A stretch of 64,000 bases of DNA from an uncultured Clostridia bacterium (lineage in GTDB: Bacteria > Bacillota > Clostridia > Christensenellales > UBA1242), in NCBI GenBank assembly GCA_947591785.1, contig CANQDK010000001.1, forward strand, positions 1 through 64,000. The letters are read 5' to 3'. Below, one piece after another: positions 1 to 64,000 of this stretch. Every line of letters begins with the position of its first letter. Positions within the stretch are counted from its first letter, which is position 1. The position numbers and the translations under genes are program-made. The notes below the pieces were generated by a model. That model saw only the letters and a list, made by a program, of their open reading frames with translations, had not been told where the DNA came from and ran no database searches.

Positions 1-1
1 T

Positions 2-1504
2 ATGTATGCTTATACTGGGCAAAATACCAATTTGTTTGAAGGCAAAACAATCACAAGAATTGGCGTGCCACTAGAAAGTTTGGAGAAAAAGGGAGACGAA
101 CTTCCATATCTTGATATGTATTTAATCCCTACCTACAAAGATGAAAATGGTGTAACACCAGACCCAGCAAGTGACGACGTTATAGAAAAAAGAAAAGACC
201 ATAGTATATTGACAAATAACATACTTCCTGAACGTTTAGAAATAAAATCTGAGTCAGAATACCAGTCAGAACTGAGGGATTTGGAGAAAGGACGTACTTG
301 GGTGGATTTTGACTGTCGTTATGTTGTTCCAGATGGCTACACGCTTGCTTTCTGTGGCGATGGTGGTGGCTTTGATTGGCTTCTAGCGCACAGTAATACT
401 AGTGAGGGTAGTGAAGTAGAGCGATTGGGATTGGCCAAAATTCCATATTATACTCCAATGAATTCTATTTCGGGATTAGGCAAAAATGGGGAGCCGTCGG
501 GTGATTGGACCACTTATAGTGGTCAAGCTGAGCCTACCAAATTGCTTTTTGACATCTATTATGAAGTTGAATGGTCGCCAGCTCAACAAATTGCAAGGCT
601 TGAAGAACTTGAATGGGAGGCAACCGAAATGGATAGACTCCGTTCCAAAGTTGGTGGCAAGTATATCTCCATCCTTGGCGACAGCATAAGCACCTTTGAC
701 GGCTATTCAAATGAATATGAAACTCAAAACAAAGATATAAAGAATAACGGCACAGGCTTAACTGAAGATCCAAATGATCACAACTATTATGGCAACGCTA
801 CGGCATATCCAAGACTTGCTAGCATATCGGTAGAGGACACCTGGTGGATGAGGACAATCAATCAGGCAGGCTTGGAATTGTGCGTAAACAACTCAAGTGC
901 TGGAGATTTGGTGTCAGTGGAAGCCGGACATATAAGTTCTGGCGGAGGACGTTCTACACAACTTCACGACAACACCACAAAAAATAGTGAAGACCCAACA
1001 ATTTCATCTGATCCAGCAAATCAGGATCAAAACGAAGATATTTATCCAGACATTGTTGCAATCTATTTTGGTATAAATGATTTTACGAATAATTGTATAA
1101 AAGAGAATTTTGACGAAAGCGTAAAGGAGTTTGAAACCAATTACAAACTGATCGTCAACAAAATTATGGAAACATATGGCTCAAAAAAAGAAGACTTCAA
1201 ACTCTTTGTGTTCACACTTTTCCCAGAAGAAGGTGTTAGTAAAGACTACCATCCCACTCTCGATAAATTCCCAGACGAGGAAAAATATCAAGAAGCATTG
1301 GATAAATACAACACTGTCATCAGAAGTATTGCACTAGACAATCGCAAGATTGAGGTTGTGGACCTTGCCAAAAAATATCACCTTTCAAGGGATGAATTCA
1401 AGCCTTACGCCTTGCAAGATAGTTTGCATCCAAATGAAAGAGGTATGAGATTGATGTCAAATGCTTTCCTTGAAGAACTTTACAGAGTGTATGTTGGCAA
1501 ATAA
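2..1504 (+). CDS. SGNH/GDSL-type hydrolase with unknown N-terminal region (5' end probably truncated by window edge)
   Basis: C-terminal half has GDSL-like block 'KYISILGDSISTFDGYSNEY', 'YFGINDF' and late 'DSLHPNERG' (catalytic D/H block). Open at the window start. Confidence 0.75.
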   Translation: MYAYTGQNTNLFEGKTITRIGVPLESLEKKGDELPYLDMYLIPTYKDENGVTPDPASDDVIEKRKDHSILTNNILPERLEIKSESEYQSELRDLEKGRTWVDFDCRYVVPDGYTLAFCGDGGGFDWLLAHSNTSEGSEVERLGLAKIPYYTPMNSISGLGKNGEPSGDWTTYSGQAEPTKLLFDIYYEVEWSPAQQIARLEELEWEATEMDRLRSKVGGKYISILGDSISTFDGYSNEYETQNKDIKNNGTGLTEDPNDHNYYGNATAYPRLASISVEDTWWMRTINQAGLELCVNNSSAGDLVSVEAGHISSGGGRSTQLHDNTTKNSEDPTISSDPANQDQNEDIYPDIVAIYFGINDFTNNCIKENFDESVKEFETNYKLIVNKIMETYGSKKEDFKLFVFTLFPEEGVSKDYHPTLDKFPDEEKYQEALDKYNTVIRSIALDNRKIEVVDLAKKYHLSRDEFKPYALQDSLHPNERGMRLMSNAFLEELYRVYVGK

Positions 1505-1517
1505 AATTTAATTATTT

Positions 1518-1550
1518 TGAAAAAGGTTTACAATTTGTAAGCCTTTTTTC
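1518..1550 (+). terminator. Rho-independent terminator after SGNH gene
   Basis: AAAAGG-TTTACAA / TTGTAA-GCCTTTTTT stem followed by T-rich tract. Confidence 0.6.
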
Positions 1551-1611
1551 TTTGTTTTATTTGCAAAGTGGTAATTATAAAAAACAATTTTGTGCTTGAA
1601 ATTACTGATTA

Positions 1612-1642
1612 AAAAAGACTGAAAATCATTTTCAGTCTTTTT
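1612..1642. terminator. Bidirectional hairpin terminator between convergent genes
   Basis: Perfect AAAAAGACTGAAAA-TCA-TTTTCAGTCTTTTT. Confidence 0.75.
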
Positions 1643-1646
1643 ATTT

Positions 1647-2177
1647 TTATTTTGTTTTTTCAGAGTTGATTTTTGGCAAATTTGCAGTTTCTTCCTGAGA
1701 TTTTTCTATGAATAACAAAATTTGTTCGACAGTTTGTGTTTCTTTTGTTGTAAGGTTTAGTTTCTCTTTGTTTTCATTATAAAAATTGAAGATTTCTTTT
1801 GGATTGTTTTTCATTATGCTGAAAGCCCACCAATCCAAAACCATTTCGGCAACATATACTTTTGGCATTTCTTCGTTGTTAATTTTCCAGTATTCTGGGT
1901 GATGCGGATTTCTTGATTTATGCAAAGTTTTTGCTTGCTCAAAACTGTTTTTTGCTTTGTCTTTGTTGCCGTAAAAATATTCAGCGTATGGAAAAAATTC
2001 ATCTTCTTGGAATTTTGAATTGTCATGAATCTTCACATTTTTTGAAAGCAAAGATAGTTCTTCCTTGTTTAAAATTTCTTTCAAGAAAGGTTTTGATATA
2101 TAAAATGCCTTTTCAACACATTTTTTGTGTTTGTTTATGTAATCTTTATAATCTCTAACAGTTTTGTTTGTTTTCAT
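1647..2177 (-). CDS. DUF5662-like protein
   Basis: Motifs 'IHDNSKFQEDEFFPYAEYFYG', 'HHPEYW', 'AEMVLDWWAFS' typical of this uncharacterised family. Confidence 0.65.
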   Translation of the reverse strand: MKTNKTVRDYKDYINKHKKCVEKAFYISKPFLKEILNKEELSLLSKNVKIHDNSKFQEDEFFPYAEYFYGNKDKAKNSFEQAKTLHKSRNPHHPEYWKINNEEMPKVYVAEMVLDWWAFSIMKNNPKEIFNFYNENKEKLNLTTKETQTVEQILLFIEKSQEETANLPKINSEKTK

Positions 2178-2247
2178 ATTTGCACATATTCCTTATGCAA
2201 TATTTAGTATGATTAATATTTTTTATTTGGCAGAGAGTTTGTGAATT

Positions 2248-2649
2248 TTATGCAATACTTTCAACAGAAGTCACCGTTATTATAATTACACCCTTTGGTG
2301 TGGCTGTATCATTGTTGAAAAATTCATTGCACAATTCAAAATATTTACCTTTTGTATAATATTTTGCTTTTCCTGTAATTCTTACACCTGCCCACTTTTC
2401 GTTAAATGATGTTAATACTACATTTGGATTGTTTAAAACATTATCTGGCGTGTGTATCATTTCATTATTAGATAATAGTAGAGTTTTGTTATCTAAAACT
2501 TTAATATCACTAACAACAGCTAAATTTGGTTTATTTTCTTTTGTAATAGTTGCTATATGCATTGGATGATTCTCTAATAGTTTTTTTAATGTATCTAATT
2601 TTATTTCATCCAATGGTTTTGTTTTATTGTCATTGTTTTTCATTTCCAT
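2248..2649 (-). CDS. Pyridoxamine 5'-phosphate oxidase-like flavin-binding family protein
   Basis: 'HIATITKENKPNLAVVSDIKVLDNKTLLLSNNEM...VVLTSFNEKWAGVRITGKAKYYTKGKYFE' split-barrel pattern. Confidence 0.75.
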   Translation of the reverse strand: MEMKNNDNKTKPLDEIKLDTLKKLLENHPMHIATITKENKPNLAVVSDIKVLDNKTLLLSNNEMIHTPDNVLNNPNVVLTSFNEKWAGVRITGKAKYYTKGKYFELCNEFFNNDTATPKGVIIITVTSVESIA

Positions 2650-2752
2650 ATCTCCTTCATGATTATATCAAATCTTAAAAATAATTACAAAACATTCTTT
2701 TAAGGAAAAATACGAAGCACTTGTTATTCAAATGTTTCGTATGAGTCGCTTT

Positions 2753-2843
2753 TGGCGGAAACGGTGGGATTCGAACCCACGTGCCGATTTCTCGACAACC
2801 GCATTTCGAGTGCGGCTCGGTGCGACCTCTTCGATACGTTTCC
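2753..2843 (-). tRNA. tRNA-Ser(CGA)
   Basis: Minus strand GGAAACG...CCGCA-CTCGAAA-TGCGG...GGTTCGAATCC...CGTTTCCGCCA; long variable arm, anticodon CGA, encoded CCA. Confidence 0.93.
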
Positions 2844-2979
2844 AATTCTTCTTATATCTTAGCATTTTTTAATTTTTTTTGCAACATTTATTTATACTTC
2901 TCTTTTTCTTGCTTTAAAATAATTTTGAAAAAAATTGTAAAATTTTGAAAAGTTATTTGTGAATTTTTTTATTTTATGC

Positions 2980-2985
2980 TATAAT
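2980..2985 (+). promoter_or_regulatory. Extended -10 promoter (TGCTATAAT) upstream of Spo0A_C-like gene
   Basis: TATAAT preceded by TGC, ~24 nt upstream of the ATG at 3009, with GAGGAG SD. Confidence 0.5.
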
Positions 2986-3008
2986 TTGTCTAAAAAGAGG
3001 AGTGTGTT

Positions 3009-3383
3009 ATGGATAAAACAGAAAAAGAAGTTAAATTATTTCTTTTAAGAGTGGGGATTAAATGTGACCATGTGGGTTACACATACTTGGAAAAAATTAT
3101 CTTAAATTGTATTAAAGACCCAACTCTCTTTAAAAATCTTAAAGAAGTTTACTTTCGTATCGCCGAGGAGTATCATGAAAAGAACCCTCTTAGAGTTGAG
3201 GCAAATATGAGTAATGCGATTAATTTTGCATTCAAAAATAAAAAATTGGAGGGATTGAATAAGCTGTTTGGTGTCAAAATGGTTGATAGTTCTCATAAGC
3301 CAACTTGTGCTGAACTTATTCGTCTTGGAACTGAATACATAAATATGGGGCTTTATAAAAATTTTGTCTGGGAAGAAGCATGA
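3009..3383 (+). CDS. Standalone Spo0A C-terminal (effector) domain-like DNA-binding protein
   Basis: 'LLRVGIKCDHVGYTYLEKIILNCIKDPTLF..LKEVYFRIAEEYHEKNPLRVEANMSNAINFAF...LNKLFGVKM...KPTCAELI' matches the Spo0A_C pattern; no receiver domain. Confidence 0.75.
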   Translation: MDKTEKEVKLFLLRVGIKCDHVGYTYLEKIILNCIKDPTLFKNLKEVYFRIAEEYHEKNPLRVEANMSNAINFAFKNKKLEGLNKLFGVKMVDSSHKPTCAELIRLGTEYINMGLYKNFVWEEA

Positions 3384-3551
3384 TAAAACTGAAATATGAA
3401 AATTATACTATAATTTAATTTCATAATCTTCTCTTTTCAAAAATTCTATTGATATTTTCAAATTCTTTTTTATTTCTTTTGTAGCAAAAATTGTAGAGAT
3501 TACTTTTTTCGTTAAAAAAATGACAAATAAATTTTGTCATTTCAATTTCTT

Positions 3552-3626
3552 TGGCAGGGGTGGCAGGATTTGAACCTACGAATGCAAGAATCAAAATCTT
3601 GTGCCTTACCACTTGGCGACACCCCT
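3552..3626 (-). tRNA. tRNA-Gln(TTG)
   Basis: AGGGGTGTCGCCAAGTGGTAAGGCACAAGATTTTGATTCTTGCATTCGTAGGTTCAAATCCTGCCACCCCTGCCA, anticodon TTG. Confidence 0.93.
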
Positions 3627-3737
3627 TTATCATATTGCTTAGAGGTTTTTCAAATTTTTAATCTGCTGTGGCTTGACTGGAATTTGTGTTTTTTTAATTG
3701 AAAATAAGCATCGTTACTTAAATTTCTTCGCTTAATG

Positions 3738-3792
3738 CTGGGACTTGTCCCAGGTTCGCTTGCCTACGGCAAGACAAAATTTTCAATTTTGT
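3738..3792. repeat. Three consecutive perfect inverted repeats (stem-loops)
   Basis: CTGGGAC-TT-GTCCCAG (3738-3753), CTTGCC-TAC-GGCAAG (3759-3773), ACAAAATT-TTC-AATTTTGT (3774-3792). Confidence 0.8.
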
Positions 3793-3826
3793 AATCACGG
3801 GCAAATGTTATGCAGGTTTTGTCTGC

Positions 3827-3902
3827 TGGTGGCTCGCCCGGGATTCGAACCCGGGACCCCTTGATTAAAAGTCAAGTGCTCTACCGACTGAGCTAGCGAA
3901 CC
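3827..3902 (-). tRNA. tRNA-Lys(TTT)
   Basis: GGTTCGCTAGCTCAGTCGGTAGAGCACTTGACTTTTAATCAAGGGGTCCCGGGTTCGAATCCCGGGCGAGCCACCA. Confidence 0.95.
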
Positions 3903-3916
3903 ATATTTATTTAATT

Positions 3917-3992
3917 TGGCAGGGGTGGTAGGATTCGAACCTACGCAATGTTGGAATCAGAATCCAATGCCTTACCACTTGGCGACACCCCT
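3917..3992 (-). tRNA. tRNA-Gln(CTG)
   Basis: AGGGGTGTCGCCAAGTGGTAAGGCATTGGATTCTGATTCCAA...CCACCCCTGCCA, anticodon CTG. Confidence 0.93.
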
Positions 3993-4017
3993 TAATCCGC
4001 AAAAGCGGAATATTAAG

Positions 4018-4094
4018 TGGGGTGATCTAAGGGGGTCGAACCCTTGACCTCCAGAGCCACAATCTGGCGCTCTACCAACTGAGCTAAGACCACC
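4018..4094 (-). tRNA. tRNA-His(GTG)
   Basis: GGTGGTCTTAGCTCAGTTGGTAGAGCGCCAGATTGTGGCTCTGG...AGATCACCCCA with extra 5' G(-1). Confidence 0.95.
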
Positions 4095-4099
4095 ACATT

Positions 4100-4176
<77 letters not shown>

Positions 4177-4179
4177 AGG

Positions 4180-4253
4180 TGGAGCAGGTGAAGGGAATCG
4201 GACCCTCGCAACCAGCTTGGAAGGCTAGTGTTCTACCACTGAACTACACCTGC
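4180..4253 (-). tRNA. tRNA-Gly(TCC)
   Basis: GCAGGTGTAGTTCAGTGGTAGAACACTAGCCTTCCAAGCTGG...CACCTGCTCCA. Confidence 0.95.
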
Positions 4254-4265
4254 AAACGCCCTATT

Positions 4266-4294
4266 AGTCTAACACAAGAAAAAATAAATGTCAA
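4266..4294 (-). promoter_or_regulatory. SigmaA-type promoter of the six-tRNA operon
   Basis: Minus strand TTGACA (4294-4289), 17-nt spacer, TAGACT (4271-4266), just upstream of tRNA-Gly. Confidence 0.7.
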
Positions 4295-4716
4295 GAAAAA
4301 ATACTAAAAAAATAAAAAAAGAATAAAAGATTTTTTTTATTTAAATGAGAAGTATAAGAATTTGTGTTGATTTTGAAAGCCTAATGCCAATAATTAATTA
4401 GTTCACGAAAATATTTAATTTGCAAAAAATTACTTTGACTCAACATCTTCTGTTAAAAATTTAGATTATATTAATAGTTAATTAGTTTATGAATATAACA
4501 AATTAGTAATGGCAATATTTAAGAAGAAATGCAAAAGTATTAGTTTATGAAAAAAAACTATTAATAGATTTAATTTAGTATAAAATTAATTAATACAAAT
4601 TTAATATGGTTATTTTTATTTGACTTTAAAAATTTAAAAATGTTACAATCATTATTGATAATCTTTGAATGAGATTAGCAAAAATTTTACATAATAAATT
4701 CAAATGGGAGGTGTTT

Positions 4717-5508
4717 ATGAATTTAGGATTAAATGGTAGAGTTGTGATTGTTACTGGTGCGGCTTCTGGTATTGGCAAACAGGTTGCTGTTGCCTATGCA
4801 CAAGAAGGGGCAAAACTTGCTCTTGCAGACATAAATCTTGATGGCTTAAAGAAAGTTAAAAAAGAATTGAAAGGTGCAGAGGTTTACATTGAAGAAGTTG
4901 ATGTTACTAATGCTGAAAGTTGTGAAACCTTTATCAAAAATGTTGTAAAAAAATATAAAAAAATTGATGTCCTTGTTAATAATGCTGGAACAGCAAAAAT
5001 GGGAGATATGGAAACTTTCCCTGAAAAAACTTTTAGACAACACGCTGAACTTATGATGTATGCTCCTGTTCGCTTAATTAATTTGTGTATTCCTCATTTT
5101 AAGAAAAATGGTTGGGGAAGTGTTGTCAACACCGCTTCAATTTTTGGAAAACAACCTGGTGGACTTATCAGTTATGACACAATTAAAGCAGCTGATATTA
5201 TGATAACAAAGGATTATTCTTCTTATTGTGCACCATTTAATGTCAATGTTAATGCTGTTTGTCCTGGCCCTGTTGATACACCTCTATGGCATGCCGATGG
5301 ACAACTTGGTGATCAACTTGCAAGTGCAACAGGAATGGAAAAGGATTCTGCAATTGAGTGGTTTGCAAAAACAAATATCCCTATGGGAAGATATGCAAAG
5401 CCAGAAGAAATTGCAAGTGCAATCGTGTTCTTGTCAAGCGAACCAGCACACTATATTACAGGTGTTGCACTTAATGTTGATGGCGGAATGGTTAAGAGTC
5501 TTTTGTAA
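4717..5508 (+). CDS. SDR-family NAD(P)-dependent oxidoreductase
   Basis: Rossmann 'VIVTGAASGIGKQ', 'NNAG', 'SYDTIK', C-term 'ITGVALNVDGGM'. ATG at 4717 has GGGAGG SD, so start is shorter than ORF track. Confidence 0.9.
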   Translation: MNLGLNGRVVIVTGAASGIGKQVAVAYAQEGAKLALADINLDGLKKVKKELKGAEVYIEEVDVTNAESCETFIKNVVKKYKKIDVLVNNAGTAKMGDMETFPEKTFRQHAELMMYAPVRLINLCIPHFKKNGWGSVVNTASIFGKQPGGLISYDTIKAADIMITKDYSSYCAPFNVNVNAVCPGPVDTPLWHADGQLGDQLASATGMEKDSAIEWFAKTNIPMGRYAKPEEIASAIVFLSSEPAHYITGVALNVDGGMVKSLL

Positions 5509-5640
5509 TTTAAATAATTAAATGAAAATTGAAAAAATGTTTAAAAAATTTAAAGAAAATAATAAAAATAATTAAGATATAAATTTTAAACAAATAAAAA
5601 AATAGATTAGATTTAAGGAATTTAAATATTTTTCAAGGAA

Positions 5641-5675
5641 ATAAAACGGAGAAATCCGTTTTATTTTTATTTTTC
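5641..5675 (+). terminator. Rho-independent terminator
   Basis: ATAAAACGGA-GAAA-TCCGTTTTAT then T-rich. Confidence 0.75.
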
Positions 5676-5754
5676 TTAAAAAAGTTTATTAAAAAATGTT
5701 TTTTATTTTTAAAAATTAATATTTTTATGCTAAAATAAAAAATGATGGTAGATA

Positions 5755-7893
5755 ATGAATAAAACTAGCAAAATTTTAAATTCTCGTCCAATTTTCTATG
5801 GTTTTTTAGCATTGCTGTTGGCAATTTCAACAGCAAAATTTATTTTTGAAGGAAATTTAAAATATATAATTTTTGATGCTTTAATTCTTATCCTTGTTTT
5901 TGCTTATTGTCTTTGGAAAAAGAGATTTAAAATTTTAATCTTTATTTTTGCAATTTTCACCTTTGGACTTGGTTGGTTTTTTGTGGGAATGGGCTCTTTT
6001 GTTGGAAGAGAAATAAAAGACAGTGTTAATGTTGTTGGGCGTATTTCTGATGATATTAAAATGTCATATTACGATGACGATGCAACGGTGATTTTAAAAG
6101 ATGTTAGAGTTAATTCTAATAAAATTGGAAATATTAGATTAACAATTTCAGATTTTGATTTAGAAATAGGAGATGTCATTTCTTTTACAACAAAACTCGA
6201 TAATGTGAAAATGTTTGAACTTGGAACTTTCAATTTATCCGCATATCGAGATAAAACTCCTTACATAGCACAAGTTTCTTCAAAAGACATTTCTATTCAA
6301 GGGAAAAATAAAATCTCTTTTGATGAAAAGTGTCGCATGGCGGTAAAGTCCACTCTTTTTAAAAATATGGGAAAGGAGAATGGTGCTTACGCTTATGCTA
6401 TTCTCTTTGGTGACAAAAATGAACTGTCGTCTGATATTTACAATTCTTTTGTTTCTGCAGGGATTGTCCATCTCTTAACAACGTCAGGACTTCATGTAAG
6501 TTTTTTAATTGCAATTTTGGCTTTTATTTTAAAGAAATTGCATCTTAAAATAATTCCAAATTTGATTCTATGTTTTGGATTTTTGTTGTTTTATTCCTAT
6601 TTGTGTGGTTTTACACCATCAATATTGAGAGCTGGTTTGATGGGACTTGTTTTATTTTTCACAAGGTTGAGCGGAAAATGTTATGATAATTTAAATTCAC
6701 TCGGTTTTTCTGGTTGCTTAATTTTGCTGTTTTCTCCATTGTCGGCACTTGATAATGGTTTTCTTATGAGTTTCTTTTGTGTTTTATCAATCTTTATGAT
6801 TGCACCTTTTATGATAAAATATTTGAAAAAGATTTTTCCTAAATTTATCGCAGAAAGTTTTGCTGTCTCGGTTTCCGCCAGTTTGGGTATTTTGCCTTTT
6901 TGTGGAAGAATTTTTGCAAATTTCAACTTTTTATCTTTCTTTGTAAATCTTATTGTTATACCAATTTTCACAATAATTTTTCCAATTATGTTTGTTTTTA
7001 GTTTTCTTTGCACTTTTCTGCCATTTTTAGGTTTTATGCTTAAATTATGTAATTTTGGGCTTGATTTGATAAAAAATATTGCAGATTTCTTCGGACAAAC
7101 AAAACTTCAAACAAATTTAAAACCAATAGATATTTTTGTTGAAGCGGGATTTTTTGTAACCTTATTTGCATTTAGTGGATTTATTATTGTAAATAAAAAA
7201 TTTAGAAAATTGATTTGCCTGTCTTTATTGGTTTTGTGCGGGTTTCTCTATGCTCTAACTTATGTTCAACTACCAGTTGGTTCGTCAATTGTTTATGGCT
7301 TTGATGGTTCATACAGCACTCTAATTTTGACAAATAGTTCAAACGAAAGTGTCATAGTTGATTTTGGAGATGAAGAATATTGTCAAAGGCTTCTAAATTT
7401 GTTGGGTGTGAAAAACATTTCCACAGGATTTGTTCTTCAAAAACCAACTGTCTTAATCGATTCTGCACGAGAAATTGGTGTTTCAAATTTAATAAGATGT
7501 GATGAAGGGCAGGGGTATGACGAAGAAGTTGTTTATTCTCCTGATGCAACTGGAGTTGTGGGTGGATTTAATTTTAAGTATCGTTTCTATGGCAATACAT
7601 TGATTGGGCTTGAAATTAAATTTGATAAAACAAGTGTGTTTGTTCTGCGGGATAGAAATACAACAGAAAAAGCGTTACAAGAGATTTCAAATGTAAATTA
7701 TGATTTTGTTGTGCTTGGAAAACATGAAAAATATGCAAAATATTTTTCAAAATCAAAAATTTTGGCTTATAATGAAAATGAAGTGAGTCAAAGTGAAACA
7801 GAACAAAATAGATTCTTCTCAACTTTTCAAAGAAATGGGAATGTCAAAATTGATATTATTGACAAAAAATATACAAGGAGGTGTTTGGATTGA
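5755..7893 (+). CDS. comEC: ComEC/Rec2-family DNA uptake channel protein with degenerate C-terminal MBL-like domain
   Basis: 'HLLTTSGLHVSFLIAIL', 'PSILRAGLMG', multi-TM core; followed by holA as in many Firmicutes. Confidence 0.85.
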   Translation: MNKTSKILNSRPIFYGFLALLLAISTAKFIFEGNLKYIIFDALILILVFAYCLWKKRFKILIFIFAIFTFGLGWFFVGMGSFVGREIKDSVNVVGRISDDIKMSYYDDDATVILKDVRVNSNKIGNIRLTISDFDLEIGDVISFTTKLDNVKMFELGTFNLSAYRDKTPYIAQVSSKDISIQGKNKISFDEKCRMAVKSTLFKNMGKENGAYAYAILFGDKNELSSDIYNSFVSAGIVHLLTTSGLHVSFLIAILAFILKKLHLKIIPNLILCFGFLLFYSYLCGFTPSILRAGLMGLVLFFTRLSGKCYDNLNSLGFSGCLILLFSPLSALDNGFLMSFFCVLSIFMIAPFMIKYLKKIFPKFIAESFAVSVSASLGILPFCGRIFANFNFLSFFVNLIVIPIFTIIFPIMFVFSFLCTFLPFLGFMLKLCNFGLDLIKNIADFFGQTKLQTNLKPIDIFVEAGFFVTLFAFSGFIIVNKKFRKLICLSLLVLCGFLYALTYVQLPVGSSIVYGFDGSYSTLILTNSSNESVIVDFGDEEYCQRLLNLLGVKNISTGFVLQKPTVLIDSAREIGVSNLIRCDEGQGYDEEVVYSPDATGVVGGFNFKYRFYGNTLIGLEIKFDKTSVFVLRDRNTTEKALQEISNVNYDFVVLGKHEKYAKYFSKSKILAYNENEVSQSETEQNRFFSTFQRNGNVKIDIIDKKYTRRCLD

Positions 7894-8822
7894 AAACGCT
7901 AAAAATGAGATTACAAAAAAAAGTTGAAACATGTTATGTTATTCAAGGTGAAGATGTGCTTTTATATGATAAGGCTTTGGAGTTAATTAAAAAAGCATCA
8001 AATTTACAAATTGAAGATTTTAATTTTATTGTTTTTGATGAAGATAGTTTTGTTGAACAAAAATTTTTGGATAGTTTACAAACTCTTCCTATTGGAAGTG
8101 AGAAACGTATTGTTCTGTTGAAAAATGTTACTAAATTTAGTGATAATTTCAAAAAAAATCTTCAAAATTATACAAAAAATCCCGTTTTAAGCACTGTTTT
8201 AGTTATTTTTGACTTTTTTAATAAATTTGATTTTATAATAAGCGAAAAAATAAGTGCAAAAAGACTTGATGATAAAAGTTTGGAAGAAATTGTTGTGTCA
8301 GAATTAAAAAAATATGATAAAACAATTACTGCAAGTGCTTGTCAAAAATTGATTGAATCCTGTTGCAACTATTATTCATTGATTAAAAATGAACTTGATA
8401 AATTAATTGCTTGTGTCGATGAAGAAATAACAGAAAAAACAATAGACAAGCTTGTGTGTAAGGAAACTGAATTTACTGTTTATGAATTGACAGAAGCTTT
8501 ATCGAGAAGAGATGCAGATAAAGCAGTTGGACTTTTAAATTTAATGAACAAAGACACAAAAACATTTAATTTGATTTTAAATCATTTTAGAAGATTGTTT
8601 TTTTCAGCAATAAGTGACCTTTCTGATAAGGAACTTTCCGAGTTGTTTGGTGTAAAAGAATTTGCAATTATAAAAGCAAGACAACTTGCAAAAAACTTTA
8701 CGAAATTGCAATTAAAAAATATTTATGAAATGCTAAATGATGTTGATTTTTATATCAAGTATGGGCAAATGCAGATTGAAAATGCACTTTTTTATTTGAT
8801 TTTTGGAATTTTGTATTGCTAA
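7890..8822 (+). CDS. holA: DNA polymerase III subunit delta
   Basis: 'CYVIQGEDVLLYDKALELI', 'GSEKRIVLLKNVTKF', 'YYSLIKNELDKLIA', 'YELTEALSRRDADKAVGLLN'. Likely TTG start at 7890 with AAGGAGG SD; overlaps the comEC end. Confidence 0.85.
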   Translation: MKTLKMRLQKKVETCYVIQGEDVLLYDKALELIKKASNLQIEDFNFIVFDEDSFVEQKFLDSLQTLPIGSEKRIVLLKNVTKFSDNFKKNLQNYTKNPVLSTVLVIFDFFNKFDFIISEKISAKRLDDKSLEEIVVSELKKYDKTITASACQKLIESCCNYYSLIKNELDKLIACVDEEITEKTIDKLVCKETEFTVYELTEALSRRDADKAVGLLNLMNKDTKTFNLILNHFRRLFFSAISDLSDKELSELFGVKEFAIIKARQLAKNFTKLQLKNIYEMLNDVDFYIKYGQMQIENALFYLIFGILYC

Positions 8823-9062
8823 AATATTTATTGGTAAAATATGAAACAAATAAGGTAAAAATATCTTATGGAAATTAATGAAAAAATTAAAAAAATATTT
8901 AACTACATTAAAAATAATAACGATAAATTAAAAATTAGAAAACAAAATATATTAAGAAAAAAGTAAAACAAATAAAAAAATAAATAAGCAACGCAATTAA
9001 ATATAAATAAATAAAAATATGCGGATAAATTATTAAAAATAAAACAAAAGAGGTGAATTTTT

Positions 9063-9656
9063 ATGGAATTAGAAGAAATAAAGCAAGAATTTCTTGAAAT
9101 ATTTTATGATAATATTGAAAGAGAGGGAGCAGACGCACTGTTGGAATATCTTGAAAAAACAGATTTTTTCACAGCACCTGCGTCAGGAAGAAGACATTCA
9201 AATTTTGCAGGTGGACTTTGCTTACATAGTGTAAATGTTTACAAAAGATATTTAAAACTTCTTCAAAATGAATATGGTGACAAATGGAGTGAAGTCATTT
9301 CTCCTGAAAGCGTGGCTATAATTGGACTTTTGCATGATATTTGCAAAGTCAACACCTATTCTGTTGAAATGAGAAATGTAAAAGTTGATGGAGAATGGAT
9401 TCAAAAGCCATTTTATAAATATGGTGACACTCTTCCGTACGGACATGGTGAAAAATCTGTTTATATGATTTCTGGATTTATGCGATTGACTCGTGAAGAA
9501 GCAATGGCGATAAATTGGCACATGGGTGCGTTTGATAGCAGGGCGATTCAAAACAGTGGAATTATTGCAGATGTTTTCTATCGCTATCCAACAGCATTTC
9601 TTTTCCATATTGCAGATTATATGGCAACCTATCTTGACGAAAAAATTGTTGATTAA
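9063..9656 (+). CDS. HD-domain hydrolase
   Basis: 'GGLCLHSVNVYKRY', 'IIGLLHDICKVNTY', 'HGEKSVYM', 'AINWHMGAFD' HD-superfamily pattern. Confidence 0.8.
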   Translation: MELEEIKQEFLEIFYDNIEREGADALLEYLEKTDFFTAPASGRRHSNFAGGLCLHSVNVYKRYLKLLQNEYGDKWSEVISPESVAIIGLLHDICKVNTYSVEMRNVKVDGEWIQKPFYKYGDTLPYGHGEKSVYMISGFMRLTREEAMAINWHMGAFDSRAIQNSGIIADVFYRYPTAFLFHIADYMATYLDEKIVD

Positions 9657-9878
9657 TTTATTTGATTGTTAAATTCGATTGTTTATGATTTGTTTAGGAT
9701 TTTTAATTAAAAAATAGAAATGATTTCGATGATATTACATATAATTAAAAATGATGTAAAAATGACAAAATTTTTATTTTTTGTTTTAAATTTAGTGAAT
9801 TTTAATAAAAAAGATACCTTTTTTTGTAAAAAAAGGTAAAAAAATAATTGAAAAAGTGAAAAATTTTTAAAAAGGCTA

Positions 9879-9907
9879 TTGACAGTTACAGAAAATTGCG
9901 GTATAAT
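9879..9907 (+). promoter_or_regulatory. Consensus sigmaA promoter
   Basis: TTGACA - 17 nt - TATAAT exactly, 27 nt upstream of the ATG at 9935. Confidence 0.85.
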
Positions 9908-9934
9908 ATGGACATCATAAGCGGAGGTGGTTAT

Positions 9935-12904
9935 ATGAAAATTGAAAAGGAATTTTTGGAACCTAAGGAAATTATTGAACTAATGCAAAATCCTGCAAGA
10001 GAGGATGTTGTTGATTTCGCTGTTCTTGGTGATGATAAAGTTTTGATTTTTGTTAAAGATGATGAAACAGGAGAAACCTGTGCGTTCTTTAAGAAAAGCA
10101 GCAAGGACAAATGCCTTTTTGTAAGAAAAATTACTGACGAAGGGACAAAGAAGGACGGAAGAGTTTGGTTCTCAAATGACAGAATTGCAAAGGCAACAAA
10201 AAATCCATCTTATATTACCAATGCTGAACTTGTTCAATTCTTAGGAAATGAAAAACTAAAAGAATGGAGAGCAAAAGATGGCTTGCTCACATTACCACAA
10301 TTTGGAAGACAAATTGGAATGGTGCAAAAAAGATTAGATAGTTTAAAATCAAGAAATTTTCATAATGAGGAGGGAAATGGAATGGTAGAAGTAAAAGAAG
10401 ATTTTAATGGTAATGGAAGAAGTATAGCAGCACCTGTTCGCCAAAGAGTTAATGATGGTGTTGTTGTTCAATACAATCCTGTAGGTTTTGTGTTTGGAGC
10501 AAGAAAGAGAGTTGACGCACAAATCGATGCTATTGTCAACAATTTGTTGTCAAACAGAGAAAAGAATGGAGATTCTTCAAAAAAATTGACAGAAGAACAA
10601 GTTTTGTTTATTGCAAGCAAGTCAGTTAGAGAAGTTATCAATCAAACTAAAAACGGAGAAGAAAAACGTGTTTTGAGTGCCAACATCGAAGTTTTGAAAG
10701 AATATGCAGAACAAAAACTTAGAGGTGAAAAAGTTAAACCTGCACCTGCTGTCAAACAAGAAAAAGGACTTGAAACAATTATTGGTGCTGTTAATCATTT
10801 GATTACTCCAGATTTTAATTTGAAATTTGCAGAATCAAAAAATGGTGGAGAAACTGTTTATGCACTTGTTTACGAAGATGGAAAAACAAGCAAAAATGAA
10901 CTCCGTCTTCCACTTGGAGGAAAAATAGGAACTCCAGACAAGAAAAATGGAACTCGCACAGTTGCTATTGACGACATTAAAAATGTTAAAGAAGTTTATT
11001 TAAAACTCGGTTTGATTGATGAATATTCAGAAGCAGTTGTTGACTATATTATGAATTCAAATCTCTCAAAAAGAAAGTCAAAATTGAGTGAAGAAGAAAG
11101 AAATTATGTTCTTCATTTTGTAAAAGAAACAATTCAAGGAAAAACAGTTACTGTTGACGATGCAGCAATCTTGAGAGAAGATGAATTAATCAAAGAAGCT
11201 TTTGAAAGTCCAGAATGGATTAAAAGAGAAGAAATTAAGAAGATTGTTCAAAAATTGTCAAAGGTTTCAACTTATGAAGCTCGTGCTAAACAAGCAATTG
11301 AGCTTGCTGGTAGGTTTATTAAAGATGACCCTTCTTTAAGAGGAAAAAATGAAAGTGGCAAACTGAATCAAAGAGAAAAAGCTCTTACAAGTTGGACCAA
11401 TTATTTCTTGAAAGAAGCTCAAAAAGTTAATCCTCTTTACGAAACTGCTTTAGGAGATATTATTCCAAAGAAAACTGCTGAACAATTGAAGGCAGAACAA
11501 GAAGCTAGACTGATGGAAGAAATAAAAAAAGAAAAAGATAAGAAGAGACAAGAAGAAAATAAAAAGAGCCAGGAAGAAGAAAAAAATAGAAAAGCTGCAA
11601 AACGTAAGGCTATAATTAAAAAAGTTGCAACTATTGGTCTTGCAATTGTTGGAGCAGGAGTTTTGGTCGCAGGTGTTCTCGGTGTTGTCCCAAGACCTAA
11701 TGAAACTGAGGCTGCAAAAAATTCTGCAAAAACACTTGCTCAAGGAACAAAAGTTACTGCTGTTGCAGATGAAAATTATAATTTGCAATCTTTAAAAGCA
11801 CCAATTATGAGCAAAAGTGAAGTTGCATCTTATGAACAACAAAATAAGGTTGTTGGTTATATGCGTGCTAATAGAGATTATGCTCCATCAGAAGTTGAAG
11901 CTTATGCTCAACAATTGGCTGTTTCTGCAGCAATGGCAACGGCTGATAAAGCAAATTTAAAAGATGCAAATGGTGAGGTAACGGTTGCTTATGCAACAAC
12001 AGATGGAAAATATAGTTATGATGCAATGAGAAAAGAACTTTTAGGCAATGGTTATACAGTTGATGATACTCAAAACTTCATGTCAACTTACGCTGATAAC
12101 TTTACTTCAACTTATAATCAGTTTGCTAAAAATTTTGATTTAGGTGGACAAACAAAACCTGATGATAATCCACAAAAACCAAGTGATGATCAACCACAAA
12201 ACCCAAGTGATGACAAACCACAAAATCCAGACGATGACAAACCAACAAAACCAACCGAAACTGATATAGAACTTAATGGTGAGATTGCAAAAGGTATTTA
12301 TACTGAAGCTATTCAAAAATATGACCCAATGTTTAGTTGTAAAGATGTAATTATTGATGGTGACACAGTTTATGTTCGTGGAGAGAGTGTTTTACTTGAT
12401 GGAACAGAAGCTGATATGCTCTACAGCATGAATATTGAAGAACTTGGCTCTATCAAAACAGAAGATGCTTTGAGACAAAAAGTTGAAGAAATTTCTGCTA
12501 AAGAAATAGGTGAAACAAGAGCTATTAGTGCTGATTATTATATGAATAGACAAAAAGGATTCAGTGCTAAAACTGTTGAAAGATTCCAAAATGATGAAAC
12601 TTTGCCAGAATATTATGTTCTTGACAATGAAACAATGGAAACAACTTCAACCAAAGGGCAACCAGGTGTAAAAGTTTCTTATGTAAAAATTACTAATGGT
12701 GAAAAAGTTGAAAATGTTGATGGCGGAACTGTATATGGTGACAAAGAAAAGACAAACTTTGAAGGTAGAGTTGCTTGTTCAATACTTAAAGATGCTTGGG
12801 GAGAAAAATTTGGAGCTCCTTCTGCATTTGTGATTGTAGATCCACAAATCAGTGGAAATGATGTTCATAAGGACCCAATAAAGGAAGAGGACCGCATTAA
12901 ATAA
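9935..12904 (+). CDS. Large single-TM protein of unknown function (cytoplasmic N-domain, KE-rich linker, TM, extracytoplasmic domain with Asp/Pro/Gln repeat linker)
   Basis: GGAGG SD before ATG 9935; TM 'ATIGLAIVGAGVLVAGVLGVV' preceded by 'KKEKDKKRQEENKKSQEEEKNRKAAKRK'; no family recognised. Confidence 0.8.
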   Translation: MKIEKEFLEPKEIIELMQNPAREDVVDFAVLGDDKVLIFVKDDETGETCAFFKKSSKDKCLFVRKITDEGTKKDGRVWFSNDRIAKATKNPSYITNAELVQFLGNEKLKEWRAKDGLLTLPQFGRQIGMVQKRLDSLKSRNFHNEEGNGMVEVKEDFNGNGRSIAAPVRQRVNDGVVVQYNPVGFVFGARKRVDAQIDAIVNNLLSNREKNGDSSKKLTEEQVLFIASKSVREVINQTKNGEEKRVLSANIEVLKEYAEQKLRGEKVKPAPAVKQEKGLETIIGAVNHLITPDFNLKFAESKNGGETVYALVYEDGKTSKNELRLPLGGKIGTPDKKNGTRTVAIDDIKNVKEVYLKLGLIDEYSEAVVDYIMNSNLSKRKSKLSEEERNYVLHFVKETIQGKTVTVDDAAILREDELIKEAFESPEWIKREEIKKIVQKLSKVSTYEARAKQAIELAGRFIKDDPSLRGKNESGKLNQREKALTSWTNYFLKEAQKVNPLYETALGDIIPKKTAEQLKAEQEARLMEEIKKEKDKKRQEENKKSQEEEKNRKAAKRKAIIKKVATIGLAIVGAGVLVAGVLGVVPRPNETEAAKNSAKTLAQGTKVTAVADENYNLQSLKAPIMSKSEVASYEQQNKVVGYMRANRDYAPSEVEAYAQQLAVSAAMATADKANLKDANGEVTVAYATTDGKYSYDAMRKELLGNGYTVDDTQNFMSTYADNFTSTYNQFAKNFDLGGQTKPDDNPQKPSDDQPQNPSDDKPQNPDDDKPTKPTETDIELNGEIAKGIYTEAIQKYDPMFSCKDVIIDGDTVYVRGESVLLDGTEADMLYSMNIEELGSIKTEDALRQKVEEISAKEIGETRAISADYYMNRQKGFSAKTVERFQNDETLPEYYVLDNETMETTSTKGQPGVKVSYVKITNGEKVENVDGGTVYGDKEKTNFEGRVACSILKDAWGEKFGAPSAFVIVDPQISGNDVHKDPIKEEDRIK
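12170..12265 (+). repeat. Four ~24-bp tandem repeats encoding PQxPSDDx-type linker
   Basis: PQKPSDDQ/PQNPSDDK/PQNPDDDK/PTKPTETD. Confidence 0.75.
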
Positions 12905-12935
12905 ATAAACTCATTATTAAAAATTATTACAAATT

Positions 12936-12970
12936 AAAAAGCAGACTTAAATATCTGCTTTTTTTTTTGC
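12936..12970 (+). terminator. Rho-independent terminator
   Basis: AAAAAGCAGA-CTTAAATA-TCTGCTTTTTTTTTT. Confidence 0.85.
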
Positions 12971-13090
12971 TTTTAGTATATTTTAACAGCATATTTTGAA
13001 ATTTTTATTTATAAGATGAGTAAGTGTGAATTAGTGAGATAAATCAAGATTTAAAATTGATAGATTAAATTCAAAAAGATTGAAATAATA

Positions 13091-13117
13091 TTGACAAAAA
13101 ACTTTTTATGTTATAAA
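13091..13117 (+). promoter_or_regulatory. Promoter of tRNA-Leu
   Basis: TTGACA at 13091, TATAAA at 13112 (15-nt spacer; alternative TAAAAT gives 17). Confidence 0.6.
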
Positions 13118-13128
13118 ATACGAAATAT

Positions 13129-13214
13129 GCGGATGTGGCGGAATGGCAGACGTGCAAGTTTCAGGTACTTGTGGTGGCAACACCGTGAGAGTTCGACCCT
13201 CTCCATCCGCACCA
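13129..13214 (+). tRNA. tRNA-Leu(CAG)
   Basis: GCGGATGTGGCGGAATGGCAGACGTGCAAGTTTCAGGTACTTGTGGTGGCAACACCGTGAGAGTTCGACCCTCTCCATCCGCACCA. Confidence 0.95.
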
Positions 13215-13239
13215 ATTTTTTTAATTTTTTATTTCAAAT

Positions 13240-14181
13240 TTAGAGAACTTCAATATAGATTGTTCCTATGTATTTTTCATTTATATAAAGTTGAATTTTT
13301 CCAGAACTTGCTGCAGAAATTTGAAAATTATTGTTAAAGATGCCTACAACTTTCTTTGCTATAATGTTTGTATCAGGAGTCATATCGATTTCTTCGTAGT
13401 TGTTGTCAACAAAAATATGAATAAAACAAATTTCTCCAGATTTTAATTTGATTGTGTTTTTAACAATCTCTGCATTACCATTAACTATTTCAATCGTAAA
13501 GATGGTAGAATTTTCTTCTTCTGGTGTCTTTGATTGTTCATTTTCATTTGGATTTTGTGAGTCGTGCTGTTTTTGAGAATCGTCTGGTTCTTCTGGGGTT
13601 GTGGATTGGTTGTCATCAGATTCAGAATTTAATGGAGGATTTTCAGTTGTGTTGTCATCATCTTTGTTATCTTTATCATCTTGATTTTTAGGATTCTCTA
13701 AACCGTCTGAAGACTGATTTTGTTCCTTATCCTTATTTTCAGGTTCACGTAAGTTTTTATCATCTTCTTGTGAATCATTCTCATCTTCTTGTGGAGAAGT
13801 TGGTTTGTTTTCGGGATTAGGATTTGTATTGTCAGGGCTTTCTGTTTCGTTTGTTGCTAAGACTGTGACAACACATTCACTTTCCGCAACTTGTTTATTG
13901 TAGTGAGCAATAAGTGTGACTTTTGTGCTTCCAACAGTAAGTGGTTGAATTTTTGCACCATTTAAAGAAATGATTTCGGGATTTTCAATTTTAAATTCAA
14001 CATTAGCAAAAGCAATTGAAACCGAATAATCAATTGACTTATTTGTTTCATCATTATAAACAGTTAACGAATCTTGTGCTTTGATTGTTAATTTTTCTTC
14101 TTTATTTAAAATACAAACTGTTGTGATTGTGACAATCGCAATTAAAGTTAATGAACATAATATTTTCCAAAAATTTTTCAT
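13240..14181 (-). CDS. Exported/membrane-anchored protein with Ig-like domain and long Asp/Asn/Pro/Glu-rich linker
   Basis: N-term TM 'FWKILCSLTLIAIVTITTVCIL', Big-like 'GSTKVTLIAHYNKQVAESECVVTVLA', long D/N/P/E-rich low-complexity stretch. Start set to MKNFWK. Confidence 0.7.
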   Translation of the reverse strand: MKNFWKILCSLTLIAIVTITTVCILNKEEKLTIKAQDSLTVYNDETNKSIDYSVSIAFANVEFKIENPEIISLNGAKIQPLTVGSTKVTLIAHYNKQVAESECVVTVLATNETESPDNTNPNPENKPTSPQEDENDSQEDDKNLREPENKDKEQNQSSDGLENPKNQDDKDNKDDDNTTENPPLNSESDDNQSTTPEEPDDSQKQHDSQNPNENEQSKTPEEENSTIFTIEIVNGNAEIVKNTIKLKSGEICFIHIFVDNNYEEIDMTPDTNIIAKKVVGIFNNNFQISAASSGKIQLYINEKYIGTIYIEVL

Positions 14182-14466
14182 AATGGAATTATAACATAAA
14201 ATTTGTCGAAATAAAGAATATTTTAATAATAAATAAAAAATATTAAATAATTTTTGTTTTAAAAGAAAAAAATGACGCCAAAGTGACATCAAAGTTTTGG
14301 ATTATTTAAATAAAAAATAATAACTTTATTATTCTTTCTAGTAGAAAAATAGCAACTTTATTTCTCTTTCTTTAGGTTTATGTGATATAATTATAACAAA
14401 GTTGAACATTTATTTTTATATAAAGAAATTCAATAATTTTATTTTTTTTGAAAAATTGAGGCTAAA

Positions 14467-15720
14467 ATGAAAAAAGAAATTAAAATCTTTGATATTTCCT
14501 ATGATGGTGCAGGGGTTGGAAAACTTGATGGAAAAGTTGTTTTTGTGCCAAAGACACTGCCAGATGAAATTGTCGAAGTGAATATTGTTGATTCAAAGAA
14601 AAAGTTTTTAAAGGCTTCTTGTGAGAAGATTGTTATTCCTTCTGACAGAAGGGAAAAAGCGATATGTCCGTATTTTGATATTTGTGGTGGTTGTGATTTT
14701 CAGCATTGTGGATATGATTTTGAACAAGAAATAAAAAAACAAATTTTGAAAACTGAACTTTCAAAAGTTAAATATTTTGGGAAAATTGATTTTGTCAAAT
14801 CTGACAAAAGATTTTTCTATCGCAACAAAATTAAATTGGAAATTGAAGGGAACAAAATTGGATATTTTAAACCTAAAAGTCATAATTTTTTTGAAATTAA
14901 AACTTGTCCAATTGCAGATGAAAAAATCTTAAAAACTTTTCCTTTGATTGAAGAATTCTTGCTTGAAAATCAGTTTGAAAATTTAAAAAATATTTACATA
15001 AAAAATGTTGATGAAAATATTGGAATTTGCTTTCTTTTTTCAAAAAACGCAAGAAAAATGCAAAAAAACATTAAAAAATTGGATATTTTTAATGGTTTTT
15101 CAATATTTTTTGCTTATGGGGATATTTTGGAAAGTGACAAAACAGATGTAAAATTTGTTTTTGGAAAACAAAAACTTGAAAAGAAATCTCATGGTTTTTG
15201 TTTTGAAATTTCTCCTCAGGCTTTTTTGCAGGTTAATGATGAAATTGCGGAAAAACTTTATGATTATGTGCTTGGCTTTTGTCAAGACAAAAATGTTGTG
15301 AATGCATATTCTGGGCAAGGACTGTTGACTGCATTAATTTCTAAAAAGGCAAAAAAAGTTTTTGGAATTGAATATCAAAAATCGGCTCATAATTGTGCAG
15401 AAAAATTAAAAGAAAAATCAGCTTTAATCAATATGTATAATATATGTGGAAAGGTGGAAGACAATTTGGTTGATGTTCTTTCCAAGGAGAAAATTGATTT
15501 AATTGTGCTTGATCCAGCACGTGATGGGTGTAAAAATGATGTTTTGGAAGCAATTATTTCAACTAATGTCAATGAAATTGTCTATGTTTCTTGTAATTTT
15601 GCAACTCTTGTGCGTGATTTGAAGGTGTTGAAAAAAGAGTATAAAATCTCTTCTGTGAAAATTTTTGATATGTTCCCTTGCACTGCTAACATGGAAACAG
15701 TTGTGTATTTGCATAAATGA
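14467..15720 (+). CDS. Class I SAM-dependent RNA (uracil-5-)methyltransferase, TrmA/RlmCD family
   Basis: TRAM-like N-term, 'CPYFDICGGCDFQH' Fe-S Cys motif, 'DLIVLDPARDGC', 'IVYVSCNFATLVRDL'. Confidence 0.9.
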   Translation: MKKEIKIFDISYDGAGVGKLDGKVVFVPKTLPDEIVEVNIVDSKKKFLKASCEKIVIPSDRREKAICPYFDICGGCDFQHCGYDFEQEIKKQILKTELSKVKYFGKIDFVKSDKRFFYRNKIKLEIEGNKIGYFKPKSHNFFEIKTCPIADEKILKTFPLIEEFLLENQFENLKNIYIKNVDENIGICFLFSKNARKMQKNIKKLDIFNGFSIFFAYGDILESDKTDVKFVFGKQKLEKKSHGFCFEISPQAFLQVNDEIAEKLYDYVLGFCQDKNVVNAYSGQGLLTALISKKAKKVFGIEYQKSAHNCAEKLKEKSALINMYNICGKVEDNLVDVLSKEKIDLIVLDPARDGCKNDVLEAIISTNVNEIVYVSCNFATLVRDLKVLKKEYKISSVKIFDMFPCTANMETVVYLHK

Positions 15721-15829
15721 AAAATGAAATATACTTCTTTTTATTACTTTATTATATTGTTTTTACTTTTATGTCCTATGGGCGAAATTTGTCGCATAAA
15801 TTATTTAAAAATATTTAACTATTTTTTTG

Positions 15830-15858
15830 TTGACTTTTCTTCTCTTATGTGTTATTAT
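15830..15858 (+). promoter_or_regulatory. SigmaA-type promoter, probably of the 316-aa/2550-aa module
   Basis: TTGACT - 17 nt - TATTAT. Confidence 0.6.
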
Positions 15859-16128
15859 CTATATAGAATTTTTCTTTGCTTATTGCCTAATTTGATTTGC
15901 ATACATGAATAAAGGAAAATGAAAGTAGTAAAGTTCGTCCAATTTTATTGGTTTTGATATTCTTATTTGATATTCCGTAATTGATAGTAAAAAAATTGAA
16001 ATTCGCACTTTTATTTAGTAACTCAAATTTTGTTAAATAAAAGTTTTCTAATATTTTGTATTTTGCCTAAATGCTTAAAAATGAATTCTTAATCTGGTGG
16101 CATAAAAATTTTAATTTGGAGTTGCCTT

Positions 16129-17079
16129 GTGACATTTAATTTAAGAAAAATAATGCAGATATTTATAATTTTTTTAGTCGCACTTGTGACTGGTATTTCT
16201 GTTGGAAAAATTTATGTTGACAACCTTGAAGCAATCACTGTGATTGAAGGTGGAGTTGATTCGGTTAAAGAAAAAGATGAGGTGGTTCAAGAACTTGTTA
16301 ACAGTGTTCAGGGAAAAACTGTTGATAAATGCACTTTCTTAAATGCTGTGGAAATTTATTTAATAGCAGAACACAAATTTTATAATGCACCAGAATTTTA
16401 CAAAATTATGACTGGAGTTGTTACTGCTGATGCTGGTGTTACAAAAGTCAATCAAATTATGAAGGGTGAGCGTTTGAAAAAAGATGGAAAACTTTATTAC
16501 AACAAATTGAGTCCATCTACAAGTTCTCTTGCTCCACAAATTTGTTCTCGTTTTATTTACGAATACGATTCTGACCATGTTGATGTTTATCCTAATGGGA
16601 CATTTGCTGTTAGTTCTCCTGCCAAAGACTTAAAAGGTGTTTTTAAGGAAGAAGATAAGCAGGTTTATGACCTTGAAAAATATAAGGAAACATTTAATAC
16701 TGAGCCAACAACAGCCCTTTCCTATATTATTTCATCAGTTAGTTGTCCAAAAGGAAATTATACATCAATTAAAAACAATGGTAACGACACTTTCACTTTT
16801 ACAATGACTTTTGATGCAAAGCATACTGCATACGCTGGCTTGATTTATGCTTATGAAATTGCTTTTTCATCAGGAAAAGGACAACCAAAGTGGGTTTCTC
16901 TTCAAATGGATGTTACTGTTGATAAAGACTTTAATTTTGTTTCAATAAAGTATGACGAAATTTATAAAATGGATTCTGGCGTTATTGGATATATTCCTGT
17001 TCACGATTTATTTGAAGAATATATGTATTTTGGAGATAAAATTCCTTCAGTTGAAGAAATTGTTGGGGAGGTGGCTTGA
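16129..17079 (+). CDS. Membrane-anchored extracytoplasmic protein of unknown function
   Basis: GTG start, N-terminal TM 'IFIIFLVALVTGISVGKIYV'; stop overlaps next start (ATGA-type coupling). No family recognised. Confidence 0.75.
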   Translation: MTFNLRKIMQIFIIFLVALVTGISVGKIYVDNLEAITVIEGGVDSVKEKDEVVQELVNSVQGKTVDKCTFLNAVEIYLIAEHKFYNAPEFYKIMTGVVTADAGVTKVNQIMKGERLKKDGKLYYNKLSPSTSSLAPQICSRFIYEYDSDHVDVYPNGTFAVSSPAKDLKGVFKEEDKQVYDLEKYKETFNTEPTTALSYIISSVSCPKGNYTSIKNNGNDTFTFTMTFDAKHTAYAGLIYAYEIAFSSGKGQPKWVSLQMDVTVDKDFNFVSIKYDEIYKMDSGVIGYIPVHDLFEEYMYFGDKIPSVEEIVGEVA

Positions 17080-20000
17080 TGATTGAGCGTGACATTGAAA
17101 GAGCAAAAACACTTTTTCCAAAGATGTTTAGAACTTTTGCAACATACGTGATTATGACACTTCTAGTCTTCTTTGGCTATGTTTTGATTTTTGGTGGACC
17201 AAAAATAAATATTATTAGAATTGGCGAAGATGATGCAGGAGCAGAAGAAGAAAACTATTTTGGAGATTTTGTTCGAAATTTGACCTCACTTGAAAATATC
17301 AAGGGAAACGATGTCAATATTGTTCTTAAAACTGCCGATGAAAAAATTGATTTGTCGGTTCAGGGTGACTTTTGTTATGACAAGGCGACAGGTTTGGCTC
17401 TTGATTTGGACCTTGCATATAATGGACAAATGTTTGATGTTCAGGCAACATACCTTTCTCCAAACCTTTTTTTGACAGTTGATGGCACAACTTATCTTTT
17501 TGATACATCAAAGGTGAATGTTGAGCTTCCTGAAACTGAAATGGAATTTGATTTTTCAAAAGTTTTAAACTTTGTGACACAAACCTTGGGGATTGATGTT
17601 GATAAATATATAGATTCACTTGGAGACCTTATTGGAGTTGACCTTAGAAATTTCGACCCTAATGAAATTATGAGTGTGCTTCAAATCACTACCACTGCGA
17701 ATGAAGAAACAGGGGATTATAATTTCCGTATTCAACTGGGAGAACATATCGATGCAACTATTTATTGCGATAATGACTTCAATATCACAAAAGTAACAAT
17801 GGAAAAAATCCATCTTGAAAATAATTTTATCCAACTTGATGTTCCTTTTATAAGTATGAACAAAGAAGAAAACACTGTCACGTATGAAAGAACAAACGAT
17901 GAAGTGGATTTGACAGGATTGGGAATTTTTGTAGGTTATGCTCAAAATACATTCCAAAACAATTTTGTCAATATAAAATTGAATGTTGATGGCGTTGAGG
18001 GTGCTCCTTATGGTGCAGATGTTAACGTTGACCTTGAAAACAACATCTTCAAATTTTCAACAGAATATCAAGGAATGGATGTTGAGGCAATTTATGCAAA
18101 TGAAAATATCTATCTTAATGTGTTTGCAAAAGAGGGTGTTGATTCTGGGGCTGACGGATTAAAGGTTAAAATTCATGCAAAAGATTTTGACACTTGGAAA
18201 GCTAAAATTGAAAAATTGCTTCTAACACAAACAGGCAAGGATTTTAAGGGATTCTTTGAACAATGGAAACAAGAATTTTCAAGTAAGCATCCAGAACTTA
18301 ATCTTGACGAAATGACAACACAAGAAATTTTGATGAAAATTCTTGCAGGATTTTTTGAAAATGCGGAGAGTTTCGATACCTATCTTCCACAAAGCACACG
18401 TCTTGAAGAGAATCGATACTTGCTTGGCTGGAATTGTGGGGCAACATTGACTTTTGAGGCAGAAAAAGATGAACAAGAAAAGGAAAATTTGAAAAAGATT
18501 GACTTTGTCTATGGTGATGTGAAAGCATCTGCTGAATTTGAAATTGTTGGCACAGGATTGAGTGTCGAAGATGCAGAATTCTATGAACTTTCAAATCTTC
18601 TTCCTGTTTTAGATGTTGTGGATGGAATTTTGGCAGCAAAGCAGTTGGGTGGAGATATTTCTTTGACTGTTGAAGGACAAAAGATTTCTGGCAATTTTGT
18701 CTTGAATTTTGAAAATAACATTGTGGCAAGGGTGGAACTTGAAAGCGACATCTTTGTGCAAGAAATTGATGGGGAAACACAAAAACAAAAAGTTGTGATT
18801 GTTCTCAGTGGCCGTGATGTTGCTGTGACGATTGGAGATATTGCCATAAAGGGCAGTTTAGATGCTATTGAAGAATATGAAGCAAGGATTATCACTCTTC
18901 TTGGGATTCAAAAAGATGTAACAGAAAGTTTGCCAAAAAATGAAGAAGAAAAAGACACAGCTCATAAAATATCTGAAGTAATCAAGAAAGTTTGTGACAT
19001 TTTGCAAAAATTCTCTTTGGGTGAGGAAAGAGATGCAAGCAACAATTTGACCGCATTGGCTGTGGTGAAATATCTTTCAACTCCACAAATTTTTGGAAAA
19101 GTTTCAATTTGTGATGATGGAAGAATTTGTGTTTCACTTGGTGATGCGAGTCAAGGTAATGGCGACCTTGAGATACCGGAAGAGAAGAAGTATGACCTTG
19201 TTTTGAAATTTACTTCAAATTCTGATGAAATTCAATCTTCTATTGATGGAGAGGACCTTTTGGAAGTCTTGGAAAAAGCACAAAATATGAAGGAATATTT
19301 CCTTGCTGGACAATATGCTTTCAGACTTGACGCACAGTTTGATGGTTTCACTGTTTCTGCAAAAGTGGAAATTGAAAGGCCTGTCACACTAGTGCAGAAT
19401 GCTGAGGAAAATCTTGAAAGTGCGACAAGTGGCATAAAGGAAGTAGAAGAAGGAAAAGCAGACGGCTTGACAGTTGTTGTCGGTGACATATATATTGGAA
19501 AGACAGATGCCGCAGGGTTGAGTGGTGAAGGAATTGAGCCAAATGTCAACCTCACAATCAGATTTCAAGATGGCATTCTGTTTGTGGACTATGGCGAAAA
19601 CAAAATCAAATTTGTTGGCACATCTGCTGACGGCATTTTGAACAAGATTTTGGAAATTTTGGAAGCCAATTTTGCTGAGCAACTTGATGCCGAGCAAACT
19701 GTTGCAGATGCGGACAAAGGGCAAGACAGTGAAAAGCCTGCTTTGTCTGACCAACAAAAAGAGCAACTGAAAAACAAATTTGTTGAGGTTTTAACGACTT
19801 TGTTTGGCGAGGATTTGACAACAAAAACTCTGTCAGAACTTTTGAATATGTTGGATGTTTCGTTGAGTGGAACAACAGACGATATTATTTTTGATGTTGA
19901 CTTCAAGAATGTTGTTGAAGGGGTTGAAAAAGGTATTTCTGCGAAAGCACAAGTTGTGTTTGAGGATCAAAATATTAAGAATATTCAACTTGCACTTGAC

Positions 20001-23000
20001 GATTTCAAAGGGCTGAAAATCAACCTTGATGTTTTGCCATTTGAACTTACAAAAGATGTGAAAGCAGAAGAATATTATGACATTCTTGCAAAACAGACGG
20101 GAAAACTGACACTTGAATACAACTATGAAGTCGAAACGATTGAAGAAGAACAGACGAAGAAAGTTCCAGAAAAATTGGAAATTGAGGCTGATGTTGAAAT
20201 TGACCTTTGTGATCAGATATATCTCAGAATCTCCACAACCGTGCTTGGTGAAGAAGTTGAGATTTTGATTAACAACAACATTGTTGGTGTCAGAGTTGGA
20301 GAGATCTCTCTTGAAACCGATTTAAACAATGCAAAAGAATTGTTTGATTATGTCAAGGAATTGTTTGCATTGACAATTGAAGGCACTGAAGTTCTTGGCG
20401 GACAAGGTTTGAAAGATGTTGACATTGATAAGTTGTTTGAAAAGCTGGAAACAATTGACTTTGCTCAAATGTTTGAAAAACTCAAAAACTTTGATTTTAC
20501 AGGAAATCTCTTTGATTTTGATGGAGATGGAATAAACAATCTGACAATTTCTGGAAAGGAAATTTCATTCAACTTTGTTGAAGATATCAGCAAAATGGCG
20601 GAAGCAGAAGAGCAAGCACCTTTGAAAGAAGAAGTTGCTGGCAAGACCGCATTAGACAAAGAAAAAGAAACAAAGAATTTCTCTGTCAACCTTGCTTTGA
20701 GCACACAAGTTGAGAAAGAATTTGAGAAGGTTGAGCATCTTGCAAATGTAAAAGATTTGAAGGGTGACCTGCCAAAGATTAAGAACTTGATTGACTATTT
20801 CTACCGAAAGGCATTTGAATTTAAGTTTGGCATCAACTATAATGGGCTTGATGTTTCAGGCACATTGAAATATCTCAAAGGCAGCGAAACATCAAAAGAC
20901 GAACTTGAAATTGTGCTGAACAACCTTTTTGAGAATGGCAGTGTCAACAAGGTGGAAGGTGGCAAAGATTTGGTTGTCAGACTGCACAACGATGTTATGT
21001 ATGTTGGCTATGGCAATATGAAAGTGCAAGTCCCTGTTGAGAAGAAAGAGGGTGCAAACACATTTGAAAATCTGAAAGCAACCCTTGAAAAACTTTTGAA
21101 TGATGGCTATGGTGTTCGTTTGCAACTGGGTGTGTTTGAGAAGTTTTTGAAGATGCTTGACACCTTCAGTTTGAAGGACTATTTCAACAAGACCAAAATT
21201 GACATCAATCGAAGTGAATATGCAATTGAAGGCAGCAAAGATGGGGCAAAAGGTGACATATTCACGATTGGCATATATGAGCAATTTGAAGTTATGAAGC
21301 CAACAAAACTCTTTGATGTTGAGATAAAATTTGACCAAAATGGACAGCTCAAAACTGCAAACATTTTGGTTCCAGAGGTTGTGACGGTTGAAGGTGGCAC
21401 AAAAGAAGAGCCTGTAGTGAAAGCAACTGTTGAATTTATGCTTGTTGAAGAATCCACAATCCCTGCATTTGACCCAACCGAGTTTAGCACTGACAACTAT
21501 AAATCCAATATTTTGGATGGATTGTTTGACAGTTTGAGATATGATGATGGCGTTTATGCCTTCTCAAGTGACCTTGCAGTGCGTTATGGTATCAACGATT
21601 TCTATGGCGACCTAACAGGATTGCTTGTTCCATACGAAACTGTTGTTGACGAAAAACCTGTCACAAAACTTCGTCCAGCGTTGTCGCTATACACCTCTTC
21701 GCTTGGGCTTGACACATTCATCTATTTGATTGACGATATGCTCTACATCGACATTCAAGGTTTGCAAATCAAAGCACCTGCAAGCATTGAGAGCATAAAC
21801 GAAATTTTGAATTTCATCAAACAAGAACTTGGAATCGATGTCAACAGTATGTTGAATAAGGAAAAAGAAACAACCGACCATGCCACAGGGGAAACAACAG
21901 AAGAAACGGGCGAAGCATCAGCAGTGGAAATTGTTTCAACCGACACACAAACAGAGGCTGAATTGCAAGACACATTGTCACAAGATGGCTCTCTTGATGC
22001 CCTTGCCGAAACCTTTAAGGCTCTGATTCCTGCACTCGACAACATCTATGCACAGTGGATAAAATTGGAAGAGTCGATTGCAAGCGGCGATGGTGCGTCT
22101 GTTGAGTTGATGAAAGACAACAATGTTTGCTATGGCATTCAGGTTGAGTTTAAGGACCGCCGAGCAGCCAAAGGCGAGACGAAGGAAGATATTTTGGAAT
22201 ATAAGAAGGACTCATATTTCTCAGACATCATATTGCAACTCTATATTCAAGACTATATCGCCGAGAACGCAGACAGCGGAATGCTTATTCCAACAAAACT
22301 TGTTCTTGGTGCAAATATTCACGATCCGAACACAAAGGCTCATGATGTGGCATATTACAAAGACCATTTGCTGAAAGCAGAGAATGGCACATCAGACACG
22401 ATTATGGAGTTTGACATAACCAAAGGCTTGAACTTTGCTGTTTATCTGACCAACATTCAAGTGGGCGTTGACACGCAGCACACGGAAAGATTTGTTGGTG
22501 GAACGGATGAATTGAAACAACAAGAGGTTGCACAGACCTATCAAATTGCCACAAAGGATGGTGGCAAAACCGCTCTGCAAGATTTCAATGACTATCACGA
22601 TGTTTTGCAATTTGCAGCCACGGCATATTCTTGGGCAACGGGCTTCCACTATGACCTCAATCTTGACGGAAGGATTGAAGGCGAGAAGGTGAATGAGGAT
22701 GAAACCATAACATCCACACAAACAGCAATAAAAGGTGGCATCAAAGTTTCGGTTGAGCAAGAAGAAATTTTGACAGAAGAAGATGAAACGGGGAAAATAA
22801 CTGAAAAGACAAAAGGTTTCTCGCTTGACGGCAAGAGGTTGAATGTTCAGGGCTCAGACCTTGACATAACTCAAAGCGAAAAGTCTCAAAATGCCCAAGA
22901 TTGGACACAAACAATGAGACATCTCATCAACTTGTTCTATTCCACAGATCAAGATGGGTTGTATATCACCTATTCTCACGATGGTCCAAAAAATCAAAAT

Positions 23001-24728
23001 ATTGCTGCTGGAAACAAAATCCGTGCAAGGATAAACAATGTTCATATGAGCGATTTGATTTCGTTCATAGTTGGCTTTATCGGTCTTGACCTTGACCCAT
23101 CGTTATTGAAGGGCTGGGAACTTCAAAAAAGCACAACCGATTTCAGATTTGTTCAATCGCTTATGGGTAAAACGGAAGTCAACGCAGATGGCACAATTTC
23201 CAAGGTTGACTCAATTTTGAGTGAGATAACGGCCTACACCAAACTTCTCAAGAGTATTGTTTTTGAAAAGACAGAAGAAACCGAAGATGGACACAACTTG
23301 AAACTGACAATCACAGTGGACATGGGCTATCTTGACGAGATGCAGGAAACTTCGGGCGAGGCGGAAGAGCAAGAGCCAAAACCACACACTGAAAAAATTG
23401 GAAAAATCAGCCTGAATGTCAATATGACGAAAGACGGATTTGAGAATGTTGGAACAGAAGAGGCTCCAATTGAAAAGCAGAAATACAAGGCTCAACTCAA
23501 TCAAATTCTTGTTGAAAATCTTGAAATTTCTGGAATGACAATAAACTTCACAGTCAATGTCAATGAGTATATTTTGAATGGAGCAGAAGGTGTTGAAGGT
23601 GGTGCTCACTATGAAACAGGCACAAGAAAAGTCCTTGATGCAGATGGCAAACCTGTGCAAAACGAAGATGGAAGTGAAAAGACGGAAGAGTATGAATATA
23701 TTGTCGGCACTGACAAAAACTTCACTTACGACATCAATCAGCAACATATGGTTCTTGGCAGCCTGCCACAATTCCTCAACATCGCAATCGACACTGTCAA
23801 CGCAAAAGAATTTTTCTATCAGGGTGAGATAAATGCGAAGGTTATTCTTTTCTCAGATATTAAGATTGATGTCAGCCTTTATGCAAAAATTCAAGAACCT
23901 CAAACGCCAGAAGAAAAAACGAAATATTATGTTTTGGCTGAAATCACGCCACACGGGTCAAGCACTGAGTTTAAAGGCAATGCAAACCATTTGAAATCTA
24001 TAGTTGAAGTGCGAGAAAAAGATAGTGGTGACGGAATGCAAATCAGTGTAAATAACTATTATACTGAGAATGAATACTATTACGAGTTTCCACTTGTTCA
24101 CACAAGAGATAAATATGTCTATGGTTCTGTGACTTATGGACTTGACGAACTTTCGGATATCAATAAATTGAAAGATTTGATATACGCAATATTGATGCCA
24201 AGCGATTTCCTTAAAAATACAATTGAGGAAGTTCTATCAAAAATAACTTTCCCAACACCAACCATTGAAAAAGTCATCACCGACTTCACATCAGTTGAAC
24301 AGGACGGAAAGAATGTTTACACAATGCAGATTGACGGAAATCATCTTATTGGGCAAAATGATCCAAAAACATTTGGATTGCAGTTGATTGCTGGTGACAA
24401 GATGAAATGCGAGGTTACAAATCAAGAACTTGTTGATAAATATAACACAGGTTTGGATGAAAAGAAGAAAGTCAAATCCTACATCCGTGAGCACGAATTT
24501 ATTGAAGAGGTGAAGATTGATGAGGCAAATCCTTTTGACATTGTTGGGATAATTCAATTGTCAATGAAATTGGCTTCAATATCAGGAGACTTCACTTTCA
24601 CTCCAATCACAGTGAATGATGTGACACTTGGGGCTGACCCAAACAACAAGGATGTTGGAAGAACTGTTCACAGCAATCACCAGTATAGACTTGACTATTT
24701 GAACAGCATCGGAACAATTATTGGTTGA
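17076..24728 (+). CDS. Giant (2550 aa) membrane-anchored beta-rich repeat protein of unknown function
   Basis: Single uninterrupted ORF, N-term TM 'ATYVIMTLLVFFGYVLIFGG', recurring strand blocks such as 'GILFVDYGENKIKFVG', 'DVMYVGYGNMKVQV', 'DMLYIDIQGLQIKAP'. Confidence 0.85.
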   Translation: MMIERDIERAKTLFPKMFRTFATYVIMTLLVFFGYVLIFGGPKINIIRIGEDDAGAEEENYFGDFVRNLTSLENIKGNDVNIVLKTADEKIDLSVQGDFCYDKATGLALDLDLAYNGQMFDVQATYLSPNLFLTVDGTTYLFDTSKVNVELPETEMEFDFSKVLNFVTQTLGIDVDKYIDSLGDLIGVDLRNFDPNEIMSVLQITTTANEETGDYNFRIQLGEHIDATIYCDNDFNITKVTMEKIHLENNFIQLDVPFISMNKEENTVTYERTNDEVDLTGLGIFVGYAQNTFQNNFVNIKLNVDGVEGAPYGADVNVDLENNIFKFSTEYQGMDVEAIYANENIYLNVFAKEGVDSGADGLKVKIHAKDFDTWKAKIEKLLLTQTGKDFKGFFEQWKQEFSSKHPELNLDEMTTQEILMKILAGFFENAESFDTYLPQSTRLEENRYLLGWNCGATLTFEAEKDEQEKENLKKIDFVYGDVKASAEFEIVGTGLSVEDAEFYELSNLLPVLDVVDGILAAKQLGGDISLTVEGQKISGNFVLNFENNIVARVELESDIFVQEIDGETQKQKVVIVLSGRDVAVTIGDIAIKGSLDAIEEYEARIITLLGIQKDVTESLPKNEEEKDTAHKISEVIKKVCDILQKFSLGEERDASNNLTALAVVKYLSTPQIFGKVSICDDGRICVSLGDASQGNGDLEIPEEKKYDLVLKFTSNSDEIQSSIDGEDLLEVLEKAQNMKEYFLAGQYAFRLDAQFDGFTVSAKVEIERPVTLVQNAEENLESATSGIKEVEEGKADGLTVVVGDIYIGKTDAAGLSGEGIEPNVNLTIRFQDGILFVDYGENKIKFVGTSADGILNKILEILEANFAEQLDAEQTVADADKGQDSEKPALSDQQKEQLKNKFVEVLTTLFGEDLTTKTLSELLNMLDVSLSGTTDDIIFDVDFKNVVEGVEKGISAKAQVVFEDQNIKNIQLALDDFKGLKINLDVLPFELTKDVKAEEYYDILAKQTGKLTLEYNYEVETIEEEQTKKVPEKLEIEADVEIDLCDQIYLRISTTVLGEEVEILINNNIVGVRVGEISLETDLNNAKELFDYVKELFALTIEGTEVLGGQGLKDVDIDKLFEKLETIDFAQMFEKLKNFDFTGNLFDFDGDGINNLTISGKEISFNFVEDISKMAEAEEQAPLKEEVAGKTALDKEKETKNFSVNLALSTQVEKEFEKVEHLANVKDLKGDLPKIKNLIDYFYRKAFEFKFGINYNGLDVSGTLKYLKGSETSKDELEIVLNNLFENGSVNKVEGGKDLVVRLHNDVMYVGYGNMKVQVPVEKKEGANTFENLKATLEKLLNDGYGVRLQLGVFEKFLKMLDTFSLKDYFNKTKIDINRSEYAIEGSKDGAKGDIFTIGIYEQFEVMKPTKLFDVEIKFDQNGQLKTANILVPEVVTVEGGTKEEPVVKATVEFMLVEESTIPAFDPTEFSTDNYKSNILDGLFDSLRYDDGVYAFSSDLAVRYGINDFYGDLTGLLVPYETVVDEKPVTKLRPALSLYTSSLGLDTFIYLIDDMLYIDIQGLQIKAPASIESINEILNFIKQELGIDVNSMLNKEKETTDHATGETTEETGEASAVEIVSTDTQTEAELQDTLSQDGSLDALAETFKALIPALDNIYAQWIKLEESIASGDGASVELMKDNNVCYGIQVEFKDRRAAKGETKEDILEYKKDSYFSDIILQLYIQDYIAENADSGMLIPTKLVLGANIHDPNTKAHDVAYYKDHLLKAENGTSDTIMEFDITKGLNFAVYLTNIQVGVDTQHTERFVGGTDELKQQEVAQTYQIATKDGGKTALQDFNDYHDVLQFAATAYSWATGFHYDLNLDGRIEGEKVNEDETITSTQTAIKGGIKVSVEQEEILTEEDETGKITEKTKGFSLDGKRLNVQGSDLDITQSEKSQNAQDWTQTMRHLINLFYSTDQDGLYITYSHDGPKNQNIAAGNKIRARINNVHMSDLISFIVGFIGLDLDPSLLKGWELQKSTTDFRFVQSLMGKTEVNADGTISKVDSILSEITAYTKLLKSIVFEKTEETEDGHNLKLTITVDMGYLDEMQETSGEAEEQEPKPHTEKIGKISLNVNMTKDGFENVGTEEAPIEKQKYKAQLNQILVENLEISGMTINFTVNVNEYILNGAEGVEGGAHYETGTRKVLDADGKPVQNEDGSEKTEEYEYIVGTDKNFTYDINQQHMVLGSLPQFLNIAIDTVNAKEFFYQGEINAKVILFSDIKIDVSLYAKIQEPQTPEEKTKYYVLAEITPHGSSTEFKGNANHLKSIVEVREKDSGDGMQISVNNYYTENEYYYEFPLVHTRDKYVYGSVTYGLDELSDINKLKDLIYAILMPSDFLKNTIEEVLSKITFPTPTIEKVITDFTSVEQDGKNVYTMQIDGNHLIGQNDPKTFGLQLIAGDKMKCEVTNQELVDKYNTGLDEKKKVKSYIREHEFIEEVKIDEANPFDIVGIIQLSMKLASISGDFTFTPITVNDVTLGADPNNKDVGRTVHSNHQYRLDYLNSIGTIIG

Positions 24729-24770
24729 TGCAAAAAAAAGAAGGAAAACAATCCTTCTTTTTTTTGCATC
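24727..24770. terminator. Perfect 19-bp hairpin bidirectional terminator
   Basis: GATGCAAAAAAAAGAAGGA-AAACAA-TCCTTCTTTTTTTTGCATC between convergent genes. Confidence 0.9.
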
Positions 24771-24853
24771 AAAAATTCATGGTTTTGGTTACAAAATTTT
24801 ATTATTTTTATTTCTTTTTACAGAAATCTTTTGTAAAAAAAGAAATGGCGTTT

Positions 24854-26548
24854 TTACGCCAATTCCTTTTTGATTCTTTCAATCGCTTCATCATCAAGGC
24901 GTGCAAACAATGGCTTTGCCACACCAATTTTGTGTGTTTTTTCAATGTTAATCTTGCAGGCCTCTTTCCACATATCAGGGGCATTTGGAGTTGATTTCAA
25001 AAGCAGTTGCTCAGTCCAAATCTCTGTTGTGCGGTTTGGCATTATTGGACTTGCAACAATCGCAAGGCTTTTTGCCATATTCAAACAAAGGTAAAGCACT
25101 TTTTTTGCACTCTGCAAATCTCCGTTTTTAATCAGTGTCCAAGGTGCTGTCTTTTCAAGATAGGTGTTTCCAATGGAAGCATATCGCAAAATCTCTTTGT
25201 ATGCCGCTTTAAACTCTGTTTTAGAGAACAGGTCAGCAATCGTTTCAGGGCAGGTTGTGATGGCATCAACCATTTCTTTGTCGTTTTCATCAAGGCTGTT
25301 TTTGATGTCGTCAAAATCAATTCCAAGTTGCCCTTCAAAGTTTTTGTTTATCATATTCAAAGTTCTGTTAAAGAAGTTGCCATATTTTCCCACAAGTTCG
25401 GCATTTGTGTTGGATTTAAAACCTTCATAGGTGAAATCGCTGTCTTTGTTCTCTGGGAAAATTGAAACTAAATACGCCCTCAAAGCGTCAATGTCAACAT
25501 CACAATGCAGCAAATTTTTGCAGGTGTCCACTCCGATATGCTTTGATTTCGAAAACTTTTGCCCTTCAAAATTCAAAAAGTTGAAACCAACCACATTTGT
25601 CGCAAGGTTATATTTCTTGCAAGCAAGTTCCATACTTGGAAAGAAAACTGCGTGGAAATCAATGTTGTCTTTGCCAATAAAGTTGTAAATCTCGCACTCA
25701 TCGTTCTGCCAGCGGTCACGCACCATCTCTTCGCCGCCAAGTTCTTTTGTGATGGAAATGTATCCAATCGGTGCATCAAACCAAACGTAAAACACCTTGT
25801 CTTCAAAATCTTTGAGTGGAACTTTGATTCCCCAAGGAATGTCACGTGTGATACATCGAGGTTTTAAGCCTTCCTTAAACCACTTGCTTGTCATACTGAA
25901 AACATGTGGACGCCAAATGTCTTTCTTGCTTTCAACCCATTTTTCAAGTTGTGGTTGCAATTTGTCAAGAGATATATAAAGATGTTTTGTTGTTTTTCTG
26001 ACAGCGTCTTTTCCACAAAATGAGCATTTTGGAGAAAGAAGTTGGTCAAGTTCGTATGTTTTGCCACATTTGTCACACTGGTCGCCATACGCTTTGTCAT
26101 AGCCACAATATGGACAAGTGCCGTAAACAAATCTGTCAGCAAGTGCAATTCTGTCGTGCTCGCAAAACAGAGTGTCAGTTTCGCGAATTTCGGTGTAGCC
26201 ATTTTTGTGAATTTCATTGAAGAAGTCAATCGTTGTGTCGTGATGAATTTTTGTGTTTGTTCCGCTGAAAATGTCAAAGTTGATGCAAAGGCGATTGGCA
26301 ATCTCTTTCATTTTTGCGTTCATCATAGAGATGTATTCGTTTGGGTCAAGCCCCAGTTCTTTTGCAGCGATATAACTTGTTGTTCCATGGTCATCCGTTC
26401 CGCTCACATAAATGCAATCGTCACCATAGGTTTTGTGAAATCGGGTGAAAACATCTCCAGGAAGCCAACATCCAACAACGTGTCCAAAATGTGGAAGTCC
26501 ATTGACATAAAGCAGAGCGGAGGTGACTAAAATTTTTTTCTTTTTCAT
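24854..26548 (-). CDS. metG: Methionyl-tRNA synthetase
   Basis: 'ALLYVNGLPHFGHVVG', zinc knuckle 'CPYCGYDKAYGDQCDKCG', 'KFSKSKHIGVD' (KMSKS-type). Confidence 0.93.
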   Translation of the reverse strand: MKKKKILVTSALLYVNGLPHFGHVVGCWLPGDVFTRFHKTYGDDCIYVSGTDDHGTTSYIAAKELGLDPNEYISMMNAKMKEIANRLCINFDIFSGTNTKIHHDTTIDFFNEIHKNGYTEIRETDTLFCEHDRIALADRFVYGTCPYCGYDKAYGDQCDKCGKTYELDQLLSPKCSFCGKDAVRKTTKHLYISLDKLQPQLEKWVESKKDIWRPHVFSMTSKWFKEGLKPRCITRDIPWGIKVPLKDFEDKVFYVWFDAPIGYISITKELGGEEMVRDRWQNDECEIYNFIGKDNIDFHAVFFPSMELACKKYNLATNVVGFNFLNFEGQKFSKSKHIGVDTCKNLLHCDVDIDALRAYLVSIFPENKDSDFTYEGFKSNTNAELVGKYGNFFNRTLNMINKNFEGQLGIDFDDIKNSLDENDKEMVDAITTCPETIADLFSKTEFKAAYKEILRYASIGNTYLEKTAPWTLIKNGDLQSAKKVLYLCLNMAKSLAIVASPIMPNRTTEIWTEQLLLKSTPNAPDMWKEACKINIEKTHKIGVAKPLFARLDDEAIERIKKELA

Positions 26549-26669
26549 AATATATGTTTTCCTTTTATTTTTCAAAAAATTTTCTAAAAATTAAGATTTT
26601 TATCAAAAAAATGCGTTTTTTGATTTTTTTGCATTTTTTTGTTGTTTTTTTTCGTTTTCCGTGCATTTT

Positions 26670-27983
26670 TCAGCACATTCGAGTGGACTTAATTTTTTCA
26701 ACAATTTTTGAAATAGGCAATGATTCTTGTTGTCCAGTTTGCATATTTTTGAGAGTATAATTTTGACTTTTCACTTCGTCTTCGCCAACAATCAAAACAT
26801 ATTTTAAATTTCTGCGATTTGCTTCTCGCATTTTGGCTTTGAAAGTTTTGCTTTCATACAAGCATTCAGCTTTGACACCTTCGCGTCTCAAATTTTCAGC
26901 AAGCTTTAATCCGTCAGGCAATGTTTCATCAAAAGTCACAATTCCAACATCAATTTCGCTGAAATTTTCAAGTTTAAAATAATTCCTTTCAAGCAAGAAG
27001 TCAAACAGGCGGGTCACACCAACGCTCATTCCAACACCTGGCATTTTCTTTGTGGAAAAATAACTGCAAAGATTTTCAAATCTTCCGCCGCCACCAACTG
27101 CCAAACCAAACTCTTTCAAGAATCCTTCAAAAACAGTGCCGGTGTAATAGTTGTGTCCGCGTATGACAGAAAGCGAATATGTTACCTTGTTGCTACCCAA
27201 GATTTTGAGATATTTATCAACCTCTTGGAGTTCTTGTAAACCTTCATTAAAAGTTGGATTTTTGCAAAAATCTTGCAATTTTTGTGTAATTTCATCGATT
27301 TTTCCGCTTATTTTTGTCAATTTTATGATTTTTTTGCAATTTTCTTCATCAAGCCCAAGTTCTTTCAATTCTACTTCGGCATCGTTTTCAGAGATTTTGT
27401 CAAGTTTGTCTAAGACAATTAAAATGTCTGTCGAAATTTCTGCTTTTCCAATTTCTTCAATAAATCCTGAAATAATTTTTCGATTTGAAACCTTTATTTC
27501 AACATCTAGGTCAAGAGCATTAAAACACTTTTCAAAAAGGTTGACACATTCGGCATCTGCAAGAAGTGAAATCTCACCATCACCAATAATATCAGCATCA
27601 CATTGATATAATTCACGGAAACGCCCTTTTTGAGGCCTTTCTCCGCGATATACCTTGCCAATTGCATATCTCTTAAAAGGGAAGGTAAGTTCGTCCTTGT
27701 GCATAGAAACAAAACGGGCAAGTGGAACTGTGAGGTCATAACGCATACAAACATCGGCATCACCTTTTGTGAAGCGATATACTTGTTTGTCTGTGTCACC
27801 GCCACTTTTTGCAAGCAAAACATCTGAATACTCCAAAATTGGTGTGTCTAGGGGTAAAAAACAGTTGTTTTTGAAAACATCTTCAATTTTTGAAAGCATT
27901 GAAGAAAAGAATATTTGTTCTTTTGGCATAAGTTCCCAAAAGCCCTTAAGTTTTCTTGGTATAATAAGATTGTTCTGTTCCAT
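26670..27983 (-). CDS. hisS: Histidyl-tRNA synthetase
   Basis: Class II aaRS: 'RYDLTVPLARFV', 'FKRYAIGKVYRGERPQKGRFREL.QCDADIIG', 'VGGGGRFENL', 'GVGMSVGVTRL'. Confidence 0.93.
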   Translation of the reverse strand: MEQNNLIIPRKLKGFWELMPKEQIFFSSMLSKIEDVFKNNCFLPLDTPILEYSDVLLAKSGGDTDKQVYRFTKGDADVCMRYDLTVPLARFVSMHKDELTFPFKRYAIGKVYRGERPQKGRFRELYQCDADIIGDGEISLLADAECVNLFEKCFNALDLDVEIKVSNRKIISGFIEEIGKAEISTDILIVLDKLDKISENDAEVELKELGLDEENCKKIIKLTKISGKIDEITQKLQDFCKNPTFNEGLQELQEVDKYLKILGSNKVTYSLSVIRGHNYYTGTVFEGFLKEFGLAVGGGGRFENLCSYFSTKKMPGVGMSVGVTRLFDFLLERNYFKLENFSEIDVGIVTFDETLPDGLKLAENLRREGVKAECLYESKTFKAKMREANRRNLKYVLIVGEDEVKSQNYTLKNMQTGQQESLPISKIVEKIKSTRMC

Positions 27984-28130
27984 AAAAACTCCAATAAATT
28001 TTTTATTTTAAAAAAGAAAAATATAGTTTAATATTTAATAAATATAATAATGAAGTTTACAAAATATCAGATAAATTTTTCTTTTTAAACATGTAAAGGG
28101 TTAGGCCTTTATTTTGATATTATCCATCAT

Positions 28131-28158
28131 TTTATAACAAAATCCGCACTTTTGTCAA
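28131..28158 (-). promoter_or_regulatory. Putative hisS promoter
   Basis: Minus strand TTGACA (28158-28153) and TATAAA (28136-28131), 16-nt spacer. Confidence 0.5.
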
Positions 28159-28187
28159 GCATAAATATATAACAAGTTGTGCACTTT

Positions 28188-28428
28188 TATTTTCCACTTA
28201 TCCACAAATTTATAAATATACATTCAAATTTATGAATATTCAAACACTGAAATTTGTTCAAAATTGAGGGAAAACTACATAAGTTATCCACATTTCCACA
28301 TTTTTGTGGACAACTTTTATATAAAATCATTATATTTTTTTTAAAATTGTTTGATATTTGAATTAAAAACGAAAATTAGAATTTTTTTTAATTTTTGTAG
28401 TTAAATCTTAATCTGACAGTTTTCCACA
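28188..28428. promoter_or_regulatory. Cluster of DnaA-box-like sequences in AT-rich intergenic region
   Basis: TTATCCACA at 28198-28206 and 28284-28292; TTGTCCACA (minus) at 28305-28313; near-matches TTTTCCACT 28188-28196 and TTTTCCACA 28420-28428. Confidence 0.6.
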
Positions 28429-28501
28429 TTGTTGATTTTTTTATTTTATTTTATTATACATATTTTGCATATTAATTCAAAACAGATTTCGTCAAAATTT
28501 T

Positions 28502-30532
28502 TTATGATTTATTAACTTTACTTTTCTTTTTTAAGAAATGAGTTGGTGTTTTGTCGCTTATAAAAAACAGTTTATGCAGGGCTCTGGTTGATGAAACATA
28601 TAATAGATTTCTGTCAAGTTCGTTGTGATAGGTTGCTTCGTTTGCAAACGGAACAATAACGCAGTCAAATTCAACCCCTTTTGCAAGTGCGGGAGTTGTG
28701 ATGATTTTTTTTGAATTTATTTTTCCTTTATTCAATTCTTTGAATTTTTTTATAAAAGGATTACTTTTTTGAAGCAATTTTATTTCGTCAGTTGTTTTAC
28801 ACATAATTGCAATGCTTTGTCCACTATGAGTTTTTTCATAATTTGTGACAATTTCTTCAATTTTTTTTGCAGGATTCTTTGTTCTAAAAAATTCAACTTC
28901 TTCACCGTTTCGATTTACATTGTTTGCAATGTGTTTGCCCAAAATTTTTTGAGAGAGCAAAGAGATTTGCATAGTGCTTCGATAAGAACGAGATAAATAT
29001 TTTATTTTTGAATTCGTGCTTTTTGCGAGATTTATCAAATAACTTTCTGGCAGAGTGCGGTCGATACTTTGATTTATATCACCTAAAAAAAGTTTTCCGC
29101 AATCCCATATTTTATTAAACAAGTAGAAATGACAAGGTGTATAGTCTTGCATTTCATCTATAATGACGTATTTTGCATCAAAGTTATGTTTTAGCCCAAA
29201 CATATTTTCTTTTATTAGTAAAATTGGTGCAATGTCATAGGCACTAATACTTTGAATTTCTTCAAGTCCAACACTGCCAAGAAAAAGATTGTATATTTTC
29301 AACAAATCATTCGTAACAAATTTGTTATATAAAATTTTCTTTGCTCTTTTTTGCAAATCTGCACGAGAATTTTGAGATAATCTAAATTTTTCCGTTATAT
29401 ACTCAGAAAGAACATCAATTCGTTTATAAACAGATAAATTTTTCATTTTTTCAAAAAATATATCTTCAAGCTCTTCTTTTGAGATAACAACATTTCCAAA
29501 AACTAAAGGTTTTGGAATAAAAAGATTGCATAAATCTTGTTTTAAAAACTTTTTTAAGTCATTAAGAAACTCAAAACTTGATTTTATAGCAATATTTTCA
29601 AAATCTTTTTGTGATTGATTGCTTATCACTCTTTCAAGCATTTGCTCGCGAGTTTCAAAATCTTGGCCAAGTAATCGTTTTGCAAGAGAAGAAAAGGTTA
29701 TCGTAAATGACTTATCTTCACCAAGTGAAGGTAATACTTCGCTTAAATAGTCCGAAAAAAGCTCATTTGGAGATAGGATTAAAATATCTTCATTTTTGAG
29801 AGTTTTGCGATATTTGTATAACAAATATGAAACTCTATGCATTGCAACAGATGTTTTCCCTGAACCTGCAACTCCTTGAACTATTGTATTTGAAAAATCG
29901 TCAGAACGAATAAGTATATTTTGCTCTTTTTGAATTGTTGAAACAATTTCATGCATTTTTGAAGTTGCATTTTGAGAAAGTTGTTCCATTAATATGTCAT
30001 CATCAATAAGCATTTTGCTGTCAAGGTAATAGGATAAGTTGCCATTTTCAATTTTAAATTGTCGTCTCAGTTTTAAATCACCTTCAACTGTTCCATCTTG
30101 ACAGGAGTAAGATGTTTTTCCAAGAGAATCATCATAATAAAGTGAACAAATATCTGCTCGCCAATCATAAACGTAGTTTTGATTATCATTTTGAATTGCA
30201 CCAAGTCCAATATAAAATTGTTGAGGAGTTTCATTTCCCTTTTCCTGAAAATCGAATCTTCCAAAATATGGATTTTTCTTCTGTTTTGTTAATCTTATAT
30301 TTTCGTTTGAAAGAACTGAATTTTGTTGTTCAAAATTTTCAATTTGGAGATTAATATTTGAAAGCTCATCGTTATTGATTTCATAATAATAAGTAGTGAA
30401 ATATTTTTTTGCATTTTGAATTTCTGTTTGATTTTTTTCAATTTTTTTTGTGTTTTGAATTTTCTTTTTATCAATAATTTTTAAAACACCATTTAAATAT
30501 TCTTTCTCTTGTTCAAAAATTTTTTTGTTCAT
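28502..30532 (-). CDS. UvrD-like superfamily 1 helicase, HelD-type
   Basis: Long N-terminal coiled-coil, 'NTIVQGVAGSGKTSVAMHRVSYLLY' Walker A, 'YVIIDEMQDYTP', 'YRSTMQIS', 'GVEFDCVIVPFA'. Confidence 0.85.
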   Translation of the reverse strand: MNKKIFEQEKEYLNGVLKIIDKKKIQNTKKIEKNQTEIQNAKKYFTTYYYEINNDELSNINLQIENFEQQNSVLSNENIRLTKQKKNPYFGRFDFQEKGNETPQQFYIGLGAIQNDNQNYVYDWRADICSLYYDDSLGKTSYSCQDGTVEGDLKLRRQFKIENGNLSYYLDSKMLIDDDILMEQLSQNATSKMHEIVSTIQKEQNILIRSDDFSNTIVQGVAGSGKTSVAMHRVSYLLYKYRKTLKNEDILILSPNELFSDYLSEVLPSLGEDKSFTITFSSLAKRLLGQDFETREQMLERVISNQSQKDFENIAIKSSFEFLNDLKKFLKQDLCNLFIPKPLVFGNVVISKEELEDIFFEKMKNLSVYKRIDVLSEYITEKFRLSQNSRADLQKRAKKILYNKFVTNDLLKIYNLFLGSVGLEEIQSISAYDIAPILLIKENMFGLKHNFDAKYVIIDEMQDYTPCHFYLFNKIWDCGKLFLGDINQSIDRTLPESYLINLAKSTNSKIKYLSRSYRSTMQISLLSQKILGKHIANNVNRNGEEVEFFRTKNPAKKIEEIVTNYEKTHSGQSIAIMCKTTDEIKLLQKSNPFIKKFKELNKGKINSKKIITTPALAKGVEFDCVIVPFANEATYHNELDRNLLYVSSTRALHKLFFISDKTPTHFLKKKSKVNKS

Positions 30533-30895
30533 TTAAACTCCTATTTTAACTAAAACTAGTAATTAAATTTTTATTTTTTAATAATTATAATTCAACAATT
30601 TTTATATTTAGTTAATTTTTAATATTAAATTTTTATTTTTAATTAATTATTTTTAATTATTTTTAATTATTTTTTAATATTTTTTAATTATTTCTTGATT
30701 TTTTTAATTGTTTTTATTAATAATTTTTTTTGATTTGTTTTTTTAATTTTATCTAATTTTATTTAATTTTAATTGTTTAGTTATATTTTTTTGTTATTTT
30801 ATTTAAATTTTTTTTATTTAAATTTAAATTTTTTTTAATTTTATAAAAATTTAATTTTTTATATTTTCTTTATTAAACATAAAGAAAGAAGATGG

Positions 30896-33520
30896 TCAGT
30901 CTTCTTTCTCATCAGTTGTGTTGGAGTTTGTGTTTTCTTCTTCATTTTCAAATTCTTCTCCTTCAACTTCATTATTTTCTTCAAATTCTGTTTCTTGTAA
31001 ATTTTGTCCTTCTTCAGTTGCAAACTCTTTTTCTTCATCAGTGAGTTGTTCTTCTTCATCAGCTTTTTCTGTCAATGCAACACTTGTGATTTTTGCATCA
31101 TTCTTAAGTCGCATAATTTTGACACCTTGGCTGACTCTTGAGAATTGACTTATGCCATCAACAGGAGTGCGGATTATTATTCCACTGTCTGTTATCACAA
31201 GAAGGTCACATGGAGAATCAATCTGTTTGAGAGAGATAAGATTTCCTGTCTTATCGTTGAATGTGCCTGCCTTGATACCGCTTCCTCCACGTTGTTGCAA
31301 ACGGAATTCATTTACAGGAGAAAGTTTTCCATAGCCTTTTTCTGAAATTGTCAAAATTTGAGCATCTTCATTTACTATTGCCATATCAACAATATGGTCG
31401 TTTGCAGAGAGTTTCATACTGCGAACACCTTGGCTGTCACGTCCAACTTCACGCACATCAGTTTCGTTGAAGCGTATGCATTTTCCACTGTATGAGCCAA
31501 GAATTACATCATCTCTGCCAGTTGTAATGTTGACACCAATAAGTTCGTCTCCTTCAAGGAGTTTTATTGCAATTTTTCCACCTTTACGTATATTTTCATA
31601 TTCTGTCAAAGGAGTCTTTTTGATAAGCCCATTTCTTGTTGCCATCAAAAGATTTCCCTTGCTATCTTTCTTGACAGGAATGATTGTGTTGACTTTTTCT
31701 CCAAGTGAAAGTTGAAGAAGATTGATGATTGCACGTCCTTTTGACTGTCTTTGTGCTTCTGGAATTTCATAAGCTTTGGCACTATACACTTTTCCAAGAT
31801 TTGTGAAGAACAGGAGTGTGTCATGAGTTGATGTGACAAACATCTTTTCGACAAAATCTTCATCTTTGGTTTTGTGAGCGGTTATTCCAACTCCACCACG
31901 ATGTTGAGCTTTATATTCATCAGTTCCCATTCTCTTTACATATCCAAGGTGTGTCATTGAAATGATGACATCTTCTTCTGCAATAAGGTCTTCAACGTCA
32001 ATTCCGCCCAAATCCATTGATATTTCAGTCTTTCGTGCATCTCCATAAGTGTTTTTAACATCTTCCAAATCATCACGCACAATTTTCAAAACTCTGGCTG
32101 GTTTTTCCAAAATATCCTTCAAATCAGTAATTGTTGCTTCCAAAGTTGCAAGTTCATCTTTCAACTTCTCAACTTCAAGACTTGTTAATTTTGAAAGACG
32201 CATTTCAAGGATAGCATTTGCTTGAATTTCGTCAAGTTCAAATTTGGTTGTCAAGTTGAGGCAAGCGTCATTTCTGTCTTTTGAATTTTTGATTGTTTGA
32301 ACAACTTCATCAATACTTGCAAGAGCAATTACAAGTCCTTTGACGATATGTTCACGCTCTTCTGCTTTTTTAAGGTCAAATTTTGTCTTTCGCACACAAA
32401 CTTCTTTTTGATGTTCAAGATAATAGAACAACATTTCTTTCAAATTTAGCACGCGTGGCTCACCATCAACAAGTGCGAGCATAATTAAACCACTTGACTG
32501 TTGAAGCATTGTGTGTTTATATAAGGAATTTAAAACAACTTGTGCATTTGCATCTTTTTTGATGTCCACAACAACTCTAAGTCCATCTCTATCACTTTCG
32601 TCCCGAAGGTCACTTATGCCGTCAAGTTTTTTGTTTTTAACCATATCTGCAATCTGTGCAACAAAGCGTGCTTTGTTCACACCATAAGGGAGTTCTGTGA
32701 TGATAATTCTTTGTCTGCCAGTGGAAGTTTCATCAATATCCGCTCTTCCACGCACCAAAATTCCGCCACGCCCAGTTTTGTAAGCATGTTTCACAGCTGT
32801 GCGTCCCATAATTATTCCACCTGTTGGATAGTCAGGGGCAGGAATGATTTTGATAAGTTCATCAATATCAATGTCAGGGTTATCTATGAGAGCCTGAACG
32901 CCATTTATGACTTCAGTCAGGTTGTGAGGTGGAATGTTTGTTGCCATTCCAACAGCGATTCCGTCTGCACCATTAACGAGCAAATTTGGAAATTTTGAAG
33001 GCAAAACTTTTGGTTGCATTAAAGTGTCATCAAAGTTTGGATAAAAGTCCACTGTTTCTTTTTCAATATCTTGAAGCATCAGCCCAGCAATTTTTGAGAG
33101 GCGGGCTTCTGTGTATCTCATTGCGGCAGCAGGATCACCATCTACAGAACCAAAATTTCCGTGTCCGTCAACAAGAGGATAGCGAATTGAAAAGTCCTGT
33201 GCAAGTCTGACAAGGGCATCATAGATTGAACTATCACCATGAGGGTGATATTTTCCCATAACTTCGCCGACAATACGTGCACTTTTCTTGTGTGGGCTGT
33301 TGTAGAAATTGTTAAGTTCGCCCATAGAATACAAAATTCTGCGGTGAACGGGTTTAAGTCCATCGCGAACATCTGGAATCGCACGACTAACATTGACAGC
33401 CATAGCATAGGAAATGAACGATTTTTTTAATTCGCCCACAACTTCGATTGGCTGGACTTTCTCATTTTCGAGAAGTTCTTTCAAATTTTGTCTGTTTAAT
33501 TCGTCATCTTTCTTGCTCAT
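30896..33520 (-). CDS. gyrA: DNA gyrase subunit A
   Basis: '[30 protein letters not shown]', '[30 protein letters not shown]', '[11 protein letters not shown]' GyrA-box; acidic C-tail. Confidence 0.97.
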
Positions 33521-33560
33521 ATTTTTTTCCTTAAAAATTTATTTTTTTTAGTTTATTTTC

Positions 33561-33965
33561 TTATTTTTTGCTTTTTGGGGTTTTTAGTTTGTTTTTTAGG
33601 GTTTGTGGTTTATCATAATTTTCCTTGTCAAGTTGAATTTCAAGATTGGAATGTTTAACTCTTTCTTTTCCACGATTAACTTTGAAATTTTTCCATTTTT
33701 TTACATCTTCCCAACAATCCAAGATATATTCAATTTCTTCAATACAAAGTTTTACATCTGCAATTTCTTCACTTATGTGAGAAATCAATTCTTTTCTCTC
33801 TTCTTCTGTTGCATTTGTTCGTTTGCGAAGATATTTTCCAACTGCTTGTGCAAGTTCTCCCATTTCTTCAAACAGAAAAGTGTATTGAATATCTTCACCA
33901 AAAACATCTAGAAAATTTTTATAAACACTCTCATCTTCTTCCATAAGTTTGTTTTTCACTTTCAA
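33561..33965 (-). CDS. MazG-like all-alpha NTP pyrophosphohydrolase-like protein
   Basis: 'FLFEEMGELAQAVGKYL...ISEEIADVKLCIEEIEYIL' (ExxE / ExxD MazG pattern). Confidence 0.65.
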   Translation of the reverse strand: MKVKNKLMEEDESVYKNFLDVFGEDIQYTFLFEEMGELAQAVGKYLRKRTNATEEERKELISHISEEIADVKLCIEEIEYILDCWEDVKKWKNFKVNRGKERVKHSNLEIQLDKENYDKPQTLKNKLKTPKSKK

Positions 33966-33976
33966 CCTCTCAAATT

Positions 33977-34264
33977 TTATTTTTCGTGATAGATTATCTC
34001 TTTTCCATGGGATTTTGCATATTCAATTTCGCTGCGACAACTTTCGCCAATATAACCACCTATATTCACAACATAAATGGCGTCTGAAAGGTCAATCTTT
34101 TTTCGATGAATTTCATCAAGAAGTTTGTGCTGCTTTTCGCTGACATTCCCAAGGTTGTAAATGCACTGAATCACGCACCAGCCTTTCTTCAGTTGTAAAT
34201 CTGCCGCAACCTTCATCATTTCTTTTTGAAACTTCAAACTTCCACAAATTGTTACAACTTTCAT
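33977..34264 (-). CDS. Nucleoside 2-deoxyribosyltransferase-like / DUF4406-like protein
   Basis: 'VVTICGSLKFQKEM', 'IDLSDAIYVVNIGGYIGESCRSEIEYAKSHGKEI'. Confidence 0.65.
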   Translation of the reverse strand: MKVVTICGSLKFQKEMMKVAADLQLKKGWCVIQCIYNLGNVSEKQHKLLDEIHRKKIDLSDAIYVVNIGGYIGESCRSEIEYAKSHGKEIIYHEK

Positions 34265-34271
34265 CTTGCCC

Positions 34272-36362
<2,091 letters not shown>

Positions 36363-36636
36363 CTATATTATATAATATAATGGGAAGAAAAAACAAGTGT
36401 TTTTTTCAAAAAAAAGAAAAAAAACAAGTATGGCAAACTTGGAGTAGAGATTCCTATGCCAAATTGCAAAAAAGCATATCCTTTAAACAATAATCACACG
36501 TTTTTTACTATTTTATAATATATTAGATTAGTATGAATGGCTGTGAGAAATTTACAGACTAATTGTCTTAAAAACCTGCAGATTATTCTCAAATTTAATA
36601 TTGAAAAAGTTTTTTTGCAAAAATTGATAAAAAACA

Positions 36637-36670
36637 CTAAGTTTTCATTTGAAAGCTTAGCATTTTTTTG
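36637..36670 (+). terminator. Rho-independent terminator with no annotated upstream gene
   Basis: CTAAGTTTTC-ATTT-GAAAGCTTAG then CATTTTTTT. Confidence 0.6.
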
Positions 36671-36784
36671 TTATGTGGTTACTGGAGTTAGTATTTAAAA
36701 CACTCCCGACAATAAGGTTATAACTTTGATATAAAACAAAATAAAAAACCTAAATCAAACATTTGGTTCAATTTAGGTTTAATT

Positions 36785-36861
36785 TGGTTGCGAGGGCAGG
36801 ATTTGAACCTGCGACCTCCGGGTTATGAGCCCAGCGAGCTTCCGAGCTGCTCTACCTCGCG
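36785..36861 (-). tRNA. tRNA-fMet(CAT), initiator
   Basis: CGCGAGGTAGAGCAGCTCGGAAGCTCGCTGGGCTCATAACCC...CCTCGCAACCA; C1:A72 mismatch and GGG:CCC anticodon stem. Confidence 0.94.
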
Positions 36862-37063
36862 ATATGCTGATATTCTACAATAATTATATGCTTTTTGTCA
36901 AGAGATTTTTCAAAGATTTTTGTTCTTATATAAAATTTTAATAAAATTAAATATAAAAATAACATAATTAAAATTGAGTTTTTAACTTCCTTAAGCGAAA
37001 ATTACTTTTTTTCTATTTGTTTTTATGGTATTATTTTTGTAAAAGAAAACAAGGAGTAAAAAA

Positions 37064-37792
37064 ATGAGAAAAGTTGTTTTGATAACTGGAGGGGGAAAGG
37101 GCATTGGCAAGGCGACAGTTTTGGAGTTTGCAAAGCATGGATATGATGTGGTTTTAAATTATTTCAAAAGTGAGAAACCTGCTCAAAAACTTGCAAAAGA
37201 AGTCAAAGATAAGTTTGGTGTTGATGTTATGACTTTTAAGGCAGATGTTTCTGATGAAAAACAAGTGAATGCAATGATTTCGGCGACAATCAAAAAGTTT
37301 GGAAGAATTGACAGTGTTGTCAACAATGCAGGAATTGTTTTTGATAGAGATTTTGACAAAATCACTGTTGAAGAGTTTAAGCGAGTTTTGGAAGTGAATT
37401 TGATTGGAGCATTTATTGTTTCAAGAGAATCTGCAAAATTTATGAAAAAAGGGACAAGCATTGTCAATGTTTCGTCAACGAACGGAACAAAAACAATTTC
37501 TCCTGAATGTTTGGATTATAACGCATCAAAGGTTGGGCTTCAAAGTTTAACACGAGATTTGGCATTTCACTTTAAACCAAATATTCGTGTCAATGCAGTG
37601 GCGATTGGCTGGGCGAATACTGATATGAACAAAGATTTACCAAAGGAATATGTTGCTGAAGAAAACGCAAAAATTTGGCTTGGAAGATTTGCAAAACCAG
37701 AACAGGTGGCATCTGCGATTTATTTTCTTTGTGATGACTCATCAAGTTATGTCAATGGCGAAGTGTTGACAATTGATGGGGGATATTGTTGA
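37064..37792 (+). CDS. SDR-family oxidoreductase (FabG-like)
   Basis: 'LITGGGKGIGKAT', 'NNAGIVFDRDFDKI', 'YNASKVGLQSLTRDLA', 'VNGEVLTIDGGY'. Confidence 0.9.
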   Translation: MRKVVLITGGGKGIGKATVLEFAKHGYDVVLNYFKSEKPAQKLAKEVKDKFGVDVMTFKADVSDEKQVNAMISATIKKFGRIDSVVNNAGIVFDRDFDKITVEEFKRVLEVNLIGAFIVSRESAKFMKKGTSIVNVSSTNGTKTISPECLDYNASKVGLQSLTRDLAFHFKPNIRVNAVAIGWANTDMNKDLPKEYVAEENAKIWLGRFAKPEQVASAIYFLCDDSSSYVNGEVLTIDGGYC

Positions 37793-37858
37793 TGAAAATA
37801 AGGCAAAACAAATTTTGTCAATTTTAAAGTATAAAATTAAATAAAAAAATGTCACTTA

Positions 37859-38590
37859 TCAGAAGATAAGTGGCAAGAAAATCAAAATCATTGAAAGTCC
37901 ATACAGAAGATGATTGTATTTATTTGGACGATATATTTCAAGCAAAATATGTGCTGAATAAGTGAGCATTGCAAGTGCAAAGAAAGATGTTGTCAAATCA
38001 AATTGTAAAGAAACAGAAGAAAAGACTGATGCAATCAACAATCCTACGCTTAAAAGCAAGAGTTTTTCAAGAAATTTCCAGACATCTGAAATTTCTTCTT
38101 TTTTGATGATAAAATCCAAAAAGATAAGTGCAATTCCAAGGAATAAACCAACAAAGAATATTGCAAAATTTTCTCTTCCTAAATAAAGCGAACAGAATGT
38201 CAAACAAAATGCAGAGGCGATGTAAATTCCGCTTTTTAAGAAAGTTTGCAAAGTTGCTTTTTTGTTTTGAATTTTTTTTGCCAACATTTCGTCATTGTTT
38301 ATTCCTGCTTGTTGTTCAGGTTGTTGATTTGGAGCAATTTGCTTATCATCTTTTGATGATGTTTTTATAAGCAATGTAAAGAAAAGTGGGAGAATGGAAA
38401 TTATTGCTAAAATGGAAAAACCGTTAAACTGATTTTGGACTGCACAGCAACTAAAACCAAAACAAATGAGTGCAACAAAATATAGTGTTTTGAGAAGTAA
38501 GAAAAATGGGCTTTCTTTTTTCAAAAAACACAGAGAAATGCCAACGATTATTGTTGCAACCAACATCAAAACAACAACTGCGATTAACAT
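37859..38590 (-). CDS. Polytopic membrane protein of unknown function
   Basis: Multiple hydrophobic segments; start set at MLIAVVV. Confidence 0.6.
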   Translation of the reverse strand: MLIAVVVLMLVATIIVGISLCFLKKESPFFLLLKTLYFVALICFGFSCCAVQNQFNGFSILAIISILPLFFTLLIKTSSKDDKQIAPNQQPEQQAGINNDEMLAKKIQNKKATLQTFLKSGIYIASAFCLTFCSLYLGRENFAIFFVGLFLGIALIFLDFIIKKEEISDVWKFLEKLLLLSVGLLIASVFSSVSLQFDLTTSFFALAMLTYSAHILLEIYRPNKYNHLLYGLSMILIFLPLIF

Positions 38591-38654
38591 AGAATAATTA
38601 TAACCAATTTTATTAAGTTTGTCCAACAAAATTAATGATTAAAATATTAAAATT

Positions 38655-38799
38655 CTATGATTTATAACCATTTGGATTATTTTTTTTGCCAATTCCAAGA
38701 ATCTCGACACATGTCATCAATGTCATATTCTGCTTTCCAGCCAAGTTCTTTTTCAGCTTTGTCAACATTTGAATAACAAATTGCAATGTCAAAATTTCT
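38655..38799 (-). pseudogene. galE: 3' fragment of a UDP-glucose 4-epimerase (galE) gene
   Basis: Minus strand reads ...[47 protein letters not shown], matching the GalE C-terminus; preceded in frame by TAG at 38800-38802; not in the supplied ORF list. Confidence 0.75.
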
Positions 38800-38815
38800 C
38801 TATTTTTTACAATTT

Positions 38816-40522
38816 TTATTTCTTTTCTGGAGTTTTAAAGCCGTCTTTAAGAGAAATTGTGCTGTTAAACACAAGATTTTCATCAGTGCTATCTTTGTCA
38901 ACACAATAGTAGCCTTTACGCATAAATTGGAATTTATCTTCAATCTTTGCAGTTTTTAAGAAATTTTCTGCAAGAGCAGTGCTTTCTGTTCGAGAGTTTG
39001 GCTCAAGCATATCTTCGATTTTAACGCCATCAGCAAGCGATTTTGCAGGGAATTTATATTCTTCTTTAATAAGGTTTTTAAATTCACGAATTGTAATTTT
39101 GAAACAATTATCCGCAGAAACAAAATGAATTGTTCCTTTACATTTGATTCCTGAATTGTCATTTCCACTTTTGGTGTTTGGTATATATTCACATTCCAAA
39201 TGGTCAATATTTCCGTCTTTGTCTTTGACAACTTTGTTGCATTTGATGATGTATGCACCTTTTAAACGAACAATTCCGCCTTCAACAAGACGGTTATATT
39301 TTGGAGGTGGATTTTCACTGAAATCTTCCTTCTCAATGAAAATTTCTCTGCCAAATAGTGCCTTGTGTTTTCCTGCGTTTTCATCGTTTGGATTATTTTC
39401 AATCTCAATCTCTTCACTCTTTCCATTAAAGTTTGTGATGACAACTCTAAGTGGGTCAAGAACAACCATTGCTCGTGTTGCAATTTTATTTAAATCTTCA
39501 CGGACATAATGCTCCAGAGCAGAATATGGAACACTGACTTCAATCACACTTCCCCAACCAACAGACTTAACAAAATCCTTGATTGCTTTTGGTGTGTAGC
39601 CTCGACGTCTTAATGCAACCAATGTTACAAAGCGGGGGTCATCCCAACCAGAAACATATCCGCCTTTGACAAGTTGTTTTAAATATCTTTTTCCAGTCAA
39701 AACATTTTCAATAACCACACGAGAAAACTCCCTTTGTTTTGGTGCAAAAGGTTTTTTCCAACCATTTTCAATAAACCATTCATAGATTGGACGATGGTCT
39801 TGAAAGCCTTTATCACAAAGACTGTAAGTCACACCTTCCAAAGCATCTTCCATTGGGTGTGCAAAGTCATAGGCTGGATAGATGCACCACTTGTTGCCAA
39901 GTTTATAGTGTTCAGCACGTAAAACTCGATACATCACAGGGTCACGCATGTTCATATTAGGGTGGGACATATCAATTTTTGCACGCAAAGTTGCTTTTCC
40001 ATCTTCAAATTTACCATCACGCATAGCTCTGAATAGTCGCAAATTTTCTTCTGGGGTGCGATTACGATAAGGACTTTCTTTTCCTGGTTCAGTCAAACTT
40101 CCTCTTGTTGCAGAAACCTCTTCTGCGGAAAGTTCACATACATAAGCTTTTCCGTCCATAATCATTTGTTCTGCGATTTTATAAATATCGTCAAAATATG
40201 CTTCGGAGGCATAAATCATCTTTTCAGGTGTAAATCCAAGCCAGGCAAGGTCTTGGAGATAACTTTCAGCGAATTCACCCTCTTCTTTGAGTGGGTTTGT
40301 GTCGTCCATTCGCAAATATGTTTTTCCGCCAAATTTTTGTGCGGTTTCAAAATTTATTGTCCATGCTTTTGCATGCCCGATATAAAAATATCCACTTGGT
40401 TCAGGCGGACAACGAGTGACAACTTCCTTTGTTCTGCCTGCTTTAAAGTCAGCAATAATTTCTTCTTCAAGTTCGTTTTCTGGAACTATTGAGTCTAAAT
40501 CAATACCATTTTTCAGTTTCAT
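38816..40522 (-). CDS. glnS: Glutaminyl-tRNA synthetase
   Basis: 'TRCPPEPSGYFYIGHAKAWTINFETAQKFGGKTYLRMDDTNPLKE', 'YPAYDFAHPMEDALEGVTYSLC', GlnRS anticodon-binding C-term. Confidence 0.93.
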   Translation of the reverse strand: MKLKNGIDLDSIVPENELEEEIIADFKAGRTKEVVTRCPPEPSGYFYIGHAKAWTINFETAQKFGGKTYLRMDDTNPLKEEGEFAESYLQDLAWLGFTPEKMIYASEAYFDDIYKIAEQMIMDGKAYVCELSAEEVSATRGSLTEPGKESPYRNRTPEENLRLFRAMRDGKFEDGKATLRAKIDMSHPNMNMRDPVMYRVLRAEHYKLGNKWCIYPAYDFAHPMEDALEGVTYSLCDKGFQDHRPIYEWFIENGWKKPFAPKQREFSRVVIENVLTGKRYLKQLVKGGYVSGWDDPRFVTLVALRRRGYTPKAIKDFVKSVGWGSVIEVSVPYSALEHYVREDLNKIATRAMVVLDPLRVVITNFNGKSEEIEIENNPNDENAGKHKALFGREIFIEKEDFSENPPPKYNRLVEGGIVRLKGAYIIKCNKVVKDKDGNIDHLECEYIPNTKSGNDNSGIKCKGTIHFVSADNCFKITIREFKNLIKEEYKFPAKSLADGVKIEDMLEPNSRTESTALAENFLKTAKIEDKFQFMRKGYYCVDKDSTDENLVFNSTISLKDGFKTPEKK

Positions 40523-40623
40523 TTTACTTCTCCTACTAATTATTTTTATTATAAATATCAATATAAACATTGTCAAGAAATTGAAAAAAATAAAACTGAG
40601 AAAAGATTAATTTTTGCACGATA

Positions 40624-40653
40624 TTGACAAATCATAAAGGAATTGTTTATAAT
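40624..40653 (+). promoter_or_regulatory. SigmaA-type promoter of the 305-aa ORF (divergent from glnS)
   Basis: TTGACA - 18 nt - TATAAT; a second TTGACA-17-TATAAT reads toward glnS on the minus strand. Confidence 0.7.
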
Positions 40654-40680
40654 TGTTATGACAATATCTAGGAGAAAAAT

Positions 40681-41598
40681 ATGGATTCAAAAAGCGTAGA
40701 AAAAGAACTTGAAGAAAAAGTGTTGAACATGAGAATTGAAGAACTGAAATTTAAAAGTGAAAAAGATGACAGAAAATTGAATGGGCATCAATATCAATTG
40801 GAAATAAAAAGGGCATATCTTTTTCTGCAACCATTTTATCTTGAAAATTTGATTTCTGTTGCATCAAAAGCATATAAAACTCATTATGAAAACAGAAATT
40901 GGAAATTCGATGAAAAAAAATTTGAAAAATTTATTAAAGACTTTTCAACAAGAAAAATTGGAGGAACTTATTTCACATCTCCCGCAGTTGCAAAATATGT
41001 TAGAGAAATTCCAGTGAGAGTCAAAGATTTGTTTGAGTTTGGAATAGACAAAATTTTTGATGCAAAAGGCGTTGGAAATTATAAAAAGAATTTGTTTATA
41101 AAAGCTTTGCAGGAAGAGGGACTAAATTTTGAAGAAACAAAGAAAAAATTTTCACAAAAAAAAGAATCTCTTAAAATGCAAGAATTTGACAATTTAACTT
41201 TAAAGGAAGAATTAAACAACAAGGGTGTTGAAATTTTAATAGATATTCCAGCAAAGGCATTTAAAAAGGGGTGTAGGACAGCGGAAGAAATTAAATCTGC
41301 TTTTGAAAATTATTATTCCAATTTGAAAGAACAGTTGCGAAATGATATTTTTCATTTGGACAAACCGACTATAGAAAGAAGGATTAAATTTATTGAAAAC
41401 CAAATCGGACTTTACGCCAGCATTGTTGATGGAAAAATAAAAGAACTTCAAGAACAACGAAAGTCATCTGCTGTTCTTGCTCAAACTTTTGAAGAATTTG
41501 ACAATGCCGTTGCAACGGCTAATAAAAAATTTCATCATGATTCTTTTGCTCCAAAACAAAAACAACACCTAAATCCAAGAGAAAAAGAAATCAGATAA
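40681..41598 (+). CDS. Charged, helical protein of unknown function
   Basis: 305-aa ORF with own promoter and GGAG SD; no family recognised. Confidence 0.7.
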   Translation: MDSKSVEKELEEKVLNMRIEELKFKSEKDDRKLNGHQYQLEIKRAYLFLQPFYLENLISVASKAYKTHYENRNWKFDEKKFEKFIKDFSTRKIGGTYFTSPAVAKYVREIPVRVKDLFEFGIDKIFDAKGVGNYKKNLFIKALQEEGLNFEETKKKFSQKKESLKMQEFDNLTLKEELNNKGVEILIDIPAKAFKKGCRTAEEIKSAFENYYSNLKEQLRNDIFHLDKPTIERRIKFIENQIGLYASIVDGKIKELQEQRKSSAVLAQTFEEFDNAVATANKKFHHDSFAPKQKQHLNPREKEIR

Positions 41599-41743
41599 GT
41601 TGTTCATAAAAAATTTTATAAAATTGAAAAATTGTTAAAAATTGCGAAAAAATATAAAAAAACGTAAAAAAATACGTTTTTTTTATTATTTTTAAGAAAA
41701 ATTTTGTTTTTTTATTTTTATTTGATTTTCTTTAAAAGAAAAA

Positions 41744-42331
41744 TTATTTCATTTTTGCACGCAATTTGCTTTTTATTCGTGTTAAAGAATTGTCAATTGA
41801 TTTTTGTGATAAACCTAAACTTTGAGATATTTCTTTATAAGAAAAACCTTGTAGATAAGAAATTAAAACTTTGATTTCTTGTTCGTTAAGGGTGCTTTTA
41901 ATTGTGTCTTTTAATTTTTCAAAATTTTCTTTGTCAATCACTTTTTCTGCTGGAGTAGTGTCAAAAACAAGTTCTATTGGAAGATAGTCCAGACTTTCGT
42001 TTGCGTTTGAAACAAAACTTTGAAAAGAAACCGCTGTTGAAAGTGGTTTGTTTCGATTTGTGTTTGCACGGCGTATCGCGGTTTGAATTTGATGCTTAAT
42101 GCAAAGGACAGCAAATGTTTTAAAAGTTGTTTCTTTATGAGAAGAATATCCTTTAACTGCCTTATAAAGCCCAATCATTCCTTCTTGCACAATGTCTTCA
42201 ATATCTCCACCAACAAGAAAATATCCGCGACTTATTTTCACAACTAAGTCTTTGTAACGTGAAAATAATTCGTTTTCAGCATTGTCATCACCTTTTCTTA
42301 TTTTTTCAACCAATTCTTCATCTGTTGGCAT
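41744..42331 (-). CDS. sigH: RNA polymerase sigma-70 family factor, SigH-like
   Basis: 'RGYFLVGGDIEDIVQEGMIGLYKAVKGY', 'TTFKTFAVLCIKHQIQTAIRRA', region 4 'GFSYKEISQSLGLSQKSIDNSLTRIKSKL'; next to rlmB/mrnC. Confidence 0.85.
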   Translation of the reverse strand: MPTDEELVEKIRKGDDNAENELFSRYKDLVVKISRGYFLVGGDIEDIVQEGMIGLYKAVKGYSSHKETTFKTFAVLCIKHQIQTAIRRANTNRNKPLSTAVSFQSFVSNANESLDYLPIELVFDTTPAEKVIDKENFEKLKDTIKSTLNEQEIKVLISYLQGFSYKEISQSLGLSQKSIDNSLTRIKSKLRAKMK

Positions 42332-42485
42332 TATATGATTCCTTTTTAAATTTCACAATTTCTTTTGATTTATTGAGAATGATTATTTATTGTTTTCTCG
42401 TTTGTTAAAAACAATTACATATTTTACATTCTTGATTATTAAAAATGCTTATTTATTATCTGCTTTGTTGGTTATTGAAAAACAA

Positions 42486-43211
42486 TTATTTGTTTTTACT
42501 TTCTCTTTGTCGTAAAATTTCATATATAACGATGCCTGCACTTACACTTGCGTTTAGCGAATTAACAGAACCTTTCAGTGGCAAAGTTATGACATCATCG
42601 CAGTAAGCCCTAAGACTTTGCTTGATTCCATTCCCTTCACTTCCAACAACAACAGCAACAGGCCCTGTCAAATTTTGAGAATAAATTTCTTTTCCACCAA
42701 GTTCACAGGCGTAAATCCAAAGGCCATTTTCTTTAAGTTCGTCAATTGCTGTTTTTAAATTTGTAACTCGTGCAATTTTCATATTTGAAATTGCTCCGAC
42801 TGATGTTCTCACAACAGTTTCATTCACCTGGCAAGCACGCATTTTTGGAATAATGATTCCATCAACACCTGCACACTCGCATGTCCTGATGATAGCACCA
42901 AGATTGTGTGGATCTTCAATTCCGTCAAGCAAAACGATAAAAGCATTTTCATTTTTCGGATTTGCGAGAATGTCCTGAACAGAAGAATATTCAAAATCGA
43001 CTGTTTCTGCAATATACCCTTGATGGTGTCCTGTTATGCTTTTTTCATCAAGTATTTTCTTTGGAAGAAATTCAATTTTAAGCTGGTTTTTATGTGCTAA
43101 ATTTATGACATCATCTTTACGTGATGCAAAATTTTTATCTATCAAAATTTTGTTTATTGTTGTTTCATTCTTTATTGCTTCAAGAACTTGATTTTTTCCT
43201 TCAATTTGCAT
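42486..43211 (-). CDS. rlmB: 23S rRNA (guanosine-2'-O-)-methyltransferase, SpoU/TrmH family
   Basis: 'LLDGIEDPHNLGAIIRTCECAGVDGIIIP', 'VVVGSEGNGI', 'ITLPLKGSVNSLNASVSAGIVIYE'. Confidence 0.9.
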   Translation of the reverse strand: MQIEGKNQVLEAIKNETTINKILIDKNFASRKDDVINLAHKNQLKIEFLPKKILDEKSITGHHQGYIAETVDFEYSSVQDILANPKNENAFIVLLDGIEDPHNLGAIIRTCECAGVDGIIIPKMRACQVNETVVRTSVGAISNMKIARVTNLKTAIDELKENGLWIYACELGGKEIYSQNLTGPVAVVVGSEGNGIKQSLRAYCDDVITLPLKGSVNSLNASVSAGIVIYEILRQRESKNK

Positions 43212-43304
43212 TTTTTTGTCCTTTTTTTATAATTTTTTGCATTTTTTTTGTGATTTTTAGCAATTTTTTATGATTTTTATGACTATTTTCAATAATTTTA
43301 ATTT

Positions 43305-43700
43305 TTAATTATTTTGTGTTTGTTCAATTATTTTAATTGATTTTTCTAAAATTTCTTCAAGTCGTTTTTCTTTTCTGTTTAGATATAAAAATCCAATAAG
43401 TGCTTCAAAAGCAGTTGCTTTTTTGTATGTTTCTTCATCAAAATTCTTAGAAGAATGTTTATTGTGGGCATTTCGTGCTTTCTTCACTATTTTTTGTTCA
43501 GTTTCATGTAATTCATCTTGCAGAAAATCTAAAGCGGTTGCTTGTGAATTTGCGTTGCAAAATTTTTTTGCACGAAGGTGATATGTGTTTAATTTTTCTT
43601 TTTGTCCGTTTAAAACATAAAGTCGGACAAAACTGGTATGTAATGAATCTCCTAAAAATGCCAATGCAAGAGGGGACAGTTCCTCAATTTTTTCTTTCAT
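43305..43700 (-). CDS. mrnC: Mini-ribonuclease III
   Basis: 'LSPLALAFLGDSLHTSFVRLYV', 'RNAHNKHSSKN', 'YKKATAFEALIGFLYL'. Start set at MKEKIEEL. Confidence 0.85.
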   Translation of the reverse strand: MKEKIEELSPLALAFLGDSLHTSFVRLYVLNGQKEKLNTYHLRAKKFCNANSQATALDFLQDELHETEQKIVKKARNAHNKHSSKNFDEETYKKATAFEALIGFLYLNRKEKRLEEILEKSIKIIEQTQNN

Positions 43701-43722
43701 AAATCTTCCCTTCTTTTTTTTG

Positions 43723-44817
43723 TTAGTTATTGAATTTGAAAAGAACAACATCGCCATCTTGAATAACATAATCCTTTCCTTCAATTCTCACTTTTCCCTT
43801 TTCTTTTGCTTTCAAAAAACTTCCTGATTCAACAAGGTCATCATACGACACAATTTCTGCTTTAATAAATCCTTTTTCAAAATCGCTGTGAATTTTTCCT
43901 GCTGCTTGAGGTGCTTTTGTGCCTTTGCTTATTGTCCATGCACGAACTTCTTTCTCTCCTGCAGTGAGATAACTCATAAGCCCCAAAAGGTCATAACTTG
44001 CAACAACCAATTTTTCAAGTCCACTTGTTTTTATGCCAAGTTCTTCTTTAAAAAGTTCTCTCTCTTCTTTTTCAAGCCCAACAATTTCTTCTTCAACCTT
44101 TGCACACAACACAACAACCTTTGCTTTTTCTTTTTCGGCAATTTCTTTAACTGCAAGAACATAAGAATTGTCAGGTTTTGTTATGTCACTTTCGGCAATA
44201 TTTGCAACATAAATAACAGGTTTTGCTGTCAAAAGAGAAAAATTTTTAAGAAGTTTTTGTTCTTCTTCACTAAATTGTAAGGTGCGGATTTGTCCTCCAA
44301 CTTCCAGAGTTTCTTTTATGCGTTTCATCATATCAACGGCAGTTACAAGTGTTTTTTCTTTGTTCTGTCTTGCAACTTTTTCGTTTTTATCTAAAAATTT
44401 TGTCACTTGTTCAAGGTCAGCAAGAGCGAGTTCTGTTTCAATAACTTCAATATCTCGTTTTGGATTAATGCTTCCGCTCACATGAATAATTTTTTCGTTA
44501 TCAAAACATCGAACAACATGAACAATAGCATCAACTTCACGAATATGACTCAAAAATTTGTTTCCAAGCCCTTCGCCGTGACTTGCTCCAGCAACAAGCC
44601 CTGCAATATCGACAAATTCAATGCTTGCAGGGGTGATTTTTTGCGTTGAATACATCTTTCCAAGCACATCAAGACGTATGTCTGGAACATCGACAACACC
44701 AACATTTGGTTCAATAGTGCAGAAGGGGTAGTTAGCACTCTCTGCACCAGCCTCAGTTATTGCATTAAAAAGTGAACTTTTTCCAACATTTGGAAGTCCA
44801 ACAACACCAATTTTCAT
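43723..44817 (-). CDS. ychF: Redox-regulated ATPase/GTPase YchF (Obg family)
   Basis: '[21 protein letters not shown]', '[14 protein letters not shown]', '[23 protein letters not shown]', TGS domain. Confidence 0.96.
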
Positions 44818-44861
44818 TTTGATAACTCCGTATAGTTCATTTATTTTTTATAAAACAGAAA

Positions 44862-44885
44862 AGAAAAGGGTGTTCCCCTTTCTTA
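44862..44885 (-). terminator. Terminator of the 1108-aa gene
   Basis: Minus strand AAGAAAGGGG-AACA-CCCTTTTCTTTTC. Confidence 0.6.
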
Positions 44886-44887
44886 TT

Positions 44888-47800
44888 CTATTTTGACCTT
44901 CCATCATTAGATTTTTGAGAAGAAGGGTTTGATTTGTTTTGTGTGTTTTGAGAATCATTATTTCTTTCTTTGTTTTGCTTTTCAACTTTTGCTTTTTTCT
45001 CTCGTTTAATTCTCTCAAGTTGTTTATTTTTTTCTTTCTTAATTTCGTTTTTCTTTTCTTCTTTTTCTCTTTCAAATTTTTGTTTTGCAGATTCTTCTTG
45101 CAATTTTTTAAGAGATTCAAGATCTTGTTTTTGAACAATTTGTTGAAGATTTGCTCGTTTATTTTTCTCTTCTAACTCTTTATTTTGTTTTCTTGCGAAA
45201 TTTATTTGAGCTCTATAATTTTCAGCCTGTTCTTTGGTGAGAGTTGGGTTTTCTTTTAAAGCATTTTCCAATTGTTTTATATAGATTTTGTTTGCATCAA
45301 TAACGCTTTTGTTTTGTGCTTTAACAAGTCCTTTTTTTGCTCTTACATAAGATGGTTTGTTATCAAATTTTTCAAGTTCGCTATTTCTTTTTTCTTCATC
45401 AGAAGCATATTTAAATTTAATGGCATCTCGTTTGTTATTGTAGCCATTTAGCCTTGTAGTATAACTTGCTATTTTATTATTGCTTTTTATTGCTGTCTTA
45501 TTTGCAGTTTTTTGAAGTTTTACTTCTTTTCTTTCACCTTTTGTCATGTCAATCATATTAAGGAATTTCTTTATCTGATTAAGCGGTTGAATAACTTGAT
45601 ATGTGAATGCTGTTCCAGTCAGTGCAAAAAATGCTAAGTATGCAAAAGGAACAAACATTGAAACCAGAAGTGCTACTGCACCTAATACAAGCAGCCCTTT
45701 AAATAATTTTTCATTTGGTGCCAATATTTCATATTTATGGTTTCCTATCTTCTTTTCTAATGGCGGAGCATCTTTTTTTTCTTTCTCTTCTTCTTCCTCT
45801 TCTTCCTCTTCGTCCTCATCTTCTTCGCCACCGCCACCATCATGGTGGTAATAGTGATGATAGTGATGGTGGTGATGATGATGGTCTCCATCTTGTTCTT
45901 TTTCTGTTACTTTGATTTCTCTTTCAAGTTGAGCTGCTTTATCCAAAGAAACAAGAGTTTCAACTTTTTCATGTGATATTTCATGAACATTATATTGGTT
46001 TTCACCAATTGCTTTTTGTTTAGGAGCGGGAGCTTTATTTTTTTCTGCCAAAACATCTGCCTGTTTATATTCATGTTGAAGATAAGTTGTTAGATTTGCA
46101 ATGTTTTGTGCGTTAGTCTCAAAATTTACATCAAGAAGAAGGTCAACATTGCCAGAAGAATTTTTTAATCCAATACATAGAGCTTGTCTTTCGCCAGTTT
46201 CCTGCAAAGCAAGGCTTCTTATTTCGTAAAATTTTGGGGCACGTATGGAATCATTTCGTGTTTGCACATAAAAATATCGCTTTCCATCTCGCTCTAAAAT
46301 GCTTGCATATTGAGGTTCTGTTTCTCCCTTTAAAATTATTGGAAAAGATGACAAAACAGTTTCGTTTGCAATTTCAACTCTTAATGGCTTATTAATGTTT
46401 TCTGCAGATTTTTCATTTGCATTTCTTCTTTCCAATTGTATACTTTCAATCATTAATGTGGAATATATTGGTTCTTGTTCATGAGTCAATATACAATCAT
46501 GTTCGTGTTCTTTGCTGAAAAATCTTTGATTTACAATGACATCACGAGGAATAATTGAGAGAGTTTGGGCTCTATTTCCCTTATTATCAAGCAATTGTGA
46601 TTGAATCGCAGAAACTATTAATGAAAAGTTTTTATTTTCTGCATGAACATCGGCAACTTCAAGTTGTGTATTCTTGGTTATGCCTGCACGAGAAATTGTG
46701 CAATGATAAAATCCGTCTTCAGAAAGACTTAATGCTCCAAAGTCAATCTTTGGATTATCTTTTTTTAAAGAATCAACAAAAGAAGATGTCATTGAAAGTT
46801 GAAGCCCATTTTTACTATCATCGATTGAAACAATTCTTGAACCGTTTTCACGTATTTCAATCAATGGGGTATTCTCTCTTGATGTTACACCAAGCATTTG
46901 GTATCTGTCTTCAACATTTTCTTGTTTAAGTTTTATATGTGTGAAAATTAAATCAGTTTTGTCAGTTTTTTCAAATTGAAAATCTACACCGTTTCTTGAG
47001 CTGGAGCGTTTCAAAGTTTCTGTGATAATTTTTTCTTTTTTTGAAGGTTCATCTATATCTTCATCATAATCGTAATGTATTTCCTCTACATCTTCCTTAT
47101 ATTCAAAAGGGGTTCTTATAGGGGGAGGGCTTTCAATTTTTTCATTTTCACGAGGTGGAACTTGTGGTGGAGTTGAATTATCAAAAGATGGATTTGAATT
47201 TGTTGTTTGTGGTTCAGGCTCTTGTTGTGTCATTTGTTCTTGTGGTTCCAATTTTTCCGCTTCCTCTCTTGCTGCACCAAGCGATATTTGATTGTTGATA
47301 TAGCTTTGCACTAACTGAACTCTTGGTTGAAAATATGTTGAATTTGAAGAACTTGTCAACTGACCATTGCTTTCAATTCTTGCTTGTCCGCTTTCATGCA
47401 TAAAAAAGCGAACTTTTGCTTCGTCGTCATTTGCGATTCTTTGTTGGTTCTTAAAGTTTTCAAATTTTGTGTTAAATATTTTTGAATAACCCTCGATAAG
47501 ATTATTTTGCTCAGCATTTTTTTTATCTTTATGTTTAAATGATTTTATGGCATCTTTCACATTCTTTTCAAGTCTTTTTTGTTCGGCTTTTGAAAGAGGA
47601 ACAGTTTCATTTTCTTGTGATGGTGCAGCTTTGCCTATGCTTTTTGCAAGATTTCTTGCATCTGCATAGTCATATTTTCCATTAATAGCATAGTCATTCA
47701 CAAGATTAATTTTGTCTAAATAGTTAGAAACAGAGTGTCCTTTGACAATCGTTCCGTTCTCAAAGCGTGCTTCACCACTTTCATGAAGGAAAAAAGCAAC

Positions 47801-48214
47801 TTTTGCAATATCATCATCTTTGAAATGGTGTTCTTTTTTAAATTCTTTGAAATCTTCACTAAAAATCTCTGCATATCCTCGTGTTAGTTTACTATTGTAA
47901 GATTCTGGAGAATTGTTAAATTGAAGAACTTGCTCCACAACCATTGACCTTATTTCAAAGTGTGATGAATTGTCGATTTCGCTGAGCATTCCATCTTTGT
48001 TAATATGTGCATCACCTTTTTCATGCATATAGAAACGAACCTTTGCTTCATCAACATCTTTTATTCTATTTTCCTTCATGAAACTCTCAAAGTCGCTTTG
48101 AAAAACTTGAGAATATGTTTCAATGAAGTTTGTGGTCCTTTTGTCTTTTTTCTCTTTAAATATTTCAAGCATAGCATTGACTCTTGCTTCAATCTCTTTT
48201 TCATTATATGCCAT
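44888..48214 (-). CDS. Large (1108 aa) protein with three N-terminal repeats, His-rich/poly-acidic tract, paired TM segment and charged C-terminal coil; unknown function
   Basis: Repeats 'YSQVF..DFESFMKENRIKDVDEAKVRFYMHEKGDAHI', 'YAEIF..DFKEFKKEHHFKDDDIAKVAFFLHESGEARF', 'YSKIF..KFENFKNQQRIANDDEAKVRFFMHESGQARI'; 'DHHHHHHHYHHYYHHDGGGGEEDEDEEEEEEEEE'; TM 'LLVLGAVALLVSMFVPFAYLAFFALTGTAF'. Confidence 0.85.
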   Translation of the reverse strand: MAYNEKEIEARVNAMLEIFKEKKDKRTTNFIETYSQVFQSDFESFMKENRIKDVDEAKVRFYMHEKGDAHINKDGMLSEIDNSSHFEIRSMVVEQVLQFNNSPESYNSKLTRGYAEIFSEDFKEFKKEHHFKDDDIAKVAFFLHESGEARFENGTIVKGHSVSNYLDKINLVNDYAINGKYDYADARNLAKSIGKAAPSQENETVPLSKAEQKRLEKNVKDAIKSFKHKDKKNAEQNNLIEGYSKIFNTKFENFKNQQRIANDDEAKVRFFMHESGQARIESNGQLTSSSNSTYFQPRVQLVQSYINNQISLGAAREEAEKLEPQEQMTQQEPEPQTTNSNPSFDNSTPPQVPPRENEKIESPPPIRTPFEYKEDVEEIHYDYDEDIDEPSKKEKIITETLKRSSSRNGVDFQFEKTDKTDLIFTHIKLKQENVEDRYQMLGVTSRENTPLIEIRENGSRIVSIDDSKNGLQLSMTSSFVDSLKKDNPKIDFGALSLSEDGFYHCTISRAGITKNTQLEVADVHAENKNFSLIVSAIQSQLLDNKGNRAQTLSIIPRDVIVNQRFFSKEHEHDCILTHEQEPIYSTLMIESIQLERRNANEKSAENINKPLRVEIANETVLSSFPIILKGETEPQYASILERDGKRYFYVQTRNDSIRAPKFYEIRSLALQETGERQALCIGLKNSSGNVDLLLDVNFETNAQNIANLTTYLQHEYKQADVLAEKNKAPAPKQKAIGENQYNVHEISHEKVETLVSLDKAAQLEREIKVTEKEQDGDHHHHHHHYHHYYHHDGGGGEEDEDEEEEEEEEEKEKKDAPPLEKKIGNHKYEILAPNEKLFKGLLVLGAVALLVSMFVPFAYLAFFALTGTAFTYQVIQPLNQIKKFLNMIDMTKGERKEVKLQKTANKTAIKSNNKIASYTTRLNGYNNKRDAIKFKYASDEEKRNSELEKFDNKPSYVRAKKGLVKAQNKSVIDANKIYIKQLENALKENPTLTKEQAENYRAQINFARKQNKELEEKNKRANLQQIVQKQDLESLKKLQEESAKQKFEREKEEKKNEIKKEKNKQLERIKREKKAKVEKQNKERNNDSQNTQNKSNPSSQKSNDGRSK

Positions 48215-48491
48215 AAGGTTTCTCCTTTAACATTTGATATTTGATTATAACATAAATAAAGATTACATGTCAATTTTTGCCATAAAATAATTTAAAATGT
48301 TGCAAAATTCTTGATTTATGATATTTTTCTGTTTTTCATTCGTTAAAAAATAAAATTTGTAGCGAAAAACTTGTTTTTTTTCTTGTTTTTTGATATTATG
48401 GAAATAATTGCTTAGCACAAAAGGTGCTTTATTGATAAATTTTAATCAATTAAACAAATAAAAATAAGCGAAAATTAAATGGAGAGATTTT

Positions 48492-51227
48492 ATGGGACTT
48501 TTTGGAAACGAAAACAAATCACAAGTAAAGAAATTGAAAAAAATTGCTGACAAAGTTGTTGCACTTGAAGACAAATATAAGGCAATGACTGACGAAGAAC
48601 TTAAAAATTGCACTGAAGATTTTAAGAAAAGATATGCTTCTGGAGAGGGGCTTAATGATATGCTTCCTGAGGCGTATGCGGTTGTTCGTGAAGCAGCGGA
48701 CAGAGTTTTGAATATGCGTCATTTTTATGTTCAAATTTTGGGCGGAATTGCACTTCACCAAGGGCGTATCGCAGAGATGGCAACTGGTGAAGGGAAAACA
48801 TTGGTTGCAACCCTTCCTGCTTATCTTAATGCTATTTCAGGACTGGGTGTTCACGTTGTGACAGTGAATGAATATTTGGCAAAGCGTGATGCTGAGTGGA
48901 TGGGAAAAGTCTATCGTTTTTTGGGTTTGACAGTTGGCGTTATTGTTTCAAACATGGAACCAAAAGAAAAGAAAAAGGCCTATAACTGTGACATAACCTA
49001 CTGCACAAACAATGAGCTTGGCTTTGATTTCTTGCGTGACAATATGGCAATAATGAAGGAACAAAAAGTTCAACGTGGCCATAACTTTGCAATCGTGGAC
49101 GAGGTTGACAGTATTTTGATTGATGAAGCAAGAACTCCACTCATCATTTCTGGGCGAGGAATGAAGTCAAGTGACAACTATCTGAAGGCACAAAAATTTG
49201 CGAAATCGTTGAAACCTGAGGATTGGGAAAAAGATGAAAAAACCAAACAAATCAACTTGACAGAAAGTGGTGTCAGCAAAGCAGAAAGATTTTATGGTAC
49301 AGACAACTTGTCTGATATTGACAACTTGGAACTTAACCACTATATCAACAACGCTCTTAAAGCAAACTTTATTATGTTTGTAAACGAAAACTACATTGTC
49401 AAAGATGGGGAAGTTGTTATTGTTGATGAATTCACTGGCCGTCTTATGCCAGGGAGAAGATACAATGATGGTTTACATCAAGCAATCGAAGCAAAAGAAG
49501 GGGTTGAGATTAAAGATGAAAACAAAACTCTTGCAACAATCACTTTCCAAAACTATTTTAGAATTTACAACAAACTTTCAGGTATGACAGGAACTGCAAA
49601 AACCGAAGAAGGTGAATTCAGGGGGATATACAAACTTGATGTTGTGACAATCCCAACAAACAAACCAAATATTCGTATTGATGAGCCTGATATAGTTTTC
49701 ACAACAGAAGCAGGCAAGATTAAAGCAATCGTTGAAGAAATTAAGCGAAGGCATGAAACTGGACAACCAATTTTGGTTGGAACGATTACCATTGAAAAGA
49801 GTGAACTTTTGTCAAAGGCTCTTAAAGAGAACAAAATTAAGCATGTTGTTTTGAATGCTAAAAATCATGAACAAGAATCTCAAATTGTTGCTCAAGCAGG
49901 ACGAAAAGGGGCAGTCACTATTGCAACAAACATGGCAGGGCGTGGAACGGATATTTTGCTTGGCGGAAACCCAGAATTTATGGCAAAGAAACAAATGCAA
50001 GATGAAAATTTCACGGAAGAACAGATTTCTTATGCAACTGCATTCAACACTGTTGATGACAAAGATATGCAGAAAGCAAGAGAAAGATATCATGAACTCT
50101 ACGAAAACTTCAAAAAGATAACAGATGCCGAAAAAGAAGAAGTAAAGAAAGTTGGTGGACTTCATATTGTTGGAACAGAAAGACATGAAAGTAGACGTAT
50201 CGACAATCAGTTGAGAGGGCGTGCATCTCGTCAAGGTGACCCAGGTTCAAGTGTGTTTTTCTTGTCGCTTGAAGACGATTTGATTCGCAGATTTGGTGGT
50301 GACCGCTTGAAGAATATTGCAACATTTTTTAAACTTCAAGAAGGCACTCCAATTCAACTTAAAATTTTGTCAAAACAGATTGAAGGAGCTCAGAAGAAAA
50401 TTGAAATTCAAAACTTTGCAATGAGAAAAACTGTGCTTCAATTTGATGATGTTATGAACGCACAAAGAGAGATAATTTATAAGGAACGTGACAGAGTTTT
50501 AAATGGAGATGGTGTTCATCAATATATTATGGGAATGTTTCCAAGTGTTATAAGCAAGTTCTGTGACCGTTGCGTTGATAATGAAAAACCATATTTTGAA
50601 TGGGATTTTGAGAAGATAAATCAAGAACTTGAACGTGGACTTTTAGAGAAAGGCAAGAATCTTATCACTGAAGAGTTTTGTGAAAATTTTGATCGCGAAG
50701 ATTTGGAGAATGCAATTCTCAAAATTGTAGAAGGAAGATATAATGAAAGAATGAATGAAGCAGGAAAATACGGAATTGATTTTGAAAAACTTGAAAATTT
50801 TGTGCTTTTGAAAGTTGTTGACAGCAACTGGATGAACCATATTGATGATATGCAAATCATGAAAAACGAAATCTTTGCACGTGGATTTGGAAATCAAGAC
50901 CCTATTCTTGCATACAAAAAAGATGCGTATGAAATGTTTGACAATATGATTGAGAAGATTCGTGAAAGCACATGTATATTGCTTCTAAACACTTCTATTG
51001 AAATCAAAAGACCAGAGCCAACACAATCAACACAGCAGGTGCAATCGAAATATACAGAGGCAAAAGTATATGACCCAGCAGACGCAAAGAAAAGGCCAGA
51101 GGAAGTGAAAAAACAAACCACTGTTGTGAACACTCAAAAGAAGATTGGGCGTAATGACCCATGTCCATGCGGAAGCGGAAAGAAATATAAAAACTGTCAT
51201 GGAAGCAATGCTGTGGAACAAGAATAA
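48492..51227 (+). CDS. secA: Preprotein translocase ATPase SecA
   Basis: 'HQGRIAEMATGEGKTLVATLPAYLNA', 'YCTNNELGFDFLRDNM', 'TNMAGRGTDI', C-term SEC-C 'NDPCPCGSGKKYKNCHG'. Confidence 0.97.
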   Translation: MGLFGNENKSQVKKLKKIADKVVALEDKYKAMTDEELKNCTEDFKKRYASGEGLNDMLPEAYAVVREAADRVLNMRHFYVQILGGIALHQGRIAEMATGEGKTLVATLPAYLNAISGLGVHVVTVNEYLAKRDAEWMGKVYRFLGLTVGVIVSNMEPKEKKKAYNCDITYCTNNELGFDFLRDNMAIMKEQKVQRGHNFAIVDEVDSILIDEARTPLIISGRGMKSSDNYLKAQKFAKSLKPEDWEKDEKTKQINLTESGVSKAERFYGTDNLSDIDNLELNHYINNALKANFIMFVNENYIVKDGEVVIVDEFTGRLMPGRRYNDGLHQAIEAKEGVEIKDENKTLATITFQNYFRIYNKLSGMTGTAKTEEGEFRGIYKLDVVTIPTNKPNIRIDEPDIVFTTEAGKIKAIVEEIKRRHETGQPILVGTITIEKSELLSKALKENKIKHVVLNAKNHEQESQIVAQAGRKGAVTIATNMAGRGTDILLGGNPEFMAKKQMQDENFTEEQISYATAFNTVDDKDMQKARERYHELYENFKKITDAEKEEVKKVGGLHIVGTERHESRRIDNQLRGRASRQGDPGSSVFFLSLEDDLIRRFGGDRLKNIATFFKLQEGTPIQLKILSKQIEGAQKKIEIQNFAMRKTVLQFDDVMNAQREIIYKERDRVLNGDGVHQYIMGMFPSVISKFCDRCVDNEKPYFEWDFEKINQELERGLLEKGKNLITEEFCENFDREDLENAILKIVEGRYNERMNEAGKYGIDFEKLENFVLLKVVDSNWMNHIDDMQIMKNEIFARGFGNQDPILAYKKDAYEMFDNMIEKIRESTCILLLNTSIEIKRPEPTQSTQQVQSKYTEAKVYDPADAKKRPEEVKKQTTVVNTQKKIGRNDPCPCGSGKKYKNCHGSNAVEQE

Positions 51228-51264
51228 ACAGAAAGAAGAAGGCGAAGTTATAAAAACTTAAAAT

Positions 51265-51699
51265 TTATAAATATTTTCTAATATCAAATTCCTGTTTGTC
51301 CATTAGGCGAATAAGTTTTTTTGCGAGAGTTTTTGACTCGTCGCTTGCTTTTTCATACTGATTAAGATATTTGTTTAAAGATTTTACACCCATATTACAA
51401 CCATCTGTCATTAAGTCAGCGATAGTTGCGTCTGTTTTTTTGAAAATAAGTTTTATGCTTGTTTTCATTTTTGACATAAATTTTGCGATAGAGTTTGGAT
51501 TTTTTCCATCACTATTAAGATTGTTAAGCATTTTTTGAATTTCATCTTGTAGAAAATTGTAGTCGTTCTTGTAGTTTATGAGTTTATTCTTAAACTCTTC
51601 ATTTTTCACATTATTGATAACTTCATCAATCGCTTCAATTCCCATTTTGATTCCTGCATCGCATTCTTTGAGCAAATTAATAGTATCTGACATAAACAC
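51265..51699 (-). CDS. Small helical-bundle protein (DUF2383-like?)
   Basis: All-helical 144 aa, 'LLKECDAGIKMGIEAIDEVI...DCNMGVKSLNKYLNQY'-type pattern; family assignment weak. Confidence 0.5.
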   Translation of the reverse strand: MFMSDTINLLKECDAGIKMGIEAIDEVINNVKNEEFKNKLINYKNDYNFLQDEIQKMLNNLNSDGKNPNSIAKFMSKMKTSIKLIFKKTDATIADLMTDGCNMGVKSLNKYLNQYEKASDESKTLAKKLIRLMDKQEFDIRKYL

Positions 51700-51844
51700 C
51701 TCTTAGAAGTAGTTTTTTCAAATATTTGATTTATATACTTATAAACTAACTTTAAATGCGACATTTAGCATTTAATTTCTTTAAATTGTTTGACATTTTT
51801 ATTTTTATTAAAGTAATATGAATGGATATGGGGGCGAAAATAAT

Positions 51845-53065
51845 ATGCAATCGTTAAAAGAATTGTATAAAATTGGAAATGGACCGTCCAGTTCGCATAC
51901 TATGGGGCCAAAGAAAGCAACAGAAGTGTTTAGAGATAAGCATCGAGATGCAGACAAATTTAAAGTTATATTATATGGTTCATTGGCAAAGACTGGAAAA
52001 GGACACTTGACTGACTTTATTATCAAAAAAGCATTAGAAGGCTATCAAACAGAAATTAAGTTTGACACAAAGTTTAAATGCACAGTTCACCCCAACACTT
52101 TTGATATAATTGCATATAAAAACGATAAAGTTTTGGATATGTGGAGAGTATATTCAATTGGTGGAGGCTCTTTTAGAATTGAGGGTGAAAAAGAAACTTT
52201 AATAAAAGAAATTTACAAGCAAAAATCTTTTTTAGAAATCAGAGAATATTGCAAAAAAAACAATTTGGATTTATATGATTATGTTTGCAAATTTGAAGGA
52301 AAGAAAGAAATTTCTGAGTTCCTTTCTCAAATATGGGAAGTTATGCAACAATCAATTTTGAATGGCTTGAATGCTAAAGGAGTTATTCCTGGGAAATTAA
52401 AACTTAAAAGAAAAGCAAGAGAAGTTTTTGAAAATAAAACTGAACACGACATCGAGGACAAAACTAAAATTAGACTTTTAAGCAGTTACGCCTATGCAGT
52501 TGGAGAAGAAAATGCTTGTGGCGGAGTTATTGTGACTGCACCAACATGTGGGGCTTGCGGTGTTTTACCTGCTGTGCTTTACTATATGAAACAAAAGTAT
52601 AACATTCCTGATGAAAAAATTATTAAAGCACTTGCTGTTGCTGGGGTTATTGGAAATGTTGTTAAGTCTAATGCATCTATTAGTGGTGCTGAATGTGGGT
52701 GTCAAGCAGAGATTGGAACTGCTTGCTCAATGGCAGCAGGAGCAGTTGCCTATCTTCTCAATCTTGATATGGAAAGAATTGATAATTCTGCGGAAGTTGC
52801 AATGGAACATCACCTTGGACTGACTTGTGATCCAGTGTATGGCTATGTTCAAATTCCTTGTATTGAAAGAAATGCTGTTGCTGCAGTTCGTGCTGTCGAT
52901 TCAGCAATTCTTTCTTCAATGTTGAAAGAGGATTCTTTGGTGACATTTGATATGGTTGTCGATACAATGTATGAAACTGGAAAAGATTTATCAACGCACT
53001 ATAGAGAAACAAGCGAAGGTGGATTGGCTAAAAAATATTGCAATAACAAATTTTTTTGTGACTAG
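51845..53065 (+). CDS. sdaA: Iron-sulfur L-serine ammonia-lyase (single-chain)
   Basis: 'GPSSSHTMGPKKA', 'APTCGACGVLPAVLYYM', 'LTCDPVYGYVQIPCIERNA'; likely ATG 51845. Confidence 0.92.
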   Translation: MQSLKELYKIGNGPSSSHTMGPKKATEVFRDKHRDADKFKVILYGSLAKTGKGHLTDFIIKKALEGYQTEIKFDTKFKCTVHPNTFDIIAYKNDKVLDMWRVYSIGGGSFRIEGEKETLIKEIYKQKSFLEIREYCKKNNLDLYDYVCKFEGKKEISEFLSQIWEVMQQSILNGLNAKGVIPGKLKLKRKAREVFENKTEHDIEDKTKIRLLSSYAYAVGEENACGGVIVTAPTCGACGVLPAVLYYMKQKYNIPDEKIIKALAVAGVIGNVVKSNASISGAECGCQAEIGTACSMAAGAVAYLLNLDMERIDNSAEVAMEHHLGLTCDPVYGYVQIPCIERNAVAAVRAVDSAILSSMLKEDSLVTFDMVVDTMYETGKDLSTHYRETSEGGLAKKYCNNKFFCD

Positions 53066-53125
53066 TTTATGTGATTTAATTTACGTGATTATTACGTGAT
53101 TATTATGTGGTTAGTTTATGCGATT
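53066..53125 (+). repeat. Five imperfect 11-bp direct repeats (iteron-like)
   Basis: TTTATGTGATT 53066, TTTACGTGATT 53080, ATTACGTGATT 53091, ATTATGTGGTT 53102, TTTATGCGATT 53115. Confidence 0.65.
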
Positions 53126-53271
53126 AATTTGTGAATTTTAATTGGCGAAGTTGTTGGTGACAAAGCCTCAGAGTTTTATTATAATATTTTTGATGAAATT
53201 GAAATAAAAATAATTATAAAAATTTATATACCAATTTTATTAAATGTTGAGTGTGATTTTGAAATAAACGC

Positions 53272-53300
53272 TTGACATTTTTTTTATTTTATGTTATATT
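53272..53300 (+). promoter_or_regulatory. SigmaA promoter of the rpsF operon
   Basis: TTGACA - 17 nt - TATATT. Confidence 0.8.
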
Positions 53301-53302
53301 TG

Positions 53303-53366
53303 CTCAGCAGTAAAAATTACTGTCCTTGCTCTTGAAAAAAGAGCCAAAAGTCCAAAAGGAGGTAAA
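53303..53366 (+). promoter_or_regulatory. Structured rpsF leader (possible S6:S18 ribosomal leader)
   Basis: CAGTAA-AAA-TTACTG hairpin; GCTCTT-GAAA-AAGAGC hairpin; GTCCTT can pair with the SD AAGGA. Confidence 0.4.
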
Positions 53367-53369
53367 AAG

Positions 53370-53660
53370 ATGAACAAGTATGAACTTATGTTTATCGTTG
53401 CAAGCGATGTTGCCGAAGAAAAACGTGAAGAACTTATTGCAAAACAAAAAGCGTATGTTGAAGCACATAAAGGTAATGTTGAAGGCATCGAAAGAATTGG
53501 CATGAAAAAACTTGCTTATCCAATCAACTTCAAAAATGAAGGTTTTTATGTTTTAATGAACATTGAACTTCCTTCTCAAGAAGTTGATGCAATGAGCAAA
53601 CTCATGAACATCACTGATGGTATTGTTCGCCATATTTTTGTCAAAAAAATTGTTAAATAA
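53370..53660 (+). CDS. rpsF: 30S ribosomal protein S6
   Basis: 'NKYELMFIVASDV...VEGIERIGMKKLAYPINFKNEGFYVLMNIE'. Confidence 0.93.
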   Translation: MNKYELMFIVASDVAEEKREELIAKQKAYVEAHKGNVEGIERIGMKKLAYPINFKNEGFYVLMNIELPSQEVDAMSKLMNITDGIVRHIFVKKIVK

Positions 53661-53673
53661 GGGAGAAAGGTAA

Positions 53674-54108
53674 ATGAATAAAGTTGTTTTAATTGGAAAT
53701 TTGACAAGAGACCCAGAACTTCAAACCACAAATAGTGGTGTGTCAGTTTGTCGTTTTAGTTTGGCAGTTACAAGAAGATTTGCAAATTCTGACGGAGAAA
53801 GAGAAGCTGATTTTATTAATATTGTTGTTTGGAGAAACCAAGCAGAAAATTGCCATAAATATTTGAAAAAAGGCTCAAAGTGTGCTGTTATTGGCAGAAT
53901 TCAAACATCAAGCTATGATGCTCCAGATGGTTCAAAACGTTACACAACAGATGTTATTGCAGATGAAGTTGAATTTATCAACAACAACCGTAACGGAGGA
54001 GATGGAGATGGTATGACATATTCAAATGCAGAACCAACATCTTCCCAAAGCAAACCAAAACAGACTGCAGAACTTGAAGAAATTGATGATGAAAGTTTAC
54101 CTTTCTAA
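53674..54108 (+). CDS. ssb: Single-stranded DNA-binding protein
   Basis: 'MNKVVLIGNLTRDPELQTTNSGVSVCRFSLAVTR...FINIVVWRNQAENC', C-term acidic 'DDESLPF'. Confidence 0.96.
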   Translation: MNKVVLIGNLTRDPELQTTNSGVSVCRFSLAVTRRFANSDGEREADFINIVVWRNQAENCHKYLKKGSKCAVIGRIQTSSYDAPDGSKRYTTDVIADEVEFINNNRNGGDGDGMTYSNAEPTSSQSKPKQTAELEEIDDESLPF

Positions 54109-54194
54109 AAAGGTTTGAAAAATAAAAGTCGAGAGTTTTTTAAGAATTTATAAAATTCAAAGATGTAAACAAAAAAATAAAAAGGAATAATAAA

Positions 54195-54515
54195 ATGACA
54201 GAAGTCGAAGAAAAAATTGAGAAAAAAGCTGTTGAAAAGACAGAAAAAATTGAAAAAACGGAAAAAGTTGAAAGAGAAGACAGACCATCAAAAAAATTCC
54301 GTAAACCAGCAAAAAAGAAAGTTTGTGCTTTCTGTGTTGCAGGTGAAAAAACAATTGATTACAAAGATGTTGCTAAAATCAAAAAATATATCACAGAAAA
54401 TGGAAAGATTTTGCCAAGACGTCAGACAGGAGTTTGCTCTTATCATCAAAGAGAATTGTCAAACGCTATCAAAAGAGCAAGAAATATGGCTCTTCTTCCA
54501 TATATTGGTGAATAA
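54195..54515 (+). CDS. rpsR: 30S ribosomal protein S18 with Lys/Glu-rich N-terminal extension
   Basis: '[61 protein letters not shown]'. Confidence 0.94.
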
Positions 54516-54533
54516 TATAAAAGGAGAAAGAAA

Positions 54534-54740
54534 ATGAAAGAAAACATTCATCCAAACTATCATGAAGTGACTGTTGTTTGTGCATGTGGAAACACTTTCA
54601 AATCTGGCTCTTGTGCAAAGGGAGACACAATAAAGATTGATATTTGCAACAAATGCCACCCATTCTACACAGGCAAAAAGAAAGTTGTTGACAGCAGTGG
54701 AACAGTTGAAAACTTTAAGAAAAAATATGGACTTCAATAA
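54534..54740 (+). CDS. rpmE: 50S ribosomal protein L31 (zinc-binding, C+ form)
   Basis: '[26 protein letters not shown]...[31 protein letters not shown]'. Confidence 0.95.
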
Positions 54741-54792
54741 AAGAAAAATAATTATAAAAATGGTTATGATTCTTAATTGGTTCAAATTTAAT

Positions 54793-54822
54793 AAAAAAAT
54801 CGTGTATTTCACGATTTTTTTA
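54793..54822 (+). terminator. Terminator of the rpsF-ssb-rpsR-rpmE operon
   Basis: AAAAAAATCGTG-TATTT-CACGATTTTTTT. Confidence 0.85.
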
Positions 54823-54855
54823 TTTATTAAAAATTAAATATCAATTATAAAACAA

Positions 54856-55347
54856 TTATTTTCCAATATAATCCCTTCCAGAACCAACCTTAACAGTCGA
54901 ATTTATTTCAGAAGCGGTTTCCATAAATTTGCAACAAGCATTATCAATTTTATTTATAGATTCTTTTGGCAATTTTTTAGATTTGTTGAGAATGCTAGTT
55001 TTACTGAGTACGCTGTCCAACACTAAGTCACAATTTTCTTGTGTAAAGAATTTTTTTGGCAAAGTTTTGAGGGCATCAACAAAAGATTCGTTTTCATTAT
55101 AGAGAATATTTGAATAAATTTTTCTGCTGATTGCTTCAATAAATGCACCTGTAATGTCTTGTTCTGTGACCATTTGTCCTTGTTTCTTATTAAAATTTGC
55201 AAAAAGCATGGCATCAGATGTTCCGTCTATTTTGATTCCACTATAAAATGTGTAACTAACCATGTCGCCTTTGTTTGCTTTATCATAAATAAAATTTGAC
55301 CATAAGCCATCTGCCCAAACTTTATAAGTTTCGTTTCCAATTTGCAT
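54856..55347 (-). CDS. Hypothetical protein
   Basis: 163-aa ORF, GGAG SD on the minus strand; no family recognised. Confidence 0.6.
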   Translation of the reverse strand: MQIGNETYKVWADGLWSNFIYDKANKGDMVSYTFYSGIKIDGTSDAMLFANFNKKQGQMVTEQDITGAFIEAISRKIYSNILYNENESFVDALKTLPKKFFTQENCDLVLDSVLSKTSILNKSKKLPKESINKIDNACCKFMETASEINSTVKVGSGRDYIGK

Positions 55348-55464
55348 GTTTTTGTTCTCCTTTTTTTTTAATACTATTTTTATTTTAATTTTAACATAAA
55401 ATTCTCAAACTGTCAAGAATTTACTTTAAAAACTTATTTTTATAATTATAATAAACAAAAATGT

Positions 55465-57279
55465 TTGAAAAATAATAAAATGTTCAAAATTGTTTATATG
55501 GAAAAGATTATATTTCCAATATCAAATGGAATTGTTCTACAAAGTGAAAATAAAAAAGTTGTTGCAACAGTTTCTGGTGATGGAAATAAAAAACTTGTCA
55601 GTTTTAAAGATAAAAATAAGGTGATATTTTTTAATTTTCCTTTTTTGCGAGGAATACAATATTTTTTCTGCGGATTATTTGCATTGTTAAAAAGTTTATT
55701 CTTTTCTTATGCCATAAATGACAAAAATTGCTTTGATAAAAATTCTAAAAATATTGAGCAAACAAAATCTAAAAAGAAAAATAAATTAAAACAAAAAAAG
55801 TTAAAAATTAATGAAAAAATGCAAAAAATTATTAAAAAAAATGCAAAAAACAGCATTTTTAATATTTTTTTTATATTTTTAGGAATTTTATTTGCAGCAA
55901 TTTTTATAGGTTTTATTCCAGGAAAAATTGCATATTTAATTGTAGATTTTAGAGGAAAAACGATTTTAAGAAATTTCATTGTTATGCTTTTTAAAGAAAT
56001 ATTTTTTATAATTTTTATTTTGTTTTTAAGGATTTTTCCTTCTTTTTGCGAATTTCTACGATTTAATCGTGCAGGTGATATAGTGTTGTTTTTAGGAGAA
56101 AAATTAAAAAAACAAAAATGTCCCGCAAGAGCAACTAATTTCCTGAATTTTTTTGTTTTTGTTTTTATTTTAGATTTTGCTATGGTATCATTGATAGGAG
56201 CAAGTTTTGGTTTCGTGTTAAATCTTCTTTTACATTTTGCCATTTTTGTTTTCTGCGTAAGTTTTGGCTATGAAATATTATTGCTTTTAGATAGGTTTAA
56301 TTTAACACGAAATCTTGCTTATATAACAGCAATTTTGGTTTATGAAAAGCCATCAACAACTCATTTAGAAACTGCTTACATTGGGTGGACAGAAATAAAT
56401 TTGTTGTTGACTCAAAAGGATAGGGAATTTATGGATAATTCAAATAGAGCTTTTAGTGTGGTTTATAGTGAAGTTCGTGAACGCTTATTGTCAGCAGGAG
56501 TGAGTGACAAAAGTGAAACGGATTGGCTTATTGCAACAATTTTGGGAAAGAACAGAGCTGAAATCAAACTTGTTTCGTCCGTTACAGAAAAACAGTATCA
56601 GGACATTATGAAGGCAACAGCAAGACGAGCTAAAGGTGAAAGTTTGGACAATATTTTTGGATATACGGAATTCTATGGATTAAGATTTGATGTAAACAAA
56701 AAAGTCTTGACTCCAAGAATGGAAACCGAAATTTTAGTTGAAAATGTGCTAAAAATTGCAAAAACTTATAAAAAACCTGAGATTTTAGATATTGGCACAG
56801 GCTCTGGAGCAATTGCTATTGCTGTTGCAAAAAATTGCAATGCTTCTGTGACGGCTGTTGATATAAGTAAATCTGCACTTACAACAGCTCAGCAAAATGC
56901 GAAAAAAAATGATGTAAAAATTGAGTTTTTACATTCAAATTTGTTTGAGGGCTTGAAAAGAAAACGAAAGTTTGATATAATTGTCTCAAATCCACCTTAT
57001 ATCAGAAGTGATGAAATAAAAAATTTAGATAAAAATGTTCGTGAATGCGATCCACTTCTGGCTTTAGATGGAGGTGAAGATGGGCTTGATTATTACAGAC
57101 AAATTATTCCAGCATCTCTTAAAAGATTGACTAATGGCGGTTTTTTGATGTTTGAAATTGGCAAAGGGCAAGGAGCGGCTGTTAGAAAAATTATGCGAGA
57201 AAATGGTTTTGAAGAAATTAAAACCGTGAAAGATTATAATAAAATTGAAAGAATTGTTTTTGGAAAATTTACAAAATAA
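55465..57279 (+). CDS. prmC: Fusion of DUF1385 (YqhQ-like) membrane domain with PrmC release-factor glutamine methyltransferase
   Basis: N-term 'NGIVLQSENKKVVATV...FPFLRGIQYFFCGLFALLKSLFFS' DUF1385-like; C-term 'DIGTGSGAIAIAVA', 'FDIIVSNPPYIRSDE' PrmC NPPY motif. Start codon uncertain (TTG 55465, ATG 55480 or 55498). Confidence 0.85.
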   Translation: MKNNKMFKIVYMEKIIFPISNGIVLQSENKKVVATVSGDGNKKLVSFKDKNKVIFFNFPFLRGIQYFFCGLFALLKSLFFSYAINDKNCFDKNSKNIEQTKSKKKNKLKQKKLKINEKMQKIIKKNAKNSIFNIFFIFLGILFAAIFIGFIPGKIAYLIVDFRGKTILRNFIVMLFKEIFFIIFILFLRIFPSFCEFLRFNRAGDIVLFLGEKLKKQKCPARATNFLNFFVFVFILDFAMVSLIGASFGFVLNLLLHFAIFVFCVSFGYEILLLLDRFNLTRNLAYITAILVYEKPSTTHLETAYIGWTEINLLLTQKDREFMDNSNRAFSVVYSEVRERLLSAGVSDKSETDWLIATILGKNRAEIKLVSSVTEKQYQDIMKATARRAKGESLDNIFGYTEFYGLRFDVNKKVLTPRMETEILVENVLKIAKTYKKPEILDIGTGSGAIAIAVAKNCNASVTAVDISKSALTTAQQNAKKNDVKIEFLHSNLFEGLKRKRKFDIIVSNPPYIRSDEIKNLDKNVRECDPLLALDGGEDGLDYYRQIIPASLKRLTNGGFLMFEIGKGQGAAVRKIMRENGFEEIKTVKDYNKIERIVFGKFTK

Positions 57280-57303
57280 AAATTATTTATAGAGTGGTGT
57301 AAT

Positions 57304-58395
57304 GTGGAAAATATTGGGAAAATTTATTTACAAAAAACAGAAAAGTCTAAACAGAGATTTGACGAATTAACAAATCTTATTTCAAAACCAGAAATTTTGG
57401 CTGATAATCGTGAGTGGAAAAAACTTGTGAAAGAAAGAAATTCTTTGGAAGCACTTGCTGATGCACACTCAGCTCTTGAGAAACTGGTGTTAAATCTTGA
57501 AGGCTGTGAAAATGATGTTTTAAACGAAAAAGACGATGAAATGAAAGCCATGTTTCAAGATGAAATTGCCGATTTAAAAGAAAAAATAACAGAAAAAGTT
57601 GATGAAATTAAGGTTTTATTGCTTCCAAAAGACGATAACGATGAAAATAATGCTATATTGGAAATTCGTTCTGCAGCAGGTGGAGAGGAAAGTGCTTTAT
57701 TTGCTTTGGAACTTTGCAGAATGTATTCTCATTACGCAGAAAAAAAAGGTTGGAAAGTGGAATATATTGATATGACAGAAACTGAAATCGGTGGAGTCAA
57801 GGAAGCAACTTTGATGTTGAAAGGACGTGGTGCATATCAACGTATGAAATATGAAAGTGGTGTGCATAGAGTTCAACGTGTTCCAGAAACAGAAAGTCAA
57901 GGCAGAATCCACACATCTACAGCAACAGTTGCTGTTCTTCCAGAAGTTGAAGATGTTGATTTTGAAATTTTAGATAAAGATATTAGAATTGATACATACC
58001 ATTCTGGTGGTGCAGGTGGTCAAAATGTCAACAAAGTTGAAACTGCAATAAGAATAACATATTTACCACTTAATATTGTGGTGACATGTCAAGATGAGCG
58101 TTCACAACTTAAAAACAAGGAAAAAGCATTTAATATTTTAAAAGCGAAACTTTATGATTATTATGAAGAACAAAAAATGAGTGAGTATGATGCAAACAGA
58201 AAAGCACAAGTTGGCAGAGGAAACAGAAATGAACGTATTAGAACATATAATTATCCGCAAGGCCGTGTGACAGATCATCGAACAAATTTATCATCGTATG
58301 ATTTGCCTGGGGTTTTGAATGGAAATTTAGACGAATTTATTGATGCTATGATTTTGAAAGAAAGAGAAGAACTTTTACAAAATTTTGGAGAATAA
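57304..58395 (+). CDS. prfA: Peptide chain release factor 1
   Basis: 'EIRSAAGGEESALFA', 'HRVQRVPETESQGRIHTSTATVAVLPE', 'DTYHSGGAGGQNVNKVETAIRITYLP'. Confidence 0.96.
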   Translation: MENIGKIYLQKTEKSKQRFDELTNLISKPEILADNREWKKLVKERNSLEALADAHSALEKLVLNLEGCENDVLNEKDDEMKAMFQDEIADLKEKITEKVDEIKVLLLPKDDNDENNAILEIRSAAGGEESALFALELCRMYSHYAEKKGWKVEYIDMTETEIGGVKEATLMLKGRGAYQRMKYESGVHRVQRVPETESQGRIHTSTATVAVLPEVEDVDFEILDKDIRIDTYHSGGAGGQNVNKVETAIRITYLPLNIVVTCQDERSQLKNKEKAFNILKAKLYDYYEEQKMSEYDANRKAQVGRGNRNERIRTYNYPQGRVTDHRTNLSSYDLPGVLNGNLDEFIDAMILKEREELLQNFGE

Positions 58396-58399
58396 TTAA

Positions 58400-58427
58400 A
58401 AAAAACATATCTTGCGATATGTTTTTT
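58400..58427. terminator. Terminator between prfA and convergent ORF
   Basis: AAAAAACATATC-TTGC-GATATGTTTTTT. Confidence 0.8.
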
Positions 58428-58767
58428 AATTTTTGCCATAAGTTTTTGAAATTCCTGAAAAGAATTCGTTTTCCATTTCCTTCTTGTCTTTTTCAAATTC
58501 TCCATTGGCAGCTTTTGTAAGGGCATATAATTGTGATTCCTTAGAAAGTTTGTTTATTTCAACATAAGGGTTTCCAGGCAAAGAATATATATAGGCCATT
58601 GTTGCTTCAGTTCTTTCTTTTATAGGTGGAAAATTTGTTTTTGAAAAATTTGCTTTTACAAACATAGTAGCATTTTCTTCACTGATTAGAGAAAGAAGAA
58701 GTTGTTCGTATTGAACCTTTATTACCTCATCTCTAGTCAATTTTTTGTTTTTAAACCATTGTTCCAT
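58426..58767 (-). CDS. Hypothetical protein
   Basis: ORF with AGGAGG SD upstream of MEQWFKNKK; no family recognised. Confidence 0.6.
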   Translation of the reverse strand: MEQWFKNKKLTRDEVIKVQYEQLLLSLISEENATMFVKANFSKTNFPPIKERTEATMAYIYSLPGNPYVEINKLSKESQLYALTKAANGEFEKDKKEMENEFFSGISKTYGKN

Positions 58768-59045
58768 AATAATCCTCCTAAAAAACATTTATTTTTTTTT
58801 GCCCTTTGAATTTTGCGAGTTTTTGTTTGCATATTTTTAATATTTTTGTTTGATAATTTATTTCTATTTCAACTAAATCAATTACATTATACCATTAGAA
58901 TGTGAAGTTGTCAATGGCCTTAAAAGATAGATTTTTGCTTAAAAAAATGCAAAAATGCTTATTTATTTCAATATTTTTTGTGTTTTTTTTAATTTTTTGA
59001 CTTAATCAAATGATTTGTGGTGGGTGAAAAAAAATTTTTTTCGTA

Positions 59046-59077
59046 AAAAAAGTTTGCTTTTAAAGAGCAAACTCCTT
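59046..59077 (-). terminator. Terminator of the small Asn-rich ORF
   Basis: Minus strand GAGTTTGCTCTTTAAAAGCAAACTTTTTTTACG. Confidence 0.6.
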
Positions 59078-59110
59078 TTTTATAGAATTTATTAAATCGT
59101 ATTTTTTATT

Positions 59111-59299
59111 TTAGCCTAAAACATTGTTTCTAAAACAGCCACAACCTGATGTTGACACAAAATTATTATTATTATTGTTGTTTGTATTTGACAGTCCAAG
59201 CAACAATAAAAGCAAAATGTTTGTGTTTGTTGCAAGATTTGTATCATTATTTGAACTCAAAACAGAAAGTAAAAACACCCATAAAAATTCTTGTGACAT
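59111..59299 (-). CDS. Small (62 aa) membrane protein with Asn tract and Cys-rich C-terminus
   Basis: Strong SD AAAGGAGG 6-8 nt before ATG; hydrophobic 'FLWVFLLSVL' and 'ILLLLLLGL', 'NTNNNNNNN', 'GCGCFRNN'; own terminator. Confidence 0.6.
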   Translation of the reverse strand: MSQEFLWVFLLSVLSSNNDTNLATNTNILLLLLLGLSNTNNNNNNNFVSTSGCGCFRNNVLG

Positions 59300-59457
59300 T
59301 GAAAAATCCTCCTTTCAACATAAAATTACAATTTAAGTCAAAAAACAACAAAACAATTTTTGACTTATTTATCATTGGTGTTTTATTCTTCTTTTGTGTT
59401 CTGTGTTCAATTTTTATTATGACATAACGAGAAAAAATGTCACAAAAGGAGATTAAA

Positions 59458-59793
59458 ATGAACAAACTTATAAGAATCTCAGAAAGAAACAAATTTGAAG
59501 TGCAAGAATTGTTGCCAAACGATTCATGTGCGAATCGACTTTCGTTATACTTTCAAAATTTTTCCGACTCAACGCGTATCAAAATTTTATCAGCCTTGTC
59601 AATTAAGGATTTGTGCGTAAATGATTTGTCAAAAATATTGGGAATAAATCAAACCACAATCTCTCATCAGTTAAAAATTTTAAAAGGACAAGATTTGATA
59701 GATTTTAAGCGAGAAGGTAAAGTTTTGATTTATCGCATAAAATCACCTTGTGTCAACGATATAATGATGTATGCTGTAAGAGAAATTCGTTAA
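59458..59793 (+). CDS. ArsR/SmtB-family transcriptional regulator
   Basis: 'DSTRIKILSALSIKDLCVNDLSKILGINQTTISHQLKILKGQDLIDFKREGKVLIYRI'; SD AAAGGAG before ATG 59458. Confidence 0.9.
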   Translation: MNKLIRISERNKFEVQELLPNDSCANRLSLYFQNFSDSTRIKILSALSIKDLCVNDLSKILGINQTTISHQLKILKGQDLIDFKREGKVLIYRIKSPCVNDIMMYAVREIR

Positions 59794-59823
59794 ATTTTGT
59801 CATTCATTCAAAATGAAAATCGC

Positions 59824-59852
59824 TTGACAAGAGTCTTTAAAAAAAGTAAAAT
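59824..59852 (+). promoter_or_regulatory. SigmaA promoter immediately upstream of queH
   Basis: TTGACA - 17 nt - TAAAAT; predicted TSS ~59859, 4 nt before the ATG at 59863. Confidence 0.65.
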
Positions 59853-59862
59853 AAAAACTGCT

Positions 59863-60414
59863 ATGAAAAATCTTTTACTTCATTCATGTTGCGGGCCTTG
59901 TTCAACAGTTGTCATTGAACGTTTGAAAGAACGTTTTAATGTCACAATTTTTTATTATAATCCAAATATAGAACCCTTTGAAGAATATGAAAGAAGAAAA
60001 ACTGAACAAAAAAAAGTTTGTGAATTTTGGGGTGTTAACATTATTGATGGCGATTATGACAACAGCAAATGGAGAGATTGTGTTTCAAGTCTTAAAGATG
60101 AACCTGAAGGTGGAGTAAGATGTGAAAAATGTTTTGTTTTTCGTCTAAAAAAGACTGCTCAAAAGGCCAAAGAACTCGGTTTTGATGTTTTTGCCACAAC
60201 ACTTTCAGTCAGTCCACATAAAAACTCAAATGTGATTAACGCTGTTGGAGAAATGATTGCAAAAGAGGAAAATATTGAGTTTTTGCAAGAAAATTTTAAA
60301 AAACAGAATGGCTATTTAAGAAGCATACAAATTTCAAAAGATTTAAACCTTTATAGGCAGAACTATTGTGGGTGTGAATTTTCTAATTGGAATTTGAAAA
60401 AGAAAGATTTATAA
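59863..60414 (+). CDS. queH: Epoxyqueuosine reductase QueH (DUF208)
   Basis: 'LLHSCCGPCSTVVIERL', 'YNPNIEPFEEYERRK', 'GGVRCEKCFVFRL', 'QNYCGCEFS'. Confidence 0.9.
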   Translation: MKNLLLHSCCGPCSTVVIERLKERFNVTIFYYNPNIEPFEEYERRKTEQKKVCEFWGVNIIDGDYDNSKWRDCVSSLKDEPEGGVRCEKCFVFRLKKTAQKAKELGFDVFATTLSVSPHKNSNVINAVGEMIAKEENIEFLQENFKKQNGYLRSIQISKDLNLYRQNYCGCEFSNWNLKKKDL

Positions 60415-60509
60415 ATTCTTAAAAAAACAGCAAAATTTTTGAGAAAATGAGAAATTCAAACTTTTAAATTAGAAAAATCAGACTTTGATAAATAATTTTT
60501 AGAGGGGTT

Positions 60510-61418
60510 ATGCAGGCAAATTTTAATGGTGATTTTATTAAATGTAATGATAAGAAGGTTAAAAGTGAAACAAGAAATTTGGCATGGTATCTTTTATCAC
60601 GCAGTATTCTTTACATAATCATTTTATTTTTCGCATTATTCTTCATTTGGTATACTGCTTTTATCACCACGCATAAATTTTATGCTGTTTCAGGTGTGTC
60701 AATGATGCCAACTCTAAACTCACAAATCCCCCTTGATGAAATGGATTTAGAATCATCAAAAGACAAGTCTTATGATGGTGTTTATGTTAATTTGGTTGCA
60801 AAACCTAAAATATATGATGTTATTGTCATCAAACTTCCAAATAAAAAGGATTCAATAATTAAGCGTTTAATGGCTGTGGAAGGTGATTTGATAACTATCG
60901 CCAAGACAACTAATGGAGAGGGGCAAGATTGTTTAAGATTCTATCGCATTCCAAAAGGACAAAATCTGAGTGATGCTCAGGCGGAAGTTGTTGAAGATGG
61001 AACTTCTGGTTCTTATTCAATTTTAGAGCCAGATTCACTATGGACACATCAAAGCCAAGAATTGATAAGGCCACTAGTGTCCGAGCTTAAAATTGAAAAA
61101 AATGGAAAATCTTACAGCCATCAATATGAATACAACTTTTATGAGACTTTTTTAAAGAATTACACGCAAGAATCAAGTGAATTCTATGTTTCAGATAATG
61201 GGCTTTTGTATGTTAAAGTTCCTCAGGGCAAATTCTTTTATATGGGTGATAATCGTGCTCATAGTTCTGATGCAAGAGAAACTGACAAGGGTTTTGGAAA
61301 TAACAATTATATTGTTGGAAAAGTTGAATCTTTTGTGTTTAATTACAATTTTGCAAATAGATTGTGGGAAGTTGTGAAATATTATTTCAAAGAAATTGAT
61401 AAATTTTTTGCAAGATAG
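60510..61418 (+). CDS. lepB: Signal peptidase I (S26A)
   Basis: TM then 'SGVSMMPTL' (Ser), 'DSIIKRLMAVEGD' (Lys), 'YMGDNRAHSSDAR'. Confidence 0.92.
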   Translation: MQANFNGDFIKCNDKKVKSETRNLAWYLLSRSILYIIILFFALFFIWYTAFITTHKFYAVSGVSMMPTLNSQIPLDEMDLESSKDKSYDGVYVNLVAKPKIYDVIVIKLPNKKDSIIKRLMAVEGDLITIAKTTNGEGQDCLRFYRIPKGQNLSDAQAEVVEDGTSGSYSILEPDSLWTHQSQELIRPLVSELKIEKNGKSYSHQYEYNFYETFLKNYTQESSEFYVSDNGLLYVKVPQGKFFYMGDNRAHSSDARETDKGFGNNNYIVGKVESFVFNYNFANRLWEVVKYYFKEIDKFFAR

Positions 61419-61501
61419 TTAAAATTGTTTGGAATTTTTAATTGAATATGTTATGCTAGAAATAGCATTAAGGTGCAAAAAAGAAAAAAGGAGAATTTGA
61501 A

Positions 61502-61777
61502 ATGAACAAAGGTGAATTCGTGAAAGCAGTTGCCGAAAAAGCAAATTGCACTCAAAAAGACGCAGGAGTTGTTTTTGATGCTGTCATCGACACAATTATT
61601 TGTGTTTTGAAAAAGGGTGAAAAGATTCAAATACCTGGATTTGGCTCTTTTGAACTTGTTAAGAAAGCAGCTTCCACAAAAATCAATCCACTCACAAAGA
61701 AACCTGTTAAGGTTGCTGCTTGCAAGGTGCCAAAATTCAAGTTTGGTAAAAGTTTCAAAGCAGTTTTCAATAACTAA
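61502..61777 (+). CDS. hup: HU-family DNA-binding protein
   Basis: 'MNKGEFVKAVAEKANCTQKDAGVVFDAVIDTI...KIQIPGFGSFELVKKAASTKINPLTKKPVKV'. Confidence 0.94.
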   Translation: MNKGEFVKAVAEKANCTQKDAGVVFDAVIDTIICVLKKGEKIQIPGFGSFELVKKAASTKINPLTKKPVKVAACKVPKFKFGKSFKAVFNN

Positions 61778-61795
61778 CTTTGCACTTTCTAAAAA

Positions 61796-61827
61796 TTCAT
61801 CAACACTGTTGTGTTGGTGTTTTTTTA
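61796..61827 (+). terminator. Terminator of the HU gene
   Basis: CAACAC-TGTT-GTGTTG then GTGTTTTTTT. Confidence 0.7.
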
Positions 61828-61917
61828 TTAAATCTGAGATTTGAAAATTAGTTAATTCAAGAAAATAAAATATATTTCCGCTTTTTATTTAAATTTATAA
61901 AAATAAAAAAACACTGG

Positions 61918-62523
61918 CTAAACTCCAGTGTCTTTCAGTTCTTTTTCAAAATCTATGATGATGTAGCCTTGTGGCATTTTGCAGAGCGGACATTCTTTCC
62001 AGCCTTCTTTTTTGATTTCTGTGTGTCCACAATTTGAGCATTTCCATTCTGTGGGATTGGAACGCTTATACATTTTGTTTGATTTGTATAAATTTGCTAG
62101 ATATTTCAAAATTTGATGATGCACACTTTCGATTTGTGCAATCATATCAAAACTTTGAGCAATATCCGCAAACCCTTCATCTCGTGCTATTCTTGCAAAA
62201 CTTGGGTAAATGTTCTCTGCTTCCGAAAGTTCAATCAAACTTTCTTCCAAAAGACTTGTGGAAAGTTCTGGTGCGTCGAAGGGATAGCCCGCTTCAATTG
62301 CTATGTTTTTGACACTTCCACCGCTATATTTTATAATATAATCGTAAACCACCTTTGCATGTGCCATTTCGTTTTTTGCGAGTGTTTTCATTGTGTCTGA
62401 AAGAAATTTTTGCTGGTTCTGTAGAGCCATTTTAGACATAAACTGATAGCGTGCACCAGCTTGACATTCAGCTGCAAACGAACGTGCCAAATTTGTTTTT
62501 GTTGTGCTTTCATCAAAATTCAT
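61918..62523 (-). CDS. Rubrerythrin
   Basis: Ferritin-like 'FAAECQAGARYQFMS...NEMAHAKVVYDYI' plus rubredoxin-like 'WKCSNCGHTEIKKEGWKECPLCKMP'. Confidence 0.92.
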   Translation of the reverse strand: MNFDESTTKTNLARSFAAECQAGARYQFMSKMALQNQQKFLSDTMKTLAKNEMAHAKVVYDYIIKYSGGSVKNIAIEAGYPFDAPELSTSLLEESLIELSEAENIYPSFARIARDEGFADIAQSFDMIAQIESVHHQILKYLANLYKSNKMYKRSNPTEWKCSNCGHTEIKKEGWKECPLCKMPQGYIIIDFEKELKDTGV

Positions 62524-62664
62524 AATTTCATCTCCTTGAATTTAATATTGCCAAAAATAATATCTTTAAACATTTGCTTTTTTTATTATTTTTGTTTAAA
62601 ATAAAAATAGATTTTATTTGCTTTTGCTTAATTTATTAAAATATAATTAATAGGAGAGAGTTAA

Positions 62665-63456
62665 ATGTTTCTTGGTGATAAAGGAAAGTCCAACAAGTAT
62701 GAAAACATTAGACGAAATTATGACATTATCATAGACAATGAGAAAATGACGATACAAAAACTGTCGCAAAATCTTGGATTTTATGCGGTATTGCCTATGG
62801 GGAGAACTGTTGAAACAGAAGTTGTTTATGACACAGATAAAAAGTTGTTGACAGGTTCTGGACTTATTTTGCGTAAGAAAATAAACAAACAACGCACTTA
62901 CTTTTCTTTGGTGAGAATAAGCACATTAAAAGGGATTGAAGATAGGGAAAAGAAATCTTTTCTTGGGGAATGTGAAGAAAATGACAAGCCAAGTGATTTT
63001 CCTGTTCAAGTTGCAGATGGAATAAATGAAATTTTTAATAATCTTTTCACAGTTAATGTTGTGGATATTGTAAAACACTGCACACCATACATTCAAATCG
63101 TTAATGATGCGAATAAATATAGAATTGTGAGCGGAACTGGCTATGAAGTTGAAATTGCTTTTGAAACGCTTAAAGTGACTGACCTTCGCACGAAACGAAA
63201 GGCAGAAGTAAGAAATTTTTCTATGAAAATGGAAAGTGACCCAAATTATACGCATGAAAGAGAGCATATTTTGGATATAATAGACAGAAAATGCAAGGAA
63301 TTGTTTTTTGTCAATTTAAACAGATTTGAAATCGCAGAAAAAGCAGTCTTTGTTCCAGAACCAGAGCTTGATAAAGATGGAAAACCTATTAAGAAAAAGA
63401 GTAGAAAACAAATTGAGGCGGAACTAAAAAAGAGGGAAGAGGAAGAACAGGTGTGA
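62665..63456 (+). CDS. Uncharacterised protein, possibly CYTH/triphosphate-tunnel-like
   Basis: 'VETEVVYDTDKKLLTGSGLILRKKINKQRTYFSLVRIS' resembles a CYTH N-terminal half; weak. Confidence 0.5.
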   Translation: MFLGDKGKSNKYENIRRNYDIIIDNEKMTIQKLSQNLGFYAVLPMGRTVETEVVYDTDKKLLTGSGLILRKKINKQRTYFSLVRISTLKGIEDREKKSFLGECEENDKPSDFPVQVADGINEIFNNLFTVNVVDIVKHCTPYIQIVNDANKYRIVSGTGYEVEIAFETLKVTDLRTKRKAEVRNFSMKMESDPNYTHEREHILDIIDRKCKELFFVNLNRFEIAEKAVFVPEPELDKDGKPIKKKSRKQIEAELKKREEEEQV

Positions 63457-63473
63457 AGACATCTGTTTTTTTA
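63446..63473 (+). terminator. Rho-independent terminator
   Basis: AACAGGTGTGAAGACATCTGTTTTTTTA, overlaps the gene end. Confidence 0.65.
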
Positions 63474-63588
63474 TAGAACTTATTTAATTTGGATTTGATT
63501 TTGAAATTAGAGCATTTTAATATGAAAATTTGAGATGTTTTTAGCTGAATAAAGTCCTTATATTCAGTCCACTTGCATAACATATAAA

Positions 63589-64000
63589 ATGAAAAAGAAA
63601 AAACTTGGTTTTTGGACAAAACTTTGTTACGGAATTGGAAATTTGGGATATGGTTCAACTGGACAAACTGTCAGCAGTTTTATTATGTTTTTTGGGACAA
63701 GTGTTCTTGGACTTTCTGGAATGGTGGTTGGAACGATTATCGCCATCACATCGCTGTGGGACGGACTCTCAGACCCCGTGATAGGCTATCTTTCTGACCG
63801 TACGCAAAGCAAAGTGTTTGGGCGAAGACTTGGGCACATGCTTTTTGCATCTTTTATGCTTGCTTTGAATAATGTCCTTTTATGGTTTTGTCCACAGGGA
63901 GCAACAACACCAATTTTAGTTGTTTGGCTTTTAGGATTTTTGCTTCTCCAAGAAACATATAACACATTTTTTGCAACTCCGTATTCCGCATTATGTATTG
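63589..64000 (+). CDS. MFS transporter, GPH/MelB-like, truncated by window end
   Basis: MKKKKLGFWTKLCYGIGNLGYG...SLWDGLSDPVIGYLSDRTQSKVFGRRLGHM; open to 64000, so absent from the ORF track. Confidence 0.85.
   Translation, partial: MKKKKLGFWTKLCYGIGNLGYGSTGQTVSSFIMFFGTSVLGLSGMVVGTIIAITSLWDGLSDPVIGYLSDRTQSKVFGRRLGHMLFASFMLALNNVLLWFCPQGATTPILVVWLLGFLLLQETYNTFFATPYSALCI

Follow-up and report, generated by a model that had tools for sequence, protein, structure and literature searches.

The question raised by this locus is what role two overlapping genes, one coding for a small protein and the other for a giant repeat protein, may share in the cell that carries them. The DNA analysed (hereafter, the window) comprises 64,000 nucleotides from an uncultured Clostridia bacterium, whose genome of 1.2 Mb is 98% complete and holds the pair as one copy.

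Results

Organization of the locus and expression signals

The small partner gene (16129-17079, forward strand) starts with GTG, has GGAG 7 nt upstream, and encodes 316 amino acids with one N-terminal anchor and a predicted LolA-like domain. The giant repeat gene (17079-24728, forward strand) encodes 2549 amino acids, again with one N-terminal anchor. A preliminary description of this DNA had reported two overlapping reading frames; both are present, but the start of the giant had to be corrected, and with it the length of 2550 residues given there. The stop codon of the small gene and the start codon of the giant overlap as TGATG, and a ribosome-binding site, GGAGG (17067-17071, forward strand), is located 7 nt before the ATG at 17079, so that this codon is most likely a better start for the giant than 17076. 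Both frames are kept in dozens of species and are therefore not chance open reading frames.

A promoter had also been proposed at 15830. The sequence TTGACT-17-TATTAT, with TG ahead of the -10 element, is indeed found there (15830-15858, forward strand; consensus only, 10 of 12 matches), but since similar matches are common in the window (79 observed vs. 41.6 expected from shuffles), its role as promoter of the pair is only plausible. The putative transcript would begin with a leader of about 263 nt (15859-16128, forward strand), which showed no Rfam family in a search of the window that returned tRNAs as sole matches; a cluster of seven tRNA genes lies at 2756-4253 on the reverse strand. Downstream of the giant, the perfect hairpin noticed earlier was found at 24726-24771 (no strand assigned), with a 20-bp stem and a 6-nt loop. 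It contains the stop codon of the giant, is T-rich on both strands and separates the giant from the convergent metG gene, being common to both genes; it falls outside the set of GC-scored sites.

Protein features and sequence searches

As anticipated, the two proteins each carry one hydrophobic segment near the N-terminus, corresponding to a helix at residues 5-31 in the model of the small protein and to residues 20-38 in the giant, and an extracytoplasmic location is predicted for both. In neither window protein does a cysteine end this segment as in a lipobox, and the lipoprotein form was seen in at least one relative, the fused 2177-aa protein of L039. The giant is acidic along its whole length, with about 45 D+E vs. 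23 K+R per 250 amino acids. A match to a characterised family was looked for in Pfam, NCBIfam and PDB sequences, using the single proteins, alignments and repeat units, and none of these searches gave a meaningful one; LolA-type Pfam matches were obtained for 0 of 12 small proteins and 0 of 50 repeat units. Weak keratin matches were discarded, as they were located on a helical stretch. These results support the view, already expressed in the preliminary description, that the pair represents an undescribed family at the sequence level.

Linkage of the two genes within the genus

The profile of the small protein matched 91 of the 112 genomes of the genus, once in each. Among 37 distinct loci of the genus, obtained after duplicates between searches were taken out by hand, 36 carry a large reading frame directly 3' of the small gene and on the same strand, the spacing varying from a 62 nt overlap to a 43 nt gap and the large frame, where complete, from 736 to 3024 amino acids. 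Two settings are frequent: the pair is found either flanked by metG and an RNA m5U-methyltransferase gene, as at the window locus, or beside rplM-rpsI and MreB-like/MinD genes, the MreB-like/MinD setting occurring in a large part of the genus; a few other settings exist. No transporter consistently adjoins the pair. The persistence of the pair in differing surroundings speaks for a shared role.

Unlinked homologues were looked for as well, and G104 was the only genome of the genus holding both genes apart, on different contigs (L119, 14776-15951, and L139, 3752-10369), with the small gene keeping its MinD-side setting. The small gene is missing from 21 genomes of the genus, two of which (G050 and G071) hold a giant; these were not accepted as partnerless giants, because the 5' side of the giant ends at a contig end. 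The other genomes of the genus lacking the small gene contain no confirmed repeat protein, a weak repeat match in G088 having been set aside for want of support from the other repeat model. The presence and absence of the two genes thus agree in the genus.

Distribution and fusions beyond the genus

The small domain was found in 67 of 297 sampled genomes of the order, including seven of the genus. In most of the loci examined from other families, it makes up the N-terminus of a single protein of great length, 1221-5498 amino acids as far as the stretches reach, whose remainder bears the same repeats as the window giant. Taken together, the adjacency in 36 of 37 loci, these natural fusions and the shared absence support the two-gene module that had been proposed from the window. 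The small domain stands alone in L100, L102, L105, L113 and L115, so that outside the genus it can occur without a giant. The fused giants of L111 and L112, which run into the ends of the stretches examined, reach at least about 5500 amino acids, with up to 20 repeat units.

The two-gene form appears again in G459, a member of another order of the class, as proteins of 297 and 950 amino acids encoded 16 nt apart, the larger of which has three repeat units. In this genome (L117, 10000-12412) the pair is followed by genes for an HGSNAT-type acyltransferase and an AMP-binding enzyme, neighbors that possibly hint at a lipid or acyl link in this one genome. Outside the class only marginal matches were obtained. 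A different arrangement was observed in G299 (L101, 724-11237), where a small-type domain is C-terminal in a 1582-aa protein that overlaps a 1923-aa reading frame, and neither of these two proteins contains the repeat.

Tandem repeats of the giant

A single iterated repeat model of 173 amino acids finds eight units in the window giant and 3-20 units in its relatives, fused giants included. To control for drift during iteration, all proteins of the window's branch were left out and the model was trained again; this independent model recovered seven units at 14.3-37.6 bits, while the background did not exceed 7.8 bits in 200 shuffled sequences and was 6.2 bits for the reversed protein. On the forward strand, the seven units are unit 1 (residues 63-253, 17265-17837; E 3.6e-17, independent model 14.3 bits), unit 2 (residues 284-467, 17928-18479; E 7e-23, 35.7 bits), unit 3 (residues 506-689, 18594-19145; E 6e-20, 35.2 bits), unit 4 (residues 730-971, 19266-19991; E 1e-14, 25.5 bits), unit 5 (residues 996-1171, 20064-20591; E 8e-21, 35.3 bits), unit 6 (residues 1231-1378, 20769-21212; E 2e-17, 37.6 bits) and unit 7 (residues 1493-1608, 21555-21902; E 6e-15, 27.5 bits), the last of which lies within the block of the giant that is best conserved among relatives. 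A divergent unit 8 (residues 1841-2078, 22599-23312, forward strand; E 2e-4) had no significance with the independent model. The C-terminal region (residues 2213-2549, 23715-24725, forward strand) is conserved in close relatives and was not detected as a repeat. When the giant was aligned with relatives of 1226-3024 amino acids, the length differences corresponded to whole blocks missing or duplicated, and recent repeat duplications were recognized in L048 and L055. Close relatives of the giant are only 22-33% identical.

Predicted fold

AlphaFold2 modeled the small protein with a pLDDT of 86.7 and a pTM of 0.82, and residues 1-760 of the giant with a pLDDT of 65.7 and a pTM of 0.50; the units of the latter model are therefore partly usable, while the packing of its domains is not. 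In this model, unit 2 consists of a helix, six strands, helices and five strands, an order that recurs along residues 1-760. In Foldseek, LolA was the top specific match of both the small protein (E 1.3e-6, probability 1.00) and the giant 1-760 (E 2.8e-5, probability 1.00), followed by LolB, LprG, MucB and DUF1849 with probabilities of 0.8-1.00. The small protein also matched LolB and Csa1B (4big, E 5e-3), and the giant MucB and LprG (3mh8, probability 1.00, TM 0.47). As the TM-scores to solved LolA-type proteins are 0.29-0.47, all below 0.5 (0.41-0.47 by target length), both proteins are predicted to belong to the LolA/LolB/LprG/MucB fold group rather than to be a close match of any of its members. 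The earlier guess of a LolA- or LppX-like fold is thus borne out by the predicted structures. When the HMM of the small domain was compared with that of the repeat, no sequence homology was detectable, so that the two would be connected by fold only. A viral structure library yielded no informative match.

Membranes and fatty acid genes of the host cell

Omp85 (PF01103) was found in 0 of 41 genomes, 25 of them from the genus, with a control that detected it in 7 of 14 known genomes. An outer membrane is therefore unlikely, and the host cell is probably bounded by a single membrane. The fatty-acid condensing enzyme FabF was absent from all 112 genomes of the genus (control, 13 of 14), and a FakA-type fatty-acid kinase (YloV) was present in 111 of the 112. 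Judging by its gene content, the genus apparently cannot synthesize fatty acids, and the lack of FabF together with the presence of the kinase points to the use of fatty acids from outside, as has been reported for the gut order RF39 (PMC6784871).

When FabF was tested against the small domain over the 297 genomes of the order, it exceeded the cut-off in 7 of 67 carriers vs. 47 of 230 non-carriers (p 0.07, ignoring kinship), and about 19 members of the genus have neither FabF nor the pair. Across the order, carrying the small domain and lacking FabF show no clear association.

Discussion

The operon layout, the repeats, the linkage, the fusions and the shared absence constitute the observed part of the explanation that we favor, to which we give a probability of about 0.4: the two proteins would form one cell-surface machine, composed of an outward array of hydrophobic-ligand-binding modules and a membrane-proximal partner. 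Anchored in the cytoplasmic membrane by its N-terminus, the giant would extend outward from the cell as some eight domains in a row, each with the predicted LolA-like half-barrel fold, and the small protein would be a single LolA-like domain close to the membrane that cooperates with it. We infer that the domains may hold in their hollow the acyl chains of lipids, fatty acids or lipoproteins, that the array may capture such cargo or hand it through the wall, and that the small protein may load or unload it at the membrane.

A genus without FabF and with FakA shows the pattern of a fatty-acid scavenger, and we hypothesize that this pattern counts for a lipid-handling role; because the trend across the order is weak (p 0.07, ignoring kinship), the link to scavenging is put forward as a hypothesis only. 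Several results weigh against the favored explanation: the TM-scores to solved LolA-type proteins do not exceed 0.47, the array model has a pTM of 0.50, profile comparison did not join the small domain to the repeat, LolA-type Pfam families matched none of the units, and no transporter regularly adjoins the pair. A lipid role is further weakened because LolA folds need not carry lipid, as illustrated by GerS of Clostridioides difficile, which has a LolA-like fold and acts as an amidase activator (PMC8496864). The broader proposal, in which tandem LolA-like arrays and their partner would constitute a single-membrane lipid-handling system of gut bacteria without fatty-acid synthesis, is advanced with considerable doubt.

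It is possible, if on balance unlikely, that the giant is a surface stalk or adhesin, whose repeats would act as a stiff spacer, variable in length, that holds a binding tip at a distance from the cell; in that case the LolA-like fold would be a mere building block, and the small protein would aid export or anchoring. The variation in repeat number from 3 to 20, with the recent duplications in L048 and L055, the fast divergence to 22-33% identity among close relatives and the acidic character of the giant are all compatible with such a function, as are typical surface-protein features of some relatives, two of which terminate in Listeria-Bacteroides repeats (Flg_new) and a fused one of which has a weak BspA-type leucine-rich match (LRR_5). 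Nevertheless, Pfam recognized no adhesive or surface-repeat domain in the window giant, and no tip domain is recognised in it or in the close branch; with its anchor at the N-terminus, in the membrane, the giant has a free C-terminus and lacks a wall anchor; and adhesins are not usually retained so strictly, across two orders, together with a small LolA-like partner.

The LolA-like domains may instead bind and control a partner protein outside the membrane, as regulators of cell-wall enzymes or of signaling, which we regard as rather improbable. GerS pairs with the CwlD amidase, and MucB with the MucA anti-sigma factor. A monoderm precedent is provided by GerS, an amidase activator of LolA-like fold (PMC8496864), MucB structures are among the Foldseek matches of the giant, and the pair lies beside MreB-like and MinD genes in a large part of the genus. 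Yet the pair also occurs in other settings, that of the window locus among them, no amidase or anti-sigma gene consistently adjoins it, and about eight repeats of variable number far exceed what a regulator would need. An AsmA/TamB-type bridge between two membranes, the other guess of the preliminary description, shares with the giant the plan of one N-terminal anchor followed by very long strand-rich repeats, but it is very improbable and was rejected on the predicted fold and the missing Omp85 (0 of 41 genomes), since the window proteins have no AsmA/TamB/Chorein-type Pfam match, the fold is absent from the Foldseek matches and the giant appears built of separate alpha/beta units and not of one continuous strand groove.

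The proposed surface machine of LolA-like modules can be compared with known systems. The LolA-type fold is chiefly familiar from single-domain proteins that ferry lipoproteins to the outer membrane. Both window proteins resemble the LolA/LolB carriers of diderm bacteria in predicted fold (Foldseek probability 1.00 to LolA), but LolA itself acts for an outer membrane as one soluble domain in the periplasm, whereas here the proteins are tethered, the giant is a tandem array, Omp85 was not found in the genomes searched, and no sequence match to LolA/LolB was obtained from the pair, with TM-scores below 0.5. Being tethered, without Omp85 and without sequence match, the pair falls outside the LolABCDE pathway; at most, it would work like a LolA-type carrier. 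Among the mycobacterial lipoproteins of LprG/LppX type, LprG is a fold match of the giant and is likewise membrane-tethered; these are lipid-anchored single domains, in contrast to the about eight repeats and the transmembrane anchor without lipobox predicted here. GerS and MucB/RseB carry a LolA-like fold outside the membrane, as is predicted for the pair, and GerS comes from a related single-membrane lineage, but both are regulators of one partner and not long arrays, and no sequence relation to the pair was found. The staphylococcal conserved antigen Csa1B (4big), a surface lipoprotein of a single-membrane cell and a fold match of the small protein, stands alone, without link to a repeat giant. 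AsmA/TamB proteins likewise combine one N-terminal anchor with great length, but they have another fold, need two membranes and gave no match here.

A search of the literature, covering sources outside subscription, returned no description of tandem LolA-like giants, and what appears to be new, judging from the models, is the occurrence of long tethered arrays of a known fold group with a dedicated partner: the predicted LolA-type fold would be present about eight times in one tethered protein and up to twenty times in relatives. If the domains bind lipid, cells with a single membrane would have a new means of transporting or gathering greasy molecules, and the supply of membrane lipid in a genus where FabF was found in 0 of 112 genomes would become easier to understand. 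With a partnership this clear and with fusions available in nature, the question lends itself to direct tests.

Two further proteins are encoded near the pair in the window, one of 1002 amino acids (9896-12904, forward strand) and one of 350 amino acids (13240-14292, reverse strand). Both have acidic low-complexity stretches and a hydrophobic segment, without a convincing Pfam match, and reading frames resembling them occupy the same position in several relatives (L034, L046, L047 and L048).
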